64,000 bases of DNA from Candidatus Woesearchaeota archaeon. GTDB taxonomy: Archaea; Nanobdellota; Nanobdellia; Woesearchaeales; WJIZ01. A program made the translations under genes and the position numbers. Shown piece after piece: positions 1-64,000 of the stretch; the first letter of the stretch is position 1; every line of letters begins with the position of its first letter. The stretch covers positions 1 through 64,000 of the forward strand of contig WJIZ01000043.1 of NCBI GenBank assembly GCA_014729995.1, written 5' to 3'. The notes under the pieces were generated by a model. That model was not told where the DNA came from. It was given only the letters and a program-made list of their open reading frames with translations, and made no database searches.

Positions 1-178
1 ATTTATTATTTTTTTAAATTTTTATATAAATATTAATTTTATTATTTTTAAAATTATTTTATTTAATAGTTTATTTTATAGTTTAAAAAATATTTATTAA
101 AATATTCTTATTATTAATTAAATAAATGTTATAAATAATAGTAAAATTTAAATACCAAATAATAAAAAACAAGATATA
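1..178. promoter_or_regulatory. AT-rich leader with probable promoter of the first gene
   Basis: This stretch is almost pure A and T, with no convincing reading frame and no RNA fold that I can see. A TATA-like run (aatttaaatacc, about 147-158) lies about 25 bp before the ATG at 179. This fits a leaderless archaeal transcript starting at or very near that ATG. Confidence 0.4.
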
Positions 179-334
179 ATGGTCAGAGTGCAGAAAACTT
201 CCCATAATCAGCTAATAATTACTATTCCAAGGAAGATTGCTGAATTTAAGGGTATTGACAGAGGTACTGAAATTATATTTCGCGAACATACGAAGGACTC
301 ACTTATAGTTGAAATTATCAAGAAGAACAAATAA
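179..334 (+). CDS. Small AbrB/SpoVT-like DNA-binding protein
   Basis: A 51-residue protein too short for many gene finders. It has the swapped-hairpin AbrB signature: a polar strand, then LIITIPRKIAEFKGI, then a glycine turn and a hydrophobic strand (TEIIF). Such proteins usually act as dimeric transcription regulators or as antitoxin DNA-binding halves. No toxin gene follows; the next gene, 44 bp on, is a pilus-type ATPase, so a regulatory role for that operon is plausible but inferred. The ATG is supported by a TATA-like box about 25 bp upstream. Confidence 0.65.
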   Translation: MVRVQKTSHNQLIITIPRKIAEFKGIDRGTEIIFREHTKDSLIVEIIKKNK

Positions 335-377
335 AAAGAGGTGTGCAGCTTAAAGCTGCAATAAAAAAAGAGGTAAG

Positions 378-2312
378 ATGGTAAGCCAGAAAGTACTTAA
401 GTATGTACAAAGTAAATTTTCACAGAATGTTCCTGAAAGCCAGATAATTGCAAACCTAAAAAAAGTCGGGCTATCTTCTAAGATAATTCAAAAAGCAATA
501 CAGAAGACTAAGAGAAATATTTCTAAAAAATCAGGAGATAAACAAGGCAATAGAAAAAGCAGCAAGGAAAAGATGATATTCTTTCAGAGGAAAAAGCCAG
601 AGACAAAGGCAGATCCCAGGGTAGAAATGCTAAAAAGGTACATTAAAAATGCTTTGGCCAAGAATATACCAAAAGAGAAAATAATGGAAGACCTGATTAA
701 AGCGGGCTGGAAAAAAGAGCAGCTTCAGCGGGTATTGCTGGAAACAGGGAAAGCTAAAGAGGAGGAAGACAAGAAAGAAAGGCCGAAGAAATTAAGTTTT
801 GACGTAGGAAAAACCGAAAAAGAGATCAAGAGCGACAAAAATATCAGGGTGCTTGAAGAGTATAGTTTCAAATATATGGATATGGCTGTTAAGGTAATCT
901 GTTATTCCCAGAGAGGCCAGCCTGTAACTTTCTATAATTTAATAATACCAATAATAAGCGGAACTACAGACCTAATATTGGAGGAAATAAGGCAAAAGCT
1001 TATAGAGCAGATAAATCTGGGCACTTTGGAAATAGCAGAAGGCAATTTTAATAAGCTTGATAAGCATGTCCAGGAGCGGCTGGTAAAACTTGTAGAAGAG
1101 AGCTTTCCCCATGTTGACACCAATGTCCAAAGATTCCTAATCAGCTACCTAATATCAAAAGTTCTTGGATTGGGGATTATAGAAATCATAAAGGCTGATG
1201 AATCTCTTGAAGAAGTCGTAATAAACAACAGCACACAGCCGGTTTATGTGTACCATAAGAAATGGGGGTGGTGCAAGACAAATAAGCAGATGCCAAACGA
1301 CGACCAGATCATACACCTTGCTTCCATGACAGGAAGAAAAGTGGGCAGAGAAATTACAAACCTTACACCGCTGCTTGATGCGCACCTGCCTACAGGGGAC
1401 AGGGTGAATGCAACAATAAAGCCAATTACTGTGGACGGTCCGACCATAACCATCAGAAAGTTTTCTACAGATCCCTGGACAATAACAAAGTTCCTCAAAA
1501 CAAAAACCATGGACTATACCACCGCTGCCCTGGTATGGCTGGCTATACGATATGAATTATCCGCCCTGATTGTCGGCGGTACGGCATCAGGAAAAACATC
1601 CTGCCTCAATGTGCTTACTAACCTTATACCGCCAAACCAAAGGATAGTAAGCATTGAAGACACAAGGGAAATAAGGCTGCCTAATTATATGCACTGGGTG
1701 CCAATGGTGAGCCGAGCGCCAAATCCGGAAGGAAAGGGGGGCATAGAGATGGAAGACCTGCTTGTAAACTCACTTAGAATGAGGCCTGACAGGATTATAG
1801 TCGGGGAAGTGAGAAAAAAGCTACAGGCTGAGACCTTATTCGAGGCCATACATACAGGACACAGCTGTTATGCCACATTTCATGCCAATAATGCGGAAGA
1901 GGCTATCGTCAGGCTTACTAATCCGCCTGTATCCCTGTCGAAAACCCTGCTGCCTGCAATAAGCCTGATGGTTGTCCAGTACAGGAACAGGAGAACAGGC
2001 TTAAGAAGAACATTCCAGATAGCTGAGATTGACAGGAAGGGTGATTCCAACGTATTATACCAATATAACCCAAAAACTGATTCTATGAATGCAGTGAACC
2101 AGTCCAGGACATTGTTCAAGACCCTAGAAATGTTTACCGGAAATACATTTGAGGAATTAAACCAGATGCTGAAGGAGAAGATAAAGGTTCTGCAATACAT
2201 GGTTAAGAACAATTATTCGACGATAGAACAGGTTGGAAGAGTGATAGCATTGTATTATACGGAGCATGATTATCTTATGAATATTATTTCCCAAAATAAG
2301 CCGTTGTGGTGA
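378..2312 (+). CDS. Type II/IV secretion (archaellum/Tad-type) ATPase
   Basis: A 644-residue cytoplasmic motor ATPase of the GspE/FlaI/TadA class, which powers assembly of type IV pilus-like filaments or secretion. The Walker A loop GGTASGKTS is at residues 400-408, the Walker B/Asp-box region (RPDRIIVGEVR) at about 469-479, and the His box HTGHSCYATFHANN at about 490-505. The first 130 residues are an unusual extension with two copies of a roughly 40-residue helical unit (about 6-47 and 83-125), separated by a lysine-rich linker. The next two genes encode TadB/TadC-like membrane platform proteins, the first overlapping by 7 bp, so the three form an operon. A GAGGT ribosome-binding site precedes the ATG. 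The substrate pilin is not visible nearby. Confidence 0.9.
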   Translation: MVSQKVLKYVQSKFSQNVPESQIIANLKKVGLSSKIIQKAIQKTKRNISKKSGDKQGNRKSSKEKMIFFQRKKPETKADPRVEMLKRYIKNALAKNIPKEKIMEDLIKAGWKKEQLQRVLLETGKAKEEEDKKERPKKLSFDVGKTEKEIKSDKNIRVLEEYSFKYMDMAVKVICYSQRGQPVTFYNLIIPIISGTTDLILEEIRQKLIEQINLGTLEIAEGNFNKLDKHVQERLVKLVEESFPHVDTNVQRFLISYLISKVLGLGIIEIIKADESLEEVVINNSTQPVYVYHKKWGWCKTNKQMPNDDQIIHLASMTGRKVGREITNLTPLLDAHLPTGDRVNATIKPITVDGPTITIRKFSTDPWTITKFLKTKTMDYTTAALVWLAIRYELSALIVGGTASGKTSCLNVLTNLIPPNQRIVSIEDTREIRLPNYMHWVPMVSRAPNPEGKGGIEMEDLLVNSLRMRPDRIIVGEVRKKLQAETLFEAIHTGHSCYATFHANNAEEAIVRLTNPPVSLSKTLLPAISLMVVQYRNRRTGLRRTFQIAEIDRKGDSNVLYQYNPKTDSMNAVNQSRTLFKTLEMFTGNTFEELNQMLKEKIKVLQYMVKNNYSTIEQVGRVIALYYTEHDYLMNIISQNKPLW

Positions 2313-3139
2313 GCAATATCGCAAAAAATATGTTTTTTAACAAAGAAGAACTTACCAGAAACATTAAGATAGCAAGGATGGATATCTATTATAAAGATTT
2401 CGTCAAGAATTCTTTCAAGGTTGCTTTAATGATGGATATCATGCTAAATATAGTCATATTATTTGTATTATTGAGCATGGCCAGGTCTTCTGGCAAATAT
2501 TCTATTTTGCTTTTGCTTCCGCTGTCTGTTATGATGGGCTTTTTCATATTGTTCAGGTTTTTCCTCAAATCGCCTGAAGTAAAGATCATCAGATCACGAA
2601 AGAATATAGATGCTGAAATTATCTCTGCAATAAGATTCCTGAACCTTGATCTAAAGGCGAATGCGCCTATTTTTGATGGACTAAATAACCTGACTAATAA
2701 TTTTGAGGAGATAGGCACTTATCTTAAAGATGTCATAGTCAAGGTTAAGCTTGGTTCGGGACTGAAAGATACATTAAATGAGACTGTGGAGCTTGTTCCT
2801 TCTGAGGATTTCAGGGCTATGCTATGGCAGATCATTAATCATCTTGAAAGCGGTGCTGATATAGTGCACCCCCTTGAAATATTAGCCAATGAGATTGTAG
2901 AGAAGCAGAAAATAGATTTTAAGAAATACGGCAAAAAACTTAATGTCCTGTCATTATTTTACATGATTGTAGCTATTATCCTTCCTACCATCGGCTTCAC
3001 AATAATTACTGCTGCATTAATATTTATCGGCTTTGAAATGAATTTGGGGGTTATATTAGGATTTTGGATATTATTTTCAGTAATGCAGCTTATGTTCCTA
3101 GCGATCAGCAGCGGAAACAGGCCGGTCGTGGAGTCTTAA
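2306..3139 (+). CDS. Type II secretion F-domain membrane protein (TadB/TadC-like), first half
   Basis: A 277-residue membrane protein with two hydrophobic segments near residues 35-62, a cytoplasmic helical T2SF-like domain at about 80-205, and two C-terminal membrane segments (about 210-235 and 245-268). This is one T2SF module of the inner-membrane platform that anchors the pilus ATPase. The start is a GTG overlapping the end of the ATPase gene; an in-frame ATG lies eight codons later, so the exact start is uncertain. It abuts the next T2SF gene with a 1-nt gap. In archaella the two T2SF modules are normally fused in one FlaJ protein, as in the other system at 6026-8179. Confidence 0.8.
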   Translation: MVSNIAKNMFFNKEELTRNIKIARMDIYYKDFVKNSFKVALMMDIMLNIVILFVLLSMARSSGKYSILLLLPLSVMMGFFILFRFFLKSPEVKIIRSRKNIDAEIISAIRFLNLDLKANAPIFDGLNNLTNNFEEIGTYLKDVIVKVKLGSGLKDTLNETVELVPSEDFRAMLWQIINHLESGADIVHPLEILANEIVEKQKIDFKKYGKKLNVLSLFYMIVAIILPTIGFTIITAALIFIGFEMNLGVILGFWILFSVMQLMFLAISSGNRPVVES

Positions 3140-3140
3140 G

Positions 3141-4175
3141 ATGGCTGGCAAGAAAAAATCCAAAAAACTGCCTTTTATTGAACAATTCAGGCATTTGAAG
3201 GAATATTTAATGCTTGCAGGCATTAAACAAAATCCAACAAAGATGTTTGTGATTCTCTTATCCATTAGTGGCTTTATTGACTTATCCCTGTTTGGCTTTC
3301 TTGCTTATAAAGTTTGGGAGTACGAACTTAAATGGGTTTTTATACTTGTATTGGCACTGGTCCTGTTTACCCTTGGCTACCTGCTCATATTCTTTTTAGT
3401 CTGGCTGATATTCCTCTTTATGATAGATTACCTGAAATTTAAAAGAAGAATAGCACTGGAGGAGATTCTTCCCGAATTTCTGAGATTGGTATCATCCAAC
3501 CACAGAGCAGGACTGCCTTTAGACACTTCATTATGGAAGGCCAACAGGCCGAGGTTTGGAATCTTAGCCCAGGAAATAAATGATGTTGCTAAGAATACTT
3601 ATGCTACAGGTGATTTGATAAAATCCTTAGAAAATCTTGGGGTTAAATATGATTCCAACATGCTCAAGAGGGTTATCAGCAATATAGTCGAAGGCATTAA
3701 GACAGGGGCTGATATAGCAACCCTGCTGGACGATGTTTCAAGTAATATTACCACAATAAAGAATACAAGAAAGGAGCTGGCAAGCGAAGTTGAGAATTAT
3801 ATGCTATTTATTACTGTAACTGTACTTGTTATAAGCCCCCTAATGTTCGGCCTTACCCATAAAATGTCAGGGCTGATAGAATCTGTAAAGAGCACTTTAG
3901 CGGAAACAATGGGAAGCCAAGACCCGCAGACAACATCCCAAATGCCGATGAGCCTGAATTTTTCTGAAGAGGGCGGCAGAGGATTTAAGTTTTATTTTGA
4001 CCTATTTGTTTTTCTTATGATAGCGACAAACAGCATCATATCTGTATTGCTCATGAGCATGGTCAAGCATGGAAATGTAAAACAAGACCTGAAAAGGATA
4101 CCTGTGTATTATACAATAGCGGTAATTGTTTACATAGCCTGCAAGGCTTTGTTTGCAAATTTTATTGTCATTTGA
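3141..4175 (+). CDS. Type II secretion F-domain membrane protein (TadC-like), second half
   Basis: A 344-residue membrane protein with a lysine-rich N-terminus, two transmembrane segments in the first 100 residues, a T2SF helical domain at about 105-215, and three hydrophobic segments after residue 220. A flexible Gln/Ser/Pro-rich loop (about 258-270) lies between the membrane segments. It is the second platform subunit and probably pairs with the preceding 277-residue protein to mimic one FlaJ. The ATG starts 1 nt after the previous stop, so the genes are co-translated. Cargo is unknown. Confidence 0.8.
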   Translation: MAGKKKSKKLPFIEQFRHLKEYLMLAGIKQNPTKMFVILLSISGFIDLSLFGFLAYKVWEYELKWVFILVLALVLFTLGYLLIFFLVWLIFLFMIDYLKFKRRIALEEILPEFLRLVSSNHRAGLPLDTSLWKANRPRFGILAQEINDVAKNTYATGDLIKSLENLGVKYDSNMLKRVISNIVEGIKTGADIATLLDDVSSNITTIKNTRKELASEVENYMLFITVTVLVISPLMFGLTHKMSGLIESVKSTLAETMGSQDPQTTSQMPMSLNFSEEGGRGFKFYFDLFVFLMIATNSIISVLLMSMVKHGNVKQDLKRIPVYYTIAVIVYIACKALFANFIVI

Positions 4176-4217
4176 GATACAAAACATTTAAAAAGTGGTG
4201 AATGTATAAAACAAGAG

Positions 4218-4427
4218 ATGAGCCCGATAATCCAGACCGAGGCTGATAAACTCATTTCCCTGGTAGACACCAAAGGAAAGATTAGCGCTAAGGAAGCTTC
4301 AAAGATACTTGGACTGAAGGAGAGGCAGGTGGAGGAGTGGGCTGATTTTTTAGAGAAGCATGGTATCCTGAATCTTAAGCTGAATTTTTTTAATCTCAAG
4401 CTAATTTCAAAAAAGAAAAAACCATGA
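4218..4427 (+). CDS. Small winged-helix/HTH protein
   Basis: A 69-residue protein whose residues 15-50 form a helix-turn-helix (ISAKEASKILGLKERQVEEW), followed by a basic tail. It resembles the 78-residue HTH protein at 36855-37091 in size and motif order. It lies 42 bp after the secretion platform gene and 9 bp before the KaiC-like ATPase, so it may be a local regulator or scaffold. A TATA-like element (catttaaaaag) about 25 bp upstream suggests its own leaderless transcript. The specific function is not known. Confidence 0.6.
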   Translation: MSPIIQTEADKLISLVDTKGKISAKEASKILGLKERQVEEWADFLEKHGILNLKLNFFNLKLISKKKKP

Positions 4428-4436
4428 GGATATAAA

Positions 4437-5255
4437 ATGGCTGAATCAAACATAATAGGATCATACATTGAGGGTTTTGATCAGGCTCTTGGCGGAGGGA
4501 TCCCAAAAAACCATATAGTTATGATATACGGCTCTGCAGGTACCATGAAGTCTTCACTCTGCTTCAATATACTGTATAATGAGATACTGAAAGGAAAGAA
4601 AGGAGTTTATGTTTCCATCGAGCAGAACAGCCTATCCTTGTTGAGGCAGATGGTGAGCCTTGGTTTTGATATATCCAAAGTTAATATAGAGGTGCTGAAC
4701 GACGCACAAGACATATTAAGGGGCCTGTCAAAACTAAAGGATGATGAGTCAAAGAAGCTTACTATCGTAGATTTAGGCAGCATAAGAAAACAGCTTAAAG
4801 GAAAGAGCAACAAGAACAAGAAAGGGACAGCAGACTTTGCTTTCGGGCCTGATATGATAACTACAATATTGAAAATAGCTGAAACACTAAAATCAAAAAA
4901 ACTATGCGATATCTTAGTTCTGGATTCATTGACTGCTATTTATTCCCTAACACAAATCAAAGAAGTAAGGAGCGACATATTCTACCTTTTTGAATTTTTC
5001 AGGGATATCGGAGTGACTACTTTCGTGATATCTGAAGAGAGTGAAATTAATCCTAATTATACGCGGATAGGAATAGAAAGCTATCTTGTAGACGGGATAA
5101 TACACCTCCAGCTTACTGAGAGGAACAGGAAAGTTACCAGGGAGATAAGCGTTGTCAAGATGAGGTCGACGGACTGCAACAATGACGTATTCACACTGGA
5201 ATTCGGGAAAAACAAATTCAAAGCGCTGTACGGCGGCAAGATGCCCCTAGTATAA
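4437..5255 (+). CDS. RecA-superfamily ATPase, KaiC/FlaH-like
   Basis: A 272-residue single-domain ATPase. The Walker A loop GSAGTMKSS is at residues 32-40 after a KaiC-style lead (IEGFDQALGGGIPKNHIVMIY). The Walker B strand (ILVLDSLTAIY) is near residues 160-172. The KaiC/RadA/FlaH family includes the archaellum stator-ring protein FlaH, and position directly after a pilus ATPase/platform operon favours a FlaH-like accessory role. A RadA paralogue or other KaiC-like signalling ATPase cannot be excluded. It is 9 bp downstream of the HTH gene. Confidence 0.75.
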   Translation: MAESNIIGSYIEGFDQALGGGIPKNHIVMIYGSAGTMKSSLCFNILYNEILKGKKGVYVSIEQNSLSLLRQMVSLGFDISKVNIEVLNDAQDILRGLSKLKDDESKKLTIVDLGSIRKQLKGKSNKNKKGTADFAFGPDMITTILKIAETLKSKKLCDILVLDSLTAIYSLTQIKEVRSDIFYLFEFFRDIGVTTFVISEESEINPNYTRIGIESYLVDGIIHLQLTERNRKVTREISVVKMRSTDCNNDVFTLEFGKNKFKALYGGKMPLV

Positions 5256-5306
5256 TTGAGAATATTTATAAATACTTCTGTTTTCCCTGTTTTTTGAGGT
5301 TATTTT

Positions 5307-5801
5307 ATGGCTATAAAAGATCTAGAAGCAAGACAAGGAAACGTGAATCTTACCCTGGACATAGTAGATAAGGAAGACATAAGAGAGTTTGAAAAATTCG
5401 GAAGAAAGGGAAGAGTATGCAATGCTGTTGCCAAAGATGCTACAGGCACTATAAAGCTTACCCTTTGGAACGATGACTGCGATAAGGTAAATAAAGGGGA
5501 TTCTGTAAAGATAGAGAACGGATGGGTGAGTGAATGGCAGGGCGAACTGCAGTTATCCACGGGCAAATTCGGCAAACTTGAAGTGCTCGAGAGAAAGGAT
5601 AAGCAGGAGGAAGCTGAAAGCAGTGAAGAGAAAGAGGAAGCAGACATCTTAGGCGGAAATACAGGCGACAAGGGAGAGCATGTATTGACAGATGATGAGA
5701 AAGAGGAAGAGGAATCACTGGATGAGCTCAAGAAAGAGCCCCCTGTTGAAGAAGAGATCAGCGTTGATGAAGAGGTTGTTGAGGATATAGAAGATAAATA
5801 G
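5307..5801 (+). CDS. Single-stranded DNA-binding protein (OB fold, acidic tail)
   Basis: A 164-residue protein whose first 100 residues form a single OB fold of the archaeal RPA/SSB type (VNLTLDIVDKED, then GTIKLTLWND, then GELQLSTGKFGKLEVLE). The rest is a long acidic, disordered tail rich in Glu and Asp. SSB proteins of this plan coat single-stranded DNA and recruit partners through the acidic tail. A GAGGT site lies about 8 bp before the ATG, and a TATA-like box (atttataaatac) further upstream suggests separate transcription from the ATPase gene before it. Confidence 0.8.
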   Translation: MAIKDLEARQGNVNLTLDIVDKEDIREFEKFGRKGRVCNAVAKDATGTIKLTLWNDDCDKVNKGDSVKIENGWVSEWQGELQLSTGKFGKLEVLERKDKQEEAESSEEKEEADILGGNTGDKGEHVLTDDEKEEEESLDELKKEPPVEEEISVDEEVVEDIEDK

Positions 5802-5876
5802 TGCTTTTTGTGAAAACAAAAAAAGTAATATTTAAAAAGCCCTATCTGATTCTAAATGGAATGGGTTGAGCCCAAT

Positions 5877-6018
5877 GGGGATTTTAGGAGGTATCTTCTA
5901 AGACCATAAACGTAGCTCAGCCTGGGAGAGCACTAGACTGAAGTTCTAGATCTTATGAGGCGAGAGCTAATGAAGAACAGAGATCTAGGTGTCCCGGATT
6001 CAAATTCCGGCGTCCCCA
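5877..6018 (+). tRNA. tRNA-Phe(GAA) with two introns, one in the acceptor stem
   Basis: Removing two insertions gives a normal cloverleaf: acceptor GGGGACG/CGTCCCC with discriminator A, D-stem GCTC/GAGC, anticodon stem CTAGA/TCTAG with loop CTGAAGA (anticodon GAA at 5940-5942), five-base variable loop, and T-arm CCGGA TTCAAAT TCCGG. The anticodon-loop intron is 5944-5982 (39 nt, canonical 37/38 position). The acceptor-stem intron is 5882-5910 (29 nt, or shifted by one base). It splits GGGGA from CG on the 5' strand and folds as a 7-bp hairpin with loop GTAT. A TATA-like box (tatttaaaaagcc) lies about 40 bp upstream. CCA is not encoded. Confidence 0.9.
5882..5910 (+). other. Noncanonical tRNA-Phe intron in the acceptor stem (about position 5/6)
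   Basis: These 29 nt interrupt the 5' strand of the acceptor helix. Without their removal the seven bases before the D-arm do not pair with CGTCCCC; with removal all seven pairs form. The insert contains a hairpin TTAGGAG/CTTCTAA. The boundary is ambiguous by one base because an A occurs at both junctions. Bulge-helix-bulge geometry was not checked computationally. Confidence 0.8.
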
Positions 6019-6025
6019 CCTTTTC

Positions 6026-8179
6026 CTATAAAGTGCCAGTTAAAATTGTCGCCGAAATCAGGTTAAAGAGAACCATTACAGCTGCTGCAATGAAACAGTA
6101 GAGAAACGTGCTTCTGATGAGATTTTTCCCCAGGTTGTAGCGCTCATTTAGTTTGTCAGAGCCGTTCTCTATCCCATTAGAGAGTATGGTCAGGATAAAT
6201 ATAATCTGGACAACGTATATTCCCACCACTACCTGGAAATAGAATGTGGGTATTCCCCTGCCAAACAGGGTTGCTATTTCCATCGATGTTCCTATTGCTT
6301 CTGTTCCCTGGTTTTGGGTTATGGTTTCGACTTGTGTTGAAAGCTTTGTAAGGATGGTTGTTATCATTGAGGTTATACCTATGACAATTCCCGAGATTGC
6401 AGGAGTGAGAAACTTAATCTGGGTAGTCATAGAAGAGATTATGTCTGCCATTAAATCCCTCAGCCTTTCGTTAACACGATGAATCTCTTTGATGTACCTG
6501 GCTATGTTGGTTAGGGCCTGGGCGGCGACTTTGGGGCCTTTTTTTACAGACTCTATCAGGACTTTCATTGCGCTCTCTATTATTCTGGAGGGGAAGAACA
6601 GCAAAGCGCCGTATTTTGGATTGAAAATAGCCTGGCTTACACTCATGCCTAATTTTTGTATGTTTATGCTTACCATGCGGAAGAATTTTCCTGAATTGGT
6701 ATTAGGCATATAGGCTGCCACTTTGGAAAAAGCGATTTCTGCAGGCATGTTATCCCCCAAGCGGTTTCCAAGCTGAAAAAGGGCAGAAGCAAACTCGTCC
6801 TCTAATTTCTTTGTTTTTTCCCTGATTTTTATGATGTTTTTTGACCTTAAGCTGAAGTACAGCCCTAAGCCCAGACCAAATGCAAGGGTGATAGACAAGC
6901 TTAACAATGAAGCACCCAATCCATAAGGCCCGACTAAATTTCCCGTGGTTTTGTCTGCCTCGTAGCCTATCAGCTTGAAATTTCCTTCCGGGTCAAGGGG
7001 GATATCAAAACCGGGAGATAGAATATTAAGAAGTATGGGACTTATGCCTACAATAAAAAGGAATGCTGCCAGAGCTGTAGAAACAAATACAGGATTTATT
7101 TTTATCTCTGCTTTTCCGAGCTTTATTATAATATTCTTATATTTCCTTAAAGAAGGTATCTCTTCTGATATGTCTGTATCGCCATAGCCGGTGGGCCTTT
7201 TAGATAATATCATCTTTCCAATGAAAAAGACTGCCAAGGGTATTATGATATTATAGAAGAACATCAAGTGAAGCCATGTCACGTCCTGCATGAAGCTTAC
7301 GACCAGGGGCAGAATAACCAATCCAAGAATGGGCAGGATTATTCCCAGCATGTGAAGCATAGTAATGGGCGATTTTAAGTTATGCGCATAATGCAGCATT
7401 TTTTCGTAGGTTTCGCTCAATATTACATCCAGCGCCCTGTCTAGGGATTCCAGCCTTCTTGTATCATTGGGCTCGAGCAAGGAAGACTCTATCAGGTGGA
7501 ATGACTCTACAAATTCCATGTTGTATTTTCTCCAGGAATTCAGATAAGCGTCTAATGATTCTTTCAGTGACTCATATTTTTCAGTTTCCACATCCCATAT
7601 TATTTTTTTTAAGTCAAGAGAAAGAGGGGGAGCTAAATGTTCTGAGGCGAATTGTATGGCATTCTCAAGGTTGGATGTGTGGCGCATATATGTGACAACG
7701 TAGAACACGCATAATACCATCTGGTTGCTTGCCTTGAGGCGCCAATAATTTGCTATATAGACGGGCAGCTTTGCGAGGGGATTTATGGATATTGCTGCCA
7801 CCAGGAGTATGACAAGAACAAAAAAGAGAGAGCCAAAAACAACATATGATATTATGCCCCCCACTAAGATTAAAATCAAGGGGGCGAGTATGCTAAAAGA
7901 AGTTGAGCCGGCGGGGGTTATGTTTAAATGCGCGGACAATATTGCCTCTGCAACTTCCAGTGATTTTTTCCTGTCCGGCTTTATATTAAGTATTTTCTCG
8001 GAGAGGTTGCATGCCTTTTCATAGAGATTCATGTGGGGCGGGATAATTTCCCTCTTAAAATCAGTATAGTCTTTTGTTTTTGGGGCTCTCTCAGGATTTT
8101 TCCCGCCCAGTTCATGCTCTATCCTAGACTTATACTTATTAAGAAGATCCTTGTACACCTCTTTTTTTATTTCGGACAT
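6026..8179 (-). CDS. FlaJ/TadC-like secretion platform protein with two T2SF domains
   Basis: A 717-residue polytopic membrane protein, the platform partner of the ATPase encoded just upstream. It has a hydrophobic pair at about 95-145, a T2SF cytoplasmic domain at about 155-270, more membrane segments to about 440, a second T2SF domain at about 465-600, and C-terminal membrane helices. Two T2SF modules in one chain is the archaellum FlaJ arrangement. It starts 3 bp after the ATPase stop codon, so the two genes are cotranscribed. Its end lies 7 bp from the 3' end of the convergent tRNA-Phe gene. Confidence 0.85.
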   Translation of the reverse strand: MSEIKKEVYKDLLNKYKSRIEHELGGKNPERAPKTKDYTDFKREIIPPHMNLYEKACNLSEKILNIKPDRKKSLEVAEAILSAHLNITPAGSTSFSILAPLILILVGGIISYVVFGSLFFVLVILLVAAISINPLAKLPVYIANYWRLKASNQMVLCVFYVVTYMRHTSNLENAIQFASEHLAPPLSLDLKKIIWDVETEKYESLKESLDAYLNSWRKYNMEFVESFHLIESSLLEPNDTRRLESLDRALDVILSETYEKMLHYAHNLKSPITMLHMLGIILPILGLVILPLVVSFMQDVTWLHLMFFYNIIIPLAVFFIGKMILSKRPTGYGDTDISEEIPSLRKYKNIIIKLGKAEIKINPVFVSTALAAFLFIVGISPILLNILSPGFDIPLDPEGNFKLIGYEADKTTGNLVGPYGLGASLLSLSITLAFGLGLGLYFSLRSKNIIKIREKTKKLEDEFASALFQLGNRLGDNMPAEIAFSKVAAYMPNTNSGKFFRMVSINIQKLGMSVSQAIFNPKYGALLFFPSRIIESAMKVLIESVKKGPKVAAQALTNIARYIKEIHRVNERLRDLMADIISSMTTQIKFLTPAISGIVIGITSMITTILTKLSTQVETITQNQGTEAIGTSMEIATLFGRGIPTFYFQVVVGIYVVQIIFILTILSNGIENGSDKLNERYNLGKNLIRSTFLYCFIAAAVMVLFNLISATILTGTL

Positions 8180-8182
8180 TGT

Positions 8183-10465
8183 TTATTCGCTATTGAGCTT
8201 GTCTTTTTTCACTTTTCTTTTCAGCCATTCCTCCCAATGAAAAAATATCTTATCCGAATCAAGGCTGCCTGTCTGGTCTGAAATCCTGTCAGATATCTTA
8301 TGGAATTCGTCGTTGGATAATATAACAAAAGGTGCTTCGAGCATATCGGGCCTGTTAAGGTTTTCTGAATATTCCAGAAGCTTTTCCTTTATCTTTTTTC
8401 TCAGGAGAATATTGCTCCAGACAGCATCCCAGTTGCCTGCCCATTCCTTTACGTTTCCTGCGATTGCCTTCAGTATTTCAGAGTCACCGTTTATGAGCTC
8501 ATCGGTGGGCTCAAGCATGTCCTTATCGGGGTTATATTTCATCAAATCAACAAAGCCGTTCTCCAACAGGGGATCATCTTCCCACTGCTTTCTGACTTCG
8601 GTTATCTGGGTTATCCTTCTCCACCTGTGAATACCATCCGGGCTTTTAACAGGATTTGCCACTACAATTATGTCTGTTGCCTTGAAACTTGTTTTAGGCA
8701 CTTCCAGATCATTAGTGACCCTGTCAAATACGCCGTATGGGGAATCGCCGTGTATCGTGCCTGCTACTATGTTTGCCAATGCGCCGATGCGCATAGACTC
8801 ATACAGGGCGCGGGCTTCGGTGCTTCTTACCTCTCCCACGATGAGGCCTGAATCGCCCAGGCGCAGAGTTGTCCTTATGCCTTCATCTGCAGGAACTTCT
8901 GCTGTGCCTTTGGTCATCGCAGATGCCACTTTCATGGATTGTATGTTGAAACCCAGCTTCTTTAAAGAGTTGACAGGCAGTTCCAGCGTGTCTTCTATGG
9001 TAATGAGCCTGGCCCTCCTCATGACCTCGACAATCACTGAGCTGAGCACTGATGTTTTCCCTGCAGACCTGGTGCCTGCTATCAGCATAGTGCGTGAGCC
9101 GTCTATTAGGAAGCTCAATATTGCGGCTCCCAAAGAATCTATCATTTTATTTTTCATGAACAGTGGCAGAGTCCACGGCTTGTCCCTGTGCCGACGAAAG
9201 GCATAAGCAAGGCCGTTTGGGTTCAAAGGGGATGAAATTACTGCCACCCTCGTGTTTGCACCAGGCAGCAACAGCTCTGTGTCGAGTATCGGGTTTGCCT
9301 CATCAAGAGGACGGCCTGAAATCAGCCTTAATTTTGAAGCCCAGCTTTCTGCCTCGGGCTGCGTGGGAATTATATTTGTCCTGCAATCGCCGTAATCCTG
9401 ATGCACGATAAAGATAGGGTTTTCGCCCATAGGGGAATTTATCGTTATATCCTGTATTTTTTTATCCGACAGCAGAATCTCTATCAGGCCGAAGCCTATA
9501 GTATACCTAATCAATATATTTGTCAGAAGATCTATTTCCTTTTCCCTTAAATTCAGGTCTTTGTAATCAAGCAGCTCTTCTATCAAATCCCGGCCGACAT
9601 TGTAAAAAACCTGCCTCATCCTTTCGGGATCTACAAAATCTGATTTTTTTGGCTTATGCTCTGCCATGATTTTTCTTGCTGTATCCAGTATTTCGTATTG
9701 GTCCTCATCCAGCTTGAATTCAGGAGGATTGATATGATACAGGTACTGGACGGTGTCAGGGAGCTCGAATATTATGACTTCTGAGCCGTCGTCCAAGACA
9801 TAATTGTCCATTTCCTCTGCTTCTGCGGGGTAGGATGCCATCAATTTAGTGAACATGAAATCCGGCTTTATGGATGGGGCAAAAACGTGCTGATAGATGC
9901 TCCTGTCGCCGGGCTTGTGGCCTGCAGTATGCGGCTTTATCAGCTTTATGAGCTGTGTATTTTCGAGCGTGGAAATTATACTGTTAAGAACAGAAATATA
10001 ATGCTTCCTGCATTTTATGCAATTCTCATCATCACTTTTTTCTAATTTTATTGACTCTCTCCTGACAAACCTCTTGAGCTCTACATATGCCCCAACAGGA
10101 TGTGATTTAAGAGTAGAAGAAACCAGGTTTTTAAGCTCTGCATACCATCCGGGTATACAACGGCTGCAGGCGGTGAGTGCAAGGTCCTTATAAGTGACGA
10201 GGCTTTTATCCCTTACCAGCCTCGACTGGATTTGTGATATTTCCTTGAGAATCTCTGTCTGGGAGTAATCGTATTCATAATTCCTCTTTTGCTGGAAAAT
10301 GATCTTGGTTACATTCGGCTCTGAAGAAAGTATCTCTACAACCCGTGACATTGTCAGGGGGTCGTCTTCAAGCGAAGGAAGCCTAGGATATTTTTCACAG
10401 TTTACCAAGAGCACGTTATCCTGTCCCTGTTTTATTACTTTGTATGAAAATTGTTCTTTCGGCAT
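8183..10465 (-). CDS. Second type II/IV secretion ATPase with N-terminal Cys-pair domain
   Basis: A 760-residue motor ATPase of the FlaI/GspE/TadA family. The Walker A loop GTRSAGKTS lies near residues 464-472, followed by a Walker B region (LGDSGLIVGEVRSTEARALYE) and an AGTIHGDSP His box. The N-terminal domain carries two CxxC pairs (CSRC and CIKC, roughly residues 110-165), suggesting a structural zinc site. It is distinct from the ATPase at 378-2312, which lacks these cysteines. The gene follows a tiny RHH regulator by one base and is followed 3 bp later by its platform protein. This is a complete second motor-platform pair. Confidence 0.88.
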   Translation of the reverse strand: MPKEQFSYKVIKQGQDNVLLVNCEKYPRLPSLEDDPLTMSRVVEILSSEPNVTKIIFQQKRNYEYDYSQTEILKEISQIQSRLVRDKSLVTYKDLALTACSRCIPGWYAELKNLVSSTLKSHPVGAYVELKRFVRRESIKLEKSDDENCIKCRKHYISVLNSIISTLENTQLIKLIKPHTAGHKPGDRSIYQHVFAPSIKPDFMFTKLMASYPAEAEEMDNYVLDDGSEVIIFELPDTVQYLYHINPPEFKLDEDQYEILDTARKIMAEHKPKKSDFVDPERMRQVFYNVGRDLIEELLDYKDLNLREKEIDLLTNILIRYTIGFGLIEILLSDKKIQDITINSPMGENPIFIVHQDYGDCRTNIIPTQPEAESWASKLRLISGRPLDEANPILDTELLLPGANTRVAVISSPLNPNGLAYAFRRHRDKPWTLPLFMKNKMIDSLGAAILSFLIDGSRTMLIAGTRSAGKTSVLSSVIVEVMRRARLITIEDTLELPVNSLKKLGFNIQSMKVASAMTKGTAEVPADEGIRTTLRLGDSGLIVGEVRSTEARALYESMRIGALANIVAGTIHGDSPYGVFDRVTNDLEVPKTSFKATDIIVVANPVKSPDGIHRWRRITQITEVRKQWEDDPLLENGFVDLMKYNPDKDMLEPTDELINGDSEILKAIAGNVKEWAGNWDAVWSNILLRKKIKEKLLEYSENLNRPDMLEAPFVILSNDEFHKISDRISDQTGSLDSDKIFFHWEEWLKRKVKKDKLNSE

Positions 10466-10466
10466 G

Positions 10467-10604
10467 TTATTCTCCCTTCCTCAGCCTTTCAATAGCTATT
10501 TCTATCAGATGAGACTTATTCCTATACCTGGTTTTATCAGAGCACTTTTTAGAAATCCATTTTATCAGTTCTTCATCAATTGTTGCTGATATCGGCTTTT
10601 TCAT
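10467..10604 (-). CDS. Mini ribbon-helix-helix (CopG-type) regulator
   Basis: A 45-residue protein below usual length cut-offs. It begins with a basic strand (MKKPISATIDEEL) and continues with two helices (IKWISKKCSDK, and SHLIEIAIERLRK), the ribbon-helix-helix plan of CopG/Arc-type dimeric repressors. Its stop codon is one base from the ATG of the secretion ATPase, so it is first in that operon and may autoregulate it. An AT-rich promoter region lies upstream, shared with the divergent coiled-coil gene at 10734. Confidence 0.65.
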   Translation of the reverse strand: MKKPISATIDEELIKWISKKCSDKTRYRNKSHLIEIAIERLRKGE

Positions 10605-10733
10605 TTATATTATATTATGTATTTTATTTATTTAATGTATTTTATAATATATTTTTATAAATGTTTTGGAAATTTATTAACTACTAGAAAATAATTACAT
10701 AATATTTTAATAAAACAAGAAGTAAGGTGGATT

Positions 10734-11159
10734 ATGGCAAAGATTGTTATAGGCAAGAAGCAGAAGGAGAATACGGGCGGTATTTTCGGCAATTCAAAGA
10801 ATGCAAACTTAAGTGAAGACCTAAATTCTGTTGAAAGAAGGGTTAAGATGCTGGAAGAGAAGTACACAAATCTCAGAAACAGGTTTCAGGTAACTGAGCA
10901 AAACATGCTGAGCAAGAACAAGAATTTCTTTACTGATATAAAGACCATAAATATAGAACTTTCGGAGATAAAAAAAGAAATAAGCGAATTAAAAGACAGC
11001 ATTCTCAGCCTGATAAAAGAGCTTAAATCCTTTGCAAAGAGGGAGGATGTGGATATGCTAAGGAAATACATAGACCTTTGGAATCCTGTTAATTTTGTAA
11101 CTAAGAATGATGTTAAGAATATAGTTGAAGAAACTATAGATGAGATGAGAAGAAAATAG
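10734..11159 (+). CDS. Coiled-coil protein, possibly FlaC-like accessory
   Basis: A 141-residue soluble protein with a basic, glycine-containing N-terminus and a long heptad region (about 28-105) rich in Leu, Lys and Glu. It ends in a compact motif (YIDLWNPVNFVTKNDVKNIVEE). Archaellum accessory proteins FlaC/D/E share a coiled coil and a short conserved C-terminal motif, and the secretion genes next door fit such a role. I did not recognise the motif with certainty, so this is inference. An AAGGTGG ribosome-binding site precedes the ATG. It is divergent from the RHH/ATPase operon. Confidence 0.5.
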   Translation: MAKIVIGKKQKENTGGIFGNSKNANLSEDLNSVERRVKMLEEKYTNLRNRFQVTEQNMLSKNKNFFTDIKTINIELSEIKKEISELKDSILSLIKELKSFAKREDVDMLRKYIDLWNPVNFVTKNDVKNIVEETIDEMRRK

Positions 11160-11234
11160 TGTATTTTCCGAAACACTTGAGAAAATAGGAAATTTTAAAT
11201 ATCAACAAATCAAATCGGCTTAAGAGGCATATTT

Positions 11235-11864
11235 ATGGGACTATTCGGGAAGAAAGAGGAACGGAACAAGCAGGATAATTACAGGCAGGGAAACTTTCCT
11301 AATATGGATCCTCAGAATCCCGGGCCGCAAATGCAGCAGGAACCATACCAAAACCAGGGATACGGCTACCAGGATATGCCGGGCATGGACCAGGGCCAGG
11401 CTACGCAGCAGGATTATGGACAGTACGGGCAGCAGCAGATGCAGGACCCTTATGGGCAGCAGCAGGAAATGGACACGGGCCAGGTGCCTGAGCCGCCTGG
11501 CCATGATTACGGGCAAAGGAATTTCCAGGATGACACAAAAGAGAGAGTTGAGGAGATAGCTGAAGCAATTATTGACGAGAAGTGGAATGAACTTATAAAA
11601 GACATCAATAAGGTAATTGAGTGGAAAGAAAGAACAGATAATGAGATAAAGAAGATGGAGCAGGAAATCACTAACCTTAAGGAAAGGTTCGAGAGCCTGC
11701 ATAAGGGCATACTCGGAAAGATAACTGAGTATGACCAGAACCTTACTAATGTAGGAACGGAAATAAAGGCCATGGATAAGGTATTCCAGAAGATATTGCC
11801 CACTTTCACGGAGAATGTCAATAAGTTAGACAGGCTTATAAAAGGCAGAAACAACGCTAGATAG
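11235..11864 (+). CDS. Gln/Pro/Gly-rich coiled-coil protein
   Basis: A 209-residue protein in two parts. Residues 1-95 are low-complexity and rich in Gln, Pro, Gly, Tyr and Asp after the start MGLFGKKEE. Residues 96-209 are a long amphipathic coiled coil (EEIAEAIIDEKWNELIKD onward). The plan (MGLF start, disordered middle, coiled-coil end) is repeated by the 195-residue protein at 47238-47825, suggesting a small family. Function is unknown; the setting suggests a cytoplasmic scaffold for the secretion system. It follows the other coiled-coil gene by 75 bp, with its own TATA-like element. Confidence 0.55.
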   Translation: MGLFGKKEERNKQDNYRQGNFPNMDPQNPGPQMQQEPYQNQGYGYQDMPGMDQGQATQQDYGQYGQQQMQDPYGQQQEMDTGQVPEPPGHDYGQRNFQDDTKERVEEIAEAIIDEKWNELIKDINKVIEWKERTDNEIKKMEQEITNLKERFESLHKGILGKITEYDQNLTNVGTEIKAMDKVFQKILPTFTENVNKLDRLIKGRNNAR

Positions 11865-12389
11865 CTATGTTGTTTTGCCTGCCAGCAGCGCCACTGTAAA
11901 GATAGCGACTAACAGAATGAATATTATCCCCATCACTTTTGGGTGGAATATAAAATTGGATGTAGTGAGATAGCTGTCTTCTTTTATTTCCCTGCCTTCT
12001 TCGTCAAGATCGCCTGGAACTGCTGTTTCTTTCCTTAAATAGAGCAGAGAGCCTACAATAAAAATTATTACAATGACAACAAACAATATCCACTTGTAAT
12101 CTGCAGCATCTGAGGAAGCAGCCCCAAAGATTTTAGAAGCAGTGGCGATGAAGATAACAAAGACGAACAGGACAGCAAACCAGGGAGCGATGTGCTGTAT
12201 AAGCCCTGTCAATAAGTCAGACATTATGACAAATATTGCAACTACAAGGGCAATAAGCCATGCTATCCATTTTGCTCCCCCAAATGCATTGTTATAAGCG
12301 AAAACTGCATAGACTGCCAATAATACAAGGAGAAATACAAATATATGAGAGAATGCCTGCAGCCCAGATACATCAAGGAAAGTAGCCAT
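11865..12389 (-). CDS. Polytopic membrane protein, unknown function (1 of 3)
   Basis: A 174-residue protein with about five hydrophobic segments (near 13-30, 38-60, 65-88, 98-118 and 150-172) and a short charged loop (about 120-140). It is the third gene of a minus-strand run with two other multi-spanning membrane proteins (gaps of 2 and 10 bp). No catalytic motif is visible. It is convergent with and immediately adjacent to the coiled-coil gene ending at 11864. It is probably part of the same envelope complex as its neighbours, but that rests only on position. Confidence 0.5.
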   Translation of the reverse strand: MATFLDVSGLQAFSHIFVFLLVLLAVYAVFAYNNAFGGAKWIAWLIALVVAIFVIMSDLLTGLIQHIAPWFAVLFVFVIFIATASKIFGAASSDAADYKWILFVVIVIIFIVGSLLYLRKETAVPGDLDEEGREIKEDSYLTTSNFIFHPKVMGIIFILLVAIFTVALLAGKTT

Positions 12390-12391
12390 TT

Positions 12392-12997
12392 TTACTTGTT
12401 CTTTCCAAACAGTTCGCCCAGGTTGAAGCCTAAGCGCTCCATGCCCCCTAATTTTTTGTCTTTGCTGCTATCTCCTGTGATAAATGCTATTATTATCCCG
12501 AAAACAAGTATCATGATAACTATAGCTATTGCATCTTCGCCGAAAAAGTCTTCTAATACGTGACTGAAACCACCGTCCCACCATTCTGCTGCTGCCCCAA
12601 AAATAAAGATGATGGCTATGATAGAGAAGAAGCCTATCCAGCCGGGCATTGTCAATCCCAAGAATACCCTATCGTGGGCAAATACTCCTATAATAAGGAG
12701 GAGCATGAAGATCGCTACAACAAGCACAGAGACCTGGGGAAGCGCCCTTAGTATTACTTCAACAGGGTCAAAACCCAGGTAAGCATAATATGAATTAGTT
12801 ACGTGCGGCAAAATCACTGCCAGAGCCATGACCAAAGACAAGACTACATTTAGGTTTCTTTTTTCCTGGCCCAAAATTTTCGTTTTTTCCAGAACAGCAA
12901 AAACCAGGGTAAATACCAATAAGAAAACCAACATAAGCGGGAGCCCCCACCAATCCATTGACTCAAAAAAATCCTCGATGAACCAGTTACGTGTCAT
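12392..12997 (-). CDS. Polytopic membrane protein, paralogue pair member (2 of 3)
   Basis: A 201-residue protein with five or six membrane segments. The N-terminal half (a short amphipathic start, a hydrophobic helix, then AVLEKTKILG and KRNLNVVLS) matches the protein encoded just upstream, which has AILEKTKVLG and RKNLNAMVS at the same place. The two are therefore paralogues. A glycine/tryptophan-rich loop (AAEWWDGGFSHVLEDFFG) lies at about 137-155. Function is not recognised. Confidence 0.55.
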   Translation of the reverse strand: MTRNWFIEDFFESMDWWGLPLMLVFLLVFTLVFAVLEKTKILGQEKRNLNVVLSLVMALAVILPHVTNSYYAYLGFDPVEVILRALPQVSVLVVAIFMLLLIIGVFAHDRVFLGLTMPGWIGFFSIIAIIFIFGAAAEWWDGGFSHVLEDFFGEDAIAIVIMILVFGIIIAFITGDSSKDKKLGGMERLGFNLGELFGKNK

Positions 12998-13007
12998 ATC
13001 CTACACC

Positions 13008-13580
13008 TCAATCCTTTTTTTCTTCTGGCCTGGGTGCCTTTACTACATACACCACAAGCAAAACCAGCAATATTAATAAAATAATAGAGCCTACTGCGTT
13101 TCCTCCCTGACCGTTCTGGCTGACATAATTCCAGAATATATCCAGCCATGAATCGCCGTCCTCGTTCTTAATTGCGCCGAGGAAAATCAGCACTATGCCT
13201 ATAAACATAACAAACATGAAAAATGTCTTCCAGCCCCCCCGCAGATAGCCGCCTTCTGCATCCTGGTAAAAAGAGCCCACAAGCAGGAGGAAAAGTACGG
13301 ATAATAAAAGCAAAATAACAACCTGGGCAGATACCTGGGTTATAACCTCCACTAACTGGGAAGATGCCACAACCAGGAATGAAACCACAAAGGAAACCAT
13401 TGCATTAAGGTTTTTCCGCGTATATTCTTTTTCCCCGATTTTTTCCATTCCAAGGACTTTGGTTTTCTCCAGGATAGCAAATACTATAGTAAATACAAGA
13501 ATAAAAGGCAGGACTACATCATAAAGGCCTATATTATCAAAAAATTCAATGACTCCGCGGAATGTACTGCTATCTGCCAT
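13008..13580 (-). CDS. Polytopic membrane protein, paralogue pair member (3 of 3)
   Basis: A 190-residue protein that opens the three-gene membrane operon. It has about five hydrophobic segments and shares the ILEKTKVLG...RKNLNA block (about residues 36-60) with the next gene, placed between the first two membrane helices. The C-terminus is short and charged. A TATA-like element is not obvious; the region upstream is shared with the divergent translin-like gene. Function is unknown. Confidence 0.55.
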   Translation of the reverse strand: MADSSTFRGVIEFFDNIGLYDVVLPFILVFTIVFAILEKTKVLGMEKIGEKEYTRKNLNAMVSFVVSFLVVASSQLVEVITQVSAQVVILLLLSVLFLLLVGSFYQDAEGGYLRGGWKTFFMFVMFIGIVLIFLGAIKNEDGDSWLDIFWNYVSQNGQGGNAVGSIILLILLVLLVVYVVKAPRPEEKKD

Positions 13581-13689
13581 AAATCAGATTCTGGGTTTTG
13601 CCATATTTAAAGCTTACGATAAAAATGTATAAAAACAGGGCGTTTCAAAAACCAAAGTTTTTATATAGGCTTAGGATTTTTTTTAAAGG

Positions 13690-14268
13690 ATGGTAAGGTT
13701 AAGCCTGGAAAAAATAAGGAAAGACATGGAGAAAGCTGACAGAGCGAGAGAGGATGTTATAAGGCAGGCCAGAAAGATAATAAAGATGTCTAAGACTGCC
13801 ATAGGCGCTGTTCATAGAGATGAGATTGAAAAGGGTGAGAATGTGCTTCTGAAAATGAAATCAGACCTGGTGGATTTGAAGCGGAAAGCTGAGAGGTCAC
13901 CGAAATTGCAATACGAGGGCATTTTTAAAGTTGCTATACAAGAATATGTTGAAGCCTTAAGTCTGATTGAATTCGTCAAAAACGGTAAAATAATAAGCTA
14001 TAATGAAGATTATGTTGATCACGAGAATTACATTATGGGGCTGTGTGATTTGAGCGGGGAGCTGGTAAGAAAGGCTATTAATTCGAGTATCAAGGAAAAT
14101 TACCAGATAGCTGTTAGAATCAGAAAGACATTGGAGGACTTGTATATCGAGCTTTCCAAGTTTGAATTCAGGAACGGTGAACTTCGACGGAAGTATGACG
14201 GGATCAAGTATGACATCAAGAAGCTTGATGATTTAGTTTTTCAACTGAAGATGAAGGGTAAGATATAG
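13690..14268 (+). CDS. Translin-family protein
   Basis: A 192-residue all-helical protein. The central and C-terminal helices carry the translin/TRAX signature (YIMGLCDLSGELVRKAIN at about 117-134, then IRKTLEDLYIELSKF). Translin-family proteins form octameric shells that bind single-stranded RNA or DNA. Archaeal members can act as nucleases, but the acidic TRAX catalytic set was not verified here. A TATA-like box (tttttatatagg) about 25 bp before the ATG supports the start. It is monocistronic, divergent from the membrane operon. Confidence 0.8.
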   Translation: MVRLSLEKIRKDMEKADRAREDVIRQARKIIKMSKTAIGAVHRDEIEKGENVLLKMKSDLVDLKRKAERSPKLQYEGIFKVAIQEYVEALSLIEFVKNGKIISYNEDYVDHENYIMGLCDLSGELVRKAINSSIKENYQIAVRIRKTLEDLYIELSKFEFRNGELRRKYDGIKYDIKKLDDLVFQLKMKGKI

Positions 14269-14271
14269 TTT

Positions 14272-14642
14272 CTACTTCTCCCATGAATATCTGCCCCTTG
14301 ACCTGCCTAAATCATATTTCAACCAATTATAAGCCCTATTCAAATGCCCTTGTGTTGCTAATTTTCTTAAGTTATCTGATCCATTCCTAAATTCAATTCT
14401 CTCAAAATAGCCGTCATTGTTTCTGTCTCTTCCTATTATTTCCTGAAATTTTTCATAGGCTCCTTCATGAATAAAAACTGCCTTTCAGAAACATTATTGC
14501 CTTCTATTTTGGTAACAATGCTGGCACCATATCCAAAATATCCGCCATAATCTGCAGCATATTTCTCTTTCCTTGAACAGCCCGCAGACATAACGATGAC
14601 CAGTGCAGCCAGTCCTGTTGCTATTGTTTTGCGCAATTTCAT
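14272..14642 (-). pseudogene. Lipoprotein with EF-hand-like loop, split by a frameshift
   Basis: The first 68 residues begin with a signal peptide and a lipobox (VMSAGCS), so a diacylglyceryl-Cys is expected. The frame stops near 14436, but the next frame continues smoothly from a T-run near 14480 to a stop at 14272, adding about 68 residues. That part contains DRNNDGYFERIE, a match to the 12-residue EF-hand calcium loop (D1, N3, D5, G6, E12). One extra T in the T5 run would restore a protein of about 124 residues. This could be a real frameshift mutation, a phase-variable tract, or a sequencing or assembly error. The Lgt needed to lipidate it is encoded at 43178. Confidence 0.7.
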
Positions 14643-14748
14643 TACCTCCGGTAATTATCAAATAGTAGTAATCTATCTAATTATAAATAACTTTATTTTA
14701 ATAATTGCCTTAAATACGTAAATTTTATAAAAAATATTCAATTATATA

Positions 14749-15720
14749 GTGAAATGGACAAAAAAAGACAGAATAATTCTCTATGAATTATCTAAAAACT
14801 CCAGGCTATCTGCCCCACAAATGGCTAAGAAAGCCGGCTTGTCTAAGGACGCAGTGAATTATCGTATAATGAATCTGGAAAAAGCGAAAATCATCCAGAG
14901 ATATATTACAGTAGTAAATCTTCGCAAATTCAACTACAGAACACACATTCTTTTTTTTGAATTCAGAAAATTTGATTTGGAAGCAGAGAAAAAAATCATT
15001 GATTTTTTGACTGGTTTTCCATACTGTATCTGGGCAGCCTCAGCAAGTGGAAGTTGGGATATCATAGTAGATGTAATATCCAATGGTACTGAAAAATTTG
15101 ATGAGATATCTTCAAATATTCTTGACTCATTAGGCGATAATCTAAAAAGATACGAATTCCTGGAAACAGTTAAGGAATCCTATTATAACCACAAATATTT
15201 GACTGGAGATAAAAGTAATGGTGATTCTTCTAAAGAAATTAGCTCTGAGCCGGACAATACTGATTTTATGATTCTAAAAGAGCTTAGCCAAAACTCAAGA
15301 ATCAAAGCCACTGAAATATCCAGGAATATTGGGATATCGCACGATAGAGTATCTTACAGGATCAAGAAAATGCTAAAATCAAAAATAATTGAACAGTTTA
15401 CTGTTTTGCTGGATTTTTCCAAGATAGGCTATACATATTATTACCTGTTTTTTAAATTCAATTCTCTCACAAAACCGACAGAGAAAAGAATAATTACTTT
15501 TTTGAAATCAAGAAAGGAGGTTTTATTCTTTGGCAAAAATGCAGGAAAGTATAATTTCAATATCGATGTTATTGTAGAGAATCCGCTGCAACTGAAAGAT
15601 TTTATAAATAGCTTAAGGTCATTCACCGGTGATATCATTGGATCCAGAGAAAGCTTACTGATATTTGAACAGCATAAAAATGACTATTTTCCACAAGGCA
15701 TAATCTTAGACAGAAATTAA
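14749..15720 (+). CDS. Tandem-duplicated Lrp/AsnC-type regulator
   Basis: A 323-residue protein made of two consecutive Lrp-like units. Unit 1 has an HTH at about residues 5-55 and a ligand-type alpha/beta domain to about 140. After a Ser/Glu linker, unit 2 repeats HTH (about 172-225) and sensor domain (to about 310). Ordinary Lrp proteins are half this size and dimerise; this one is a covalent pseudo-dimer. It starts at a GTG with a TATA-like box (ttttataaaaaat) about 25 bp upstream. The stop is one base from the TGT gene, so it is cotranscribed with a tRNA-modification gene. Its ligand is unknown. Confidence 0.75.
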   Translation: MKWTKKDRIILYELSKNSRLSAPQMAKKAGLSKDAVNYRIMNLEKAKIIQRYITVVNLRKFNYRTHILFFEFRKFDLEAEKKIIDFLTGFPYCIWAASASGSWDIIVDVISNGTEKFDEISSNILDSLGDNLKRYEFLETVKESYYNHKYLTGDKSNGDSSKEISSEPDNTDFMILKELSQNSRIKATEISRNIGISHDRVSYRIKKMLKSKIIEQFTVLLDFSKIGYTYYYLFFKFNSLTKPTEKRIITFLKSRKEVLFFGKNAGKYNFNIDVIVENPLQLKDFINSLRSFTGDIIGSRESLLIFEQHKNDYFPQGIILDRN

Positions 15721-15721
15721 A

Positions 15722-16933
15722 ATGGCCAAGTTCCAATTCAAAATATTAAAAAACAACAAGAATAGTGGAGCGAGAGCAGGGCTGATAAAAACCAAAAGGG
15801 GAAACATACAAACACCTTATTTGGTGACGGTTGCAACTTCTGCCAGCGTGAGGGCATTGGATTCCCATGATTTAATTAGCTTAGGAGCTCAGTGCACGCT
15901 TGCAAATACCTATCATCTGCATCTCCGGCCGGGGGATGAAAGAATAAGGAAATTGGGAGGGCTGCATAAATTCATGAATTTTGACAAGCCCATATTTACA
16001 GATTCCGGCGGTTTTCAGGCATTTTCTTTAGGCTATGGGATGGAGCACAACATCAATAAGCTGGGGAATATATTTGCCGGGCCGAACAAGAAAGGGAAGA
16101 CGGCAAGGGAGAAGAAAGAGAAACTGGCAAGAGTTGATGACAACGGAGTTCATTTTCGTTCAGTATATGACGGAACAAAGTATTTTATGGATGCGAAAAA
16201 GAGCATGAAGATACAGTCAAATCTCGGCTCTGACATAATAATGGCTTTTGACGAGTGCACTTCTCCCTTGTCTGATTATGAATACACAAGAAAGGCTTTG
16301 TTGAGGACACACAGATGGGCTGCGGCTTCACTAAAATACCATGACAAGAAACAGGCTCTTTACGGGATTGTGCAGGGCGGGTGGTTTAAGAAGCTGAGAA
16401 CCAGGAGTGCTGAATTTATAAACAGCCTTCCCTTTGAAGGCATTGCTATCGGAGGAAGCCTGGGAAAAAGCAAGAAAGATATGCATAAGATTCTGGAGTG
16501 GGTTGTTCCGATGCTGGATAAGAGGCCCAGGCATTTGCTGGGCATAGGCGATATAGATGACTTATTTGAGTGCGTTTCCAGGGGCATAGATACATTTGAC
16601 TGTGTTGCTCCAACAAGGATTGCAAGGCGGGGAAACCTATATATATTGCCTGAAAGCGGCGGCAGTTTAAAAAATAAATTTCGGATAAACATTAAGGCAG
16701 CTGTGCATAAGGATGACAAGGAAGCTGTTGATGAGAATTGCGGCTGCCCTACTTGCAGAAATTATTCCAGAGCTTATCTTAGGCATCTTTATAGAGTAAA
16801 TGAACTGACATATTTTAGGCTTGCTTCGGTCCATAATATTCATTTTATGCTTAGACTGATGGAGAGAATAAGAAAAAGTATTTTAAATGATAGTTTTGAT
16901 AAGCTGAAGAGAAAATGGCTGAAGAAGAAATAA
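15722..16933 (+). CDS. tgt: tRNA-guanine transglycosylase, bacterial (queuine) type
   Basis: A 403-residue TIM-barrel enzyme that exchanges a guanine in tRNA for a 7-deazaguanine. The active-site blocks are TDSGGFQAFSL, FDECTSP and GIAIGGSLG, and the zinc site is C340, C342, C345 and H371. Sequence around the zinc site (CRNYSRAYL) and PTRIARRGNLY follow bacterial Tgt rather than archaeal ArcTGT, which is longer, carries a PUA domain and acts at G15. Length fits bacterial Tgt (about 375) plus an insert near residues 105-140. It probably modifies position 34 of Asp, Asn, His and Tyr tRNAs. It lies between a double Lrp regulator and a zinc-ribbon gene; a precursor transporter is next. Confidence 0.85.
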   Translation: MAKFQFKILKNNKNSGARAGLIKTKRGNIQTPYLVTVATSASVRALDSHDLISLGAQCTLANTYHLHLRPGDERIRKLGGLHKFMNFDKPIFTDSGGFQAFSLGYGMEHNINKLGNIFAGPNKKGKTAREKKEKLARVDDNGVHFRSVYDGTKYFMDAKKSMKIQSNLGSDIIMAFDECTSPLSDYEYTRKALLRTHRWAAASLKYHDKKQALYGIVQGGWFKKLRTRSAEFINSLPFEGIAIGGSLGKSKKDMHKILEWVVPMLDKRPRHLLGIGDIDDLFECVSRGIDTFDCVAPTRIARRGNLYILPESGGSLKNKFRINIKAAVHKDDKEAVDENCGCPTCRNYSRAYLRHLYRVNELTYFRLASVHNIHFMLRLMERIRKSILNDSFDKLKRKWLKKK

Positions 16934-17250
16934 GAGAAGAAGAGAAGAAGGAAGAACCTAAGTTTTTTTATTGTGAGAGCTGCGGAATACAGCTGAAAGA
17001 TAATTCTGACAGGGGCGGAGGAAAGCCCGATAATACCTGGTGCAAAGACTGCTGCAATGAGGACGGCTCGCATAAAAGCAAGGAAGATATTAAAAAGCAC
17101 ATAAAGAAGGATATTATAATGGGGCCTGTTGCTCCGACAGCTTTTGGCGAGACAGTAGAAGACGAGAAAGAAGCAGAGAAACTGGCAGAAGAATATATGA
17201 AAAAGATGCCTGCATGGGAAGTCAAGGGAGAGAAGAAAGAAGAAGACTAA
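16915..17250 (+). CDS. Putative zinc-ribbon protein
   Basis: A 111-residue protein with one zinc ribbon: CESCGIQL (about residues 21-28) and WCKDCCNEDG (about 43-52), matching the putative zinc ribbon family with CxxC...CxxC and a YC/WC-type second knuckle. The rest is charged and helical, ending in KKMPAW and a basic/acidic tail. It overlaps the end of tgt by 19 bp, so translation is coupled. It may be a partner in tRNA modification or simply cotranscribed. Confidence 0.65.
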   Translation: MAEEEIREEEKKEEPKFFYCESCGIQLKDNSDRGGGKPDNTWCKDCCNEDGSHKSKEDIKKHIKKDIIMGPVAPTAFGETVEDEKEAEKLAEEYMKKMPAWEVKGEKKEED

Positions 17251-17954
17251 CTGTCTGCTGTGTTTTTCATTTTCCTGGCAAGGTAGAGGAAAGGAGTATC
17301 AAGGAATGCTATAATCCACTTCATCATATAGGATGTAAAGAAGATTGAAGCGATTATAGGCCAGCCAAGAAAATTTTCCGGCTCAAAGACAAGGAAATAT
17401 CCTACAAAGAAAATACCTGTGAAGATTATGTTGTCGATGAGCTGGGACAGCATTGTTGAGATATTGTTTCTAAGCCAGAGATATCTGCCTTTGGTCAGCT
17501 GCTTTAGTTTAGTGTACCACCATACGTCGAAAAATTGTGAGGCAAGATAAGCTGACAGGGATGCTATTAAAATCGGGAAGAATAAGCTAAAAATTGCCTC
17601 GATATGGGGACTCATTATATCTGAGGAATGGGGAATGAAAGCAAGGCATATTTGCATTAATATTGTTACTGCAACCATGACGAAAAATCCTACCATTACT
17701 GCTTTTCGCGCGTCTTTCTTGCTGTGATTTTCGCATAATATATCTGTAACCAAGAATATTGAACTGTAGATAATATTGCCTAATGCTGTGACAAATCCAA
17801 ATATTTGGATTGTCTTCAGGACTTGTATGTTTGCTATTACTATTGCCATAACTGTCCAGGCATAAAGGCCTGTTTTTCCGAAAAATCTGTAAGCAAGGAT
17901 TATACCTGAAAAAGAAGCTAATAAAAGCACGATCCATAGTATTTCGTTTGGCAT
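17247..17954 (-). CDS. Queuosine-precursor transporter family (YhhQ/VUT) protein
   Basis: A 235-residue membrane protein with six or more hydrophobic segments. The family feature FVTALGNIIYSSIFLVTDIL (about 52-71) is followed by a charged loop and two regions typical of YhhQ (AYLASQFFDVWWYTKLK, about 138-154, and LIDNIIFTGIFF). Family members import queuosine precursors (preQ0, preQ1) or queuine. Its end overlaps the convergent zinc-ribbon gene by 4 bp, and tgt is one gene further, which supports a salvage role. Start chosen at the ATG at 17954, where the hydrophobic family sequence begins; longer upstream translation is non-homologous. Confidence 0.82.
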   Translation of the reverse strand: MPNEILWIVLLLASFSGIILAYRFFGKTGLYAWTVMAIVIANIQVLKTIQIFGFVTALGNIIYSSIFLVTDILCENHSKKDARKAVMVGFFVMVAVTILMQICLAFIPHSSDIMSPHIEAIFSLFFPILIASLSAYLASQFFDVWWYTKLKQLTKGRYLWLRNNISTMLSQLIDNIIFTGIFFVGYFLVFEPENFLGWPIIASIFFTSYMMKWIIAFLDTPFLYLARKMKNTADS

Positions 17955-18006
17955 GTTATTTGAAGTTTGGCAAAAGTTTATAAATATTCCCTCGAATCCG
18001 AAGTAA

Positions 18007-19716
18007 ATGCTTAGAAGCCATACATGTGGAGAATTGAATGAAAAATATGTTGGAAAGAAGGTAGAGCTTGCTGGCTGGGTTAGCAAGATCAGGACGCACG
18101 GCGGCATACTGTTTGTTGATATCAGGGATAGGCATGGGATTACACAACTTATTTTTGACCCACACCATAAGAAAATACAGGAATCGGCCATGCTCAGTAA
18201 GGATGACGTAATCAAAATAGCAGGCAGGACAAGAAAGAGGCTTGAAGTGAATAGAAAGATTCCTACCGGCAAAATTGAGGTTTTAGTGTGTCGGCTTGAA
18301 ATACTAAACAAGGCTGCTGCGCTTCCTATGGATGAGAATGCTGAGGAAGATACACGGTTAAAATATAGGTATATCGACCTGAGGTCTGCAAAGATGCAGA
18401 AAAATATCATACTCAGGCATAAGATTGTTAGTGCTGTTAGGAGTTATTTTGATAAAAATGGGTTTCTTGATATCGAAACGCCGGTTTTAGGCAAATCCAC
18501 TCCCGAAGGAGCGCGTGATTATTTAGTGCCTTCCAGGGTGCATAAGGGAAAATTTTATGCCCTGCCGCAATCTCCACAGCTTTACAAACAACTTCTTATG
18601 GTCAGTGGAATGGATAAGTATTATCAAATTGTAAAATGCTTCAGGGATGAGGATTTAAGATCGGACAGACAGCCTGAATTTACTCAAATCGATGTTGAGA
18701 TGAGTTTTGTAGAAGAAGAGGATATCTATCAGACTGTTGAGGGATTGATGAAGAGCATTATGAAAGCTGCCGGAGCAAATATCAAAACCCCATTTAGGAG
18801 AATTACTTACAGGGAAGCAATGGCCAAATATGGAAGCGATAAGCCGGATTTAAGGTTTGGAATGGAGCTAGTTGATATAACTGACATTGCAAAGAAAACT
18901 GAATTTAAGATTTTTAACAGTGCTGCCAGTATTAAATGTATAGTTGCCGAGGGTTGTGCCAGTTATTCCAGAAAACAGATTGATAGATTGGCTGATGTTG
19001 TAAAAATCTATGGCGCCAGGGGTCTTGCATATATAAAACTTGGTGAAGAAGAGGGGATAAGTAAGTTTGTTGATGAAGAATTCATAAAAGGTCTTACTAA
19101 GATTACTAAAGCCAAGAAAGGAGATTTAGTATTGTTTGTCGCAGATGCTAAGCATCATATTGTTGATGTAGCTCTTGGTCAGCTTAGGTTGCGCCTTGGG
19201 AGGGAATTGAAATTGATAAAAGATTCATGGGAATTTGCCTGGATTGTTGATTTCCCTATGTTTGAGTATGATGAGGACGAGAAAAGACATGTTGCTGTGC
19301 ATCATCCATTCACCTCACCAAAGGAGCTTAGTTTAGAGTATTTGAAAAAAGACCCCCATAGCCTGCTTGCCAAAGCTTATGATTTAGTTTTGAATGGAAA
19401 TGAACTGGGCGGCGGGTCGATAAGGATACATAGGAGAGATGTTCAGGAGAGAGTTTTTGAACTGCTTGGAATACCAAAGAAAGAAGCTGAATTAAAGTTC
19501 GGATTTCTTCTTGAAGCATTTAAATACGGTGCTCCACCCCATGGAGGTATTGCCTTCGGGCTTGACAGGCTTGTTGCGATACTTGCAGGCGAAGACAATA
19601 TCAGGGAAGTAATCACATTTCCAAAAACTAAGAGTGCTGAAAGCTTAATGGAAGGATCCCCTTCGAAAGTCAACCCTGAACAGCTGGATGAATTGGGATT
19701 GAAGCTAGCTAAGTAA
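18007..19716 (+). CDS. aspS: Aspartyl-tRNA synthetase, bacterial type
   Basis: A 569-residue class II synthetase. The N-terminal OB anticodon-binding domain spans residues 1-100. Motif 2 (FRDEDLRSDRQPEFTQID) is near residues 213-230. A GAD insert fills about 285-400, and motif 3 (GIAFGLDRLVAIL) is near 515. The GAD insert and length are bacterial; archaeal AspRS lack it and have about 430 residues. The gene was therefore probably acquired from bacteria. Whether it is discriminating is not decidable here, but the presence of AsnRS (22369) makes Asp-only charging likely. Its end overlaps the convergent acetyltransferase gene by 12 bp. Confidence 0.93.
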   Translation: MLRSHTCGELNEKYVGKKVELAGWVSKIRTHGGILFVDIRDRHGITQLIFDPHHKKIQESAMLSKDDVIKIAGRTRKRLEVNRKIPTGKIEVLVCRLEILNKAAALPMDENAEEDTRLKYRYIDLRSAKMQKNIILRHKIVSAVRSYFDKNGFLDIETPVLGKSTPEGARDYLVPSRVHKGKFYALPQSPQLYKQLLMVSGMDKYYQIVKCFRDEDLRSDRQPEFTQIDVEMSFVEEEDIYQTVEGLMKSIMKAAGANIKTPFRRITYREAMAKYGSDKPDLRFGMELVDITDIAKKTEFKIFNSAASIKCIVAEGCASYSRKQIDRLADVVKIYGARGLAYIKLGEEEGISKFVDEEFIKGLTKITKAKKGDLVLFVADAKHHIVDVALGQLRLRLGRELKLIKDSWEFAWIVDFPMFEYDEDEKRHVAVHHPFTSPKELSLEYLKKDPHSLLAKAYDLVLNGNELGGGSIRIHRRDVQERVFELLGIPKKEAELKFGFLLEAFKYGAPPHGGIAFGLDRLVAILAGEDNIREVITFPKTKSAESLMEGSPSKVNPEQLDELGLKLAK

Positions 19717-20139
19717 TTTCTTTTTCATCTTATAATGTGGAATAGAACCGAAAAGATTATGTGATCTCTTAATTACACTATATCCATATTTTTTATAAAA
19801 ATTTACTGCAGATTCCCTAGAATTCAGAACTATGATTTTACCGCCTTTTTTCTTTATTATTTTCTCCAATTCTTTCAGAATAATAGTTCCTATACCTTTT
19901 CTCCTATGTTTCTTCTCTATTGCCATATATCTAATCTGGCTTTCATCCTTAGAATTGAAGTGTGCTCTACCAACTCCCAAAATAACACCATCTTTTTTAA
20001 ACATTATATGAATACTTTTACTTTCCAAATCATCTTTTTCGCTTTCTCTGGGTTGATTCCAAGATTTTCTCAGGATTCGCCAACGCAAATCATAGTAATT
20101 CTCAAAATCTTCTTTGGTCTTTGGCGATTGTGCTCTCAT
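19705..20139 (-). CDS. GNAT family N-acetyltransferase
   Basis: A 144-residue single-domain acetyltransferase. The acetyl-CoA loop is RRKGIGTIILKEL (about residues 80-92), followed by the family's later strand and helix (IIVLNSRESAVNFYKKYGYSV). The substrate is unknown. The gene lies 8 bp downstream of the AsnC-like regulator, so the two are likely cotranscribed, and it overlaps the end of aspS. Confidence 0.8.
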   Translation of the reverse strand: MRAQSPKTKEDFENYYDLRWRILRKSWNQPRESEKDDLESKSIHIMFKKDGVILGVGRAHFNSKDESQIRYMAIEKKHRRKGIGTIILKELEKIIKKKGGKIIVLNSRESAVNFYKKYGYSVIKRSHNLFGSIPHYKMKKKLLS

Positions 20140-20147
20140 TAGAAATA

Positions 20148-20594
20148 TTAAATCTCCTCCAGGACTATCATAGTCTGTGTTTTATCAACACCGTCAATTT
20201 TTCTCAAATCCTTTGTTAATAGGTTATTTAATGTCCCCATGGAATCAGTTCTTACTTTTATTATCATGTCTGTTGCACCAGTTACTATATCTACTGTATC
20301 TACATAGCGGTGGGCTTTTATTTTTTTAGCAATATGCTGTTGAGATGTTTTTTTTCCTGTTGTTAGGTTTTGATTTACCGTCAACAGAATATAAGCTGTA
20401 ATCGGCCTGCCTAGCTTCTCATAATTCAGATTAAGGGTGTAACTTTTTATTATCCTGTGTTTTTTTAGTTTCTGTATCCTATTATGGATTGTGGTTATAG
20501 GAATCCTTGTTTTTTTGGAGATTTTGCTTGTTGTCAAAGAAGAATCTTCAGTCAAAATGCCCAGTATCCTTTTATCTTTTTCATCTAGATTCAT
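20148..20594 (-). CDS. Lrp/AsnC family regulator, probable asn regulator
   Basis: A 148-residue protein with a N-terminal HTH (residues 2-52, LDEKDKRILGILTEDSSLTT) and a C-terminal RAM ligand-binding domain (about 65-145, with GATDMIIKVRTDSMG). It is divergent from asnA with one gene between, resembling bacterial asnC-asnA. Start chosen at the ATG at 20594, the usual Lrp N-terminus (MNLDEKD). An upstream ATG at 20615 would place the start codon inside a 10-bp inverted repeat. With the downstream start, a TATA-like box (attatttaaa) sits about 25-30 bp upstream and the repeat lies between them. Confidence 0.85.
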   Translation of the reverse strand: MNLDEKDKRILGILTEDSSLTTSKISKKTRIPITTIHNRIQKLKKHRIIKSYTLNLNYEKLGRPITAYILLTVNQNLTTGKKTSQQHIAKKIKAHRYVDTVDIVTGATDMIIKVRTDSMGTLNNLLTKDLRKIDGVDKTQTMIVLEEI

Positions 20595-20619
20595 AAAAAT
20601 GGAATATTTTTCCATTTTT
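20595..20619. promoter_or_regulatory. Perfect inverted repeat, candidate AsnC/Lrp operator
   Basis: Two 10-bp arms (AAAAATGGAA at 20595-20604 and TTCCATTTTT at 20610-20619) flank a 5-bp spacer. The element directly abuts the regulator start codon at 20594 and lies between its TATA-like box and start. Lrp proteins bind short palindromes of this kind. Occupancy would block transcription initiation, consistent with autoregulation, and could also affect the divergent promoter. Confidence 0.6.
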
Positions 20620-20699
20620 TAAATAATTTTTGGTTATATTGGTAAAAAATTCGAATTTTTTTATGATATTTTTTTAAAAGATTTACCTCTTCTAAAGTT

Positions 20700-21281
20700 A
20701 TGAAAGAAATAGAACTGAAAACAGTATTAAGTCAGGGGCAGGAATATGTAGCTGATGCGACCGTAGCTCTTGGCGTAGAAGTGATTGCAGTTGAACATGA
20801 TAAAGCTACAAATACCTGTCATGAGAAAGCAGCTATCTTAGGGTGGGATGCGGAACAGGTTGTAAAGGCCGTTTTTTTCTACAGGGGAGAAGAAATGTAT
20901 GGCTTTGTATTCCCCGAACTAGGCAGCAAAGACAAACCCCTGTATTTACCTGCTAAAGAAATTATACCAAGAGTTCTAGGTATAAGCAAAAACCAGGCAA
21001 AAAAATTTAACAATTCTTATTGTCCTGAAGGCATGGAATATGGAACATGCACTCCTTTTGTTTTGCAGCAGAGTTTTTCAGCTGAAGAAAGAAGGTTAAT
21101 AAGAATGCTTGTGCACGACAGAACAAGCCTGGATAATAAAATAGTTGATATTTCTATTGGTGGAGCAGGAGATACTGCTCACAGGACATCTGTGCATCTT
21201 CCTTATAGAGGAATCTATGACATTTTACACCATACTTTTGGTGATAAAATCAGAAAAGTAGAATTATTTGGAGGAGATTAA
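20700..21281 (+). CDS. Possible YbaK-like aminoacyl-tRNA deacylase domain protein
   Basis: A 193-residue protein first in the run leading to asnA. The order of blocks recalls YbaK/ProRS INS editing domains: TCHEKAAILGW, a conserved lysine segment (VVKAVFFY), a variable middle and a late Gly-Gly segment (IVDISIGGAGD). Such proteins hydrolyse mischarged tRNA. The match is from memory of the motif order only and is not strong; the middle segment with SYCPEGMEYGTCTPF is unusual. Its stop overlaps the ribosome-binding site of asnA, and AsnRS follows, so a role in Asn or Asp tRNA quality control is plausible. Confidence 0.45.
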   Translation: MKEIELKTVLSQGQEYVADATVALGVEVIAVEHDKATNTCHEKAAILGWDAEQVVKAVFFYRGEEMYGFVFPELGSKDKPLYLPAKEIIPRVLGISKNQAKKFNNSYCPEGMEYGTCTPFVLQQSFSAEERRLIRMLVHDRTSLDNKIVDISIGGAGDTAHRTSVHLPYRGIYDILHHTFGDKIRKVELFGGD

Positions 21282-21282
21282 A

Positions 21283-22326
21283 ATGCCAAAAAACCAAATA
21301 ATACCTGAAGGATATAAGAGTATCTTAACTTTAAGACAAACAGAGAAAGCAATAAAGGAAATAAAGGATTTTTTTGAAAAGAAATTGTCTGGAGAATTAA
21401 ACTTGCAAAGAGTCAGTGCTCCACGTTTTGTTAGAAGAGGAACAGGAGTAAATGATGATTTGAATGGTACTGAGAAAAAGGTTGCATTTCAAGTAAAATA
21501 TGATAGATCCATTATGGCTGAGTGTGTTTTTTCCCTTGCTAAATGGAAGCGTATGGCGCTTGCAGATTATGGATTCAGCGTCGGAGAGGGGCTTTATACT
21601 GATATGGATGCAATCAGACCAGACGAGGAAGTATTGGATAACTTACATTCAATATATGTTGATCAATGGGATTGGGAAAAGAGCATTCTCCCTCGGGACA
21701 GAAATTTAGAGTTTCTGAAAAAGACTGTTAACAGTATTTATAATTCAATACTGGAGACAGAGAAAATGATTTACGAGAAGTATCCAGTGTTAAAAAATAG
21801 ACTGCCAAGAGAAATAACTTTTGTGCATTCAGAGGATATGGTTCAAAAATATCCTAAACTTTCGCCGTTTGAGCGCGAGAGGGAATTGACAAAAGAATAT
21901 GGTGCAGTGTTTTTAATAGGTATTGGAGGGGTGCTTGCTGATGGCAAGCCGCATGATGGAAGAGCACCTGATTATGATGACTGGTCTACACCCACCAATG
22001 ACGGTTATAGGGGTCTTAACGGAGATATTATTGTCTGGAATCATCTGCTTGACAGACAGTTTGAGCTGTCTTCGATGGGAATAAGGGTGGATAAGGAAGC
22101 GATGATCCGACAACTTGAGATTCAGGGTTTGGCGGAAAGGAAATGGTATGAGTGGCACAAGAGACTTCTCGGAGGGGAGTTCCCTGAGAGTATTGGCGGA
22201 GGGCTTGGACAGTCAAGACTGTGCCAACTACTGCTGCAGAAAGCCCATATCGGAGAGGTGCAGGCCAGCATCTGGCCTGAAGACGTAATATCGTACTGTA
22301 GAGAACATGATATACACCTATTATAA
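21283..22326 (+). CDS. asnA: Aspartate-ammonia ligase (asparagine synthetase A)
   Basis: A 347-residue enzyme that makes asparagine from aspartate, ammonia and ATP. Conserved blocks match the E. coli protein closely: SLAKWKRMAL, GEGLYTDMDAIRPDE, YVDQWDWEKSI, GAVFLIGIGG, RAPDYDDWSTP, ELSSMGIRVD and GGGLGQSRLC. It is a class II synthetase-fold enzyme, rare in archaea and common in bacteria. The ATG at 21283 is preceded by a strong GGAGGAG site; an upstream TTG at 21268 would place the start before that site. It is followed 42 bp later by asnS, so Asn is made and charged in one module. Confidence 0.93.
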   Translation: MPKNQIIPEGYKSILTLRQTEKAIKEIKDFFEKKLSGELNLQRVSAPRFVRRGTGVNDDLNGTEKKVAFQVKYDRSIMAECVFSLAKWKRMALADYGFSVGEGLYTDMDAIRPDEEVLDNLHSIYVDQWDWEKSILPRDRNLEFLKKTVNSIYNSILETEKMIYEKYPVLKNRLPREITFVHSEDMVQKYPKLSPFERERELTKEYGAVFLIGIGGVLADGKPHDGRAPDYDDWSTPTNDGYRGLNGDIIVWNHLLDRQFELSSMGIRVDKEAMIRQLEIQGLAERKWYEWHKRLLGGEFPESIGGGLGQSRLCQLLLQKAHIGEVQASIWPEDVISYCREHDIHLL

Positions 22327-22368
22327 ACAGCAACTTTTTTATACCATTCTTTAATTCTAAAGTCTAAG

Positions 22369-23667
22369 ATGAAAAAATATATTTCAATACAGGAAGCTAT
22401 GGATAAGGGAAGCGGCAAGGTTAGCATTAGAGGCTGGGTTTATCGAGAAAGAGGAAGCAATAAGTTTAAATTCCTAGTTATTCGGGATGCGAGCAATATT
22501 ATTCAGTGCATAATTGAAAAGGAGAAATTTGGGGAAGAGAAATTTAAGATTGCCAAGGGATTACAAATTGAAGCTTCGGTTCAATTAACTGGAGAGATAA
22601 AAAAAGAACCTAGGGCTCCAACTGGTTATGAAGTCCATGTTAGTGATTTTAACGTTGTCGGAGAATCTGATACGTTTCCAATAACAAAGGACCAGTCTCC
22701 TGAATTTTTACTCGATAAAAGACACCTGTGGATTCGAAGCAGAAAGCTTACTGCAATTCTAAAGATAAGGAGCACTGTGGCTGGTTCTATCCATAAATTC
22801 TTTAGAGATAGGGGATACTATGAATTTGATGCTCCTATCCTACAGCCCAGCCAATGTGAAGGAGGCTCTACTTTGTTTGAAGTAAAATATTATAAAGCAA
22901 AGACATATTTATCGCAGTCCTGGCAGCTTTATGCAGAAGCTGGAATTTTCTCCCTTGAAAAAATCTATAATTTCGGACCAACTTTCAGGGCTGAAAAATC
23001 GAAAACCAGCAGGCACTTGTCTGAATTCTGGATGGCAGAAATGGAAGCTGCATGGATGGAGCTTCCTGAGATAACTGAAATAGCAAAAGAAGAAATTAAG
23101 CTTATAATCAATGAAGTGATTAGGCACAATAAGCCCGAGCTTGAGTTTTTAAAGAGAGATATTGAAAAGCTACAGAAAGTCGCTGACAAACCCTGGCCTA
23201 CAATAACTTATACAGAAGCCCTTAAAATACTGAAAGAAAAGGAAAAAATGGAAGTTCCATGGGGAAAAGACCTCAGGACTATTGAAGAAGATAAAATTAT
23301 GAATCATTATGATACTCCTATTGTTATAACTAACTACCCAAAAGAAACAATGGCATTCTACAAGCCTGCTGACCCAAAAGATCCCAAGACAGCACTTTGT
23401 TTTGATATGCTGGCTCCCGAAGGATATGGAGAAATTATTGGGGGAAGCCAACGAGACACTGATGTAAATAGTTTGATTGAGGGGCTTAAAAATCAAGGAG
23501 AAAAACCTGAAGATTATGAATGGTATCTTGATTTGAGGAGATATGGCAGTGTTCCACATTCAGGATTTGGTGTTGGAGTAGAGCGAGTGGTTGCATGGAT
23601 TTGCGGGCTTGATAATATTAAGGATACGATTCCTTTCCCAAGGACAATGTTAAGATGGACGCCATGA
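22369..23667 (+). CDS. asnS: Asparaginyl-tRNA synthetase
   Basis: A 432-residue class II synthetase with a N-terminal OB domain (residues 15-110), motif 2 around FGPTFRAEKSKTSRHLSEFW (about 204-223) and motif 3 near GFGVGVERVVAWICG (about 398-412). AsnRS and AspRS are related, but RAEKSKTSRHLSEF and EIIGGSQRD are AsnRS-like, and AspRS is already present. It charges tRNA-Asn with free asparagine supplied by AsnA. The stop codon overlaps the ATG of rdgB in an ATGA, indicating translational coupling. Confidence 0.92.
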   Translation: MKKYISIQEAMDKGSGKVSIRGWVYRERGSNKFKFLVIRDASNIIQCIIEKEKFGEEKFKIAKGLQIEASVQLTGEIKKEPRAPTGYEVHVSDFNVVGESDTFPITKDQSPEFLLDKRHLWIRSRKLTAILKIRSTVAGSIHKFFRDRGYYEFDAPILQPSQCEGGSTLFEVKYYKAKTYLSQSWQLYAEAGIFSLEKIYNFGPTFRAEKSKTSRHLSEFWMAEMEAAWMELPEITEIAKEEIKLIINEVIRHNKPELEFLKRDIEKLQKVADKPWPTITYTEALKILKEKEKMEVPWGKDLRTIEEDKIMNHYDTPIVITNYPKETMAFYKPADPKDPKTALCFDMLAPEGYGEIIGGSQRDTDVNSLIEGLKNQGEKPEDYEWYLDLRRYGSVPHSGFGVGVERVVAWICGLDNIKDTIPFPRTMLRWTP

Positions 23668-24209
23668 AAATCTACTTCGCCACCCATAACAAAAGCAAAG
23701 TAAAAGAGTTCGGAGAAATTCTCAAAGGAATTGCAGATGTGAAGCAGCTGGATGATGATTATCCAGAACTTAGGAGTGATTTGCCTGAGGAAATTGTTCT
23801 TGAAGCTGTCAAGAAACTTGCGGAGAAATATAAAAAGCCGATGGTTGCAGAGGATTCAGGATTATTCATAAAGGCCCTTAACGGCTTTCCGGGAACATGC
23901 TCTGCCTATATACATAAAAGAATCGGGCTGAAAGGCATTCTAAAGCTTATGGAAGGCATTGCAGAGAGGGAATGCGAGTACAGAAGCGCTGTGGGATATT
24001 GTGAACCGGGAAAAGATGCTGTTAGCTTTTTGGGTATAGAGAAAGGAAAGATTGCTGATTCTGAAAGGGGCAAGCATGGCTTTGGGCATGATCCAATCTT
24101 TATTCCGGCAGGGAACGATAAGACGTATGGGGAGATGGAAAATGCTGAGAAATATAAGAAATTCAGGAAGGATGCTGTTTTGAAGCTGATGCATTATTTA
24201 AGAGCCTAA
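23664..24209 (+). CDS. rdgB: XTP/dITP pyrophosphatase (RdgB/HAM1)
   Basis: A 181-residue nucleotide house-cleaning enzyme that hydrolyses non-canonical purine triphosphates. Family blocks are THNKSKVKEF (about 5-14), AEDSGLFIKALNGFPGTCSA (about 67-86) and GFGHDPIFIP (about 139-148). Start taken at the ATG at 23664, which overlaps the asnS stop as ATGA; an in-frame ATG nine bases earlier is less natural. It converges on mre11, overlapping its end by 4 bp. Confidence 0.9.
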   Translation: MKIYFATHNKSKVKEFGEILKGIADVKQLDDDYPELRSDLPEEIVLEAVKKLAEKYKKPMVAEDSGLFIKALNGFPGTCSAYIHKRIGLKGILKLMEGIAERECEYRSAVGYCEPGKDAVSFLGIEKGKIADSERGKHGFGHDPIFIPAGNDKTYGEMENAEKYKKFRKDAVLKLMHYLRA

Positions 24210-25405
24210 TTAACCATCCTGTCTATTTCCTCCTTAATTCTTTTTTCAAAATCATAAGCACGCTCGCCTTCCTGTTTAGAAGTGTCCAAAACCTTTATCA
24301 AATATTTTGTAAATTCAAAAGCATCTATGTCCTGCAAATCACCTTTTGATATCTGCTCTTCAATCAGGCTGTTTTCAAGCTTATTGGTATTTGAGACTTC
24401 TATCTTTATATCTTCAAATTCTCTGGAAGTCAGGGCAGAAGAATTCTTGAGAATCACGTATGCTCCCTTCTCCTTAAGCTTATTATAAAATTCTCTAAAA
24501 TTTATGTCAGATGGCTTGCCTGATTCCAGGATTCCTTTCATCCTTATAGCCACTACCTTATTATTGAAGTCATTTTCTTCGATTTTTTTCTTAAGCAGGC
24601 TTTCTACCTGCTCCACCGTCTTATGCCCTACATCTATTCTTATATTCACTACATCATAAAGCTTGATGGGCACCCATTCCGCATTATTGCCTTCTATTAT
24701 ATAAAAGCCGCCATGTTGGAGATCTTCTAATTCCTTAAAGCTGTTCGGGAATATTGGGCCTGGATATGATATTATTCCATAATTTTCAATTTTTTCTGAG
24801 AAGATGAAGTGAGGATGGCCACCTGCATAATAATCAAAATTTTTCGGGAGCAAAGACATGGGCTGGGAATCAGACTTTTCAAGCTCTTTGGGCTTTAATT
24901 CTGTTAACAGTGAGTGAAAAAGAAAGATCTTGTAGCCTGGTTCTTGTTCTAATGGCTCTCTTAATAAGGCTGCGTAATAATTTTTTTCTAAACCTCCTTT
25001 TTTCCCCAACAAACCAGTGATCTTGACCCCGGTTTTTTTGTCTATAGTGAAATTTAATTTCAGCTTTCCTTCTACCTCTTCCCCTTTCGCTACATTAATG
25101 CAAAGGCCGGCATGCTCGAGTACATCAAGCATTGTCTTTCCTGAAGGAGAAAAATCATGGCTGCCAGGAATAAGGTAACAGGGAATGCTGCTGTCTTTAA
25201 GCTGCTTTAATTTCTTTGTGGCTTTCTTAAGATAATCCAGGGAAGGCAGTGATGTATTGAATAAATCCCCTGCAATTATAACAAAATCCAGATTTTCCTG
25301 TATTGAGATGTCAATTGCCCTTTCAAAAGCCTTTATATTAAGGTCTGCCAGTAAGGGATCGCGCCAAGAGCCGATATGGCAGTCTGCCAAATGAGCGAAT
25401 TTCAT
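24206..25405 (-). CDS. mre11: Mre11-type DNA repair nuclease
   Basis: A 399-residue calcineurin-like phosphoesterase. Metal-site motifs are LADCHIG (about residues 5-11), IIAGDLFN (about 43-50), GSHDFS (about 82-87) and AGGHPHF (about 194-200). The third motif is GSHD where classical Mre11/SbcD have GNHD; the Asn-to-Ser change could alter catalysis. Mre11 processes DNA ends, normally with Rad50, which is not in the window. It is last in a run after HerA, PIN and HTH genes. A TATA-like box (ttttatataaagc) just upstream suggests that it can also be transcribed alone. Confidence 0.85.
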   Translation of the reverse strand: MKFAHLADCHIGSWRDPLLADLNIKAFERAIDISIQENLDFVIIAGDLFNTSLPSLDYLKKATKKLKQLKDSSIPCYLIPGSHDFSPSGKTMLDVLEHAGLCINVAKGEEVEGKLKLNFTIDKKTGVKITGLLGKKGGLEKNYYAALLREPLEQEPGYKIFLFHSLLTELKPKELEKSDSQPMSLLPKNFDYYAGGHPHFIFSEKIENYGIISYPGPIFPNSFKELEDLQHGGFYIIEGNNAEWVPIKLYDVVNIRIDVGHKTVEQVESLLKKKIEENDFNNKVVAIRMKGILESGKPSDINFREFYNKLKEKGAYVILKNSSALTSREFEDIKIEVSNTNKLENSLIEEQISKGDLQDIDAFEFTKYLIKVLDTSKQEGERAYDFEKRIKEEIDRMVN

Positions 25406-25444
25406 ATTAGCAAAGAATGTAGCTTTATATAAAAGCTTTAAGGA

Positions 25445-26977
25445 TTAACTTAAAGAAATGCCTGAAAATGAATTTTTTGTAGGTTCTTGTTTTTTCTTTT
25501 GCTTTACTAATTCTTCGAATAGAGGAATTTTTATTGGAGTAGCGAACCTGGAGAAATTGCTTGTAATGATGGCTTCTCCTGTATCTAAGGATGCTATTGC
25601 TCTTGAGTCTGCTGATAAATCCTGTGAAGCAGAGTCTATTATAGCCTGCCTTTCAGGAGACATCTCCAAGCCAAGGATAATTTTTGTATTCATATTAGCA
25701 AGAATCTGCCTAGGTATCAATGATGGGAGCTGGGTTATTGCGGTCAGACCTACCTTAAATTTTCTGCCTTCTCTTGCTATAGTTGCAAAGATGTTAGAGC
25801 CTTTTTCCAATACTTCTTTTCCAAGTACACGGGGGGCTTCCTCAAGGATTATATTGATCACAGGCTTCTGGGTTAGGTTTCCAGTTAATTTGTAATGCTT
25901 GTATTTCCTTAAAATTTCTGTAGAGATTAAGCTTCCGATAAGAATCTCTATTTCACCAGCAAAAGAGGAAGTATCAACAATAACTGTGTTTGAATTCTCA
26001 AGCTCTGTGCAGATATCTGAGATAATTGCTTCTCCCTTGTCCAAGCAAAAGATTCCATTGTAAAATAGCTGCCGGCCATTCCAGTCCAAATCGAGCAGGG
26101 AAAGCAGCTTTCTTTTTACAACTGCCATAGTGCCGTCCTGAAAAAATTTTGTATTTTCATCGAGCGATTTGTCCATGATAAGCGACTCTATCCATTTTTT
26201 ACCGTATCTTTTATAATACATGCTCATGGCTTGTTTTTGGGGAGATGAGAAATTGGTAACACCATTAAAATGATGGGGCTTTATAGACTGAAGATTGATT
26301 TTTAGGGTTTTCGCGCCCGGAGGGGGCTGATTTGCTGTATAGTAGATAACATTTTCTTTTTTCATATGCTCTTTAAGTCCTGGCTTGTTTCTGCCGTAAT
26401 ATTCATCATGGGGATCAAGGACAAGAATGCCGCAGTAACTTTTATCTATACAATTCCAGAGCATGTTTGCTGTAAGATTGGACTTGCCCCTGCCTGTTGT
26501 TGCCGGAATGAGTATATGATGAGAAAATACTTTCTCTCCTGGAAGCGCTATATCCACATCCAATAGTTTTGAGCCTGAGCGTAGCTTTCCTATTTTCAAC
26601 GGATTTTTGGGCTCTGTAATAAATTTCAGGTCTTCTTTTCTTATTTCCCTTATTTCAGAGAGAAATTTCGGGAGCTCTTTGCAGAGCTGCGCCTTTTTTT
26701 CTTTGATTGATAACAAGCTTTTAAGAACCGCAAGCTTGTAATTCCTTATATTCTCATCATAAAAATCAATAGAGGAGTCTTCTTCAAGGCGCATGCCTGA
26801 AATAAGCTCAAGATTCTGCTGTGATATCTGGCTGCCGTACATTAAATCAGTTACCTGTAGCAAGACATTATTATTTTCCGCTTTTCCTATCAGCAATTCC
26901 CCTATTTCGAGGCTTTGCTCTGACTTCTGCCTGGCTATAATTTTACCGAATTCGCCTGATATTATAAGCCCTTTCAT
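25445..26977 (-). CDS. herA: HerA-type DNA translocase ATPase
   Basis: A 510-residue hexameric FtsK/HerA ATPase. The N-terminal HAS barrel (about residues 1-100) is followed by Walker [11 protein letters not shown] (about 158-167), Walker B with [11 protein letters not shown] (about 185-195) and a later sensor region ([12 protein letters not shown]). HerA pumps DNA during end resection with NurA and Mre11-Rad50. Its start overlaps the PIN gene stop as ATGA, and mre11 follows after 39 bp. No NurA is recognisable here; the PIN-like protein upstream may be the nuclease partner, which is inference. Confidence 0.85.
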
Positions 26978-27675
26978 TTTTTATATTTTAATTCTGCCCT
27001 TATCAGAGTATTTAAGTCGCGAGTCGCTATAGCGCATCCGTTTAATTTCAGTCCCCATAAAAGGGCTTCCAGCAGTGTTTTTCTGGGTTTCGGAAGTTTC
27101 GGGAGATAATCGTCAAGAAGGCCTTTTTCAAACGCAATTGCAACGAATTCTGCTGACCTTATAAACCTTATGCCTTTTGCTTGTGCTTTGAGCAGACTAA
27201 GCTTTTTCTTGTCTATCCTAATTTTAGTATGGAGCTTATGCGAAAGTATATTTCGCAGCTTTTCGGGCTTTTCTATGAGATAGCGGGTTGTCCGCTCATC
27301 TATCATGACAGCGTCTGCATTGTGTACTATCGAGGCTGCTAAAGCACTAATTTCTGCTGGATGAACGAGGTTTAAAGAGCGGCTTTTGGCATGAAACGCC
27401 TGATTAGCCAATTCCAGCAAAGAGCCTGCTTTTTTCCCTATTTCGCTGCTATCAGTTATTTCTATAACGCCCTTTTCAACAATATTCATAACCTGTAAGG
27501 CTTCAAACTTGAATTTTTTTGTAGTGAGCGGATGGTCTATTAATTCCTTTTTTACTGGCTCAGTTATTAAGAAATTTATATTATATTTTTTTTTGACCTC
27601 TTTCAAAAGCCAAAGCAGGTTATTATTTAAGGCTAATGTGATTATAGGACCGGAATCAAGTATTACTGTTTTCAT
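26974..27675 (-). CDS. PIN-like nuclease domain protein
   Basis: A 233-residue protein with a N-terminal PIN signature ([14 protein letters not shown], Asp at residue 7). Later acidic positions are at [14 protein letters not shown] (about 118-131) and [14 protein letters not shown] (about 215-228). It is longer than toxin PIN domains, with a helical insert in the middle. It overlaps both neighbours by 4 bp (ATGA junctions), upstream an HTH-like protein and downstream herA, so it is tightly coupled to the repair operon. It may be a resection nuclease or an RNase. Confidence 0.65.
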
Positions 27676-28223
27676 GAAAATAGGCTCCTTGCAAATTCTA
27701 ACCTTTCCCTTACACTAGAGATGTCTTTTTCAGCATCTGAGATATTTGTCGCGCCCAGATAGTCATAGAAATCCCAGAGGGATATGCCCAAAATCTGGGC
27801 TGTTTTTGAGGCTGAAATTCCGTGCTCGTATAATTTGCTTCCTTTTCTTATAGATGCCTGCTTGATTACTTCCTGAATATAAAGCCTGAATTTAGAATCT
27901 GTCCTTGATATTATGCCGAAAATCTTCCTTATAAACTCATGATAGCTTTCTACGTTATTGTCCTCAAGGTATTCTGCTGCAAGTGACAGGAGGTTTTTTA
28001 TTTTTGCATAATCAAAATTTGACCTGACGCGCTCGATAACCTTTGACAGGGAATAAATCAGGATAGCGACTGAGATTGAGTGCTCATCCTGATATATGGA
28101 TGCATTATGAATGGTGTGATTGCTTAATTCCCTTAGCCTGCTTATATTATATTCCGGGTCTTTAAGGAATGCAAGCACCTGCTTAAGCACAGAAATCAGG
28201 TCTTCTCTTACTTCTTCTTCCAT
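27672..28223 (-). CDS. Helical HTH protein, first gene of the PIN-HerA-Mre11 operon
   Basis: A 183-residue all-helical protein. The C-terminal part holds a helix-turn-helix (ISASKTAQILGISLWDFYDY, about residues 129-148). Start chosen at the ATG at 28223 because a TATA-like box (atttaaatac) lies about 25 bp upstream, as for other leaderless genes here. An ATG at 28280 would add 19 residues of low similarity to anything. An antitoxin-like or regulatory partner of the PIN protein is plausible given the 4-bp overlap. I do not recognise the family by name. Confidence 0.55.
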   Translation of the reverse strand: MEEEVREDLISVLKQVLAFLKDPEYNISRLRELSNHTIHNASIYQDEHSISVAILIYSLSKVIERVRSNFDYAKIKNLLSLAAEYLEDNNVESYHEFIRKIFGIISRTDSKFRLYIQEVIKQASIRKGSKLYEHGISASKTAQILGISLWDFYDYLGATNISDAEKDISSVRERLEFARSLFS

Positions 28224-28335
28224 GTTGGCAGTTAGGTACTGAGTATTTAAATTATTTTTCATATTTGCGGATATTTTCATTTGAAATAGAAAAGTATTTA
28301 AATTAAATTAGGTGAATTTTCAAAGTGGAATTTTT

Positions 28336-28968
28336 ATGGCAGGAATATTTGGATTTTTGAATAAGATTCTAAAAAATCTTTTCAGGAAAAAGAAGCACAT
28401 AAAGCTTGGCCTATACGGGCCACCGAACGGGGGCAAGACCACATTGGCAAACCGGATATGCCAGGATTGGCTGGGAGAGGATATGGGAAGCGTGAGCAAT
28501 GTTGCACATGAGACGAGAGAGATACAAATAAAAGAGCAAATCAACATCAAGAACGAGGAAGGAAAGGAAATAAGCTTCAACCTGGTTGATACGCCGGGTA
28601 TAGCCACAAAAATAGATTATGAGGACTTCCTGAAAACAGGAATGAAGGAAAAGGAAGCCAAGAACAGGGCAAAAGAGGCCACTAAAGGAGTTATAGACTC
28701 TATAAAATGGCTTGATGAAATGGATACTGTTATTATAGTACTTGATTCTACTGTAGACCCTTATTCACAGGTAAATATAACTATAGTGGGCAATTTAGCT
28801 GCCAGGGAAATACCTGTTTTATTAATCGCGAATAAAATAGACCTCAAGAAATCGAATATGAAAAGGATAGAGACTGCTTTCCCGCAGTATGAAGTAATAG
28901 GAATATCAGCCAAATACGGGACAAATATCAATGAGTTTTATGATGCCCTGTTCAAGTATGCCGCCTAG
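28336..28968 (+). CDS. Era-like small GTPase
   Basis: A 210-residue P-loop GTPase. G1 is GPPNGGKTT (residues 28-36), G3 is VDTPGIATK, G4 is NKID and G5 is ISAKYG. A basic hydrophobic N-terminus (about 1-21) precedes the G domain. Archaeal genomes keep this GTPase beside DUF2073 and a DUF2072 zinc protein, exactly as here. The ATG at 28336 is preferred to an upstream GTG at 28312. The precise role is not established; the trio is likely one complex. Confidence 0.82.
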   Translation: MAGIFGFLNKILKNLFRKKKHIKLGLYGPPNGGKTTLANRICQDWLGEDMGSVSNVAHETREIQIKEQINIKNEEGKEISFNLVDTPGIATKIDYEDFLKTGMKEKEAKNRAKEATKGVIDSIKWLDEMDTVIIVLDSTVDPYSQVNITIVGNLAAREIPVLLIANKIDLKKSNMKRIETAFPQYEVIGISAKYGTNINEFYDALFKYAA

Positions 28969-28997
28969 ATAAATAGTTTATAAAAAGAGGAAAAGAA

Positions 28998-29402
28998 ATG
29001 TTAACATTAAGATTCGTGCCTTATCATGAGATAGAATACCTTAGTTCTGCCAGAAGAATACATAAGCTTCTGGACGTGGTGAAAGAGAATAAGATAGTGC
29101 TGCTGGAGGGCAGACTAAAGAAAGAGGAAGAGACTGACCTGATAGAGATAACCATGGAGAATATAGATGATAAATTCAAGGGAATAGAGCTGGCTGTGAT
29201 AAATCCCGAGAAGGGAAAAAACCAAAATGTTTTTAGGAAAGCCAAAACCAGATTCAGGAATGCTCTTCTTGGCAACAGGCAGGGGCTTACTGTAATAGGG
29301 CCGGCTACTGTTGTCTCGGAAATAAAGAAGAATCCTGATAAGATAGAGCTTTATACCCAAGATGAGACAAAAAAGAAGAAGAAACTCAAAAATAAGAAGT
29401 AG
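28998..29402 (+). CDS. DUF2073-family archaeal protein
   Basis: A 134-residue protein beginning MLTLRFVPYHEIEYLSS, with a helical and strand body and a lysine-rich tail. This matches my recollection of DUF2073, an archaeal family found between an Era-like GTPase and a zinc-ribbon protein. It is 29 bp after the GTPase and 8 bp before the zinc protein. No catalytic motif is visible; a cofactor or effector for the GTPase is the simplest guess. Confidence 0.7.
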   Translation: MLTLRFVPYHEIEYLSSARRIHKLLDVVKENKIVLLEGRLKKEEETDLIEITMENIDDKFKGIELAVINPEKGKNQNVFRKAKTRFRNALLGNRQGLTVIGPATVVSEIKKNPDKIELYTQDETKKKKKLKNKK

Positions 29403-29410
29403 AGCCTAAA

Positions 29411-29812
29411 ATGCCCCACCAATGCGTAAGATGCGGAATATTCTATGAAGACGGAGCAAATGAAATCCTGAAAGGATGTAGCTGCGGCGGAAAGCTCTTT
29501 TTTTATATCAAAAAGAGCAGGATGGAGGACGCCAAGAAAGAGGCTAAAAAGCTTAAGCTTTCAGACTCTGATAAAGAGCAGATAGAAAGGGATATTTTTG
29601 ACCTAGTCGGAAGTGAAATAGACAAGAGCAAGCCTGTTGTGCTGGATTTTGAGTCGATAAGGGTTCTGAAGCCGGGGCAATATGAACTGGACTTAGTCAG
29701 TATGTTCAAGAAAGAGCCTGTTATTTTCAGGCTGGAAGAGGGAAAATACATGATTGACATTGCGGAAAGCTTTAAGGCAATGAAAGAGGAGAAGGAGAAG
29801 AAGAGCAAATAA
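29411..29812 (+). CDS. Zn-ribbon protein, DUF2072-like
   Basis: A 133-residue protein with a N-terminal zinc ribbon: CVRCGIFY at about residues 5-12 and CSCGGKLFFY at about 24-33. The C-terminal half (about 70-125) is a small alpha/beta domain followed by a lysine-rich tail. It completes the GTPase-DUF2073-DUF2072 set conserved in archaea. It meets the convergent GTPase gene with a 1-nt gap. Confidence 0.72.
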   Translation: MPHQCVRCGIFYEDGANEILKGCSCGGKLFFYIKKSRMEDAKKEAKKLKLSDSDKEQIERDIFDLVGSEIDKSKPVVLDFESIRVLKPGQYELDLVSMFKKEPVIFRLEEGKYMIDIAESFKAMKEEKEKKSK

Positions 29813-29813
29813 T

Positions 29814-31010
29814 TTACTTATCCGCCACTATCTCTATCACATCGCCGTGCTTCAGGTTGTGGTCTTTTCCTACTGTCATCTTTGTTTTAACATCGATTGC
29901 GCGGATAAATTTCCTGCCGAAATCCGTATGCAGCCTGTAGGCAAAATCCAGTGCTGTGGAATCTTTCGGCATTAAAAAGCAGTCAGGCAAAACATTTCCG
30001 TCCTGGTCTGCCAGCTTATTTACACCGCCGGGAAATACTGCAATTTTCTGCAAGAGCCCAAAAACAGACTTATCCAAAACCTGCTGCACTCCTGTTGAGC
30101 CATACTTATCCAGAATGTTTTCCTTTATGAAATTTAAAGCTGTTTTCTGCTTTTCAGACAGTTTTGAAAGCTCATTTATCCTAAAATTGCTTTCTCCCGG
30201 AACATATTCAATCAGGCCATGTTTCGATGCTTCCCTTAAGGCAAGTTCTGACTCTGCGCTACAGCTTATAAAGAAATGGTCCGGAAATAGGCTTTTTATT
30301 CTCTTGAAATTCTCTTCGGCCCCTTTTACATCTATCTTGTTGCAGGCTATTATCATAGGCTTTGACTCTTTCCTTATCTCTTTTGCCAAGTTAAGCAAAT
30401 CATCATTTTTCCAGTCTATAAGATTGTTATCCAATGACAATTTTTTAATAAGGCCTTCTACAGCTTCCTCTTTTATGCCCAACCCGGAGAGATGGCTTGC
30501 TATTGCCTTATGAATCTCACCATGTGTCTGCTGTACAGAGCGTGAAAACTTATCCCAGCCTTTCTTAATCAGCCTTAATATCCAGAAATCAAGCTCTTCT
30601 TCGAGAAATTTTATATCATTTGCGGGGTCGTATTGGCCTGGATTAACGGGCTCTCCTTTCTCGTTTGTAGAGCCTGATATATCTACTATATGAACCAATA
30701 CGTCTGCCTGCCTTAGATTATCCAGGAATTGGTTGCCCATTCCCTTTCCTTCGTGGGCTCCGGGAACAAGGCCTGCGACATCGATCAGCTGAACAGGGAC
30801 AAAGCGCTTATGGCCAGCACAGAATCCTTCCCGGGGATTGCATTGGGTGTTGAAGAATTTGTCTGCACAATCTGTTTTTATATAACCTACACCACTGTTA
30901 GGCTTTATTGTAGCGAAAGGGTAGTTGGCTATTTCTATGTCTGCCAAAGTAGCTGATTTGAAAAAAGTTGATTTTCCGGTATTTGCTTTGCCGACAACAC
31001 CAATTAGCAT
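29814..31010 (-). CDS. YchF/OBG-related GTPase with TGS domain
   Basis: A 398-residue GTPase: G1 GKANTGKST (residues 7-15), G3 [19 protein letters not shown] (about 74-92), G4 CNKID (about 213-217), and a C-terminal TGS domain (about 330-398) ending in [11 protein letters not shown]. This is the archaeal YchF-like GTPase group, distinct from bacterial YchF in having a long helical insert with [16 protein letters not shown]. It probably acts on ribosomes or translation factors. Confidence 0.88.
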
Positions 31011-31120
31011 TTTGATAAGGTTTTTTTGCTTTTTTTAAAGTTTTTTGGCTAAAATAGTAATAGCTATACCAGTATAGCAAAGGAAAATTTTATAAATTTG
31101 GAGAAATAAATCATGAATAT

Positions 31121-31756
31121 ATGGCAAAAACGGTTGAGGTTATCAGAGAGGTGACTCCGTTCAGGGTTAAGTATAATGATGTATTCCATCTTAAGAATCT
31201 TTACATCATGATGCATGAATATCTTGCTGACGAGAGCTGGTATGGGGAAGAGCTCAGCAGAGACCAGCCAAGCAACACGCACAGGAGCATAGAGAAGCTT
31301 TATATGGAAAGGCATCACCAAAAAGCCCTGCACAGAGGCGGCACTGAGCTGTGGATATGGTGGAGACTGCAGAAAGCTCCTGTAGGCAAAAACCAGGGAT
31401 ATTACACATATAACCTTGATATTGATTTCCATGGGATGTACATGCAAAAGATAGAAATCATGCATCAGGGAAAGAAAATTAAAGTTGATAAAGGAGAGAT
31501 GGAGATATTCTTCAGGCCGAAAATTGTCAGAACTTCAACAGCTAAAGAGTGGGGCAAACACTGGCTGCTCAAGCATTTTAGAGAGTTGTATGAGAAAAGG
31601 ATCATGAGCCAGGATTTTGACAAAATGGAAAAGGAGCTGTGGAGAGACGCTTACAAGCTGCAGGCTGTGGTCAAATCATACCTGAACTTAAGGAATTTTA
31701 TACCTGTGCCAGAGCCTTTCCATCCCAAGCTGTACGGCATGGAGGGGCAGTTCTAA
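31121..31756 (+). CDS. Conserved hypothetical protein, aromatic-rich
   Basis: A 211-residue soluble protein rich in Trp, Tyr, His and Lys. Notable stretches are WYGEELSRDQ (about 41-50), LWIWWRLQKAP (about 77-87) and a C-terminal helical part. No signal peptide or membrane segment. It has its own TATA-like box (attttataaattt) about 30 bp before the ATG. I do not recognise a function; the basic, aromatic composition would suit nucleic-acid binding, which is only a guess. Confidence 0.55.
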   Translation: MAKTVEVIREVTPFRVKYNDVFHLKNLYIMMHEYLADESWYGEELSRDQPSNTHRSIEKLYMERHHQKALHRGGTELWIWWRLQKAPVGKNQGYYTYNLDIDFHGMYMQKIEIMHQGKKIKVDKGEMEIFFRPKIVRTSTAKEWGKHWLLKHFRELYEKRIMSQDFDKMEKELWRDAYKLQAVVKSYLNLRNFIPVPEPFHPKLYGMEGQF

Positions 31757-33238
31757 CTATTTTTTTCTATTTTTACGCTTAATCCTTGTTATGACAAGTG
31801 CGGGAAATTTAATCATGGGCCTTAATCCTGATATGGTGGAGAGATTTCTCATCTCTTTCCTTATCTCAGCTATAAGCCTTGATAGCTGCATCTTCTTGGT
31901 GAAGTTACCCTCTTCTTCCACTTTGGACAGCCTATGGAGGCTGTACAGCCCGAAAAGAAAGGCAAGAAAGAAAAAGAAATCCCAATGCTCCAAATTAAAA
32001 GTATTGACTGCAAAACTGGCGCCCGGGGCCATCCAGGACAGGGTAAGAGAGAGCTGCCTGTTTGCAAAGAAATCCGCAAAAATACCCCCTACCAGGGGGG
32101 CTATTCCTGCTGAGAGGGAATTTACAAAACTTGCTGCTGCTAAATAGGAAGTGGAATCTTCCTTTGGTGAAAGCTTGAAACTGATGTTTCCAGAAGCAAG
32201 CCTTATGCCCGCTAATGTCGCTCCCATCAATACATGAATTAAGATTAAGAGGGGAAGGGTAAAAAAATGCTTTTGGGGAAGGGTTGTAAAGGTCCAAAGC
32301 AATATTGAAAAAATGAACAGGGGACTGCTAATGCTGAGGATGGTCTTATTATTGTGGTCCTCTGAGAACCTGCCCCATATCCCGAGAAAGAAGATATTTA
32401 CCAAGCTGGTTAATATCTGAAAGCCAATTACATAAGTGATATTAAAGTTCAGGCGCTGGATGAGATAAACAGTGAAGAAGGGGGCTGCGAGATTAACAGC
32501 GAAATTCCATGAGCTCATGTATACTATAAGATTCCTGAAATTCATATCCTTGAGAGGCTTTGTTATAAGCCTTATAAGGCGGAGATTTTTTTGCACGTAA
32601 TTCATTTTTGGCTCTGGGGTTTTGTTAAGGAAGAAAAGTCCTAATAAACCGGCAAAGAGGGCAAGAGTGAATATGACTGAATAGGCAAAGGAACCGTATT
32701 TCGGAAAATTAAAAAGCCAGAAATCTATCAAGAAGCCTGCGCCTATGCTGATAAACAATTCAAAGAATGTTGTTATGCTAAGCCGCTTGGAAAAGAATGC
32801 GCCAAGCCTTGACCGAGGAATTAAATCATGCATCCATGTATTCCAGCTGCAGCCTGAGATTGCGGCAAAACCCGCATGCATGGCCAAACCGAATACCAAT
32901 GCGAACAGGCCTGCGCGGGCACTGAACAAAAAAGGTATTGCTATAATGATAATAAGGGAGAGCCTGCTAAGAAGTGAGGCCATTACGCTTATTTTTTTCC
33001 TGTTGCGGAATTTCTCTACAAGGTATGCGGAGGGCAGCTGAAGAAGCTGCATCAATGGGGGGAGAGCGGCAAGGAGGCCTATCATCATGTTTGACGCCCC
33101 CAGATACAGGGCAAACGCCACTAAGAAAACTCCTCCTGTCAAGGTGGCCATGGTCTGCGAGGCTATGCCATCCCATATTATGAATCTAAGACCCTTCTCG
33201 AGCTCCTGCTTGGAAATTTCTTTTTTAGGCTGAAACAT
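31757..33238 (-). CDS. Major facilitator superfamily transporter
   Basis: A 493-residue membrane protein with about 12 hydrophobic segments in two halves, an amphipathic cytoplasmic N-terminus and a long basic C-terminal tail (about 430-493). The segment LVEKFRNRKKISV after helix 2 is the MFS motif-A-like loop. The substrate is unknown. Start chosen at the ATG at 33238 because a TATA-like box (aaatataaaaa) lies about 25 bp upstream; an in-frame TTG at 33292 would include the promoter. It is divergent from tRNA-Thr. Confidence 0.8.
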   Translation of the reverse strand: MFQPKKEISKQELEKGLRFIIWDGIASQTMATLTGGVFLVAFALYLGASNMMIGLLAALPPLMQLLQLPSAYLVEKFRNRKKISVMASLLSRLSLIIIIAIPFLFSARAGLFALVFGLAMHAGFAAISGCSWNTWMHDLIPRSRLGAFFSKRLSITTFFELFISIGAGFLIDFWLFNFPKYGSFAYSVIFTLALFAGLLGLFFLNKTPEPKMNYVQKNLRLIRLITKPLKDMNFRNLIVYMSSWNFAVNLAAPFFTVYLIQRLNFNITYVIGFQILTSLVNIFFLGIWGRFSEDHNNKTILSISSPLFIFSILLWTFTTLPQKHFFTLPLLILIHVLMGATLAGIRLASGNISFKLSPKEDSTSYLAAASFVNSLSAGIAPLVGGIFADFFANRQLSLTLSWMAPGASFAVNTFNLEHWDFFFFLAFLFGLYSLHRLSKVEEEGNFTKKMQLSRLIAEIRKEMRNLSTISGLRPMIKFPALVITRIKRKNRKK

Positions 33239-33328
33239 CCAACCAGTATGGGAAGTGAGATTTTTATATTTTCGCTTTTTGGCAATCCACAATATTTTTA
33301 AATGTCTAACTAGTTCTTTGCCTTATCT

Positions 33329-33419
33329 GCCCCTGTGGCTTAGTGGCTATAGCGGCTGACTTGTACGAAAATTTTTTCATGAGATCAGCAGGTCGGGAGT
33401 TCAATTCTCCCCAGGGGCT
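33329..33419 (+). tRNA. tRNA-Thr(TGT) with an 18-nt intron
   Basis: Cloverleaf: acceptor GCCCCTG/CAGGGGC with discriminator T, D-stem GCT/AGC, anticodon stem GCTGA/TCAGC, T-arm GGGAG TTCAATT CTCCC. The loop becomes CTTGTAA (anticodon TGT at 33362-33364) after removal of 33366-33383, a very short intron at the canonical 37/38 site. A TATA-like box (atttttaaatg, about 33293-33303) lies about 30 bp upstream. CCA is not encoded. The next coding gene begins only 7 bp after the tRNA. Confidence 0.92.
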
Positions 33420-33426
33420 TTTTAAA

Positions 33427-33885
33427 ATGGATATAGAAAATTTTTATGAGACTGAAATCAGGTGCGGAAACCTGCCCAGCTATGGGGAGTTTAATTCCCA
33501 ATTCCAGATAGATGACATTGAAAAGGGCAATTTTGAGAAGCAGATATCTGAGAAGATTACGGAAAAGACAGAGAGATTCAGGAAACTGATGGAAGAGTTC
33601 CTCAATCCTGACGGAAGCTCGGTTGCTATACTTATGGAAACAAAAGGCATGGATGATAAATATAAAGAAAAAATAAATCACGCATATAAGGAATTGATAA
33701 TAATCGAGAGGAATTTTGCTTTGGCTGAGCTGGATAATGATAAAAAATCTTATTTTAAATTCATAGAGAAAAGCTATGATAAGTGGCAGGATGTCAGGCC
33801 TGTACTAAAGGAAATAATTGCAAGGGCCAAGGATTCCTGGAAAGACGAGAACAAGGTGCAGGAAAAATTGGGATATTTGGGGTGA
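33427..33885 (+). CDS. Hypothetical helical protein directly behind tRNA-Thr
   Basis: A 152-residue charged helical protein (MDIENFYETEIRCGNL start; no signal, no membrane segment, no recognised motif). The true start is the ATG at 33427: any longer frame would run through the tRNA. Only 7 bp separate it from the tRNA 3' end, too little for an independent archaeal promoter downstream of the tRNA. It is probably transcribed with the tRNA and released by 3' processing. It ends 5 bp before adk. Confidence 0.6.
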   Translation: MDIENFYETEIRCGNLPSYGEFNSQFQIDDIEKGNFEKQISEKITEKTERFRKLMEEFLNPDGSSVAILMETKGMDDKYKEKINHAYKELIIIERNFALAELDNDKKSYFKFIEKSYDKWQDVRPVLKEIIARAKDSWKDENKVQEKLGYLG

Positions 33886-33890
33886 CAAAA

Positions 33891-34520
33891 ATGAATCTTA
33901 TTTTTTTAGGTCCGCCAGGAGCGGGCAAAGGAACAATTGCGCAAAATTTAACTAAAGATTTAGGAATTGTGCAGATTTCTACAGGTGATTTGCTGAGGGA
34001 TGCAGTCAAAAAGGGCACTGATTTAGGGATGAAGGCTAAGCAATATATGGATAAAGGCGAACTAGTGCCTGACGAGCTGATTATCGGCTTATTGAAAGAC
34101 AGGATTTCGCAGGATGACTGCAGGAACGGCTTTATCCTGGATGGATTTCCCAGGACAATCGGGCAGGCTGATGCGCTTGATGATTCAGGAGTGAAAATTG
34201 ACAAAGTAATTAACTTTAATGCAGACGATGAATTAGTTGTCCGCCGGATTACCGGAAGAAGAATGTCAAAGTCTACAGGCAAGATCTATAATGTATATCC
34301 TGACTGCGCTCCAAACCCGCCTAAAGGCCATCCTGAAGAGGATCTGGTGCAGCGGGATGATGACAGGGAAGAAGTTGTCAGGGACAGATTAAAGGTTTAT
34401 TATAAGAAAACTTCTCCCCTGATTGATTATTACAAAGAAAAGGGATTGCTTGTAGATATTGACGCTTCCAAAAAATTAGAAGAGATTGTTGAAGAGTCTA
34501 AGAGAGCTGTCAAAGACTAG
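33891..34520 (+). CDS. adk: Adenylate kinase, long (bacterial/eukaryotic) type
   Basis: A 209-residue enzyme catalysing ATP + AMP to 2 ADP. The P-loop is GPPGAGKGT (residues 7-15). Later blocks are STGDLLRDAV, LDGFPRTIGQA, the LID domain (about 120-160, starting GRRMSKSTGKIYN) and DRLKVYYKKTSPLIDYY. It is the long form with a LID domain lacking the four zinc cysteines. Many archaea use a different, trimeric AdkA, so this gene is of the bacterial/eukaryotic type. Start at the ATG at 33891, where the P-loop strand begins. Its end overlaps the convergent hypothetical gene by 11 bp. Confidence 0.93.
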   Translation: MNLIFLGPPGAGKGTIAQNLTKDLGIVQISTGDLLRDAVKKGTDLGMKAKQYMDKGELVPDELIIGLLKDRISQDDCRNGFILDGFPRTIGQADALDDSGVKIDKVINFNADDELVVRRITGRRMSKSTGKIYNVYPDCAPNPPKGHPEEDLVQRDDDREEVVRDRLKVYYKKTSPLIDYYKEKGLLVDIDASKKLEEIVEESKRAVKD

Positions 34521-35580
34521 GATAAAGAATTCTTTTTTTGTCCACATCGTATCTTTCACATGCTTCTTTAGTTATTTTTATCAAATTCAGATTAAGATCT
34601 TTAGTGGGGCTTACAAGCATTGTCCTGACTATTTTGGGAAAGTTGCCCCACTTATTCGATTCATAAAACCTAAGTACACCAACTGCATAGATTTCTTTTC
34701 CCTGGAGATTTCTGTAACCCCCAAAAAAATCATCTTTTCTGAATCCTTTTCTTTTTCTAGTTAATTCCGCTGAAAGTGAAGTAGCGGTACTTTCCAGTGA
34801 AAAAGTGAGGAAACTCATTGAAGAATAGCCTAGCACCCTTATTATGCTTCCATAATTTGTGGCTGACTTACGAAATCTTGTAGTATGGCAGACAATAATA
34901 TACGGGCGCGCTAAGATTCTTCCTTTGTTGCTCTTTATAGGAGAAAAATCAAGTTCTGTAAGATTTGAATGATATTTAGGATGCTTGTCTTCTAATTCTA
35001 CTAGATATGATGCGGGATAGCATCTAAGCACGGCTAAGCCAGAAGATACATTAGTTCTTCCATTAGGTAACCCGCCGTTTAACTCATGATTTTTGATCTG
35101 ATTTTGCTTATTGACATAATTGGGAGTGCATGTCTTTACTATATCATCTAAGGTTATTACCGGATTTCTTATTTTAATTACTCTATTATTTTTTTTATGT
35201 TCTGCCCTATTATTTTTTAAGATGTGCCTTGCCATATTCACAATGGATTCTGTGCCTAATTCATAATTTGGGGCTATTCCTTTTGGGGACAACATAGTAG
35301 CTCCGTCTCTTTCCAAAGACTTAGTAACCTTATAACAGAATTCATTTTCTGAAAGGGTATCCCAGCCTATAAGGTTGATTTCTCTTCCTCCGCTATCCCA
35401 CGAAACCATATAAGGCAAGAATATGGCTCCTTTATTGTCTAATTTTCCTGTGGCCCCTTCATCACCTACAGAAGGGATTTCGCTGGTCCTGCTTGATACC
35501 ATTTTCCAGAAAGTATCATATTTGATACCGATAAGAAGCCGCATCAAAGTGTTATCAACAATATGTCTTTTACTAACCAT
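34510..35580 (-). CDS. Hypothetical protein
   Basis: A 356-residue soluble protein with no motif that I recognise. It has mixed alpha/beta character, a basic C-terminal half and several conserved-looking segments (LPYMVSWDSGGREINLIGWD at about 55-74, LARPYIIVCHTTRFRK at about 225-240). No signal peptide or membrane helix. A clear GGGAGGT ribosome-binding site 4 bp before the ATG fixes the start, unlike most genes here, which look leaderless; this may point to a separate origin. Confidence 0.6.
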   Translation of the reverse strand: MVSKRHIVDNTLMRLLIGIKYDTFWKMVSSRTSEIPSVGDEGATGKLDNKGAIFLPYMVSWDSGGREINLIGWDTLSENEFCYKVTKSLERDGATMLSPKGIAPNYELGTESIVNMARHILKNNRAEHKKNNRVIKIRNPVITLDDIVKTCTPNYVNKQNQIKNHELNGGLPNGRTNVSSGLAVLRCYPASYLVELEDKHPKYHSNLTELDFSPIKSNKGRILARPYIIVCHTTRFRKSATNYGSIIRVLGYSSMSFLTFSLESTATSLSAELTRKRKGFRKDDFFGGYRNLQGKEIYAVGVLRFYESNKWGNFPKIVRTMLVSPTKDLNLNLIKITKEACERYDVDKKRILYPSL

Positions 35581-35626
35581 AATTACCTCCCAGAATCTCC
35601 TTTTTACTCTAAATCAATTATATAAT

Positions 35627-36601
35627 TTATAAAAATTTATATCCTCCATTTAATAGAAAGGAAATAGCTACAGTTGCATAGCTGCCTTTAGACAGCTTAA
35701 AATTAATCTTTATTGAATCTTTGTGCTTTTGGATTATACTTAAATCTTTTATTTCTGTAAATGCTTTTCGCGACTGGCCTTCGGAAGATATATTTGGGAT
35801 TTCCCTGATAATGAAATCCCTTAACCCAATCTTTTCTTTTCTTATCAGGCTGGTTGCTATTTTTTCTATTTCCTTGTTTTTAAATTCTGTTCCGAAGCCG
35901 ATTAGCGGGATTGAAATATTCTTTTCATGGTTTTGTAGATAAATGGAGAGCGTCCTGTTCCATAGATAGCTTTGGTATGAGCTAATATAAAGCGTTAAAA
36001 GCCTTTTTGGCAATATTTTTAAGGATGCGATGTAATCAGGGGACTTATTTAATATATTTTTGATTTCCTGATTATAATCGGAATTAGAAGCCACTATTAA
36101 TTCAACCGCTTTTCTGTAATTTTTCTTAATTATGTTTTTTCCTATTTCCTTGTTATTTCTGGAGAATCTCTGTGGACCGAAATAATTAGGCATAAGGAGA
36201 AGCGTGGATTTTTTTTCAATTGATTCTGCCTGTTTTCTAGACAAATTCCTGACAGTTATTATGAACTCATTGCCCTGGAGCGACCCCAATGAAACAGGCC
36301 TATCTGAATAGCCTATGAAATCCAGGTTTATATCCTTTAATTCCAGGCTTTTTATCTTATTGAAATTTGTGTTTTTTATTGAAATGAACTGGTATGTTAC
36401 GGCTTTCTTGTCCTTATTGCCTGCAAAACCGATATTTTTCAGCGGCATCCTGATTGAGCCTGCTATCTGCCCCACCGCCTTTAATGTCGTGTAATTTGTC
36501 TTTTTTAGCATGCAGATAAGATATTTTCCTGCATCTTTTATCCGAATAGAAGGTATTTCCCTTACAATGAAATCTTCCGGACTAGCTTTAATTTTGTACA
36601 T
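35627..36601 (-). CDS. truD: tRNA pseudouridine-13 synthase TruD
   Basis: A 324-residue enzyme that makes pseudouridine at tRNA position 13. The catalytic block is GFAGNKDKKAVTYQ with Asp64. Other family blocks are NYTTLKAV (about 36-43), NYFGPQRFSR (about 155-164) and a TRUD-insert region after it. Archaeal TruD proteins are often longer, so this copy is compact. It is divergent from tRNA-Arg, whose 5' end is 52 bp upstream of its start. Confidence 0.9.
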   Translation of the reverse strand: MYKIKASPEDFIVREIPSIRIKDAGKYLICMLKKTNYTTLKAVGQIAGSIRMPLKNIGFAGNKDKKAVTYQFISIKNTNFNKIKSLELKDINLDFIGYSDRPVSLGSLQGNEFIITVRNLSRKQAESIEKKSTLLLMPNYFGPQRFSRNNKEIGKNIIKKNYRKAVELIVASNSDYNQEIKNILNKSPDYIASLKILPKRLLTLYISSYQSYLWNRTLSIYLQNHEKNISIPLIGFGTEFKNKEIEKIATSLIRKEKIGLRDFIIREIPNISSEGQSRKAFTEIKDLSIIQKHKDSIKINFKLSKGSYATVAISFLLNGGYKFL

Positions 36602-36676
36602 GGATATAGATTTATGGAAATCTTTAAAAGAATAACGGGAATTCGGATATTATGCGCCTGTAGCTCAGCTTGGATA

Positions 36677-36691
36677 TGGAAACACCAAAAA
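36677..36691 (+). other. D-loop intron (15 nt) of tRNA-Arg
   Basis: Fifteen extra bases lie between GGATA and GAGC. Their removal restores a 10-base D-loop with the conserved GG. The insert can form a tiny TGG/CCA hairpin. Its A-run can pair with the T-run at the end of the second intron in the same gene, which may help or compete with folding. Confidence 0.65.
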
Positions 36692-36712
36692 GAGCGAATG
36701 CCTCCTAAGCAT

Positions 36713-36742
36713 AGGATATGTATATACTTACTATCCGCTTTT
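36713..36742 (+). other. Anticodon-stem intron (30 nt) of tRNA-Arg, about position 42/43
   Basis: Thirty bases interrupt the 3' strand of the anticodon stem, between GCAT and the final T. They contain a GGATA/TATCC stem. Removal gives the stem AATGC/GCATT and a five-base variable loop, both standard. Confidence 0.7.
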
Positions 36743-36854
36743 TAGGTCCGGAGTTCAAATCTTCGCAGGCGCGTTTTTTCTTTTTATTTGATTAAATTCA
36801 GCTGAATTTAAAATAAACTGAAATAAATGAGAATAATAAGATTTTTTTACCGGT

Positions 36855-37091
36855 TCATCCCCTATTCATATTCTCTTCCTTGAACTTGATTCCTTTCTGT
36901 ATCCAAGAAAGAAAAATGACTGCTTCCTGCTCTGACATGCCAAATAATTTAGCAAATTCCTTTGCTGAGATTTTCTTACCATGAGATTTTGTCAGGAAAT
37001 CCGCGATTTCTGCAGCTTTCTCTTTTTCCTTAAGGTTATATTTCCTGATTATCCTCTCGAACTCTTCCTTATGTTTTTTCAAATGCTCCAT
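36855..37091 (-). CDS. Small HTH protein
   Basis: A 78-residue helical protein. Residues 40-62 (KKISAKEFAKLFGMSEQEAVIFL) form a helix-turn-helix like that of the 69-residue protein at 4218-4427. The N-terminal 35 residues are a charged helix that could form a coiled coil. It lies between tRNA-Arg and PPDK, 30 bp downstream of the PPDK stop codon. Function is unknown. Confidence 0.55.
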   Translation of the reverse strand: MEHLKKHKEEFERIIRKYNLKEKEKAAEIADFLTKSHGKKISAKEFAKLFGMSEQEAVIFLSWIQKGIKFKEENMNRG

Positions 37092-37121
37092 TTTAGAAAA
37101 AGACTTAAAAAATAATGAGGA

Positions 37122-39749
37122 TTATTTCTCATCCTCTAATGCTGCCTGAGCTGCAACAAGCCTTGCTATTGGCACCCTAAAAGGCGAGCAGCTTACATAG
37201 TTCAGGCCTATCTCATGGCAGAATTTTATTGATGAAGGCTCGCCTCCATGTTCGCCGCATATGCCTAATTTGATGTCTTTTCTTGTTGATTTTCCTTTTT
37301 CGACAGCCATCTTGACAAGCTGTCCTACTCCCTCCTGGTCAAGAGCCTGGAAAGGGTCATTTTCGAGTATATTCTTATCCATGTATTCCTTGATAAACTT
37401 TCCTGCATCGTCTCTTGAAAATCCAAAAGTCATCTGGGTCAAGTCGTTTGTCCCGAAGCTGAAAAATTCTGCTGTTTTGGCAAGCTCATCGGCAGTCAAT
37501 GCTCCCCTGGGGACTTCAATCATGGTGCCTACCTTGTATTCCAGCTTTACGGAATGTTTTTTTATGGTTGCTTTTGCTATCCTGTGGACAATCTCTGCAT
37601 TGAATTCCAACTCATTGTCTATGCCTACAAGAGGAATCATGATTTCGGGAACTACTTTCTGACCCTCTTTTGTAAGCTCGCATGCTGCTGAGATTATAGC
37701 TTCTACCTGCATCTCTGCTATCTCAGGATATGTAACTACGAGCCTGCAGCCGCGATGCCCAAGCATCGGGTTAAATTCCTTTAGCTGGGATATCTTGGAA
37801 TTAATCTTGTCAACGCTTATCCCCATGTTTTCTGCAATCTCTTTTATGTCTTCTTTATCTTCTGGGAGGAATTCATGCAGGGGCGGATCCAAGAGCCTTA
37901 TGGTTACAGGCAGACCTTTCATTGCCTTGAAAATGGCAAGGAAATCCTCTTTCTGGTAAGGCAGTAATTTTGCCAATGCTTTTTCCCTTCCTTCCTTATC
38001 ATAGGCTAATATCATCTCCCTTACTGCTTTGATCCTGTCCCCTTCAAAAAACATGTGCTCTGTCCTGCAAAGACCGATACCCTCTGCACCGAATTCGCGG
38101 GCTTTCTTTGAGTCTTGTGGGGTGTCTGCGTTTGTCCTCACACCTAATTTTCTGAACTTATCAGACCATTCCATTATCAGGGAAAAATCGCCGCTTAATT
38201 CCGGATCTATTACCCTTAGCTTGTCCTTGAAGATTTCTCCTGTCGAGCCGTCAAGAGTTATTACATCGCCTTCTTTTATTTTTATGGAATCAACTACAAA
38301 TTCGTGATCGGACTCTGATACCTTTACGTCTCCTGCTCCTGCCACGCAGCATTTTCCCATTCCCCTTGCTACAACAGCAGCATGGGAAGTCATGCCGCCC
38401 CTTGAAGTCAATATGCCCTGGGCTGCATGCATGCCCTCTATATCCTCGGGAGATGTCTCTGTCCTTACCAATATCACCTTTTTGCCTTCTTCAGCCCAAT
38501 CGTGGGCTTTTTGCGCTGTGAAAACTACCTGGCCGACAGCTGCGCCGGGAGAAGCAGGAAGGCCTTTAGAAAGCATTTCCGCCTCTTCTTTTGCCACAGG
38601 ATCTATCTGCTTATGCAGGAGCTTGTCTACCTGCTTCGGATCAATCCTGAGAACTGCTGTTTTTTCATCTATTAATCCTTCTTTTTCCATGTCAACTGCT
38701 ATTTTTACGGCGGCAGCAGCTGTCCTTTTTCCTGTTCTGGTCTGTAAAATGTAAAGCTTTCCGTCCTGGATGGTAAATTCCATATCCTGCATGTCTCTGT
38801 AATGCTTCTCGAGCTTCCTATAGATATCGACTAACTCATCATATGCCTTTGGCATGATCTTCTTTAATTCCTGGATGTCTTTAGGGGTTCTTATTCCTGC
38901 TACTACGTCCTCACCCTGCGCGTTCATCAAGAATTCACCGTAGAACTTGTTTTCTCCTGTTGAGGGATTTCTTGTAAAGCAGACTCCTGTTCCCGAGTTA
39001 TCGCCCATGTTTCCAAACACCATTGTCTGAACATTTACTGCTGTTCCTATTAATCCCTTGATATCATTAAGTTTCCTGTAGGATATTGCCCTTGGGTTAT
39101 TCCACGAGCCAAATACTGCATCTATGGACATCTGCAGCTGCTTACGGGGATCGTTGGGAAACATCTTATTTGTGGATTCCTTTATTACTTTCTTATATGA
39201 TTCCACTAATTTTTTCAGATCGGCTGTTTCGAGCTCTGTATCAAGCTCTACTCCTTTCTCTTTTTTGATTTCATGGATTTTCGTCTCGAACTTATCGTGC
39301 TCTACTCCCATAACAACATCGCCGAACATCTGCACAAATCTCCTATAAGCGTCCCAGGCAAACCTTTCGTTATTTGTTTTTTTGGCAAGGCTTAAGACTG
39401 ACTCGTCGTTAAGGCCGAGATTAAGAACTGTATCCATCATTCCGGGCATGGAGATTGCTGCTCCGCTCCTTACAGAAACAAGAAGAGGATCTTCCTTATC
39501 CCCTAATTTCTTCCCTATCTTCTTTTCAAGCTGGGCAAGCTTCTCATCTATCTGTTCCAGAGCCTCATCCGGATATGTTTTATTATTCTTATAGTATGCA
39601 TCGCACACCTCGGTTGTGATGGTAAAGCCGGGAGGGACGGGCACTCCAAGAGAGGTCATCTCGGCGAGGTTGGCCCCTTTGCCCCCTAAAAGATCTTTCA
39701 TCTCTTTTTTTCCTTCATCAAAAGAATATACATATTTTTTTTCTGTCAT
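37122..39749 (-). CDS. ppdK: Pyruvate phosphate dikinase
   Basis: An 875-residue enzyme interconverting pyruvate + ATP + Pi with PEP + AMP + PPi. Domains in order are the ATP-grasp (about 1-340), the swivelling phosphohistidine domain with the catalytic His in SRGGMTSHAAVVARGMGK (about 445-460), and the PEP/pyruvate TIM barrel (about 520-870) with the active-site Cys in HEIGLNYVSCSPFRVPIARL near the end. Full length for the family. The start at 39749 has a GGTGG site just upstream; an earlier TTG would precede that site. It allows gluconeogenic or glycolytic PEP turnover in a small-genome archaeon. Confidence 0.95.
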   Translation of the reverse strand: MTEKKYVYSFDEGKKEMKDLLGGKGANLAEMTSLGVPVPPGFTITTEVCDAYYKNNKTYPDEALEQIDEKLAQLEKKIGKKLGDKEDPLLVSVRSGAAISMPGMMDTVLNLGLNDESVLSLAKKTNNERFAWDAYRRFVQMFGDVVMGVEHDKFETKIHEIKKEKGVELDTELETADLKKLVESYKKVIKESTNKMFPNDPRKQLQMSIDAVFGSWNNPRAISYRKLNDIKGLIGTAVNVQTMVFGNMGDNSGTGVCFTRNPSTGENKFYGEFLMNAQGEDVVAGIRTPKDIQELKKIMPKAYDELVDIYRKLEKHYRDMQDMEFTIQDGKLYILQTRTGKRTAAAAVKIAVDMEKEGLIDEKTAVLRIDPKQVDKLLHKQIDPVAKEEAEMLSKGLPASPGAAVGQVVFTAQKAHDWAEEGKKVILVRTETSPEDIEGMHAAQGILTSRGGMTSHAAVVARGMGKCCVAGAGDVKVSESDHEFVVDSIKIKEGDVITLDGSTGEIFKDKLRVIDPELSGDFSLIMEWSDKFRKLGVRTNADTPQDSKKAREFGAEGIGLCRTEHMFFEGDRIKAVREMILAYDKEGREKALAKLLPYQKEDFLAIFKAMKGLPVTIRLLDPPLHEFLPEDKEDIKEIAENMGISVDKINSKISQLKEFNPMLGHRGCRLVVTYPEIAEMQVEAIISAACELTKEGQKVVPEIMIPLVGIDNELEFNAEIVHRIAKATIKKHSVKLEYKVGTMIEVPRGALTADELAKTAEFFSFGTNDLTQMTFGFSRDDAGKFIKEYMDKNILENDPFQALDQEGVGQLVKMAVEKGKSTRKDIKLGICGEHGGEPSSIKFCHEIGLNYVSCSPFRVPIARLVAAQAALEDEK

Positions 39750-39816
39750 TTTTTCACCACCTGTTAAATTGAACAAAAATTGGATTTCAATATAATTTAT
39801 AAAGGTTGTGGGTGTG

Positions 39817-41247
39817 TTATTTCAAAACCTTTTTAAGAATCTGCATTGCCTTTTTTCCGTCTATTTTTCCCTTGAATCTGGCCATTATAATCCCCATATA
39901 AGCGCCTGGATTTAAGCCAGGCTTTTGGGTGACAATTTTTATGATTTCTTTTTCAACTTTCTCTTCGGATGCTGTTTTATAATCTTCGATATAGAATTCG
40001 CCTTTGACAATATCTGCAAGAGCATTTTCCAGGGCGCTTTTGGGAATCTGTGCATTATTTATCAACTTCAAGACATGCTCTATGTGGCTGTGCTTTATGT
40101 CTTTTTCCGGAATGCTGAAATCCCTGCTTAATTTATTAGGGACAGAGAAAAAAGCTTCTACTATAAATGAGGGCTTTAATGCTTCAAAATTGTTAAATAC
40201 AGCTATAAAATAATCCTGCTTATCCTGCTTTATGACCTTTTTAGCAAGGTCTGCGCCAATTCCGTGAGTTTCAAGCTTTTTTATTTTTTCAGTGATTAGC
40301 TCAGGCAACTCGATCGAATCCAGAAGCTGCTTAGTTATTCTTATAGTTTTTACGTCTGTTTCGGGATACATCCTGTCTGCACCGGGCATCGGCCTTAGAT
40401 AGGAGTTAGTGAAATCCGGCTCTGCTTTTCTCACGGATTCCCTTATTTTTTTCCCTGCCTTGAGCTGACTTAATTGTCTGCTTATCTCATAATTAATTAC
40501 CCTTGGAATTGACTTTAAATCCTGGAATCCCTTTATTTCTGTCCTGGCGCCGCTCTTGATAGAGATATTTACATCCTGCCTTATTGTGCCTAAGCCGCGC
40601 TTTACTTTTCCTGTGCTTCTCAGAATCATGCCTAATTTTCCTGCTACTTCCTTTGCGTGCTCCGGATCCCTGATATCGGGAGCTGTTCCTATTTCTATCA
40701 AGGGTATGCCCAGCCTGTCCAGCCTGTATTTTGTGTAATCCTTTTTTGCATCTATTTTCTTGGCTGCTTCCTCCTCAAGGCAGATAATCGGTATATTTAC
40801 CTTTCCCTTGCTGGTCTGTATATAGCCGTCCCGGGCTATTAAGGCAGTCCTCTGGAATCCCGATACGTTTGAGCCGTCGATTACTGTTTTTCGCATGAAC
40901 TGTATCTCATCCACTATATTGGCATTAAGCAGCATAGAAATTTCCAAAGCGATTTTTAATGCTTTCTCATTGGGAGAATGGGGCGGCTCTTCATCCAATT
41001 CGACCAAGCAGGCTGATGTTGAACATGCCTCATAAATAAATTTCTTATCCTTACTTTTTTCGTATGCTGCAGCCTTATCAACTCCCCCTGTTTCGCCTGC
41101 CACAGCCCTTAGCCTTCTTTGTATCTTGATATCAGGACTGCTGTCCCTTACGATAGAGGGGCAAGTACAAAACAGCTTTTTTGTATCAAGCTGCTGGTGA
41201 ATTTCAATACCGCACTTGAATCCTATCTTAGAGCAATCTAGTTCCAT
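39817..41247 (-). CDS. gatE: Glu-tRNA(Gln) amidotransferase subunit E lacking the GAD domain
   Basis: A 476-residue GatE. Family blocks are CGIEIHQQLDTKKLFC (about 12-27), VELDEEPPHSPNEKAL (about 81-96), MRKTVIDGSNVSGFQRTALI (about 121-140), RGLGTIRQDVNISI (about 230-243) and YLRPMPGADRMYPETD (about 287-302). GatDE converts Glu-tRNA(Gln) to Gln-tRNA(Gln) in archaea. Typical GatE is about 620 residues with an AspRS-like GAD domain after the QDLN block; here the chain passes straight from that block to the YLRP block, so the GAD domain is missing and the length is GatB-like. GatD is not in the window. Confidence 0.88.
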   Translation of the reverse strand: MELDCSKIGFKCGIEIHQQLDTKKLFCTCPSIVRDSSPDIKIQRRLRAVAGETGGVDKAAAYEKSKDKKFIYEACSTSACLVELDEEPPHSPNEKALKIALEISMLLNANIVDEIQFMRKTVIDGSNVSGFQRTALIARDGYIQTSKGKVNIPIICLEEEAAKKIDAKKDYTKYRLDRLGIPLIEIGTAPDIRDPEHAKEVAGKLGMILRSTGKVKRGLGTIRQDVNISIKSGARTEIKGFQDLKSIPRVINYEISRQLSQLKAGKKIRESVRKAEPDFTNSYLRPMPGADRMYPETDVKTIRITKQLLDSIELPELITEKIKKLETHGIGADLAKKVIKQDKQDYFIAVFNNFEALKPSFIVEAFFSVPNKLSRDFSIPEKDIKHSHIEHVLKLINNAQIPKSALENALADIVKGEFYIEDYKTASEEKVEKEIIKIVTQKPGLNPGAYMGIIMARFKGKIDGKKAMQILKKVLK

Positions 41248-41552
41248 CTATGGCACCAAATTGACTTTTGTTTATATTTTTTTGGTTTCATTTGTCTATT
41301 AATTCCTGACTTCGGTCATTAAAATCCACCAAAACCAATTCTGTTTCCTTTTTCATGCTATTTTTGCAGTTCACATTCATCACCCTTGTGTTTTTAGAAA
41401 AGAAGGAATGATGGCACTCAACAATAATGAGACCACATAGTGACAGCTAGAGAAATTCTGTATCTAAGCGGATTTAATGCTGTCATAGGCATGAAAGAGA
41501 AATAAGGATTATATAAATGTTATGTTTACAAAAAGCCTGAATCCGAGAAATT
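41248..41552. other. Intergenic region, gatE promoter and unassigned DNA
   Basis: About 305 bp without a clear gene. A TATA-like box (aaaaatataaaca on the minus strand) lies just upstream of gatE. A minus-strand frame of about 30 codons near 41325-41420 (MNVNCKNSMKKETELVLVDF then a short tail) is possible but weak. A C-box-like GTGATGA occurs on the minus strand without a clear CTGA D box. I see no tRNA or repeat. Confidence 0.4.
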
Positions 41553-41825
41553 TTATTCTTCACTATCTTCAGGATTATAATTCGGAACCGCTGCTTTGCT
41601 TATTATCATCACATCCCCTATGCTTTTTACAAGCTGATGGGGCACTATTACGCCTTTAGCAGATCCCAAAACCTTGCTGAGAAATGAGTTTTTTGTAGCC
41701 CTAACGCGCCAGCCGAAAATCTTGGTCTGGAGCAGGATTGACTCTTCGACATCTCCGAAGTAATCCCCATTATCTGTGAAGACTCGCATATCAAATGTGC
41801 TGTTAAGGTTTTTCATCTTTAGCAT
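41553..41825 (-). CDS. PRC-barrel domain protein
   Basis: A 90-residue protein of six strands. The first half has TFDMRVFTDNGDYFGDVEES, a PRC-barrel signature (residues about 10-29). The second has GVIVPHQLVKSIGDVMII (about 58-75). PRC-barrels occur in ribosome-maturation and RNA-binding proteins, and as stand-alone archaeal proteins of unknown role. A GGTGG site 7 bp before the ATG supports the start. Confidence 0.75.
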   Translation of the reverse strand: MLKMKNLNSTFDMRVFTDNGDYFGDVEESILLQTKIFGWRVRATKNSFLSKVLGSAKGVIVPHQLVKSIGDVMIISKAAVPNYNPEDSEE

Positions 41826-41965
41826 AACTGACCACCTTTATTTTAATTCAATAATAGTAACTAAGTATGTTTATATTTAAAACTTTTGTTTTGCTAATCT
41901 ATGCTGGTGATTATTTTTTCCTGTTTAAAGAAAGCTTTTTATAATTATAAAAAATCTTATGCAGG

Positions 41966-42559
41966 ATGAAGTGGAATTTTTTCAGGGAGCTGGGAAGGAA
42001 GGCTGTACACCTTACAATACTCGCGTTAATAGCAGGATACTTCATTATTTTGTCTATGTACGGAAAAACTTATGCACTAATGGCGTTAATATTGGTGCTT
42101 CTTGTTTTTTTGATCCTTGAATATATAAGGCTGGACTTAGATATAAAGATACCTTTTTTGGATTTCTTCATAAGGCCAAAGGAGATTGACAGAGTTTATG
42201 GTGCAGTATATTTTATTGCTGCCAGCATAATCTGCCTTGCTGTCTTTGATTTCAGGATAGCGCTGGCTGCCTTACTAATGACTACTTTTGGCGATATGAG
42301 CGCAGCAATAATAGGCCAAAAATTCGGCCATACCATGATTTTCAAAAAGAAAACCATTATAGGAGGGCTGATGGAATTATTTGTAAACCTGCTGATAGGT
42401 TTTATAGTGCTGGTGAATTACACCCAGATTAATATCTATACCATACTTACTATGGCATTTGTTGCTACTTCGGTTGAGACTCTGGTAGAGAATGTGGACG
42501 ACAACCTTGCTGTGCCCTTATTTACCGGCTTTGTGGGACAGCTGCTTTTGATGATGTAA
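41966..42559 (+). CDS. CTP-dependent lipid kinase-like membrane protein (dolichol kinase/CDP-archaeol family)
   Basis: A 197-residue membrane protein with seven or so hydrophobic segments. Family-like blocks are ELGRKAVHL (about 8-16), TTFGDMSAAIIGQKFG (about 110-125), KKTIIGGLMELFVNLLIG (about 132-149) and TLVENVDDNLAVPL (about 172-185). These belong to the phosphatidate cytidylyltransferase/dolichol kinase/phytol kinase superfamily. Which lipid it phosphorylates cannot be said; an archaeal isoprenoid alcohol is likely. Confidence 0.75.
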   Translation: MKWNFFRELGRKAVHLTILALIAGYFIILSMYGKTYALMALILVLLVFLILEYIRLDLDIKIPFLDFFIRPKEIDRVYGAVYFIAASIICLAVFDFRIALAALLMTTFGDMSAAIIGQKFGHTMIFKKKTIIGGLMELFVNLLIGFIVLVNYTQINIYTILTMAFVATSVETLVENVDDNLAVPLFTGFVGQLLLMM

Positions 42560-42560
42560 C

Positions 42561-42655
42561 AAGAGTACGCCAAAAAAGCTGCGGTCAAAATCTTCTGGGC
42601 ATAGCCCGTTTTGTGAAGTGGTCCCCCATGTCTTTCTTGGCTTTGTACTGTTACA
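42561..42655 (+). ncRNA. Candidate structured RNA, H/ACA-like hairpin
   Basis: Between two convergent genes, the plus strand can form a long hairpin: 42561-42573 (AAGAGTACGCCAA) pairs with 42637-42652 (TTGGC, GTAC and TGTT blocks), and an inner hairpin has GGGC/GCCC and CAAAA/TTTTG arms. The base of the outer stem is followed at once by ACA (42653-42655), the 3' box of H/ACA guide RNAs, and unpaired stretches flank the inner stem as in a guide pocket. A bidirectional terminator is the alternative. Neither a promoter nor a target is established. Confidence 0.35.
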
Positions 42656-43097
42656 GCTTATTCATAAGTATCTCGGGTGTCAGGGGCTCTACAGTCTCAA
42701 AGATTGATAAGAGCCCAGGCTTAAGTGATGCTTCCTCTGTTATTTTTGAATGAATATTGGGATTTATAGCCCATTTTTTATCTGTTATTGAGAAGGGATT
42801 TATAAAATAAATCCTAAGCGCCTCTATTCTTAAAAGTGCACCCCAATTCCGGTATAAATAATCCAGATTTTTCCTGTTGTTTAAAGTCACTATGGATAGG
42901 TTAGGACCAAGCTTGCTGTTATCCAGCCTATTTAAGTCATCTATAGCAATGATTTTTTCCTGCTTTTCCCTGTATTTTATGGTAAAGCCGTCTTCATCGC
43001 GAGATATGCCTGTTATCTTCTTATTATAGGCGTCCCTGCTTTTGAAGTATTTTTCAGCCCAATCAAGGATGAAATGAAATATCCTGTTATCGCTCAT
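42651..43097 (-). CDS. Conserved hypothetical protein
   Basis: A 148-residue soluble protein: charged N-terminal helix (MSDNRIFHFILDWAEKYF), strands in the middle (FTIKYREKQEKIIAIDDL) and a hydrophobic block (LLRIEALRIYFINPF). No motif is recognised. A TATA-like run (tttataaattt) and a GGAAGGGG ribosome-binding-like stretch precede the ATG. It is divergent from lgt. Confidence 0.55.
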   Translation of the reverse strand: MSDNRIFHFILDWAEKYFKSRDAYNKKITGISRDEDGFTIKYREKQEKIIAIDDLNRLDNSKLGPNLSIVTLNNRKNLDYLYRNWGALLRIEALRIYFINPFSITDKKWAINPNIHSKITEEASLKPGLLSIFETVEPLTPEILMNKL

Positions 43098-43177
43098 GTG
43101 CCCCTTCCTTTATAAGAAATTTATAAATATGTCGGATTTGAGTAAAGATATTTATATTAGTGAAGCCTCTTAAGCTT

Positions 43178-43954
43178 ATGTTTATCAATAATATAGACCC
43201 TGTTCTTTTTAAAATCGGCATGTTCGAGATAAGGTATTATGGATTGATTTTTGTGCTGGGATTCATAATCAGTTATTTTTTTTTAGTATATTTCATAAAA
43301 AAAGGCAAGCTAGAGCTGAAGGTTAAAAAATTAGATGACTTATTCTTATACCTGGTTCTGGGAATAGTAATCGGGGCAAGGCTGTTCTATGTTTTTTTCT
43401 ATTCGCCGGAAATGCTATTTGCTCCTGCCTCTATACTTAGAGTGTGGGAGGGGGGATTAGCTTTCCACGGCGGATTAATAGGGGCTATCGTTGCTGTTAT
43501 CTTTTTCTCCAGAAGAAATAAGATAAAAGTTATTCAGGTTTTTGATGCACTGGCTGTTCCTGCTTCCTTGAGTCTGGCTTTCGGAAGAATAGCTAATTTT
43601 ACGAACCATGAGCTTTATGGGTATGTAACTAATGTGCCCTGGTGTGTCGTGTTTAGGACTGCGGATGGCTGCAGGCACCCTTACCAGTTATATGCTTTCC
43701 TGTCTCACTTGATAATGTTTTCTATAATTATTTATGTTTATAATAGGCAGAGAAAGGAAGGCAGCAGCTTTTGGGCATTTATCCTTGTTTACGGCGCGTT
43801 CAGATTTTTAACTGATTTCTTCAAAATAGAGTATAAGTATTTTGGCTTAGGAATAGGACAGATTGCAAGCATTATCATGGTTGGCTTAGCATTATATGCA
43901 ATTATAAAGAAAAAATTAATCGTTTTCGACACGCGGAGCAAGGATAAAGCTTAA
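43178..43954 (+). CDS. lgt: Prolipoprotein diacylglyceryl transferase
   Basis: A 258-residue membrane enzyme that attaches diacylglycerol to the lipobox Cys of prolipoproteins. Conserved blocks are VWEGGLAFHGGLIGA (about residues 89-103, with the catalytic-region His at 97), GRIANFTNHELYG (about 136-148) and HPYQLYAF. Lgt is essentially bacterial and rare in archaea, so transfer is likely. The lipoprotein at 14272 with a lipobox could be its substrate. Start at the ATG at 43178 because a TATA-like box (atttatatt) lies about 25 bp upstream; a GTG at 43160 would fall inside the promoter spacing. The end overlaps pcn by 39 bp on opposite strands. Confidence 0.88.
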   Translation: MFINNIDPVLFKIGMFEIRYYGLIFVLGFIISYFFLVYFIKKGKLELKVKKLDDLFLYLVLGIVIGARLFYVFFYSPEMLFAPASILRVWEGGLAFHGGLIGAIVAVIFFSRRNKIKVIQVFDALAVPASLSLAFGRIANFTNHELYGYVTNVPWCVVFRTADGCRHPYQLYAFLSHLIMFSIIIYVYNRQRKEGSSFWAFILVYGAFRFLTDFFKIEYKYFGLGIGQIASIIMVGLALYAIIKKKLIVFDTRSKDKA

Positions 43955-44659
43955 CATCAGCTTATCCACTTCCTTGTAATCCAGCCTTAAGGGGTAATCC
44001 TTGCTGAAATTAATCCCGACATTTTCAGAGAGCTTGGAAGCCCCTATTATTTTTTTGAGGTATTCTATGCTGTATTTTGACCTTATCTTTGAGCCTGAAT
44101 CGGATTCAATTTTGACGGGGCCGTCTTCTTTTATCTCTATTTTTACCTGGGATAATTCAGCTTCGGCCATTATGTTGAGCTTTTTGGGTTCGGCCTCAAA
44201 AGTAAGAGATTCTGCGACTATGCCTGCATCTTCCACTGCTTCGTTTAAAATGGTGCACGGCATAGAAATCCTGACAGGAAATTTTAATTCCGGAACTTTC
44301 TGCTCCTTATCCTCCAGCTCAATGATAGGAAGGGCAAATGTCCTTGTTGTGTTGCTTTTCAGCTGAATCTTTAATTTGTTGTCCAGAAGCTCCAAGGTGA
44401 GCATGTCGTTCGCTTTTGCCCTTCTTAGAATCTGCTTAAGGTTATTTAGGTTGATAGCAAGCTCAGTGTCTTCCTTAACGTCATACTCAGTGAAAGCTGA
44501 ACTTAATAGCTTGAACATGACCATTGCAACATTAGCGGGGTCCATTGCTACCAGCTCTACTGCGTCCTTGCTGATATTAAAGCGGGCCTCGTTCACTAAA
44601 TCCGATATAATCGCTATGCTGTCCTTTAAATAACTGGGTTCGGCTAATGTTAATTTCAT
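43916..44659 (-). CDS. pcn: DNA sliding clamp PCNA
   Basis: A 247-residue clamp of two similar alpha/beta domains (about 1-118 and 124-247). The interdomain region and the family block ELVAMDPANVAMV (about 35-47) are clear. PCNA trimers tether polymerases and repair enzymes to DNA. The start at 44659 has a GGGGTGT ribosome-binding site. The C-terminus (MLSFILAPRVEND) is encoded within the antisense overlap with lgt. Confidence 0.93.
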   Translation of the reverse strand: MKLTLAEPSYLKDSIAIISDLVNEARFNISKDAVELVAMDPANVAMVMFKLLSSAFTEYDVKEDTELAINLNNLKQILRRAKANDMLTLELLDNKLKIQLKSNTTRTFALPIIELEDKEQKVPELKFPVRISMPCTILNEAVEDAGIVAESLTFEAEPKKLNIMAEAELSQVKIEIKEDGPVKIESDSGSKIRSKYSIEYLKKIIGASKLSENVGINFSKDYPLRLDYKEVDKLMLSFILAPRVEND

Positions 44660-44743
44660 GGTAACACCCCCTGAATACAAGATAGTCAGAAGGTATATAA
44701 ATACTTTTTTGTTTTGAAGAATGGGCAGAGAGCTTAGCCCTGG

Positions 44744-46084
44744 TTACATTTTATTGCTGAGCTTTAATGTTTCCCCATCTTTAAGAATGTGGATGCTCTT
44801 TTCCATTTCATATCCCTTTTCTATGGCCAGATTAGCTAATGACATTTTCATGTCCAAGTTTCCGTGAGCGGGAACTATATGCTGAGGAGAAAGCATAGTT
44901 AACATGTCCCTTAAATCCTCTTTTGCGGCATGGCCTGAAACATGAATATCGCGGAATATCCTTGCTCCCCTGTGCATGAGCTCGTCTTCCAGCTTTTTCC
45001 TGTTTATGACATTTATCTGAGAAGGGATTATCCTGCATGAAAATATTACATGATCTTCCGGCCTGAATTTGAAATTGATGCCTTTTTTTACCATCCTGCT
45101 TAATGTTGATTTTGGCTCGCCCTGGTGGCCTGTAACTACCAGGAGGTATTTTTCAGGGCCTTGTTTCATTACTTGGCTTAGCTTTCGCTTTATCTTATTT
45201 CCGTATTTCACTATTTCCACCCTGCCTGAAAACTTAACCAGGCCTATGTTCTCTCCTGCCTCGGTATATTTCGCTAGGCTCCTTCCCAGAAAAACAATTT
45301 TCCTGTTCATCTTAACGCCGAATTCCACTATCGACTTAAGCCTTGCCAAATGCGATGAAAATGTTGTTACTATGACAGCCTTGCCTTTTGAATCAACACC
45401 AAGCAAGACATCCCTTAACATTTCCCTGGCGACTGTTTCAGAAGGGGTTTTGACAGGGTGGCCTGCCCTCGTAGAATCAACTATAAGGCATTTTACTCCG
45501 GCTTTGCCTATTTTTCTTAATCTCTCATAATTCGGCTTTTTGCCTATTATAGGATGGTTGTCGAATTTGAAATCGTTCGCATAAATCAGTGTGCCTTCCC
45601 TGGTGTGCAATGCTGCAATTACCACCTGGGGGGTGGAATGGGTTATATTTATGAATTCAATCTTCAAATCCCTGCTTAACTTATATGAGGAATTAACGTT
45701 TAATACTTTTATTTCATTTTTCAGCCTTATTTTCTCATCTTTAACTATTGATTTTATAACTTCAGCTGTGAATGGGGTGCAGATTATGGGGCAGCTGTAT
45801 TTATTTGAAAGATAGATTATCGCGCCTACATGATCGAGATGCGCATGCGTCGGTATTATTGCCTTAACCTTATTCCTTATAGGCTTGATTACTGAATCGT
45901 CCGGGACAGCGCCCACTTTCCTAAGCTCTTCTGCAGAAATATTCCCAATGTCCTCGTCTTCAGTATATTTGATATAAGGCTCCAAATGAATGCCCATATC
46001 GATGATGACTGCTTCATTTTCTATCTCAACTGCAGTCATGTTCTTTCCGACTTCGTTATAGCCGCCGACTGTGTGGATTATCAT
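44744..46084 (-). CDS. rnj: Archaeal ribonuclease J
   Basis: A 446-residue metallo-beta-lactamase nuclease with a beta-CASP domain. The zinc motif THAHLDHVG places H80, H82, D84 and H85. Later sites are VDSTRAGHPVKTPSE, a conserved HASGHAAKEDL-like block (VSGHAAKEDLRDM) and PAHGNLDM. RNase J degrades RNA 5' to 3' and matures RNAs. It lies 84 bp upstream of pcn on the same strand. Confidence 0.93.
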   Translation of the reverse strand: MIIHTVGGYNEVGKNMTAVEIENEAVIIDMGIHLEPYIKYTEDEDIGNISAEELRKVGAVPDDSVIKPIRNKVKAIIPTHAHLDHVGAIIYLSNKYSCPIICTPFTAEVIKSIVKDEKIRLKNEIKVLNVNSSYKLSRDLKIEFINITHSTPQVVIAALHTREGTLIYANDFKFDNHPIIGKKPNYERLRKIGKAGVKCLIVDSTRAGHPVKTPSETVAREMLRDVLLGVDSKGKAVIVTTFSSHLARLKSIVEFGVKMNRKIVFLGRSLAKYTEAGENIGLVKFSGRVEIVKYGNKIKRKLSQVMKQGPEKYLLVVTGHQGEPKSTLSRMVKKGINFKFRPEDHVIFSCRIIPSQINVINRKKLEDELMHRGARIFRDIHVSGHAAKEDLRDMLTMLSPQHIVPAHGNLDMKMSLANLAIEKGYEMEKSIHILKDGETLKLSNKM

Positions 46085-46328
46085 TATTATTAGAATAATT
46101 TAGAGAAAGGTTTAAGAATTTATTGGAAAAACTCAGCAAAGCTTTTATGTATTCCGATTTATTAGCCAGAGGAAAATTATTTTTCCTTTATATAATGAAA
46201 GAGAAAGGCTTGGTTCTGCCAGGACGTCAGCTGAGTTTTATAGAGATTTTATGCTTCGGAATATAGGAGCAATGTTTGATACAATAACTCTTGACGCATC
46301 AATAAATTACTGTGACTATGGATAAGAA
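46085..46328. other. Intergenic region before tRNA-Leu
   Basis: About 244 bp without a convincing gene. It contains an inverted repeat AGGAAAA/TTTTCCT near 46173-46190, followed by a TATA-like sequence and a 23-codon plus-strand frame (start near 46197) that I do not trust. The region probably holds the RNase J promoter near its left end and possibly a terminator for tRNA-Leu. Confidence 0.35.
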
Positions 46329-46343
46329 TGCGGGGACGAGGAC

Positions 46344-46374
46344 TTTCAATGAGTCTGTTTTCACAGAAACTTTT
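46344..46374 (-). other. T-loop intron (31 nt) of tRNA-Leu
   Basis: The T-loop TTCAAGT (or TTCAAAT) is split by 31 bases that fold with a TCTGT/ACAGA stem and GAAA loop. Without removal the T-stem arms CGGGG and CCTCG are too far apart. The boundary is ambiguous by one base. Confidence 0.75.
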
Positions 46375-46405
46375 TTGAACCCCGGTAGGCACTAAGCCAA
46401 TAGAT

Positions 46406-46456
46406 GGCTCACGAGTTCTTCATCAGCCTTTCCTGAAAGCTTCATAACTCAAATGT
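46406..46456 (-). other. Anticodon-loop intron (51 nt) of tRNA-Leu with motif shared with tRNA-Phe
   Basis: This canonical-site intron contains TTATGAAGC, a hairpin and GCTGATGAAGAAC. The tRNA-Phe 37/38 intron has TTATGAGGC and GCTAATGAAGAAC in the same order, so the two introns share a structured core. The AATGA/GATGA context resembles a kink-turn but was not proven. Confidence 0.75.
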
Positions 46457-46463
46457 CTTGAGT

Positions 46464-46491
46464 TTGGATGTTTAGCGCCATGCGGTAAACA
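46464..46491 (-). other. Anticodon-stem intron (28 nt) of tRNA-Leu, position 30/31
   Basis: It separates ATAG from the last A of the 5' anticodon stem. It folds as TGTTTA/TAAACA. Removal makes a perfect ATAGA/TCTAT stem. Confidence 0.75.
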
Positions 46492-46574
46492 CTATCCCGT
46501 TTGACCGCTCCGGCATCCCCGCATTAATCTGGGAAAATGAAAAACAGTTTTTAATATTTACGATTAAAGAAGAA

Positions 46575-47006
46575 TCAGCTTATGCTTGATAACCTGCTCT
46601 CTACTTCATTTAACTCTGCTTCTATCCTGTCCAGCTCTGTGTGGTGCCTTGGCTCTTCTTTTCTCTTTTCCTCTGTCTCTTCTGCTTCTTCTTTTTCTTC
46701 ATCTATCTCTTTTTTGGGGATAGGCTTTTCCGGAGGGATGTCTACAGCAGGCATTATTGATTTGATATTGTTCAGGGTTGTATATATCTTCCTTAAACCT
46801 TTTTTAAGCCTCTGCTTTTCTTCATTTTTCTGCTTTCTTATATTTTTCAACACTTGGGATATTTTCATAGATTCCAGAATTAGCTTCCTGTTCTCCAGGA
46901 AATCGACTTCGAGGCCAAAAGGATTGGACAATGCTACAAAAAAATTCTGATTTTTGTTTGCTTTTGCCTTATTTGCCTTATTTTTTTTATTTGTTTTTTT
47001 GGCCAT
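46575..47006 (-). CDS. Lysine-rich coiled-coil protein
   Basis: A 143-residue protein: a very basic start (KKTNKKNKANKAKANK), a short globular segment (FFVALSNPFGLEVDFLENRK, about 22-41), then coiled coil and a Glu-rich C-terminus. It overlaps the preceding gene (stop TAA and start ATG share a base). It is last of a three-gene coiled-coil run (47825 to 46575). Function is unknown; a scaffold or surface-appendage accessory role is possible. Confidence 0.5.
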   Translation of the reverse strand: MAKKTNKKNKANKAKANKNQNFFVALSNPFGLEVDFLENRKLILESMKISQVLKNIRKQKNEEKQRLKKGLRKIYTTLNNIKSIMPAVDIPPEKPIPKKEIDEEKEEAEETEEKRKEEPRHHTELDRIEAELNEVESRLSSIS

Positions 47007-47233
47007 TATATCTTCTCCGGCTCAAGCATGTTTTTATTGGTATTGGTTATCTTATTATTCAGTAATTCGAACTTGCTTTTCCATTCATCGATCTTGGCAA
47101 GCTCTTCGTCATGCAGGTTTTTCAGGTTATGCATTATATTCCTGGTTTCGTTAACTTTATCTCTAAGAAAATTGAGCAAGCTAAGGACTTGCCGGGATTT
47201 ATGTATCTTCACAAAAACAGGCATATTCTCCAT
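47006..47233 (-). CDS. Small coiled-coil protein
   Basis: A 75-residue helical protein with a hydrophobic/basic start (MENMPVFVKIHKSRQV) and a long heptad stretch. The ATG at 47233 is 4 bp after the stop of the gene before; an in-frame TTG at 47257 would overlap it. Tight spacing with both neighbours indicates an operon and probably a shared complex. Confidence 0.5.
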   Translation of the reverse strand: MENMPVFVKIHKSRQVLSLLNFLRDKVNETRNIMHNLKNLHDEELAKIDEWKSKFELLNNKITNTNKNMLEPEKI

Positions 47234-47237
47234 GGTA

Positions 47238-47825
47238 TCACTTAATACTTTCCTCAAGCTCGATTAATTTTTGCTCGACGCTGCTTAGTGTCGAGTTTAT
47301 AGAACCAAAAATTTTCCCTTCTTCTGCGCTCTCTTTTATCAGGGATTTTATCTCTTCGTCTGATTTTTTTAAGGATTTCTTAATCCTGTTCATGTCCCTT
47401 AAAATCTGCCTGTATTTATCAACTTCTATGAACTTATTTCCCTCTGAAGAAACGCTGGACATACTTCCTGCAGCCCCTGTAGAGAATTTATCACCGGATA
47501 ATTCAGAATCTTTCTCCTGTATTTTAGGCGGCTGGAAATTAAAAGAATCATCATTTCCTGACGGTTGAGATTCCTGCTTAGGCAGAGTGTTTTCTCCCTT
47601 CATTTCTCCCCCCATCGGAGGTATATCAAATTTTTGCTCTGCCGGCTGTTCAGCAGGAAGTACATTCTGTTCCTGAGCCGGCGAGGGCGCACCCTGCGGA
47701 GGCTGAGGCTGGTGCGGCATGTTAAGAATATCTGACTTTTCCTTCCCTGGACCTTCCAGAGGGGGCGGAGGAGGAATGTCCAGATCGTCGGTCTTGTTTT
47801 TTTTATTTGATTTAAATAACCCCAT
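47238..47825 (-). CDS. Pro-rich coiled-coil protein (MGLF family)
   Basis: A 195-residue protein starting MGLFKSNKK, with a long proline/glutamine-rich disordered segment (about 15-110) and a C-terminal coiled coil (about 130-195). Its plan matches the protein at 11235-11864 (MGLFGKKEE, Gln/Pro/Gly-rich, coiled coil). The shared N-terminus may be a targeting motif. It is first in a three-gene operon of coiled-coil proteins. Function is unknown. Confidence 0.5.
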   Translation of the reverse strand: MGLFKSNKKNKTDDLDIPPPPPLEGPGKEKSDILNMPHQPQPPQGAPSPAQEQNVLPAEQPAEQKFDIPPMGGEMKGENTLPKQESQPSGNDDSFNFQPPKIQEKDSELSGDKFSTGAAGSMSSVSSEGNKFIEVDKYRQILRDMNRIKKSLKKSDEEIKSLIKESAEEGKIFGSINSTLSSVEQKLIELEESIK

Positions 47826-47963
47826 TTAAATAACCTCCAAAATGCTATTTATATATATTTATGATTATTATGTACTTTAAAAAAGCCACTTTTATTAAGT
47901 TTTGGGAGCATTTTATAATAGTAAAAAATAAAATTTATAAAAAAAATGCATTTTCAAGGAAAA

Positions 47964-49754
47964 ATGGCAAAATTTTTCCTGCTTTTTTTATGTTTTATTT
48001 TTATGATTAATACTTCTAATGCTGATATTGTGATAAGCGAGATAATGTATAATCCTGATGGCGATGAATACGATTTCGAGTTTATAGAGCTGTTTGGGAA
48101 AGAAGATAATATTTCAGGATATTATTTTGAGGGAATTGATTTTGTTTTCCCCCAAAACAGCTCAATAGACGGATATTTGGTGATTGCAAATACCCTAAAC
48201 CATACGGGCGAAAATAACGACTTCAGGGACAGGTATCCGGAAATAGAATGCTATTATGAATATAAAGGCACGCTATTGAATACGGGCGAGACCATTATAT
48301 TAAGAGATGATAAGGGTGAGATAGCGGATGTAGTAAGTTACGACGACTGGACAGAAGAGAACTGCTCTTTAGAGAGAGTAGATTTAGACGGCTATTCCAG
48401 CGACCCCTCTAATTGGGCTGAAAGCCCTGCCGGTGGCACACCGGGAAAAGAAAACAGCTGCAGGGCAAAACAGGAGTGCGACTGGGAACTTATTGCAATA
48501 ATCGAAAATAAGGCCGGCGAGGATATAGAATGGCAGATAAGGGCAAGCAAATTAAAAGGAGAGGGAAAAGCTAACATAACCATAAAACACTGGATTGAAG
48601 ACTCTTATGGAACGGCAGTGAGGGACTATTCAGATATACTTGCAGAGAACAGCCTCAGGCAGAAAACTTCAAATAAGTACAGCCCGAGGCTGGATAAAGG
48701 AGAGGGGTATTTCATTAAAGCTAATATTACCAAAATAAGCTGCAAAGACAGCGATGAGTCAAATAATTTCCTGTCTGAACTGGTATATGTAATGGAGAGG
48801 AAGGGAACAGTCAGGGAGGATTCTGATATTTCTATTGAAAAAGTAACTCCGAATGACATTCGGTTTGGCGATACATTGAAGGTGCATCTGGACATCTATA
48901 AAGGCAATACTTCGAAGTATGCTGCCTATTCATATGCAGAGGATGAGGAAGGGAAAAGAATCAGCGAGATAAGCACCCTGCACATAAAAGGCAAATTTAT
49001 CAACCAAAGCCTGACAGTGCCTGTGCAGCTCAAGCCAGACTGCAAGGAAAAGTATGAAAATGGTGATTATATCATAGTGGCTGAAGGGTTAGGGACAAGA
49101 GCTGAGAAAGAAATAAGCATAAATGGGATTAATAGCAGGCTTTGCAAAGAGGTGAAAGTGGAGGCAGAAAAAAAAGAAAAAAGAGGAAAGCTTGACTTTG
49201 AGATTACTAAAATGCCACTTACAGTATATTTGAACGAAAGCTTTAATGTTGAGCTCGATATCGAGAATAACTATGATGATGATATAAGGCTAGAAGTGTG
49301 GAGCTATGTTTACAGGGGAGCAAAGAAATATTCCGCTGAGAAAGACAACCTGGAATATGTTAAGATTGAGGAGGATGAACGAAGGAAAATAATCATGAAA
49401 AACAAAGTGGTTGAGGGCGAGGAAGGCTACTACAAGCTTAAAGTCAAGATAAAAAAAGAGGGAAGAAAAACACTTTTTGAAGAGCGAAAACAGATTTACC
49501 TGAATGTGCCTGAAATAAGCATGGAAAAAAGCGAGAAGCTGACCTTATTGAGCAAAGAAGAGAAAGATGAAGAAAAATATGATGAGAAGGCAGATGCTGA
49601 GTTAAAGGAGACAAACATAGCGAACACAGAGAACGGGAGTGTTATTTACGAATCCGGCATATTTTTTGTGAAAGGCATGATTCCTGTTTTCCTGATTTTC
49701 CTGTTTCTGCTTGCAATCGGCGTTTCGCTGTATAGGCTTAGGGATAAAACTTAG
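47964..49754 (+). CDS. Membrane-anchored surface protein with lamin-tail domain
   Basis: A 596-residue secreted protein. A signal peptide (hydrophobic core about 4-18) is followed by a lamin-tail domain (DIVISEIMYNPDGDEYDFEF, about 22-41, through about 135), several beta-rich extracellular segments, and a C-terminal membrane helix (about 565-588) with a short basic end, so it is anchored in the cell envelope. Cysteine pairs in the middle suggest disulfides. Lamin-tail domains in prokaryotes bind carbohydrates or other surface partners. The ATG at 47964 has a TATA-like box (tttataaaaa) about 25 bp upstream; an ATG six codons earlier is too close to that box. Confidence 0.75.
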   Translation: MAKFFLLFLCFIFMINTSNADIVISEIMYNPDGDEYDFEFIELFGKEDNISGYYFEGIDFVFPQNSSIDGYLVIANTLNHTGENNDFRDRYPEIECYYEYKGTLLNTGETIILRDDKGEIADVVSYDDWTEENCSLERVDLDGYSSDPSNWAESPAGGTPGKENSCRAKQECDWELIAIIENKAGEDIEWQIRASKLKGEGKANITIKHWIEDSYGTAVRDYSDILAENSLRQKTSNKYSPRLDKGEGYFIKANITKISCKDSDESNNFLSELVYVMERKGTVREDSDISIEKVTPNDIRFGDTLKVHLDIYKGNTSKYAAYSYAEDEEGKRISEISTLHIKGKFINQSLTVPVQLKPDCKEKYENGDYIIVAEGLGTRAEKEISINGINSRLCKEVKVEAEKKEKRGKLDFEITKMPLTVYLNESFNVELDIENNYDDDIRLEVWSYVYRGAKKYSAEKDNLEYVKIEEDERRKIIMKNKVVEGEEGYYKLKVKIKKEGRKTLFEERKQIYLNVPEISMEKSEKLTLLSKEEKDEEKYDEKADAELKETNIANTENGSVIYESGIFFVKGMIPVFLIFLFLLAIGVSLYRLRDKT

Positions 49755-49797
49755 GAGATTGAAAAATTATTTAAAACAAGATAAGTTTTGGCTGGGT

Positions 49798-50376
49798 ATG
49801 GAACCAGAAAAACAACATGTCAGGATAAAGGCTATACTGGAGATATTGGGAAAGCCGAAAGATTTTGTTGAGAGCAGAATGAAAGAGTATATCAGCAAAA
49901 TCAAAGAAGATGAAAACCTTATGGTCATGGAAGAAAAAATTTCTGAACCGAAGAAAGAGGGCGAGCTTTTTACTATTTTTGCAGAAGTTGAGATGGTAAT
50001 AAAGGGATTTTCCAACTTAGTGGGATTCTGCATTGATTACATGCCGTCTTCCATAGAGATAATAAAGCCAGACGAATTTTACTTTGGGCAGAGGACCTTT
50101 ACCAATTTTATAAATGACACCTTAGCAAAACTTCACAATGTCGACATGATTGCAAAAAAAATGGGAACTGAGAATAGATTCCTCAAGAAAAATATTAATA
50201 ACCTTATAATGAACAGCCTGCTTGTACTGGTAAGACTTAATATCAATAAGGCGGATATTTTAGCAAAGGCTATGGGAATGGAAGAGGAAGAAACAAAAAG
50301 GCTGCTTGATATCCTGAAAAAGGAAAATAAAATAACAGAAGAGAAGGGCGTTTATTCAGTTGCAAAAAATGGATGA
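49798..50376 (+). CDS. Unknown protein upstream of scpB
   Basis: A 192-residue soluble protein with a helical N-terminus, a small alpha/beta middle and a C-terminal helix-turn-helix-like segment (ADILAKAMGMEEEETKRLLD, about 158-177). It overlaps the start of scpB by 8 bp, so it is probably part of the same condensin-like module; it does not look like classical ScpA. A TATA-like box (ttatttaaaa) about 25 bp upstream supports the ATG at 49798 rather than frames beginning earlier inside the lamin-tail gene. Confidence 0.5.
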   Translation: MEPEKQHVRIKAILEILGKPKDFVESRMKEYISKIKEDENLMVMEEKISEPKKEGELFTIFAEVEMVIKGFSNLVGFCIDYMPSSIEIIKPDEFYFGQRTFTNFINDTLAKLHNVDMIAKKMGTENRFLKKNINNLIMNSLLVLVRLNINKADILAKAMGMEEEETKRLLDILKKENKITEEKGVYSVAKNG

Positions 50377-51178
50377 GCTCAAGAAAAAAATTGAGGCTAT
50401 CTTGTTTTCTGTAGGAAAATATATTTCCCTAGAAGATATTGCACAGCTGTGCAGAAAAGATGAGAAGGAAGTAAAAGATGCCCTGCTGGAGCTTTGTACA
50501 GATTATGAACACAAGAAAGGCTCTTTAGTCGTAATAAGCGACGGCAATATGTGGAAACTGACAACAAGGGAAGAATATGGGAATGTAGTGAGGAATATAG
50601 TTTCAGAAACCGAGCTTACTAAAAGCCAGTTAGAGACCCTTGCAGTCATAGCATTTAAATATCCTATAAAGCAGTCTGACTTAATCAAGATAAGGACCAA
50701 CAAAGCTTATGAGCATTTGTCTCAGCTTGAAGAAGCAGGATACATAACGAGGCAGAGGTATGGGAGATCGAAGCTGATAAAACTGACGGATAAATTCTTT
50801 GAATATTTTGACCTGCCTAAGGAAAAGCTTAAAGACAGGTTCAAGGGATTTGAGGATTTGGCAAAAACTATAGAATCGAAAGAAGAGGAAGCTGAGCTAA
50901 AAAAAGCAGAACAGAGAAAAATTTCTGAGCAAGCCAAAAAACAGGAAGAAAAAGAAAAGAAACTCCAGGACGGGGATATTGATATTGATTTAGAAGACGA
51001 AAAAGATTCTGAAACAGCAGAGGAAGAAAGGGACGGAGAAACATACGATGAAAAAGAACAGGAAGGCGGAGAAGTTAAGGAAAAGCCCGGAGAGGCTGAA
51101 ATTGCTGAGGGCTTTGGGGGAAAAGAGAGTTATGAAGAGAAAAAAGGCATGACTATTGCTCCTGAGAGGGAAAAATGA
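50369..51178 (+). CDS. scpB: Segregation and condensation protein B
   Basis: A 269-residue ScpB: two winged-helix domains in the first 160 residues (IEAILFSVGKYISLEDIAQL at about 7-26; then ETLAVIAFKYPIKQSDLIKI at about 90-109). A long acidic, low-complexity C-terminal tail (about 170-269) follows. ScpB bridges ScpA and the SMC ATPase; the tail is an unusual extension. Its stop overlaps the ATG of the next, tiny zinc-ribbon gene. Confidence 0.85.
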   Translation: MDELKKKIEAILFSVGKYISLEDIAQLCRKDEKEVKDALLELCTDYEHKKGSLVVISDGNMWKLTTREEYGNVVRNIVSETELTKSQLETLAVIAFKYPIKQSDLIKIRTNKAYEHLSQLEEAGYITRQRYGRSKLIKLTDKFFEYFDLPKEKLKDRFKGFEDLAKTIESKEEEAELKKAEQRKISEQAKKQEEKEKKLQDGDIDIDLEDEKDSETAEEERDGETYDEKEQEGGEVKEKPGEAEIAEGFGGKESYEEKKGMTIAPEREK

Positions 51179-51321
51179 TATTTCTGGTGAGATGCCCAAA
51201 ATGCAAACATACTATGAGATACCAAAGCAAGACTATGATTCTGGCAGGCAAAAGGAAAAGCTGTGTATACTGCGGCAGAAGCTTTAAAGCAAGAAATAAT
51301 TTAGTCAGGAAGGATATGTAG
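51175..51321 (+). CDS. 48-residue zinc-ribbon protein
   Basis: Below usual length limits but clear: CPKC at residues 7-10 and CVYC at 30-33 make one zinc ribbon, with a basic C-terminus. Its ATG overlaps the scpB stop codon (ATGA). It may be a small partner of ScpB or a stand-alone nucleic-acid binder. Confidence 0.65.
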   Translation: MIFLVRCPKCKHTMRYQSKTMILAGKRKSCVYCGRSFKARNNLVRKDM

Positions 51322-51394
51322 TTTTTTGATGCCATGGATTTTTCTTAAAATTTTTTATTATTAAGGCTTATATAATAAAAATTTCACCGAAACG

Positions 51395-51443
51395 CTTATA
51401 AAGGAATATCAATTCTTTTTTGTTGAAAGAGAATCTAGTTCTC
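51395..51443 (+). promoter_or_regulatory. gyrA promoter and 5' leader hairpin
   Basis: A TATA-like box (cttataaagg, 51395-51404) would place the start of transcription near 51425-51430. There a 5-bp hairpin GAGAA/TTCTC with loop TCTAG occupies 51429-51443, nine bases before the ATG. A hairpin at the very 5' end could influence translation or mRNA decay. Confidence 0.4.
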
Positions 51444-51452
51444 GACTAAAAA

Positions 51453-53921
51453 ATGGCGGAAGAAAGAGAAAATAAAGAGAAGGTAGAACAGGAAAGCGTA
51501 ATTGTCAGAGAAATAGAGACAGAGATGAAAGAGTCTTACCTTAATTATTCAATGTCTGTAATAATAGGGAGGGCGCTTCCTGATGTAAGAGACGGATTAA
51601 AGCCGGTGCACAGGAGAATTCTCTTTGCCATGCACCAGATGGGCATGTTTCATAATAAGCCTTTCAAGAAATGCGCAAGAATAGTCGGAGAGGTTTTAGG
51701 CAAGTATCATCCGCACGGAGACACTGCAGTTTATGACAGCCTGGTAAGGCTGGCCCAGCCTTTCTCCATGAGATATCCGTTGATACAGGGCCAGGGAAAT
51801 TTCGGCTCTCTAGACGGTGATTCTGCAGCAGCTATGCGTTATACTGAAGCCAGGCTGAACAGGCTTTCTGAGGAAATGCTCCAGGATATAGATAAAGATA
51901 CTGTTGATTTCACGGACAATTTTGACGGCAGCCTAAAAGAGCCTGCTGTACTGCCTGCTAAACTGCCGAACTTACTGATCAACGGCTCTTCAGGCATTGC
52001 TGTAGGCATGGCTACGAATATACCGCCGCATAACCTGGGAGAGGTCATAGACGCTGCTGTCGGGATGATAGACAACCCAGATATTGCTGTACAACAGATT
52101 ATGCATTATCTGAAGGGGCCTGATTTTCCTACAGGGGGCATAATATGCGGGAAAAACGGGATAATAAATGCTTATTCTACGGGAAAAGGAAAGATTATAG
52201 TAAAATCAAGGCACGAGATTGAGGAGAAAAACGGGAAAAAGAGCATCATTATCAGGGAAATACCATATATGGTAAACAAGGCTGAGCTGATATTGCAGAT
52301 TGCTGAGCTGGTGAAAGAAAAGAAAATTAGCGGCATAGCAGACTTAAGAGATGAATCTGATAGAGAAGGAATGAGGATAGTAATCCAGCTCAAGAAAGAG
52401 TCTAATCCTGAGCTTATAATAAACCAGCTGCACAAGCATACTAGAATGCAGACGACTTTTGGCATACTAATGCTTGCATTGGCAGATGATAAGCCCAAAG
52501 TAATGAGCATCAAAGAATTCCTTGAAAATTTCATACTGCATAGAAAGAATGTTGTAGTTAAGAGGACCAAGTTTGAGCTTAAGAAAGCACAGGACAGGGC
52601 GCATATCTTGGAAGGAATAATTAAAGCTCTTAATAATGTTGACTTAGCTATAAAGCTTATAAGAAATGCTAATACAGTGGATGATGCCAGAAAACAACTT
52701 ATTGGCAATTTCAGCATAAGCGTAAAGCAGGCAGATGCTATCCTTGAGCTGAAACTGCAAAAACTGGCCAGCCTTGAGCAAGAAAAAATAAGAGAGGAGC
52801 ATAAAGGGCTTATGAGACTAATCCAGCAATTAAAAGATGTGCTGGCCAGCGACAGGAAGATATATGATATTATTAAGGATGAATTGACAGAATTAAGGGC
52901 AAAATATAATGATGAGAGAAAAACCAGGATAAGCAATGAGGAAATTACTGAATTGAATATGGAAGACCTTGTTGAAGAAGAAGATAATGTAATTACCATA
53001 ACTTCCAAAGGCTATATAAAAAGGCAGGAAATATCTTCGTACAGGCAGCAAAGAAGGGGGGGGAGGGGCATAATAGCTGCAAATATGAGGGAAGAAGATT
53101 TTATTAAAGACATATTCATCGCAAATACTCATTCTTATATTCTGTTTTTTACTGACAAGGGCCAGGTCTACTGGCTTAAAGTTTATTACATACCTGAAGG
53201 AAGCAGGCAAAGCCAGGGAAAGGCTATTGTTAATTTGCTGAATCTTGCGAGAGATGAAAGAATAACTGCTTATATAGCTATAAATAAGTTTACCAAGGGA
53301 GATTACCTGCTTATGGCTACAGAAAAAGGAATTATAAAAAAGACAAGCTTGGAAAGCTATTCCAGACCAAGGAAAGGCGGCATAATAGCTATAAACCTGC
53401 AGAACAGAGACAGGCTGGTTGATGTGCTGCTCACAGACGGAAACCAGAAGATACTTCTGGCGACGAAAAGAGGCATGGCAGTAAAATTCCATGAAAAGGA
53501 TGTGAGGGCTGTAGGAAGAAACTCTACAGGAGTCAGGGGAGCAAAACTCAGAAATGAAGATGCTGTTATCGGCATGGTTAATGCAGAAGAAAAAAAGAAA
53601 CTTCTTACCCTGACCGAAAGGGGCTATGGAAAAAGAACAAGAATAGCTGATTACAGGCTTATAAACAGGGGAGGAAAAGGTGTTATAAACATAATAAAAA
53701 ATAAGCGCAACGGAAATGTTGTCACTGTGCTGCTCATTGATGATGATGAAGAATTCATGGCTATAACAAGAAAAGGGATTGCCATGAGAACCAAGGGAGG
53801 AGAGATCTCGGTCATAGGAAGAAATACACAGGGAGTGAGAGTGATGAGGCTTGGCGAAGGAGATACATTAGTCGGAGCCACTAAAATAAAGAGTGAGGAA
53901 GAAGAGCCCGAAGAAGTATAG
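51453..53921 (+). CDS. gyrA: DNA gyrase subunit A
   Basis: An 822-residue type IIA topoisomerase subunit. The catalytic Tyr is residue 130 in MRYTEARL. The N-terminal breakage-reunion domain (about 1-500) precedes six beta-propeller repeats, and a GyrA box QRRGGRG at 533-539 shows gyrase rather than topoisomerase IV. Gyrase negatively supercoils DNA; archaeal copies are bacterial imports. gyrB is not in the window. The C-terminus (EEEEPEEV) is acidic. Confidence 0.95.
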
Positions 53922-53952
53922 ATTTTTATACCATTGCAGATTCTGATTCTTT

Positions 53953-55062
53953 ATGAAGGGCATGGTTTTATGCGACAGAGGAATAGAAGATATTGTAAAG
54001 AGCGATATAAAGGAAATTATAGGCAGGGAGTCGAAACTATTCAGCGGTTTTTTGGTATTTAATTTCGAGGATAATGAAGAATTATGCAGGTTAGCATACC
54101 TTTGCCAGTCAATAAGGAAAGTCTTGGTCTTATTGGATGACTTTAAATTTCAAACCCAGGAATATATAATCACCAGAGCGGGCAAATTAAGGCTAGGGGA
54201 GTGGCTGGATAAAGAGAAAAGCTTCAAAGTGGAGGCTCTGGCTCATTCGGATATAAATAGTGGGGACTTAAAAGGTAGAATAGGCAAATCCATAATTGAT
54301 AATATAAAGGGGCATAAGCAAAGAGTGAACCTTGATAACCCGGATGTAGTAGTTTTTGCTTTTATAAACAAGAACAGGGCTTTTCTTGGGATTGATTTTT
54401 CTGGGAAGGATATTGGGAAGAGGGAATACAGGATATTTTCAGCTCCGAAAAACATAAAATCCACAATAGCTTATGCAATGACCAGACTGAGCGGATTTAA
54501 AAGGGGGGATACCTTGGTTGACCCTTTCTGCTTATCGGGAAGCGTGGTTATAGAAGCTGCACTATATGAGAATTCTTTTTCTCCCCATTATTTTGACAAA
54601 AACAGTTTTTTATTCAATAAATTGCTGAGATTTGATTTTGAAAAAGCAGACAAAGAAACCACTAAAAGCAAGGGCAGCATATTTGGGCTTGATGAGCAGT
54701 TCAGGAATATTGATTCTTCGAGAAAAAATGCCAAGATTGCAGGAATAAACAAAGCAATTAATTTTTCCAGGCTGAACGTGGAATGGCTTGATACAAAATT
54801 CGAAAAAGGAAGCGTTGACAGGGTGGTAACCTGCATGCCTAACATAACGAGATATTCAAATGAAAAAGAAATACTGAAAATTTACAGAGAGTTCTTTTAC
54901 CAGGCAGCTTTTGTCTTATCCAAAAAAGGAAGCATAGTTATATGCACAACCAACACCAAGAAGATAGCTGAGGAGGCGAAGAAGAATAAATTTAAGTTAG
55001 ATGCAAAGAAAGAAGTGTGGCAGGGAAAGCAGAAACTGGCTTTAGTTAAATTTGTGAAATGA
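53953..55062 (+). CDS. THUMP-domain RNA methyltransferase with degenerate catalytic motif
   Basis: A 369-residue protein with a THUMP-like N-terminal half (about 40-160) and a Rossmann methyltransferase domain (about 165-369). The SAM-binding block is DPFCLSGSVVIEAAL (about 193-207), close to DPFCGSGT of Trm14/RlmKL proteins. In place of the usual DPPYG/NPPYG catalytic motif it has VVTCMPNIT (about 293-301). It may use another residue, or have lost activity. Substrate is probably tRNA or rRNA. Confidence 0.75.
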   Translation: MKGMVLCDRGIEDIVKSDIKEIIGRESKLFSGFLVFNFEDNEELCRLAYLCQSIRKVLVLLDDFKFQTQEYIITRAGKLRLGEWLDKEKSFKVEALAHSDINSGDLKGRIGKSIIDNIKGHKQRVNLDNPDVVVFAFINKNRAFLGIDFSGKDIGKREYRIFSAPKNIKSTIAYAMTRLSGFKRGDTLVDPFCLSGSVVIEAALYENSFSPHYFDKNSFLFNKLLRFDFEKADKETTKSKGSIFGLDEQFRNIDSSRKNAKIAGINKAINFSRLNVEWLDTKFEKGSVDRVVTCMPNITRYSNEKEILKIYREFFYQAAFVLSKKGSIVICTTNTKKIAEEAKKNKFKLDAKKEVWQGKQKLALVKFVK

Positions 55063-55075
55063 TATATCAAAAATT

Positions 55076-55451
55076 CTAAGAGCCTAAATAAGTAACTTGC
55101 TTCTCTTTTTTAAAATGAGGATCGCCAGTAACTAATTTTAGATTATGCGCTTTAGCACATGCAAGAATTAATGAATCTCCCAATCCGATTTTCTTTTTGC
55201 TGTTTATTCTGGCAGCATTAAGCGCTGTTTCAGGCTCTATAGGTATTAGGAAGCAACGCGTCAATATCAAATGTGCAATTTGTCTGCAGCTCTTTGCTCT
55301 TTCTCTAACAAGTATTTTTTATAGACTTCAGCCAGATTAATGACGCTCACAAAAAGTGTTTTATCACTGTCAATATATCAGCTATTCTTTTTCCTTTCTT
55401 AGTGCCATTAGCGTACTCGATCCAGCACCACGAGTCAAGCAAAACGGTCAA
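55076..55451 (-). pseudogene. VapC-type PIN toxin broken by two frameshifts
   Basis: Three frames together give a normal-length PIN toxin (about 125 residues): LTVLLDSWCWIEYANG with the catalytic Asp, then SVINLAEVYKKYLLEKEQRA, then GLGDSLILACAKAHNLKLVT and TGDPHF. The first junction is near 55361 and the second near 55264; each looks like a single-base loss. The frame used by the last part is intact for 64 codons. The gene is therefore inactivated or mis-assembled. Confidence 0.8.
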
Positions 55452-55649
55452 TTTCTTCTTTTTGGAACGGCCGCACTTTTGGAAATCTTCCGAAAAGCGA
55501 TTTCTTTGGCTTCTTTTTTCCCCTATCAGCTTCCTGATATAATTTCCGCAGCTGTAGCTTTGAAGGATGATACATATTATATGTTAAATAAAATGAAAGA
55601 GGAATTGAAATCAGAATCCTTTGATGATGCAATCACCATATTCTATAAG
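55435..55649. pseudogene. VapB antitoxin, C-terminal half on minus and N-terminal half inverted on plus
   Basis: On the minus strand, 55435-55550 encodes a VapB C-terminus (KKPKKSLFGRFPKVRPFQKE, then EIDRFA), ending over the start of the PIN toxin. On the plus strand, about 55536-55649 encodes what looks like the matching N-terminus (VALKDDTYYMLNKMKEELKS, then ESFDDAITIFYK). If that segment is flipped back, the two halves join in frame order. The likely left breakpoint is the near-palindrome GCAGCTGTAGCT at about 55548-55559. Confidence 0.6.
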
Positions 55650-55693
55650 ATATATCATATATTTATATATTTTCGTATATAAAATCTTCAACC

Positions 55694-56335
55694 TTATTGT
55701 GGATTAGAAAGAGCCTTTATGATTTCATATGCTTTAATCACATTACTTTCTTTCAGGTAAACCAATAATTCAGGGGCTCCTGTCAGAAGCTCGTTTAAAG
55801 ATATATCATTGACTGTCAATTCTGAGGCTATTGTAGATAATATTCCCTTTGCGTCTGTAGCTTTTTCTGAGAAGATAATGCTCAATTCTGAAATATTGTC
55901 GAATCTTTTCTTTATTTTGAAATTGCCGAATATGTCCCTGACTGCCTTTTCGTTTTCCTTATCGATAAATATTTTTATTGCTGCAGTTCCTATAACAATC
56001 TTTAAGGTGTCGCCCTTATCATAATTTGTTTGTGCTATTACCTGCTGCAATCTTTTCATCAGCTCCTTTTCTTTTTCAAACTCCAGAATCAGTATTCTGT
56101 CTCTGATATTTACCTTGATGTCTTTAAAAAAATCAATGCCTTGTTTTTTGAATTTCCTGAACTGGTATCTTCGAAGCATAGCTATCGTGGCCTCCATCTG
56201 GTTTGGCCTGGCTATGCCCTCTTTTATAAGATATCTTGCTAATGATCTTCTGTTGATAAGGCCTTCTTGATAGCATTTCCCTATTTCAGGAGATTTGCTT
56301 ATGAATTGCCTGAATCTTTGTTCTATTTGTGACAT
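55694..56335 (-). CDS. ACT-domain-like regulatory protein
   Basis: A 213-residue protein with an N-terminal helical/HTH-like segment (about 1-75, LINRRSLARYLIKEGI) and two alpha/beta ACT-like units (about 80-140 and 143-210, with LSIIFSEKATDAKGILSTIA). ACT domains bind small ligands such as amino acids. It is probably a sensor. The start codon overlaps the first copy of a TGTGACAT repeat in the upstream region. Confidence 0.6.
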   Translation of the reverse strand: MSQIEQRFRQFISKSPEIGKCYQEGLINRRSLARYLIKEGIARPNQMEATIAMLRRYQFRKFKKQGIDFFKDIKVNIRDRILILEFEKEKELMKRLQQVIAQTNYDKGDTLKIVIGTAAIKIFIDKENEKAVRDIFGNFKIKKRFDNISELSIIFSEKATDAKGILSTIASELTVNDISLNELLTGAPELLVYLKESNVIKAYEIIKALSNPQ

Positions 56336-56386
56336 AATTTCAATTAATATGTCATTATTTAATAATTTTTTGAATTTGTGACATTA
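56325..56386. promoter_or_regulatory. Repeated TGTGACAT motifs in divergent promoter
   Basis: TTTGTGACATA occurs at about 56326-56336 and TTTGTGACATTA at about 56375-56386, with an inverted ATGTCA at 56349-56354 between them. The first copy overlaps the start codon of the ACT-domain gene; the last lies just before the next gene's TATA-like box. This spacing fits an operator for a dimeric regulator. Confidence 0.4.
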
Positions 56387-56417
56387 AGTTTAAAAGAGTA
56401 TGCTTAAGATTAACCCT

Positions 56418-56924
56418 ATGCAACCAGGAATCAGTTTATCAGATAAAATAATTACAGAAAAATTTGAAAATGCGCATGGATTAGGTTCTGAGATATTGGG
56501 AGGGATGAGCCTTGAGCCTTATTTATTTAATAAAGGGTATGAAAGAACTGTAATCATCACACCAACCAAAGAACCGAGTGCATTTGCAAGACGGCAGAGG
56601 GAAAACGCTAAGTATGGTTTTGCAAAAAAACAGGAAGGAAAATTCTTGTCATACGTATCCGTCGATGAAAAGTTTTTTACTGATGGCTACCGCCATGCGA
56701 TTTTTACGGTTGGCCCGGCGGAAATGGACATTAAAGATACCCATGCTAAAACTTTGGAAGAACTGAGCGGCAGAGTATGTAATATAAGAGCGGGAACATC
56801 TAAAATCGTTGAACCGCAAGATATAACCCGGAATATACTTTCCCATATATTAAGTAAACCCGATGTTATAGCCTACATAAACAGAGTTTCTATAGCAAAT
56901 AAATCTCCTGCCTGGAAACTATAA
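56418..56924 (+). CDS. Hypothetical protein
   Basis: A 168-residue soluble protein with no recognised motif. Features: MQPGISLSDKIITEK start, a basic Arg/Gln stretch (FARRQRENAKYGFAKKQEGK) and a mixed alpha/beta body. The start at 56418 is preferred because a TATA-like box (agtttaaaagag) is about 25 bp upstream; an ATG at 56400 would add six residues. It may be controlled by the repeats before it. Confidence 0.5.
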   Translation: MQPGISLSDKIITEKFENAHGLGSEILGGMSLEPYLFNKGYERTVIITPTKEPSAFARRQRENAKYGFAKKQEGKFLSYVSVDEKFFTDGYRHAIFTVGPAEMDIKDTHAKTLEELSGRVCNIRAGTSKIVEPQDITRNILSHILSKPDVIAYINRVSIANKSPAWKL

Positions 56925-57009
56925 TTTTCAAAAAACTTTAATAAAGCTAAAATCTTTCTTTATAGAACTCATGAGCCTATATGGGCCATGGAAATACCCT
57001 AACTAAAGA

Positions 57010-57480
57010 ATGAAAATAAGAAAGGCAACATCCAAGGATACGGAAAAGATCCTCAAGCTTTGGCAGGAACTTATGGATTATCACAGTAATCTAGATAAGA
57101 CCTATTTTCATATGGCAAAAAATGCAAGAGAAGTGATGAAAAAACACCTTAGGCTTAATCTCGGGAAGAGGGGGTCGTTAATCATGGCTGCTGAAGACAA
57201 AGGAATTATTGTTGCGTTTTGCTTTGCGAGGATGGAAAAGCTGCCTCCTGTATATGAAAACAGGAATTATTGCTTTATTGATACAGCCTACACAAAAAAA
57301 GAATACAGGAATAAGAGTATAATGAAGGAGATGATCCAGAGAATAGAAAAATACTATGGTGGGAAAGGTATTAAAAATATAGTTTTGGATGCTTTCCACT
57401 TAAATGAGAAAGGCGTAGCCAGCTGGAAAAAGATTGGCTTTGACAACCTAACAGATGTACTGATTAAGAAAATCTTATAA
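57010..57480 (+). CDS. GNAT family N-acetyltransferase
   Basis: A 156-residue acetyltransferase: N-terminal strand-helix KIRKATSKDTEKILKLWQEL, central strands (FCFIDTAYTKKEYRNKSIMK, with the acetyl-CoA loop modified to EYRNKSIM) and the late segment LDAFHLNEKGVASWKKIGF. Substrate unknown. No SD is seen; a weak AT-rich promoter lies upstream. Confidence 0.75.
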   Translation: MKIRKATSKDTEKILKLWQELMDYHSNLDKTYFHMAKNAREVMKKHLRLNLGKRGSLIMAAEDKGIIVAFCFARMEKLPPVYENRNYCFIDTAYTKKEYRNKSIMKEMIQRIEKYYGGKGIKNIVLDAFHLNEKGVASWKKIGFDNLTDVLIKKIL

Positions 57481-57505
57481 AACAATAAATAATAACCATA
57501 ATAAA

Positions 57506-58627
57506 ATGCCAAAATTCAAAGTAACGCCTTGGGAAGTTGAAGGTGAGGTGGATTATAATAAGCTGATACAACAGTTCGGAACTCAGCCACTGAGCGACAG
57601 CCTTATAAACAGCATAGAGAAGAAAGCGGGCTGCTCCCACCATATGCTGAGGAGAAAAATCTTCTTTTCGCACCGAGAGCTCGATATTCTGCTAAAGGAA
57701 TACGAACAAGGAAAGAGATTTGCCCTTTATACTGGAAGAGGGCCTTCGGGCCATACGCATATAGGCCACCTTATACCATGGCTTTTTACAAAATACCTGC
57801 AGGATACGTTTGATGTTCCTTTATATTTCCAAATAACAGACGATGAGAAATTCCTGTGCAAGCAGAATCTGTCCCTGAAACAGGCAAATGAATTTGCATA
57901 TGAGAATGCCCTGGATTTAATTGCCCTGAGGTTTGACCCTAAAAAGACACATATAATAATAGACACCGAATATGCAAAAACCCTCTACAATACGGCGTTG
58001 CAGATAGCCAAGAAAGTTACAGCATCCACAGCAAAATCTGTATTTGGATTCACAAATGAAACAAATATTGGCATGTATTTCTGGCCTGCCTTGCAGGCGG
58101 CACCATGCTTCATCCCGTCTCTACTGGAAGGCAAGAAGATACGTACATTGATTCCTGCTGCTATAGACCAGGACCCCTACTGGAGGATTGTAAGGGATGT
58201 CGCTCCCAAGCTCGGCTATCCCAAAACTGCAGCAATCCACTGCGTTTTTCTGCCTGCATTAACCGGGCCGGCTGGGAAGATGTCCACATCCGTCGGACAG
58301 CATTCGACTATATTCACGACAGACGACGAGAAAACAGTCAGGAAAAAAGTCATGAAATATGCATTTTCAGGCGGAAAGGACACGCTCGAAGAGCACAGAA
58401 AATACGGTGGCAAGCCAGGTGTTGACGTTTCGTACCAGTGGCTGACATTTCTCGAAGAAGACGACAAGAAACTAAAGAAAATTCATGATGATTATAAGTC
58501 AGGAAAATTGCTTTCCGGAGAATTAAAGCAAATCCTTGCTGATAAGCTTAATTTTTTTCTTAAAAAACACCGCCAAAACAAGGAAAAAGCAAGAAAAAAT
58601 ATCGATAAATTTATATTGAAGGATTAA
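57506..58627 (+). CDS. trpS: Tryptophanyl-tRNA synthetase
   Basis: A 373-residue class I synthetase. The HIGH motif is residues 85-88 (GPSGHTHIGHLIPW), and KMSTS lies near 257-261 (GPAGKMSTSVG). The N-terminal extension (1-60) and overall length are of the archaeal/eukaryotic type. A TATA-like box (cttataaaacaat) sits about 25-30 bp upstream. Confidence 0.93.
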   Translation: MPKFKVTPWEVEGEVDYNKLIQQFGTQPLSDSLINSIEKKAGCSHHMLRRKIFFSHRELDILLKEYEQGKRFALYTGRGPSGHTHIGHLIPWLFTKYLQDTFDVPLYFQITDDEKFLCKQNLSLKQANEFAYENALDLIALRFDPKKTHIIIDTEYAKTLYNTALQIAKKVTASTAKSVFGFTNETNIGMYFWPALQAAPCFIPSLLEGKKIRTLIPAAIDQDPYWRIVRDVAPKLGYPKTAAIHCVFLPALTGPAGKMSTSVGQHSTIFTTDDEKTVRKKVMKYAFSGGKDTLEEHRKYGGKPGVDVSYQWLTFLEEDDKKLKKIHDDYKSGKLLSGELKQILADKLNFFLKKHRQNKEKARKNIDKFILKD

Positions 58628-58649
58628 AATATCTGAAAAAGGTGATAGA

Positions 58650-58874
58650 ATGGTATTTTATAAGGTAGTTCCGCTTTCGGCGGGCTTTATGCTTACAAGC
58701 ATTTTAGGGGCGATAATATCCGCTATATATGTATACCCAAGATCAGCTTCCTTTGGATTTACTTTCTTTCTTTTCTTTATACTGATGCTTATAGCAGCAA
58801 TCATCTCCATGACACTCGCACCCGTTGATGCAGAATTTGATATAAAGAAAGAGAGGGGAAGGGAAAAGTTATAG
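58650..58874 (+). CDS. Small two-span membrane protein
   Basis: A 74-residue protein with two hydrophobic helices (about 6-27 and 33-56) and a charged C-terminus (FDIKKERGREKL). A GGTGAT ribosome-binding site precedes the ATG. It overlaps the end of the convergent gene by 6 bp. No function is recognised. Confidence 0.5.
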   Translation: MVFYKVVPLSAGFMLTSILGAIISAIYVYPRSASFGFTFFLFFILMLIAAIISMTLAPVDAEFDIKKERGREKL

Positions 58875-59171
58875 GCTAAATTTCTTATCGAATTTCTTTT
58901 TTGCCCTGTTTTCTTTCCAATATACTGAATGGCTTGCCCTTTTCTCAAACAAAGCAAGGGAAATATTTATCATGTCTGTCTGGAATTCTTTAAGGCCTTT
59001 CCTTTTCATAATGCCCTTGGCATCCTCAATGCTTTCCTGCAGCAACCTTATGTTCTCTTTTCGGGATTTTAAATCTTCCTCTTTTTCCTCTTCGTCTGTA
59101 AGGTAGATTTCCTCCCAAACAGGGTAATTGCTTCCCTTAACTGTTCTTGGAAAGGTCTTGGAAAATGCCAT
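58869..59171 (-). CDS. Hypothetical helical protein upstream of small membrane gene
   Basis: A 100-residue soluble protein: MAFSKTFPRTVKGSNYPVWE start, acidic helix, and a basic C-terminal helix. The start at 59171 has a TATA-like box (aaatatttatacc) about 25 bp upstream; a longer frame from 59222 would cross it and overlap the HerA-type gene. It lies 40 bp after that gene. Function unknown. Confidence 0.5.
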   Translation of the reverse strand: MAFSKTFPRTVKGSNYPVWEEIYLTDEEEKEEDLKSRKENIRLLQESIEDAKGIMKRKGLKEFQTDMINISLALFEKRASHSVYWKENRAKKKFDKKFSL

Positions 59172-59211
59172 ATGAATGGAAAAGAGAGTAGGTATAAATA
59201 TTTTCCGATAC

Positions 59212-60531
59212 CTAGAAATCAAATACTTTTTTCACTTCATCCAGGGCAATAGGGCTTTCTCCGCCATGCCAGGTTATCCTTGGCCTTACGCGCATAGGGT
59301 ACATCTTTTCATTATTATCATCAAATATTATAGCTGCTCCCCTGACACGGGGCAGGTAGTTGAGCTGCTTATCGAGGCCTTCCCTCATATAGGACTGCAT
59401 CAGCATTCCCAATGCCTTTATATCATAATTAGCGGTCAGCCTATGAGATATAACGATATCAGACTGTGTCATGACATCTGTATGGATTTTTCCCGGCTGC
59501 TGGCTTGCCAGTATTAAGGATATGCCCGGCTGCCTGCCTTCCCTCAAAATAGTAACAAGGGGCTTGGTGGCTACTGTTTTGCCATCGTTAGGCAGGAATT
59601 CATGGGCCTCATCCACAATCAGCCAAACTAATGGATCTTTTTTCCTTTCCCCCAAATTCCTATCTAATAAAGAAGTGTCTCTTTTTATCGCTTCGTGCTC
59701 TTCTTTCTTTCTTGCGGTCATCCTTTCAAGGAAGAGCTTATTGCTAACCAGGCCTATGACTAATGCCCTGATATTAGATGCGCCGGGGATAGTAGCATAA
59801 CAGCTAACATCAAGTACAGTTATCTGGCCTCCCTTGACGAGCTCATGAATAGGCGTGCCTTTTTTATCAAACAGGCCCCATTTCTGGGCTGATGTGAACC
59901 TGTTTATGACTGCTTCCTTGGTTTCATCCCTGATATTCTTCTCTCTCTTTATTTTTCCTATAATATCGGCTATATCATAATCAGGGATGTTTTCCTTTAA
60001 TTCATTGATTGCCCTTTCTATGATAACGCCGATTTCAGAGTGTATATCAATCTCAAAACTCATGCACCAGTCGCTGGCTGCCAATTCGCTTGGCTTTATT
60101 GAAAATGGAAAATCAGTGGGTATGTTTTCATCTTTATACTTCTGATAATAACCTGTCGGGGTATATATGTGGACATTCAGACCCTTACCCTCTATATCCC
60201 ACTCTTTCAACAGCTTTTCATCTTTTTTATTCGGATATTTCATAGTCCAATATATTCCCATAGTGTCAAAAAGCACAACAGATATGTTATTCTTCACTTC
60301 TGAGGGCAAATCACTCATTCCTTCCGCGATAACGCCCATTGTGTAGCTTTTTCCTGAGCCGCGCTTGCCGCATATGAATACTACGTGGCTTCTTAATACA
60401 TCCATAAGGATGCTGTTTGACAGAGAAGTGGTCTGGCCCATTTTTACATAATGCTTACCAATCAAAATAGTGCTTTCTGTGTTGAATTTCTTCCTGTCTT
60501 CGTCATTTCTTCCGACAACGATGTCATACAT
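59212..60531 (-). CDS. Second HerA/DUF87-type ATPase
   Basis: A 439-residue P-loop ATPase of the HerA-FtsK class. Walker A is CGKRGSGKSYT (about residues 54-64), Walker B is VWLIVDEAHEFLPN (about 287-300), and the Arg-rich C-terminal part contains TRPRIT. It lacks the long N-terminal barrel and NurA neighbours of the repair HerA at 25445, so it may serve another DNA- or protein-translocation role. A TATA-like box lies just upstream. Confidence 0.85.
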   Translation of the reverse strand: MYDIVVGRNDEDRKKFNTESTILIGKHYVKMGQTTSLSNSILMDVLRSHVVFICGKRGSGKSYTMGVIAEGMSDLPSEVKNNISVVLFDTMGIYWTMKYPNKKDEKLLKEWDIEGKGLNVHIYTPTGYYQKYKDENIPTDFPFSIKPSELAASDWCMSFEIDIHSEIGVIIERAINELKENIPDYDIADIIGKIKREKNIRDETKEAVINRFTSAQKWGLFDKKGTPIHELVKGGQITVLDVSCYATIPGASNIRALVIGLVSNKLFLERMTARKKEEHEAIKRDTSLLDRNLGERKKDPLVWLIVDEAHEFLPNDGKTVATKPLVTILREGRQPGISLILASQQPGKIHTDVMTQSDIVISHRLTANYDIKALGMLMQSYMREGLDKQLNYLPRVRGAAIIFDDNNEKMYPMRVRPRITWHGGESPIALDEVKKVFDF

Positions 60532-60656
60532 GACAATAATAACTTTTTTATAGTATAAATAGTTTTAGAAACTATTGAAGAGTAGTATATTATAGAAAGA
60601 TTTATTAATGAAATGTATTTTTATTTCTATTGGGGAACAATATTATGGGTGATAAA

Positions 60657-61976
60657 ATGACAAAGAAATCTAGGTCAAAGTCAAAACAAAAAATAAAGTC
60701 TGCTTTATTTACGATAATCTTGGCTGTTATTGTTATAAGCATATTGATATATTTAATTATGGGAGAGCAGTCAAAAGATGCGCATAGCGGGACTGCTGCA
60801 ATAGTCAATGGGGAGAAAATAACCCAGGCGGAACTGGAAGAAGAATATTCCAAACTGCCTCTGGAATACAGGTCCTTGATATCAAAAGAGGATATGCTTT
60901 CCCAGCTAATAGATAAAAAACTCCTTATGCAAAGGGCAAAATCAGAAGGAATTTCTGTTTCTGAGGATGAAATCCAGGAGCAAATGCAGCTGATAAAGCA
61001 GCAATTCCCAAATGAAGAAAGCTTTAACCAAATCCTGGAACAGCAGAATTTAACTGTAAATGACATAGAGGGGCAGATAAGAGAGCAACTGCTAATAAAT
61101 AAACTGCTTAATCAGACAGTTATTTCAAAAATAGAAATCAGCGAACAGGCTATGATTGATTATTACGAGGAGAATGTTGACCAGTTTACTGCATCAGAGG
61201 AAGAAATCAGAGCTGCTCATATACTGGTAGAAAGCGAGGCAGAAGCAGGAGAGGTAATCGAGTTGCTCGAGGCTGGAGAAAGTTTTGAAGAGCTGGCTGC
61301 AGAGAGGTCCCGGGACCCATCTGCCAGAACAAATATGGGAAATCTAGGATTTTTTTCTAAAGGCACTATGGTAGAAGAGTTTGAGGAAGTGGCATTTGCC
61401 CTTGAAGTGGGCGAGATTTCAGATCCTGTTGAAACGTCATTTGGATACCATGTTATAAAAAGGCTTTCAGATCAAATACCGATGGAAGAGGCCAGAGATG
61501 AAATAGAAAACTCATTATTATCTGATGTGCAGTCAGAAAAAATAGAGGAATATCTTGCAGTGTTAAGAGAAGAAGCCCAAATTCAGACAGACACAGGCGC
61601 AGAAAAAATAATAGGGAATGAATTTAAAGACACAGGAGATGAGGTTTGTTTTGAAGGCGGAAAACCAATAATCAGGAGATATACTTCTTCGAACTGTGCA
61701 AAATGCCGTGAAGTGGAAAGTGCTTTCAGGCAGGCTGCAGAGGAATTCGATGTGGTAGTTAAAGAATGGGAGCTTGATACCGGCGATAACCTTAATACAG
61801 CTGAGACCGAATCTGCTATGCCTAAGTATGAGTATGAAATTCTCAGAGAATATAATCCCGGTGCTGCTGTGCCTGCTTATGTTTTCGGATGCAAATACGC
61901 AAGAATAGGAAATGCGAATTTGGACTTAGATAAAGAGGAACTGGTTTTCAGACAAACCTTAGAAAGATTAACATGA
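60657..61976 (+). CDS. Membrane-anchored parvulin foldase fused to a thioredoxin-like domain
   Basis: A 439-residue extracellular protein. A membrane anchor (about 17-34) is followed by a SurA/PrsA-like chaperone helix region (about 45-175), a parvulin peptidyl-prolyl isomerase domain (EIRAAHILVESEAEAGEVIE at about 181-200 to about 285) and a C-terminal thioredoxin fold (about 325-439) with C347-x-x-C350 in SSNCAKCREVESA and a cis-Pro loop AVPAYVFGCKY. Such a PPIase-thioredoxin fusion is unusual. The start at 60657 follows a GGTGAT site. The next gene overlaps by 4 bp (ATGA) and encodes another envelope thioredoxin-like protein. Confidence 0.85.
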   Translation: MTKKSRSKSKQKIKSALFTIILAVIVISILIYLIMGEQSKDAHSGTAAIVNGEKITQAELEEEYSKLPLEYRSLISKEDMLSQLIDKKLLMQRAKSEGISVSEDEIQEQMQLIKQQFPNEESFNQILEQQNLTVNDIEGQIREQLLINKLLNQTVISKIEISEQAMIDYYEENVDQFTASEEEIRAAHILVESEAEAGEVIELLEAGESFEELAAERSRDPSARTNMGNLGFFSKGTMVEEFEEVAFALEVGEISDPVETSFGYHVIKRLSDQIPMEEARDEIENSLLSDVQSEKIEEYLAVLREEAQIQTDTGAEKIIGNEFKDTGDEVCFEGGKPIIRRYTSSNCAKCREVESAFRQAAEEFDVVVKEWELDTGDNLNTAETESAMPKYEYEILREYNPGAAVPAYVFGCKYARIGNANLDLDKEELVFRQTLERLT

Positions 61977-63307
61977 GCCAAGATTCATTTAAGCTGCAGA
62001 AAGAGTTGGAATTTATCAAGGAAAGCTTTAATTCAGGAATAATCACAAGGAATGAATATGGCAAAGCAAAGGAAAGGATTGAAAATAAATTAGAAGAGGC
62101 TAAAAGGCAGGAAGAGGAAGATAAGCCTGAAGAAAGAAAGAAACAGGAAGAGATATCTGAAAGAAGGGATGAATCAAAAAAAGAACCTGAAAAAAGAAGT
62201 GCTGATTATAAAGCAGCATATGACAGAGAGCCGGAAAAAGCCGAAGAAAAAAAGAGCGTTAAAGCAGATGATGAGATTAAAGACAGAGAAAGGCCTCTAA
62301 GGCTTGAAACTTACGGAGATAAATTTTCCTTACCTAAAAAATCCGCTTTAATCATTGGTGGAGCTATAATACTGCTGATTATTACTTTTCTGCTTTCCCT
62401 TAATCCAGATAACCCAATGGAAAAAAATGGGAAATCTTTCGTGTGCGAAACTGACCTTGACTGCTATAGGCCCGGCTTTTTCGGAGAGTGCATTAATGCT
62501 GCCACGGAAGAGGCTGAATGCGCCTTCACAGAAGCCACTCCCTTGAATATAACTGTTATTAGCTCAGAAGAGTGCGTCATTTGTGATACAGACAGAATGA
62601 AAAATACTTTGAAACAAATTTATCCGGGCTCTGATTTTGTCATGAAAGAAAGAGGGGAAGCGGAAGATTTAGTTGATAGGCTGGATATAGATGTGCTGCC
62701 TGCTTATGTTTTTGACAACAGCATAGAAAAAACAGAGAGATTTGAATCTACAGAAGCTGCGTTGGTTAAGGCAGGAGATGACTATAAAATGAAAGCAGGT
62801 GCTTCAGGCTCTTCTTACTTTTTTAGGAATGACGAAATAAAGGAAAATATTGCCTTATTTATAGACCCTTTTTCATTTTCCTCTCAGGCTGCTTTTGATA
62901 ATCTATTTTCTTTATTAGGCAGGCATGAAGCTGATGCTGATATCAGGCTTTTTACAAGGAAGGATACAGAGAGTGAGAATGATGAAATTAATGAGCTGTT
63001 AAGACAAGCCTGCATAAAAAAACAATCCAAGGATAAGTTTATGTCTTATATGGAATGTATATTCGAAAAGGGTGTTACTGGGGAGGCCTGTTCCATCTGC
63101 CTTATCGAAGAAGATATTCCTATAGATGAAACAGAAAAATGTGCTGAAGAGGAGGGGCTTTTATTATTAAGAAGAGACCTTCAGGCAGCAGAAAAGTTTT
63201 CGATAAATACTGTGCCTACTTTCATATTTAACAACCAATACAAGAAAGGGGGCTCTTTGTCGGTGGGTATCTTAGAGGATATATACTGCAAGCTAAATGA
63301 CTGTTAG
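61973..63307 (+). CDS. Membrane protein with two thioredoxin-like domains
   Basis: A 444-residue protein. A cytoplasmic N-terminus with a SHOCT-like segment (FNSGIITRNEYGKAKERIE) and a charged linker is followed by a membrane helix (about 125-145). Extracellularly, the first thioredoxin-like domain has C201-x-x-C204 (EECVICDTDRM). The second (about 290-444) resembles DsbA with a cis-Pro segment (TVPTFIFNNQYKKGG), but its FIDPFSFSSQ start lacks the usual CPYC cysteines; cysteines lie elsewhere (KGVTGEACSIC and the C-terminal C). It probably works with the parvulin-thioredoxin protein in folding of envelope proteins. Confidence 0.75.
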   Translation: MSQDSFKLQKELEFIKESFNSGIITRNEYGKAKERIENKLEEAKRQEEEDKPEERKKQEEISERRDESKKEPEKRSADYKAAYDREPEKAEEKKSVKADDEIKDRERPLRLETYGDKFSLPKKSALIIGGAIILLIITFLLSLNPDNPMEKNGKSFVCETDLDCYRPGFFGECINAATEEAECAFTEATPLNITVISSEECVICDTDRMKNTLKQIYPGSDFVMKERGEAEDLVDRLDIDVLPAYVFDNSIEKTERFESTEAALVKAGDDYKMKAGASGSSYFFRNDEIKENIALFIDPFSFSSQAAFDNLFSLLGRHEADADIRLFTRKDTESENDEINELLRQACIKKQSKDKFMSYMECIFEKGVTGEACSICLIEEDIPIDETEKCAEEEGLLLLRRDLQAAEKFSINTVPTFIFNNQYKKGGSLSVGILEDIYCKLNDC

Positions 63308-63675
63308 ATACACTTTCCACTGCCCCTGATGTGTGATTGAAAATAATCAACTATTGCATCAATATTTCTATATTCAAAAATCGGAATTTTTGCTTTATCA
63401 TCATCATGAATGCCTCCTACAAATACTATTGGTAAATTTGGATATAGTTTTGGAATTTCTGCAACAAAGTGTGCCTGCCACTTGACTCCTGGGTGAGCTA
63501 TTAATCCGTCAAATCGGTCAAGAGGCCCATATGCTTCTTCAAACCAAGGTAAAATTGAATGTTTTTTCACTTCAATTCCTTTGTTTTCTAAACCACTAAT
63601 CAAATTAGAAATATCATTTGCCCTCCATTTTATTTCTGATTGCCACAAATGCCACTCAATATATGCTAGTCTCAT
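63304..63675 (-). CDS. Hypothetical Rossmann-like protein
   Basis: A 123-residue soluble protein with alternating strands and helices: MRLAYIEWHLWQSE start, FDGLIAHPGVKWQAHFV in the middle, and PIVFVGGIHDDD later. The fold recalls response-regulator receivers, but the usual Asp phospho-site was not confirmed. A TATA-like box (tttttaaagaat) about 25 bp upstream supports the ATG. It converges on the preceding gene with a 4-bp overlap. Confidence 0.45.
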   Translation of the reverse strand: MRLAYIEWHLWQSEIKWRANDISNLISGLENKGIEVKKHSILPWFEEAYGPLDRFDGLIAHPGVKWQAHFVAEIPKLYPNLPIVFVGGIHDDDKAKIPIFEYRNIDAIVDYFQSHIRGSGKCI

Positions 63676-63776
63676 AAAGATGCAATTACTGTATTCTTTA
63701 AAAATATGTGCTAAGCTGCTGTGAGAATTCTTATTTCAAACCACAGAGAATAAAGATTATAAAAAAGAAATTAAAA

Positions 63777-64000
63777 TTAAAGCTGATTTATGGTAAAAAT
63801 TCCCACCTTAGTTTCATTGGGCCTTACCTTGCTGTCCATCCCTATAAGGAATTTGATGTTTGCTTTTTCTGCTGTCTTGACCAGATCCCTATCGATGACA
63901 CCATCAAAAACTATGGCATGCATCCCTTTTCCCAGGCTTTTAACTGTAGAGTCCAATTCTGTAAAGGGCACCTTGCCCAGAACATTCAGCTTATCGTCCA
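63777..64000 (-). CDS. dnaG: Archaeal DnaG primase, C-terminus (gene runs off the window)
   Basis: The visible 74 codons end a larger protein that starts beyond position 64000. They include LGKVPFTELDSTVK, AIVFDGVIDRDLVKTAEKAN and GMDSKVRPNETKVG, matching the C-terminal region of archaeal DnaG, a Toprim-domain protein tied to the RNA exosome and priming. The Toprim core would lie outside the window. Confidence 0.65.
   Translation of the reverse strand, partial: DDKLNVLGKVPFTELDSTVKSLGKGMHAIVFDGVIDRDLVKTAEKANIKFLIGMDSKVRPNETKVGIFTINQL

Follow-up and report, generated by a model that had tools for sequence, protein, structure and literature searches.

A tRNA-Leu(CAA) gene with three predicted BHB introns in Woesearchaeota, and a candidate C34 guide in its canonical intron

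A gene on the minus strand of a 64,000-nt stretch of a woesearchaeal contig (the whole stretch analysed here, referred to as the window) very probably encodes a functional tRNA-Leu(CAA) interrupted by three BHB introns, which would be removed by protein-dependent splicing. This high confidence applies to the core claim only, i.e., a functional three-intron BHB tRNA; the splicing enzyme and the possible guide function of one of the introns are graded separately below. The DPANN affiliation proposed in the initial annotation agrees with the neighborhood of the gene, as the nearest relatives of the adjacent RNase J locus are all Woesearchaeota/Nanoarchaeota records, i.e., Woesearchaeota/Nanobdellota.

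The gene reads from position 46522 to 46329 (46329..46522); these coordinates had been given exactly in the initial annotation, which left the minus strand unstated. It is 194 nt long and comprises four exons (84 nt in total) and three introns (110 nt in total), and excision of the 28-, 51-, and 31-nt inserts leaves GCGGGGATGCCGGAGCGGTCAAACGGGATAGACTCAAGATCTATTGGCTTAGTGCCTACCGGGGTTCAAATCCTCGTCCCCGCA, an 84-nt class II tRNA-Leu with the anticodon CAA. Exon 1 (46492..46522, 31 nt) extends to nt 30, contains the 5′ acceptor strand, the D-arm, and the 5′ part of the anticodon stem, and is the same in the ortholog of a relative from the same genus (L025). It is followed by intron 1 (46464..46491, 28 nt) at site 30/31, by the short exon 2 (46457..46463, ACTCAAG, nt 31-37, with the anticodon at 46458-46460), and by intron 2 (46406..46456, 51 nt) at the canonical site 37/38. 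Exon 3 (46374..46405, 32 nt) carries nt 38, the 3′ anticodon stem, the variable arm, the T-stem, and the T-loop up to nt 59, where intron 3 (46343..46373, 31 nt) is inserted at site 59/60. Exon 4 (46329..46342, 14 nt) supplies T60, the 3′ T-stem, the 3′ acceptor strand, and the discriminator A73, and CCA is not encoded. All of these features lie on the minus strand, as does a gene for an RNase J-like protein (44744..46084) about 245 nt downstream, a syntenic partner that was used to locate orthologs.

ARAGORN and Rfam RF00005 scans of the window did not call this gene, as expected for a tRNA gene with three introns. We used an intron-tolerant alignment and, in order to avoid circularity, took as query a relative's Leu(CAA) gene that has no introns (L147 in genome G009). 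The alignment scored 98 at the Leu(CAA) locus, 24 at the best unrelated place in the window, and at most 26 on eight Markov-shuffled windows. Rfam matches inside the introns (mir-4000, and sR10 at 13.9 bits) were below the cut-off and, on their own, were taken as chance rather than as intron identities. The initial annotation had pointed to an intact Leu(CAA) gene elsewhere as the observation that would speak against it, and none turned up in searches of the genome (45 contigs totaling 1.33 Mb, 97.9% complete) and in the loci retrieved from it. The Leu genes found besides this one have the anticodons GAG and TAG; no Leu(TAA) or Leu(CAG) gene was located in this draft. UUG accounts for 159 of the 1013 Leu codons, thus the Leu(CAA) gene is needed, unless the unlocated Leu(UAA) reads these codons.

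We first set the cut sites from the comparison with orthologs and checked the BHB motifs afterwards. At all three junctions, a wholly Watson-Crick 4-bp BHB central helix is present in the 2|1 cut register with 3-nt bulges; BHB motifs had been anticipated in the initial annotation. In intron 1, the central helix GGAT/ATCC is flanked by the bulges AG|T and AA|A and by the inner helix GTTTA/TAAAC, while its outer helix has at most about 1 bp, which makes it a relaxed motif (hBH). Intron 2 has the central helix CTCA/TGAG and the bulges AG|A and CC|A, with the anticodon stem as its outer helix after loss of intron 1, and intron 3 has the central helix TTCA/TGAA, the T-stem as its outer helix, and a looser inner side. 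By our own arithmetic (equal base frequencies), the chance of finding all three helices in register is about 1e-7, given that introns 1 and 3 each allow a single placement of their boundaries and that intron 2 allows two registers. A local fold of intron 3 displays both the T-stem and the central helix, and this motif is also present in the unconstrained MFE folds of the full pre-tRNA, from which the BHBs of introns 1 and 2 are absent. The MFE fold of the full precursor is dominated at the anticodon by an alternative ACTCAA/TTGAG hairpin, and the unconstrained whole-precursor fold was not counted as BHB evidence. As motifs 1 and 2 do not appear in these folds, the splicing order proposed below was deduced from the competition between strands.

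The RNase J-neighbor search yielded 80 named loci, and searches of the whole genomes of 60 relatives added more; 27 distinct Leu(CAA) orthologs were parsed for introns. They place the three inserts at 30/31, 37/38, and 59/60, i.e., in the anticodon stem, anticodon loop, and T-loop named in the initial annotation, and they bear out its three inserts together with the cloverleaf that excision restores. Natural intron-absent alleles exist at each of the sites. Intron 1 is present in 8 relatives and missing from 19 orthologs, the 37/38 intron is missing from six, L147 lacks all three introns, and introns 1 and 3 are both missing from L026, L033, L034, and L044. The same-genus L025 has introns at 30/31 and 37/38 and no T-loop intron. 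Three other orthologs contain three introns each: L032 at the same three sites as the window gene, L036 in the D-loop and at 37/38 and 59/60, and L039 in the D-arm and at 30/31 and 37/38. The T-loop intron of the L036 ortholog (L036:3213-3558) is 186 nt long, longer than the published range of 11-129 nt (PMC4090602). RNase J makes L032 and L034 near-sisters, yet their Leu(CAA) genes differ by the 30/31 and 59/60 introns, which suggests a recent gain or loss. Further, the presence of the 30/31 intron requires at least five changes on the RNase J tree, which speaks against one single gain; repeated loss, gain, or transfer may be responsible. The two-intron difference between near-sisters and these five or more changes together indicate that the Leu(CAA) introns come and go.

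A decaying gene in which inserts piled up after disuse would also be overlooked by standard tRNA callers, and could differ from its same-genus relative in the T-loop intron. This reading is very improbable, since the exons are identical to those of L025 at 84 of 84 positions, every junction keeps the Watson-Crick BHB register, no other Leu(CAA) was found, and orthologs with zero to three introns use the same sites. Still further from being credible is an assembly chimera, or a split or permuted gene in place of introns. Such an artifact might be suspected in a draft fragmented into 45 contigs, but the exons follow one another in the right order on a single strand, each junction has a BHB, and other genomes have introns at these same sites. 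The Leu(CAA) gene is real and, in all likelihood, functional.

Triple interruption is not an isolated feature in this lineage. The initial annotation had regarded a triple-intron tRNA as a rarity for DPANN; the triple interruption itself is real, but besides the three further three-intron orthologs, about 11 of the 25 tRNA genes of this genome that we inspected (by reading Rfam alignments and sequences) contain a non-canonical intron. The most extreme case is tRNA-Trp(CCA) (locus L212; contig C23 of this genome, G000, 4995-5216, minus strand, 222 nt), which appears to contain five introns of 28, 21, 50, 19, and 30 nt, the predicted removal of which leaves a 74-nt tRNA. With the exons of L240 as query, exactly these five introns were recovered; L230 and L238 also gave five, with shifted boundaries of introns 3 and 4, and L217, which has a short D-loop, fused the first two into one 50-nt insert at the cost of the D-loop GG. 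By reading, a full 4-bp central helix is present in four of the five, in one case with a G-U pair, and the canonical intron is weaker. The Trp(CCA) of a same-genus relative has two introns, and the published maximum is three introns per tRNA (PMC8450103, PMC4033280).

Several other genes were noted along the way. A tRNA-Leu(TAG) (locus L138, 5′ end at G000 contig C24, 20752-20774, minus strand) contains a D-loop and a canonical intron. In the window, the ARAGORN call tRNA-Arg(ACG) at 33329-33419 (plus strand) reads as a tRNA-Thr(TGT) gene containing a short canonical intron, in which it resembles the remaining Thr genes of this genome, and a tRNA at 36654-36773 (plus strand), Arg(CCT) by reading, with a D-loop and a canonical intron, escaped the default Rfam scan of the window and was caught by the genome scan. 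Three ORFs on the plus strand of the window (43160-43954, 51453-53921, and 60630-61976) resemble, by eye, bacterial-type Lgt-like, gyrase A-like, and parvulin-type isomerase proteins, respectively.

The genome has one gene each for EndA (188 aa) and RtcB, and fibrillarin is also present. Down to E 10, neither a second EndA homolog or subunit nor a three-unit fusion was found in the genome. EndA matches were found in 59 of the 60 relatives, nearly all with one strong hit. Across 31 aligned EndAs, the positions of the catalytic Tyr/His/Lys triad are conserved and no CSL/ASL insertion with a conserved Lys was found, a short loop being present instead; the EndA of this genome has a gap at the place of the Aeropyrum loop. 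Among solved structures, it matches the catalytic subunit of the Nanoarchaeum equitans EndA best, and the alpha4 EndA of M. jannaschii is also a strong match (E 6e-30). With a single short gene, an acidic L10 loop in the same polypeptide, and no CSL/ASL, this EndA looks like the alpha4 type. However, alpha4 enzymes are described as cleaving canonical motifs only (PMC6379350, PMC4033280), and according to reviews, introns with relaxed motifs are efficiently removed only by (alpha-beta)2 and epsilon2 EndAs (PMC6379350; PMC4033280, PMC4090602), an ability that has been linked to CSL/ASL loops (PMC12397907). Given the relaxed introns of this genome at 30/31 and in the D-loop, we predict that its alpha4-type EndA is not strict in its specificity. 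A broad-specificity endonuclease had been postulated in the initial annotation, and some enzyme must indeed cut these sites, but neither an (alpha-beta)2 nor an epsilon2 enzyme was found, only the one short EndA. Thus, the order appears to be an exception to this rule, unless it has a hidden partner protein, and we favor an alpha4 enzyme as the one that probably splices these introns.

Intron 2 may have a function of its own. It contains a guide-like TTGAGT (46447..46452) complementary to A31-A36, followed after one nucleotide by a box-D-like ATGA (46442..46445), in which TGA is at least 90% conserved in the alignment of Leu introns, and further by a box-C-like GATGA (46420..46424), which together with box D forms a K-turn-like element around a covarying hairpin. 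The first G of TTGAGT, the fifth nucleotide upstream of the D-like box, faces C34 (box-D+5). Among 18 Leu(CAA) genes, the 37/38 introns for the most part show the same arrangement of TTGAGT, one nucleotide, NTGA, covarying hairpin, and GATGA-like box, and each of the guide pairing columns is kept in 16-18 of the 18. The canonical introns of tRNA-Met(CAU) in the order contain the same guide/K-turn element (L007 1501-1623; relatives L180-L207), where nt 31 and its intron partner covary among 14 aligned genes (A-U in 7, G-C in 7, broken in 0); in a larger Met set, one of 21 misfits (L200), and its nt 31 is uncertain with an intron nearby. A pattern search with the Trp version matched the tRNA-Trp(CCA) intron of this genome, and the element is also found in the Trp introns of relatives. 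The boxes of the K-turn (NTGA, covarying stem, GATGA-like box) are degenerate relative to box C (RTGATGA) and box D (CTGA), and one C/D-like K-turn was seen per intron instead of the usual C/D plus C′/D′, so we describe the element as working like a C/D guide rather than as a standard C/D sRNA. Trp(CCA) intron guides to C34 are experimentally known in archaea (PMC4090602, PMC7994747). The Pyrococcus tRNAs targeted by C/D guides at the first anticodon position are Leu(CAA), Leu(UAA), Met, and Trp, and the guide for Trp is the only one named as intronic (PMC7994747); the Met C34 guide of Haloferax is a separate sRNA (PMC2584109). From pairing conservation and covariation, we consider intron 2 a fairly good candidate for a box C/D-like guide for 2′-O-methylation of C34.

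Both of these proposals have a competitor. A strongly diverged beta subunit or another partner could make the EndA an (alpha-beta)2-like enzyme of broad specificity, and the recurrence of relaxed 30/31 motifs would then be readily explained, as would the closest solved relative being the catalytic subunit of an (alpha-beta)2 enzyme. Yet this alpha still finds the Nanoarchaeum beta at E 6e-12 and detects no second homolog in its own genome even at E 10, most of the relatives show a single strong hit, and all 31 of the aligned EndAs retain the VDxE L10 loop, as would be expected of an alpha that provides both contacts itself. A hidden partner is thus unlikely, and we retain a single-gene alpha4-type EndA. 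As for TTGAGT, it may act only through the alternative anticodon hairpin, controlling folding or splicing with no role in methylation; this hairpin is found both in the MFE structure and in the alifold consensus, and no C′/D′ pair was seen beside C/D on reading the introns. It is a possible but doubtful account, as pairing alone would not call for the fixed one-nucleotide gap to the NTGA box, the covarying K-turn-like stem, the GATGA-like box, or a C34 at position +5. In addition, the element occurs in Leu(CAA), Met, and Trp introns, i.e., in three of the four archaeal tRNAs for which C/D guides at the first position of the anticodon are listed (PMC7994747). We therefore keep the C34 guide as the preferred reading of the element.

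Taken together, we infer the following processing route, including its order, from the sequence features above. The sole EndA of the genome, predicted to be an alpha4 homotetramer, would cut the pre-tRNA at all six sites, and RtcB would join the exons. Intron 3 should be removable independently of the others, since the T-stem serves as its outer helix. Intron 1 would leave before intron 2, because it interrupts the anticodon stem and sequesters nt 25-28, and the outer helix of intron 2 forms only afterwards. Prior to splicing, intron 2 would probably act as a guide, with TTGAGT on A31-A36 and C34 at box-D+5, for 2′-O-methylation by fibrillarin.

Similar gene architectures are known from Thermoproteales, where triple-intron tRNA genes (e.g., tRNA-Pro(UGG) of Pyrobaculum islandicum; PMC4090602) also combine one canonical and two non-canonical BHB introns, and sites 30/31 and 59/60 are already on the published list of intron sites (PMC4090602). 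The present case differs in its DPANN/woesearchaeal host, in the tRNA affected, and in its single-gene EndA without CSL, whereas the Thermoproteales enzyme is (alpha-beta)2. Among DPANN, Nanoarchaeum equitans and ARMAN likewise have disrupted tRNA genes, either split or with multiple introns (PMC4033280, PMC4090602), but their EndAs are (alpha-beta)2 or epsilon2 instead of one alpha-like gene, and the tRNA-Lys of N. equitans is split at 30/31, where the window gene has a cis intron. The tRNA-Trp(CCA) intron C/D guides for Cm34/Um39 (Haloferax, Pyrococcus sR50; PMC7994747, PMC4090602) resemble intron 2 in having an anticodon-loop complement beside a D box, with C34 as the predicted target here. 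In contrast to them, the introns described here belong to Leu(CAA) and Met(CAU), for which the Pyrococcus C34 guides are separate sRNAs, and they contain one C/D-like K-turn each.

The tRNA architecture alone is less notable; interest is added by its occurrence in one genome with a single EndA gene that lacks CSL/ASL, with introns that bear guide-like elements, and with a Trp gene that appears to have five introns. Reviews couple non-canonical tRNA introns to EndA enzymes that possess either a beta subunit or a CSL/ASL loop, while here a whole archaeal order appears to combine such introns with one short alpha-type gene, which makes the co-evolution model directly testable. Moreover, intron presence varies within a genus and between near-sister genomes, so that their gain and loss can be followed between close relatives. 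As a broader and more tentative proposal, not quite an even bet, Woesearchaeota may process tRNA genes of the highest intron density known, with up to five introns in one tRNA, by means of a single-gene alpha4-type EndA that achieves broad specificity without a beta subunit or CSL/ASL loops, and their canonical introns in Leu(CAA) and Met(CAU), not only in Trp, may double as C34 guides, which would help explain their retention. Intron-borne guides for the wobble C34 in Leu(CAA) and Met would give a function to introns that are often deemed neutral.
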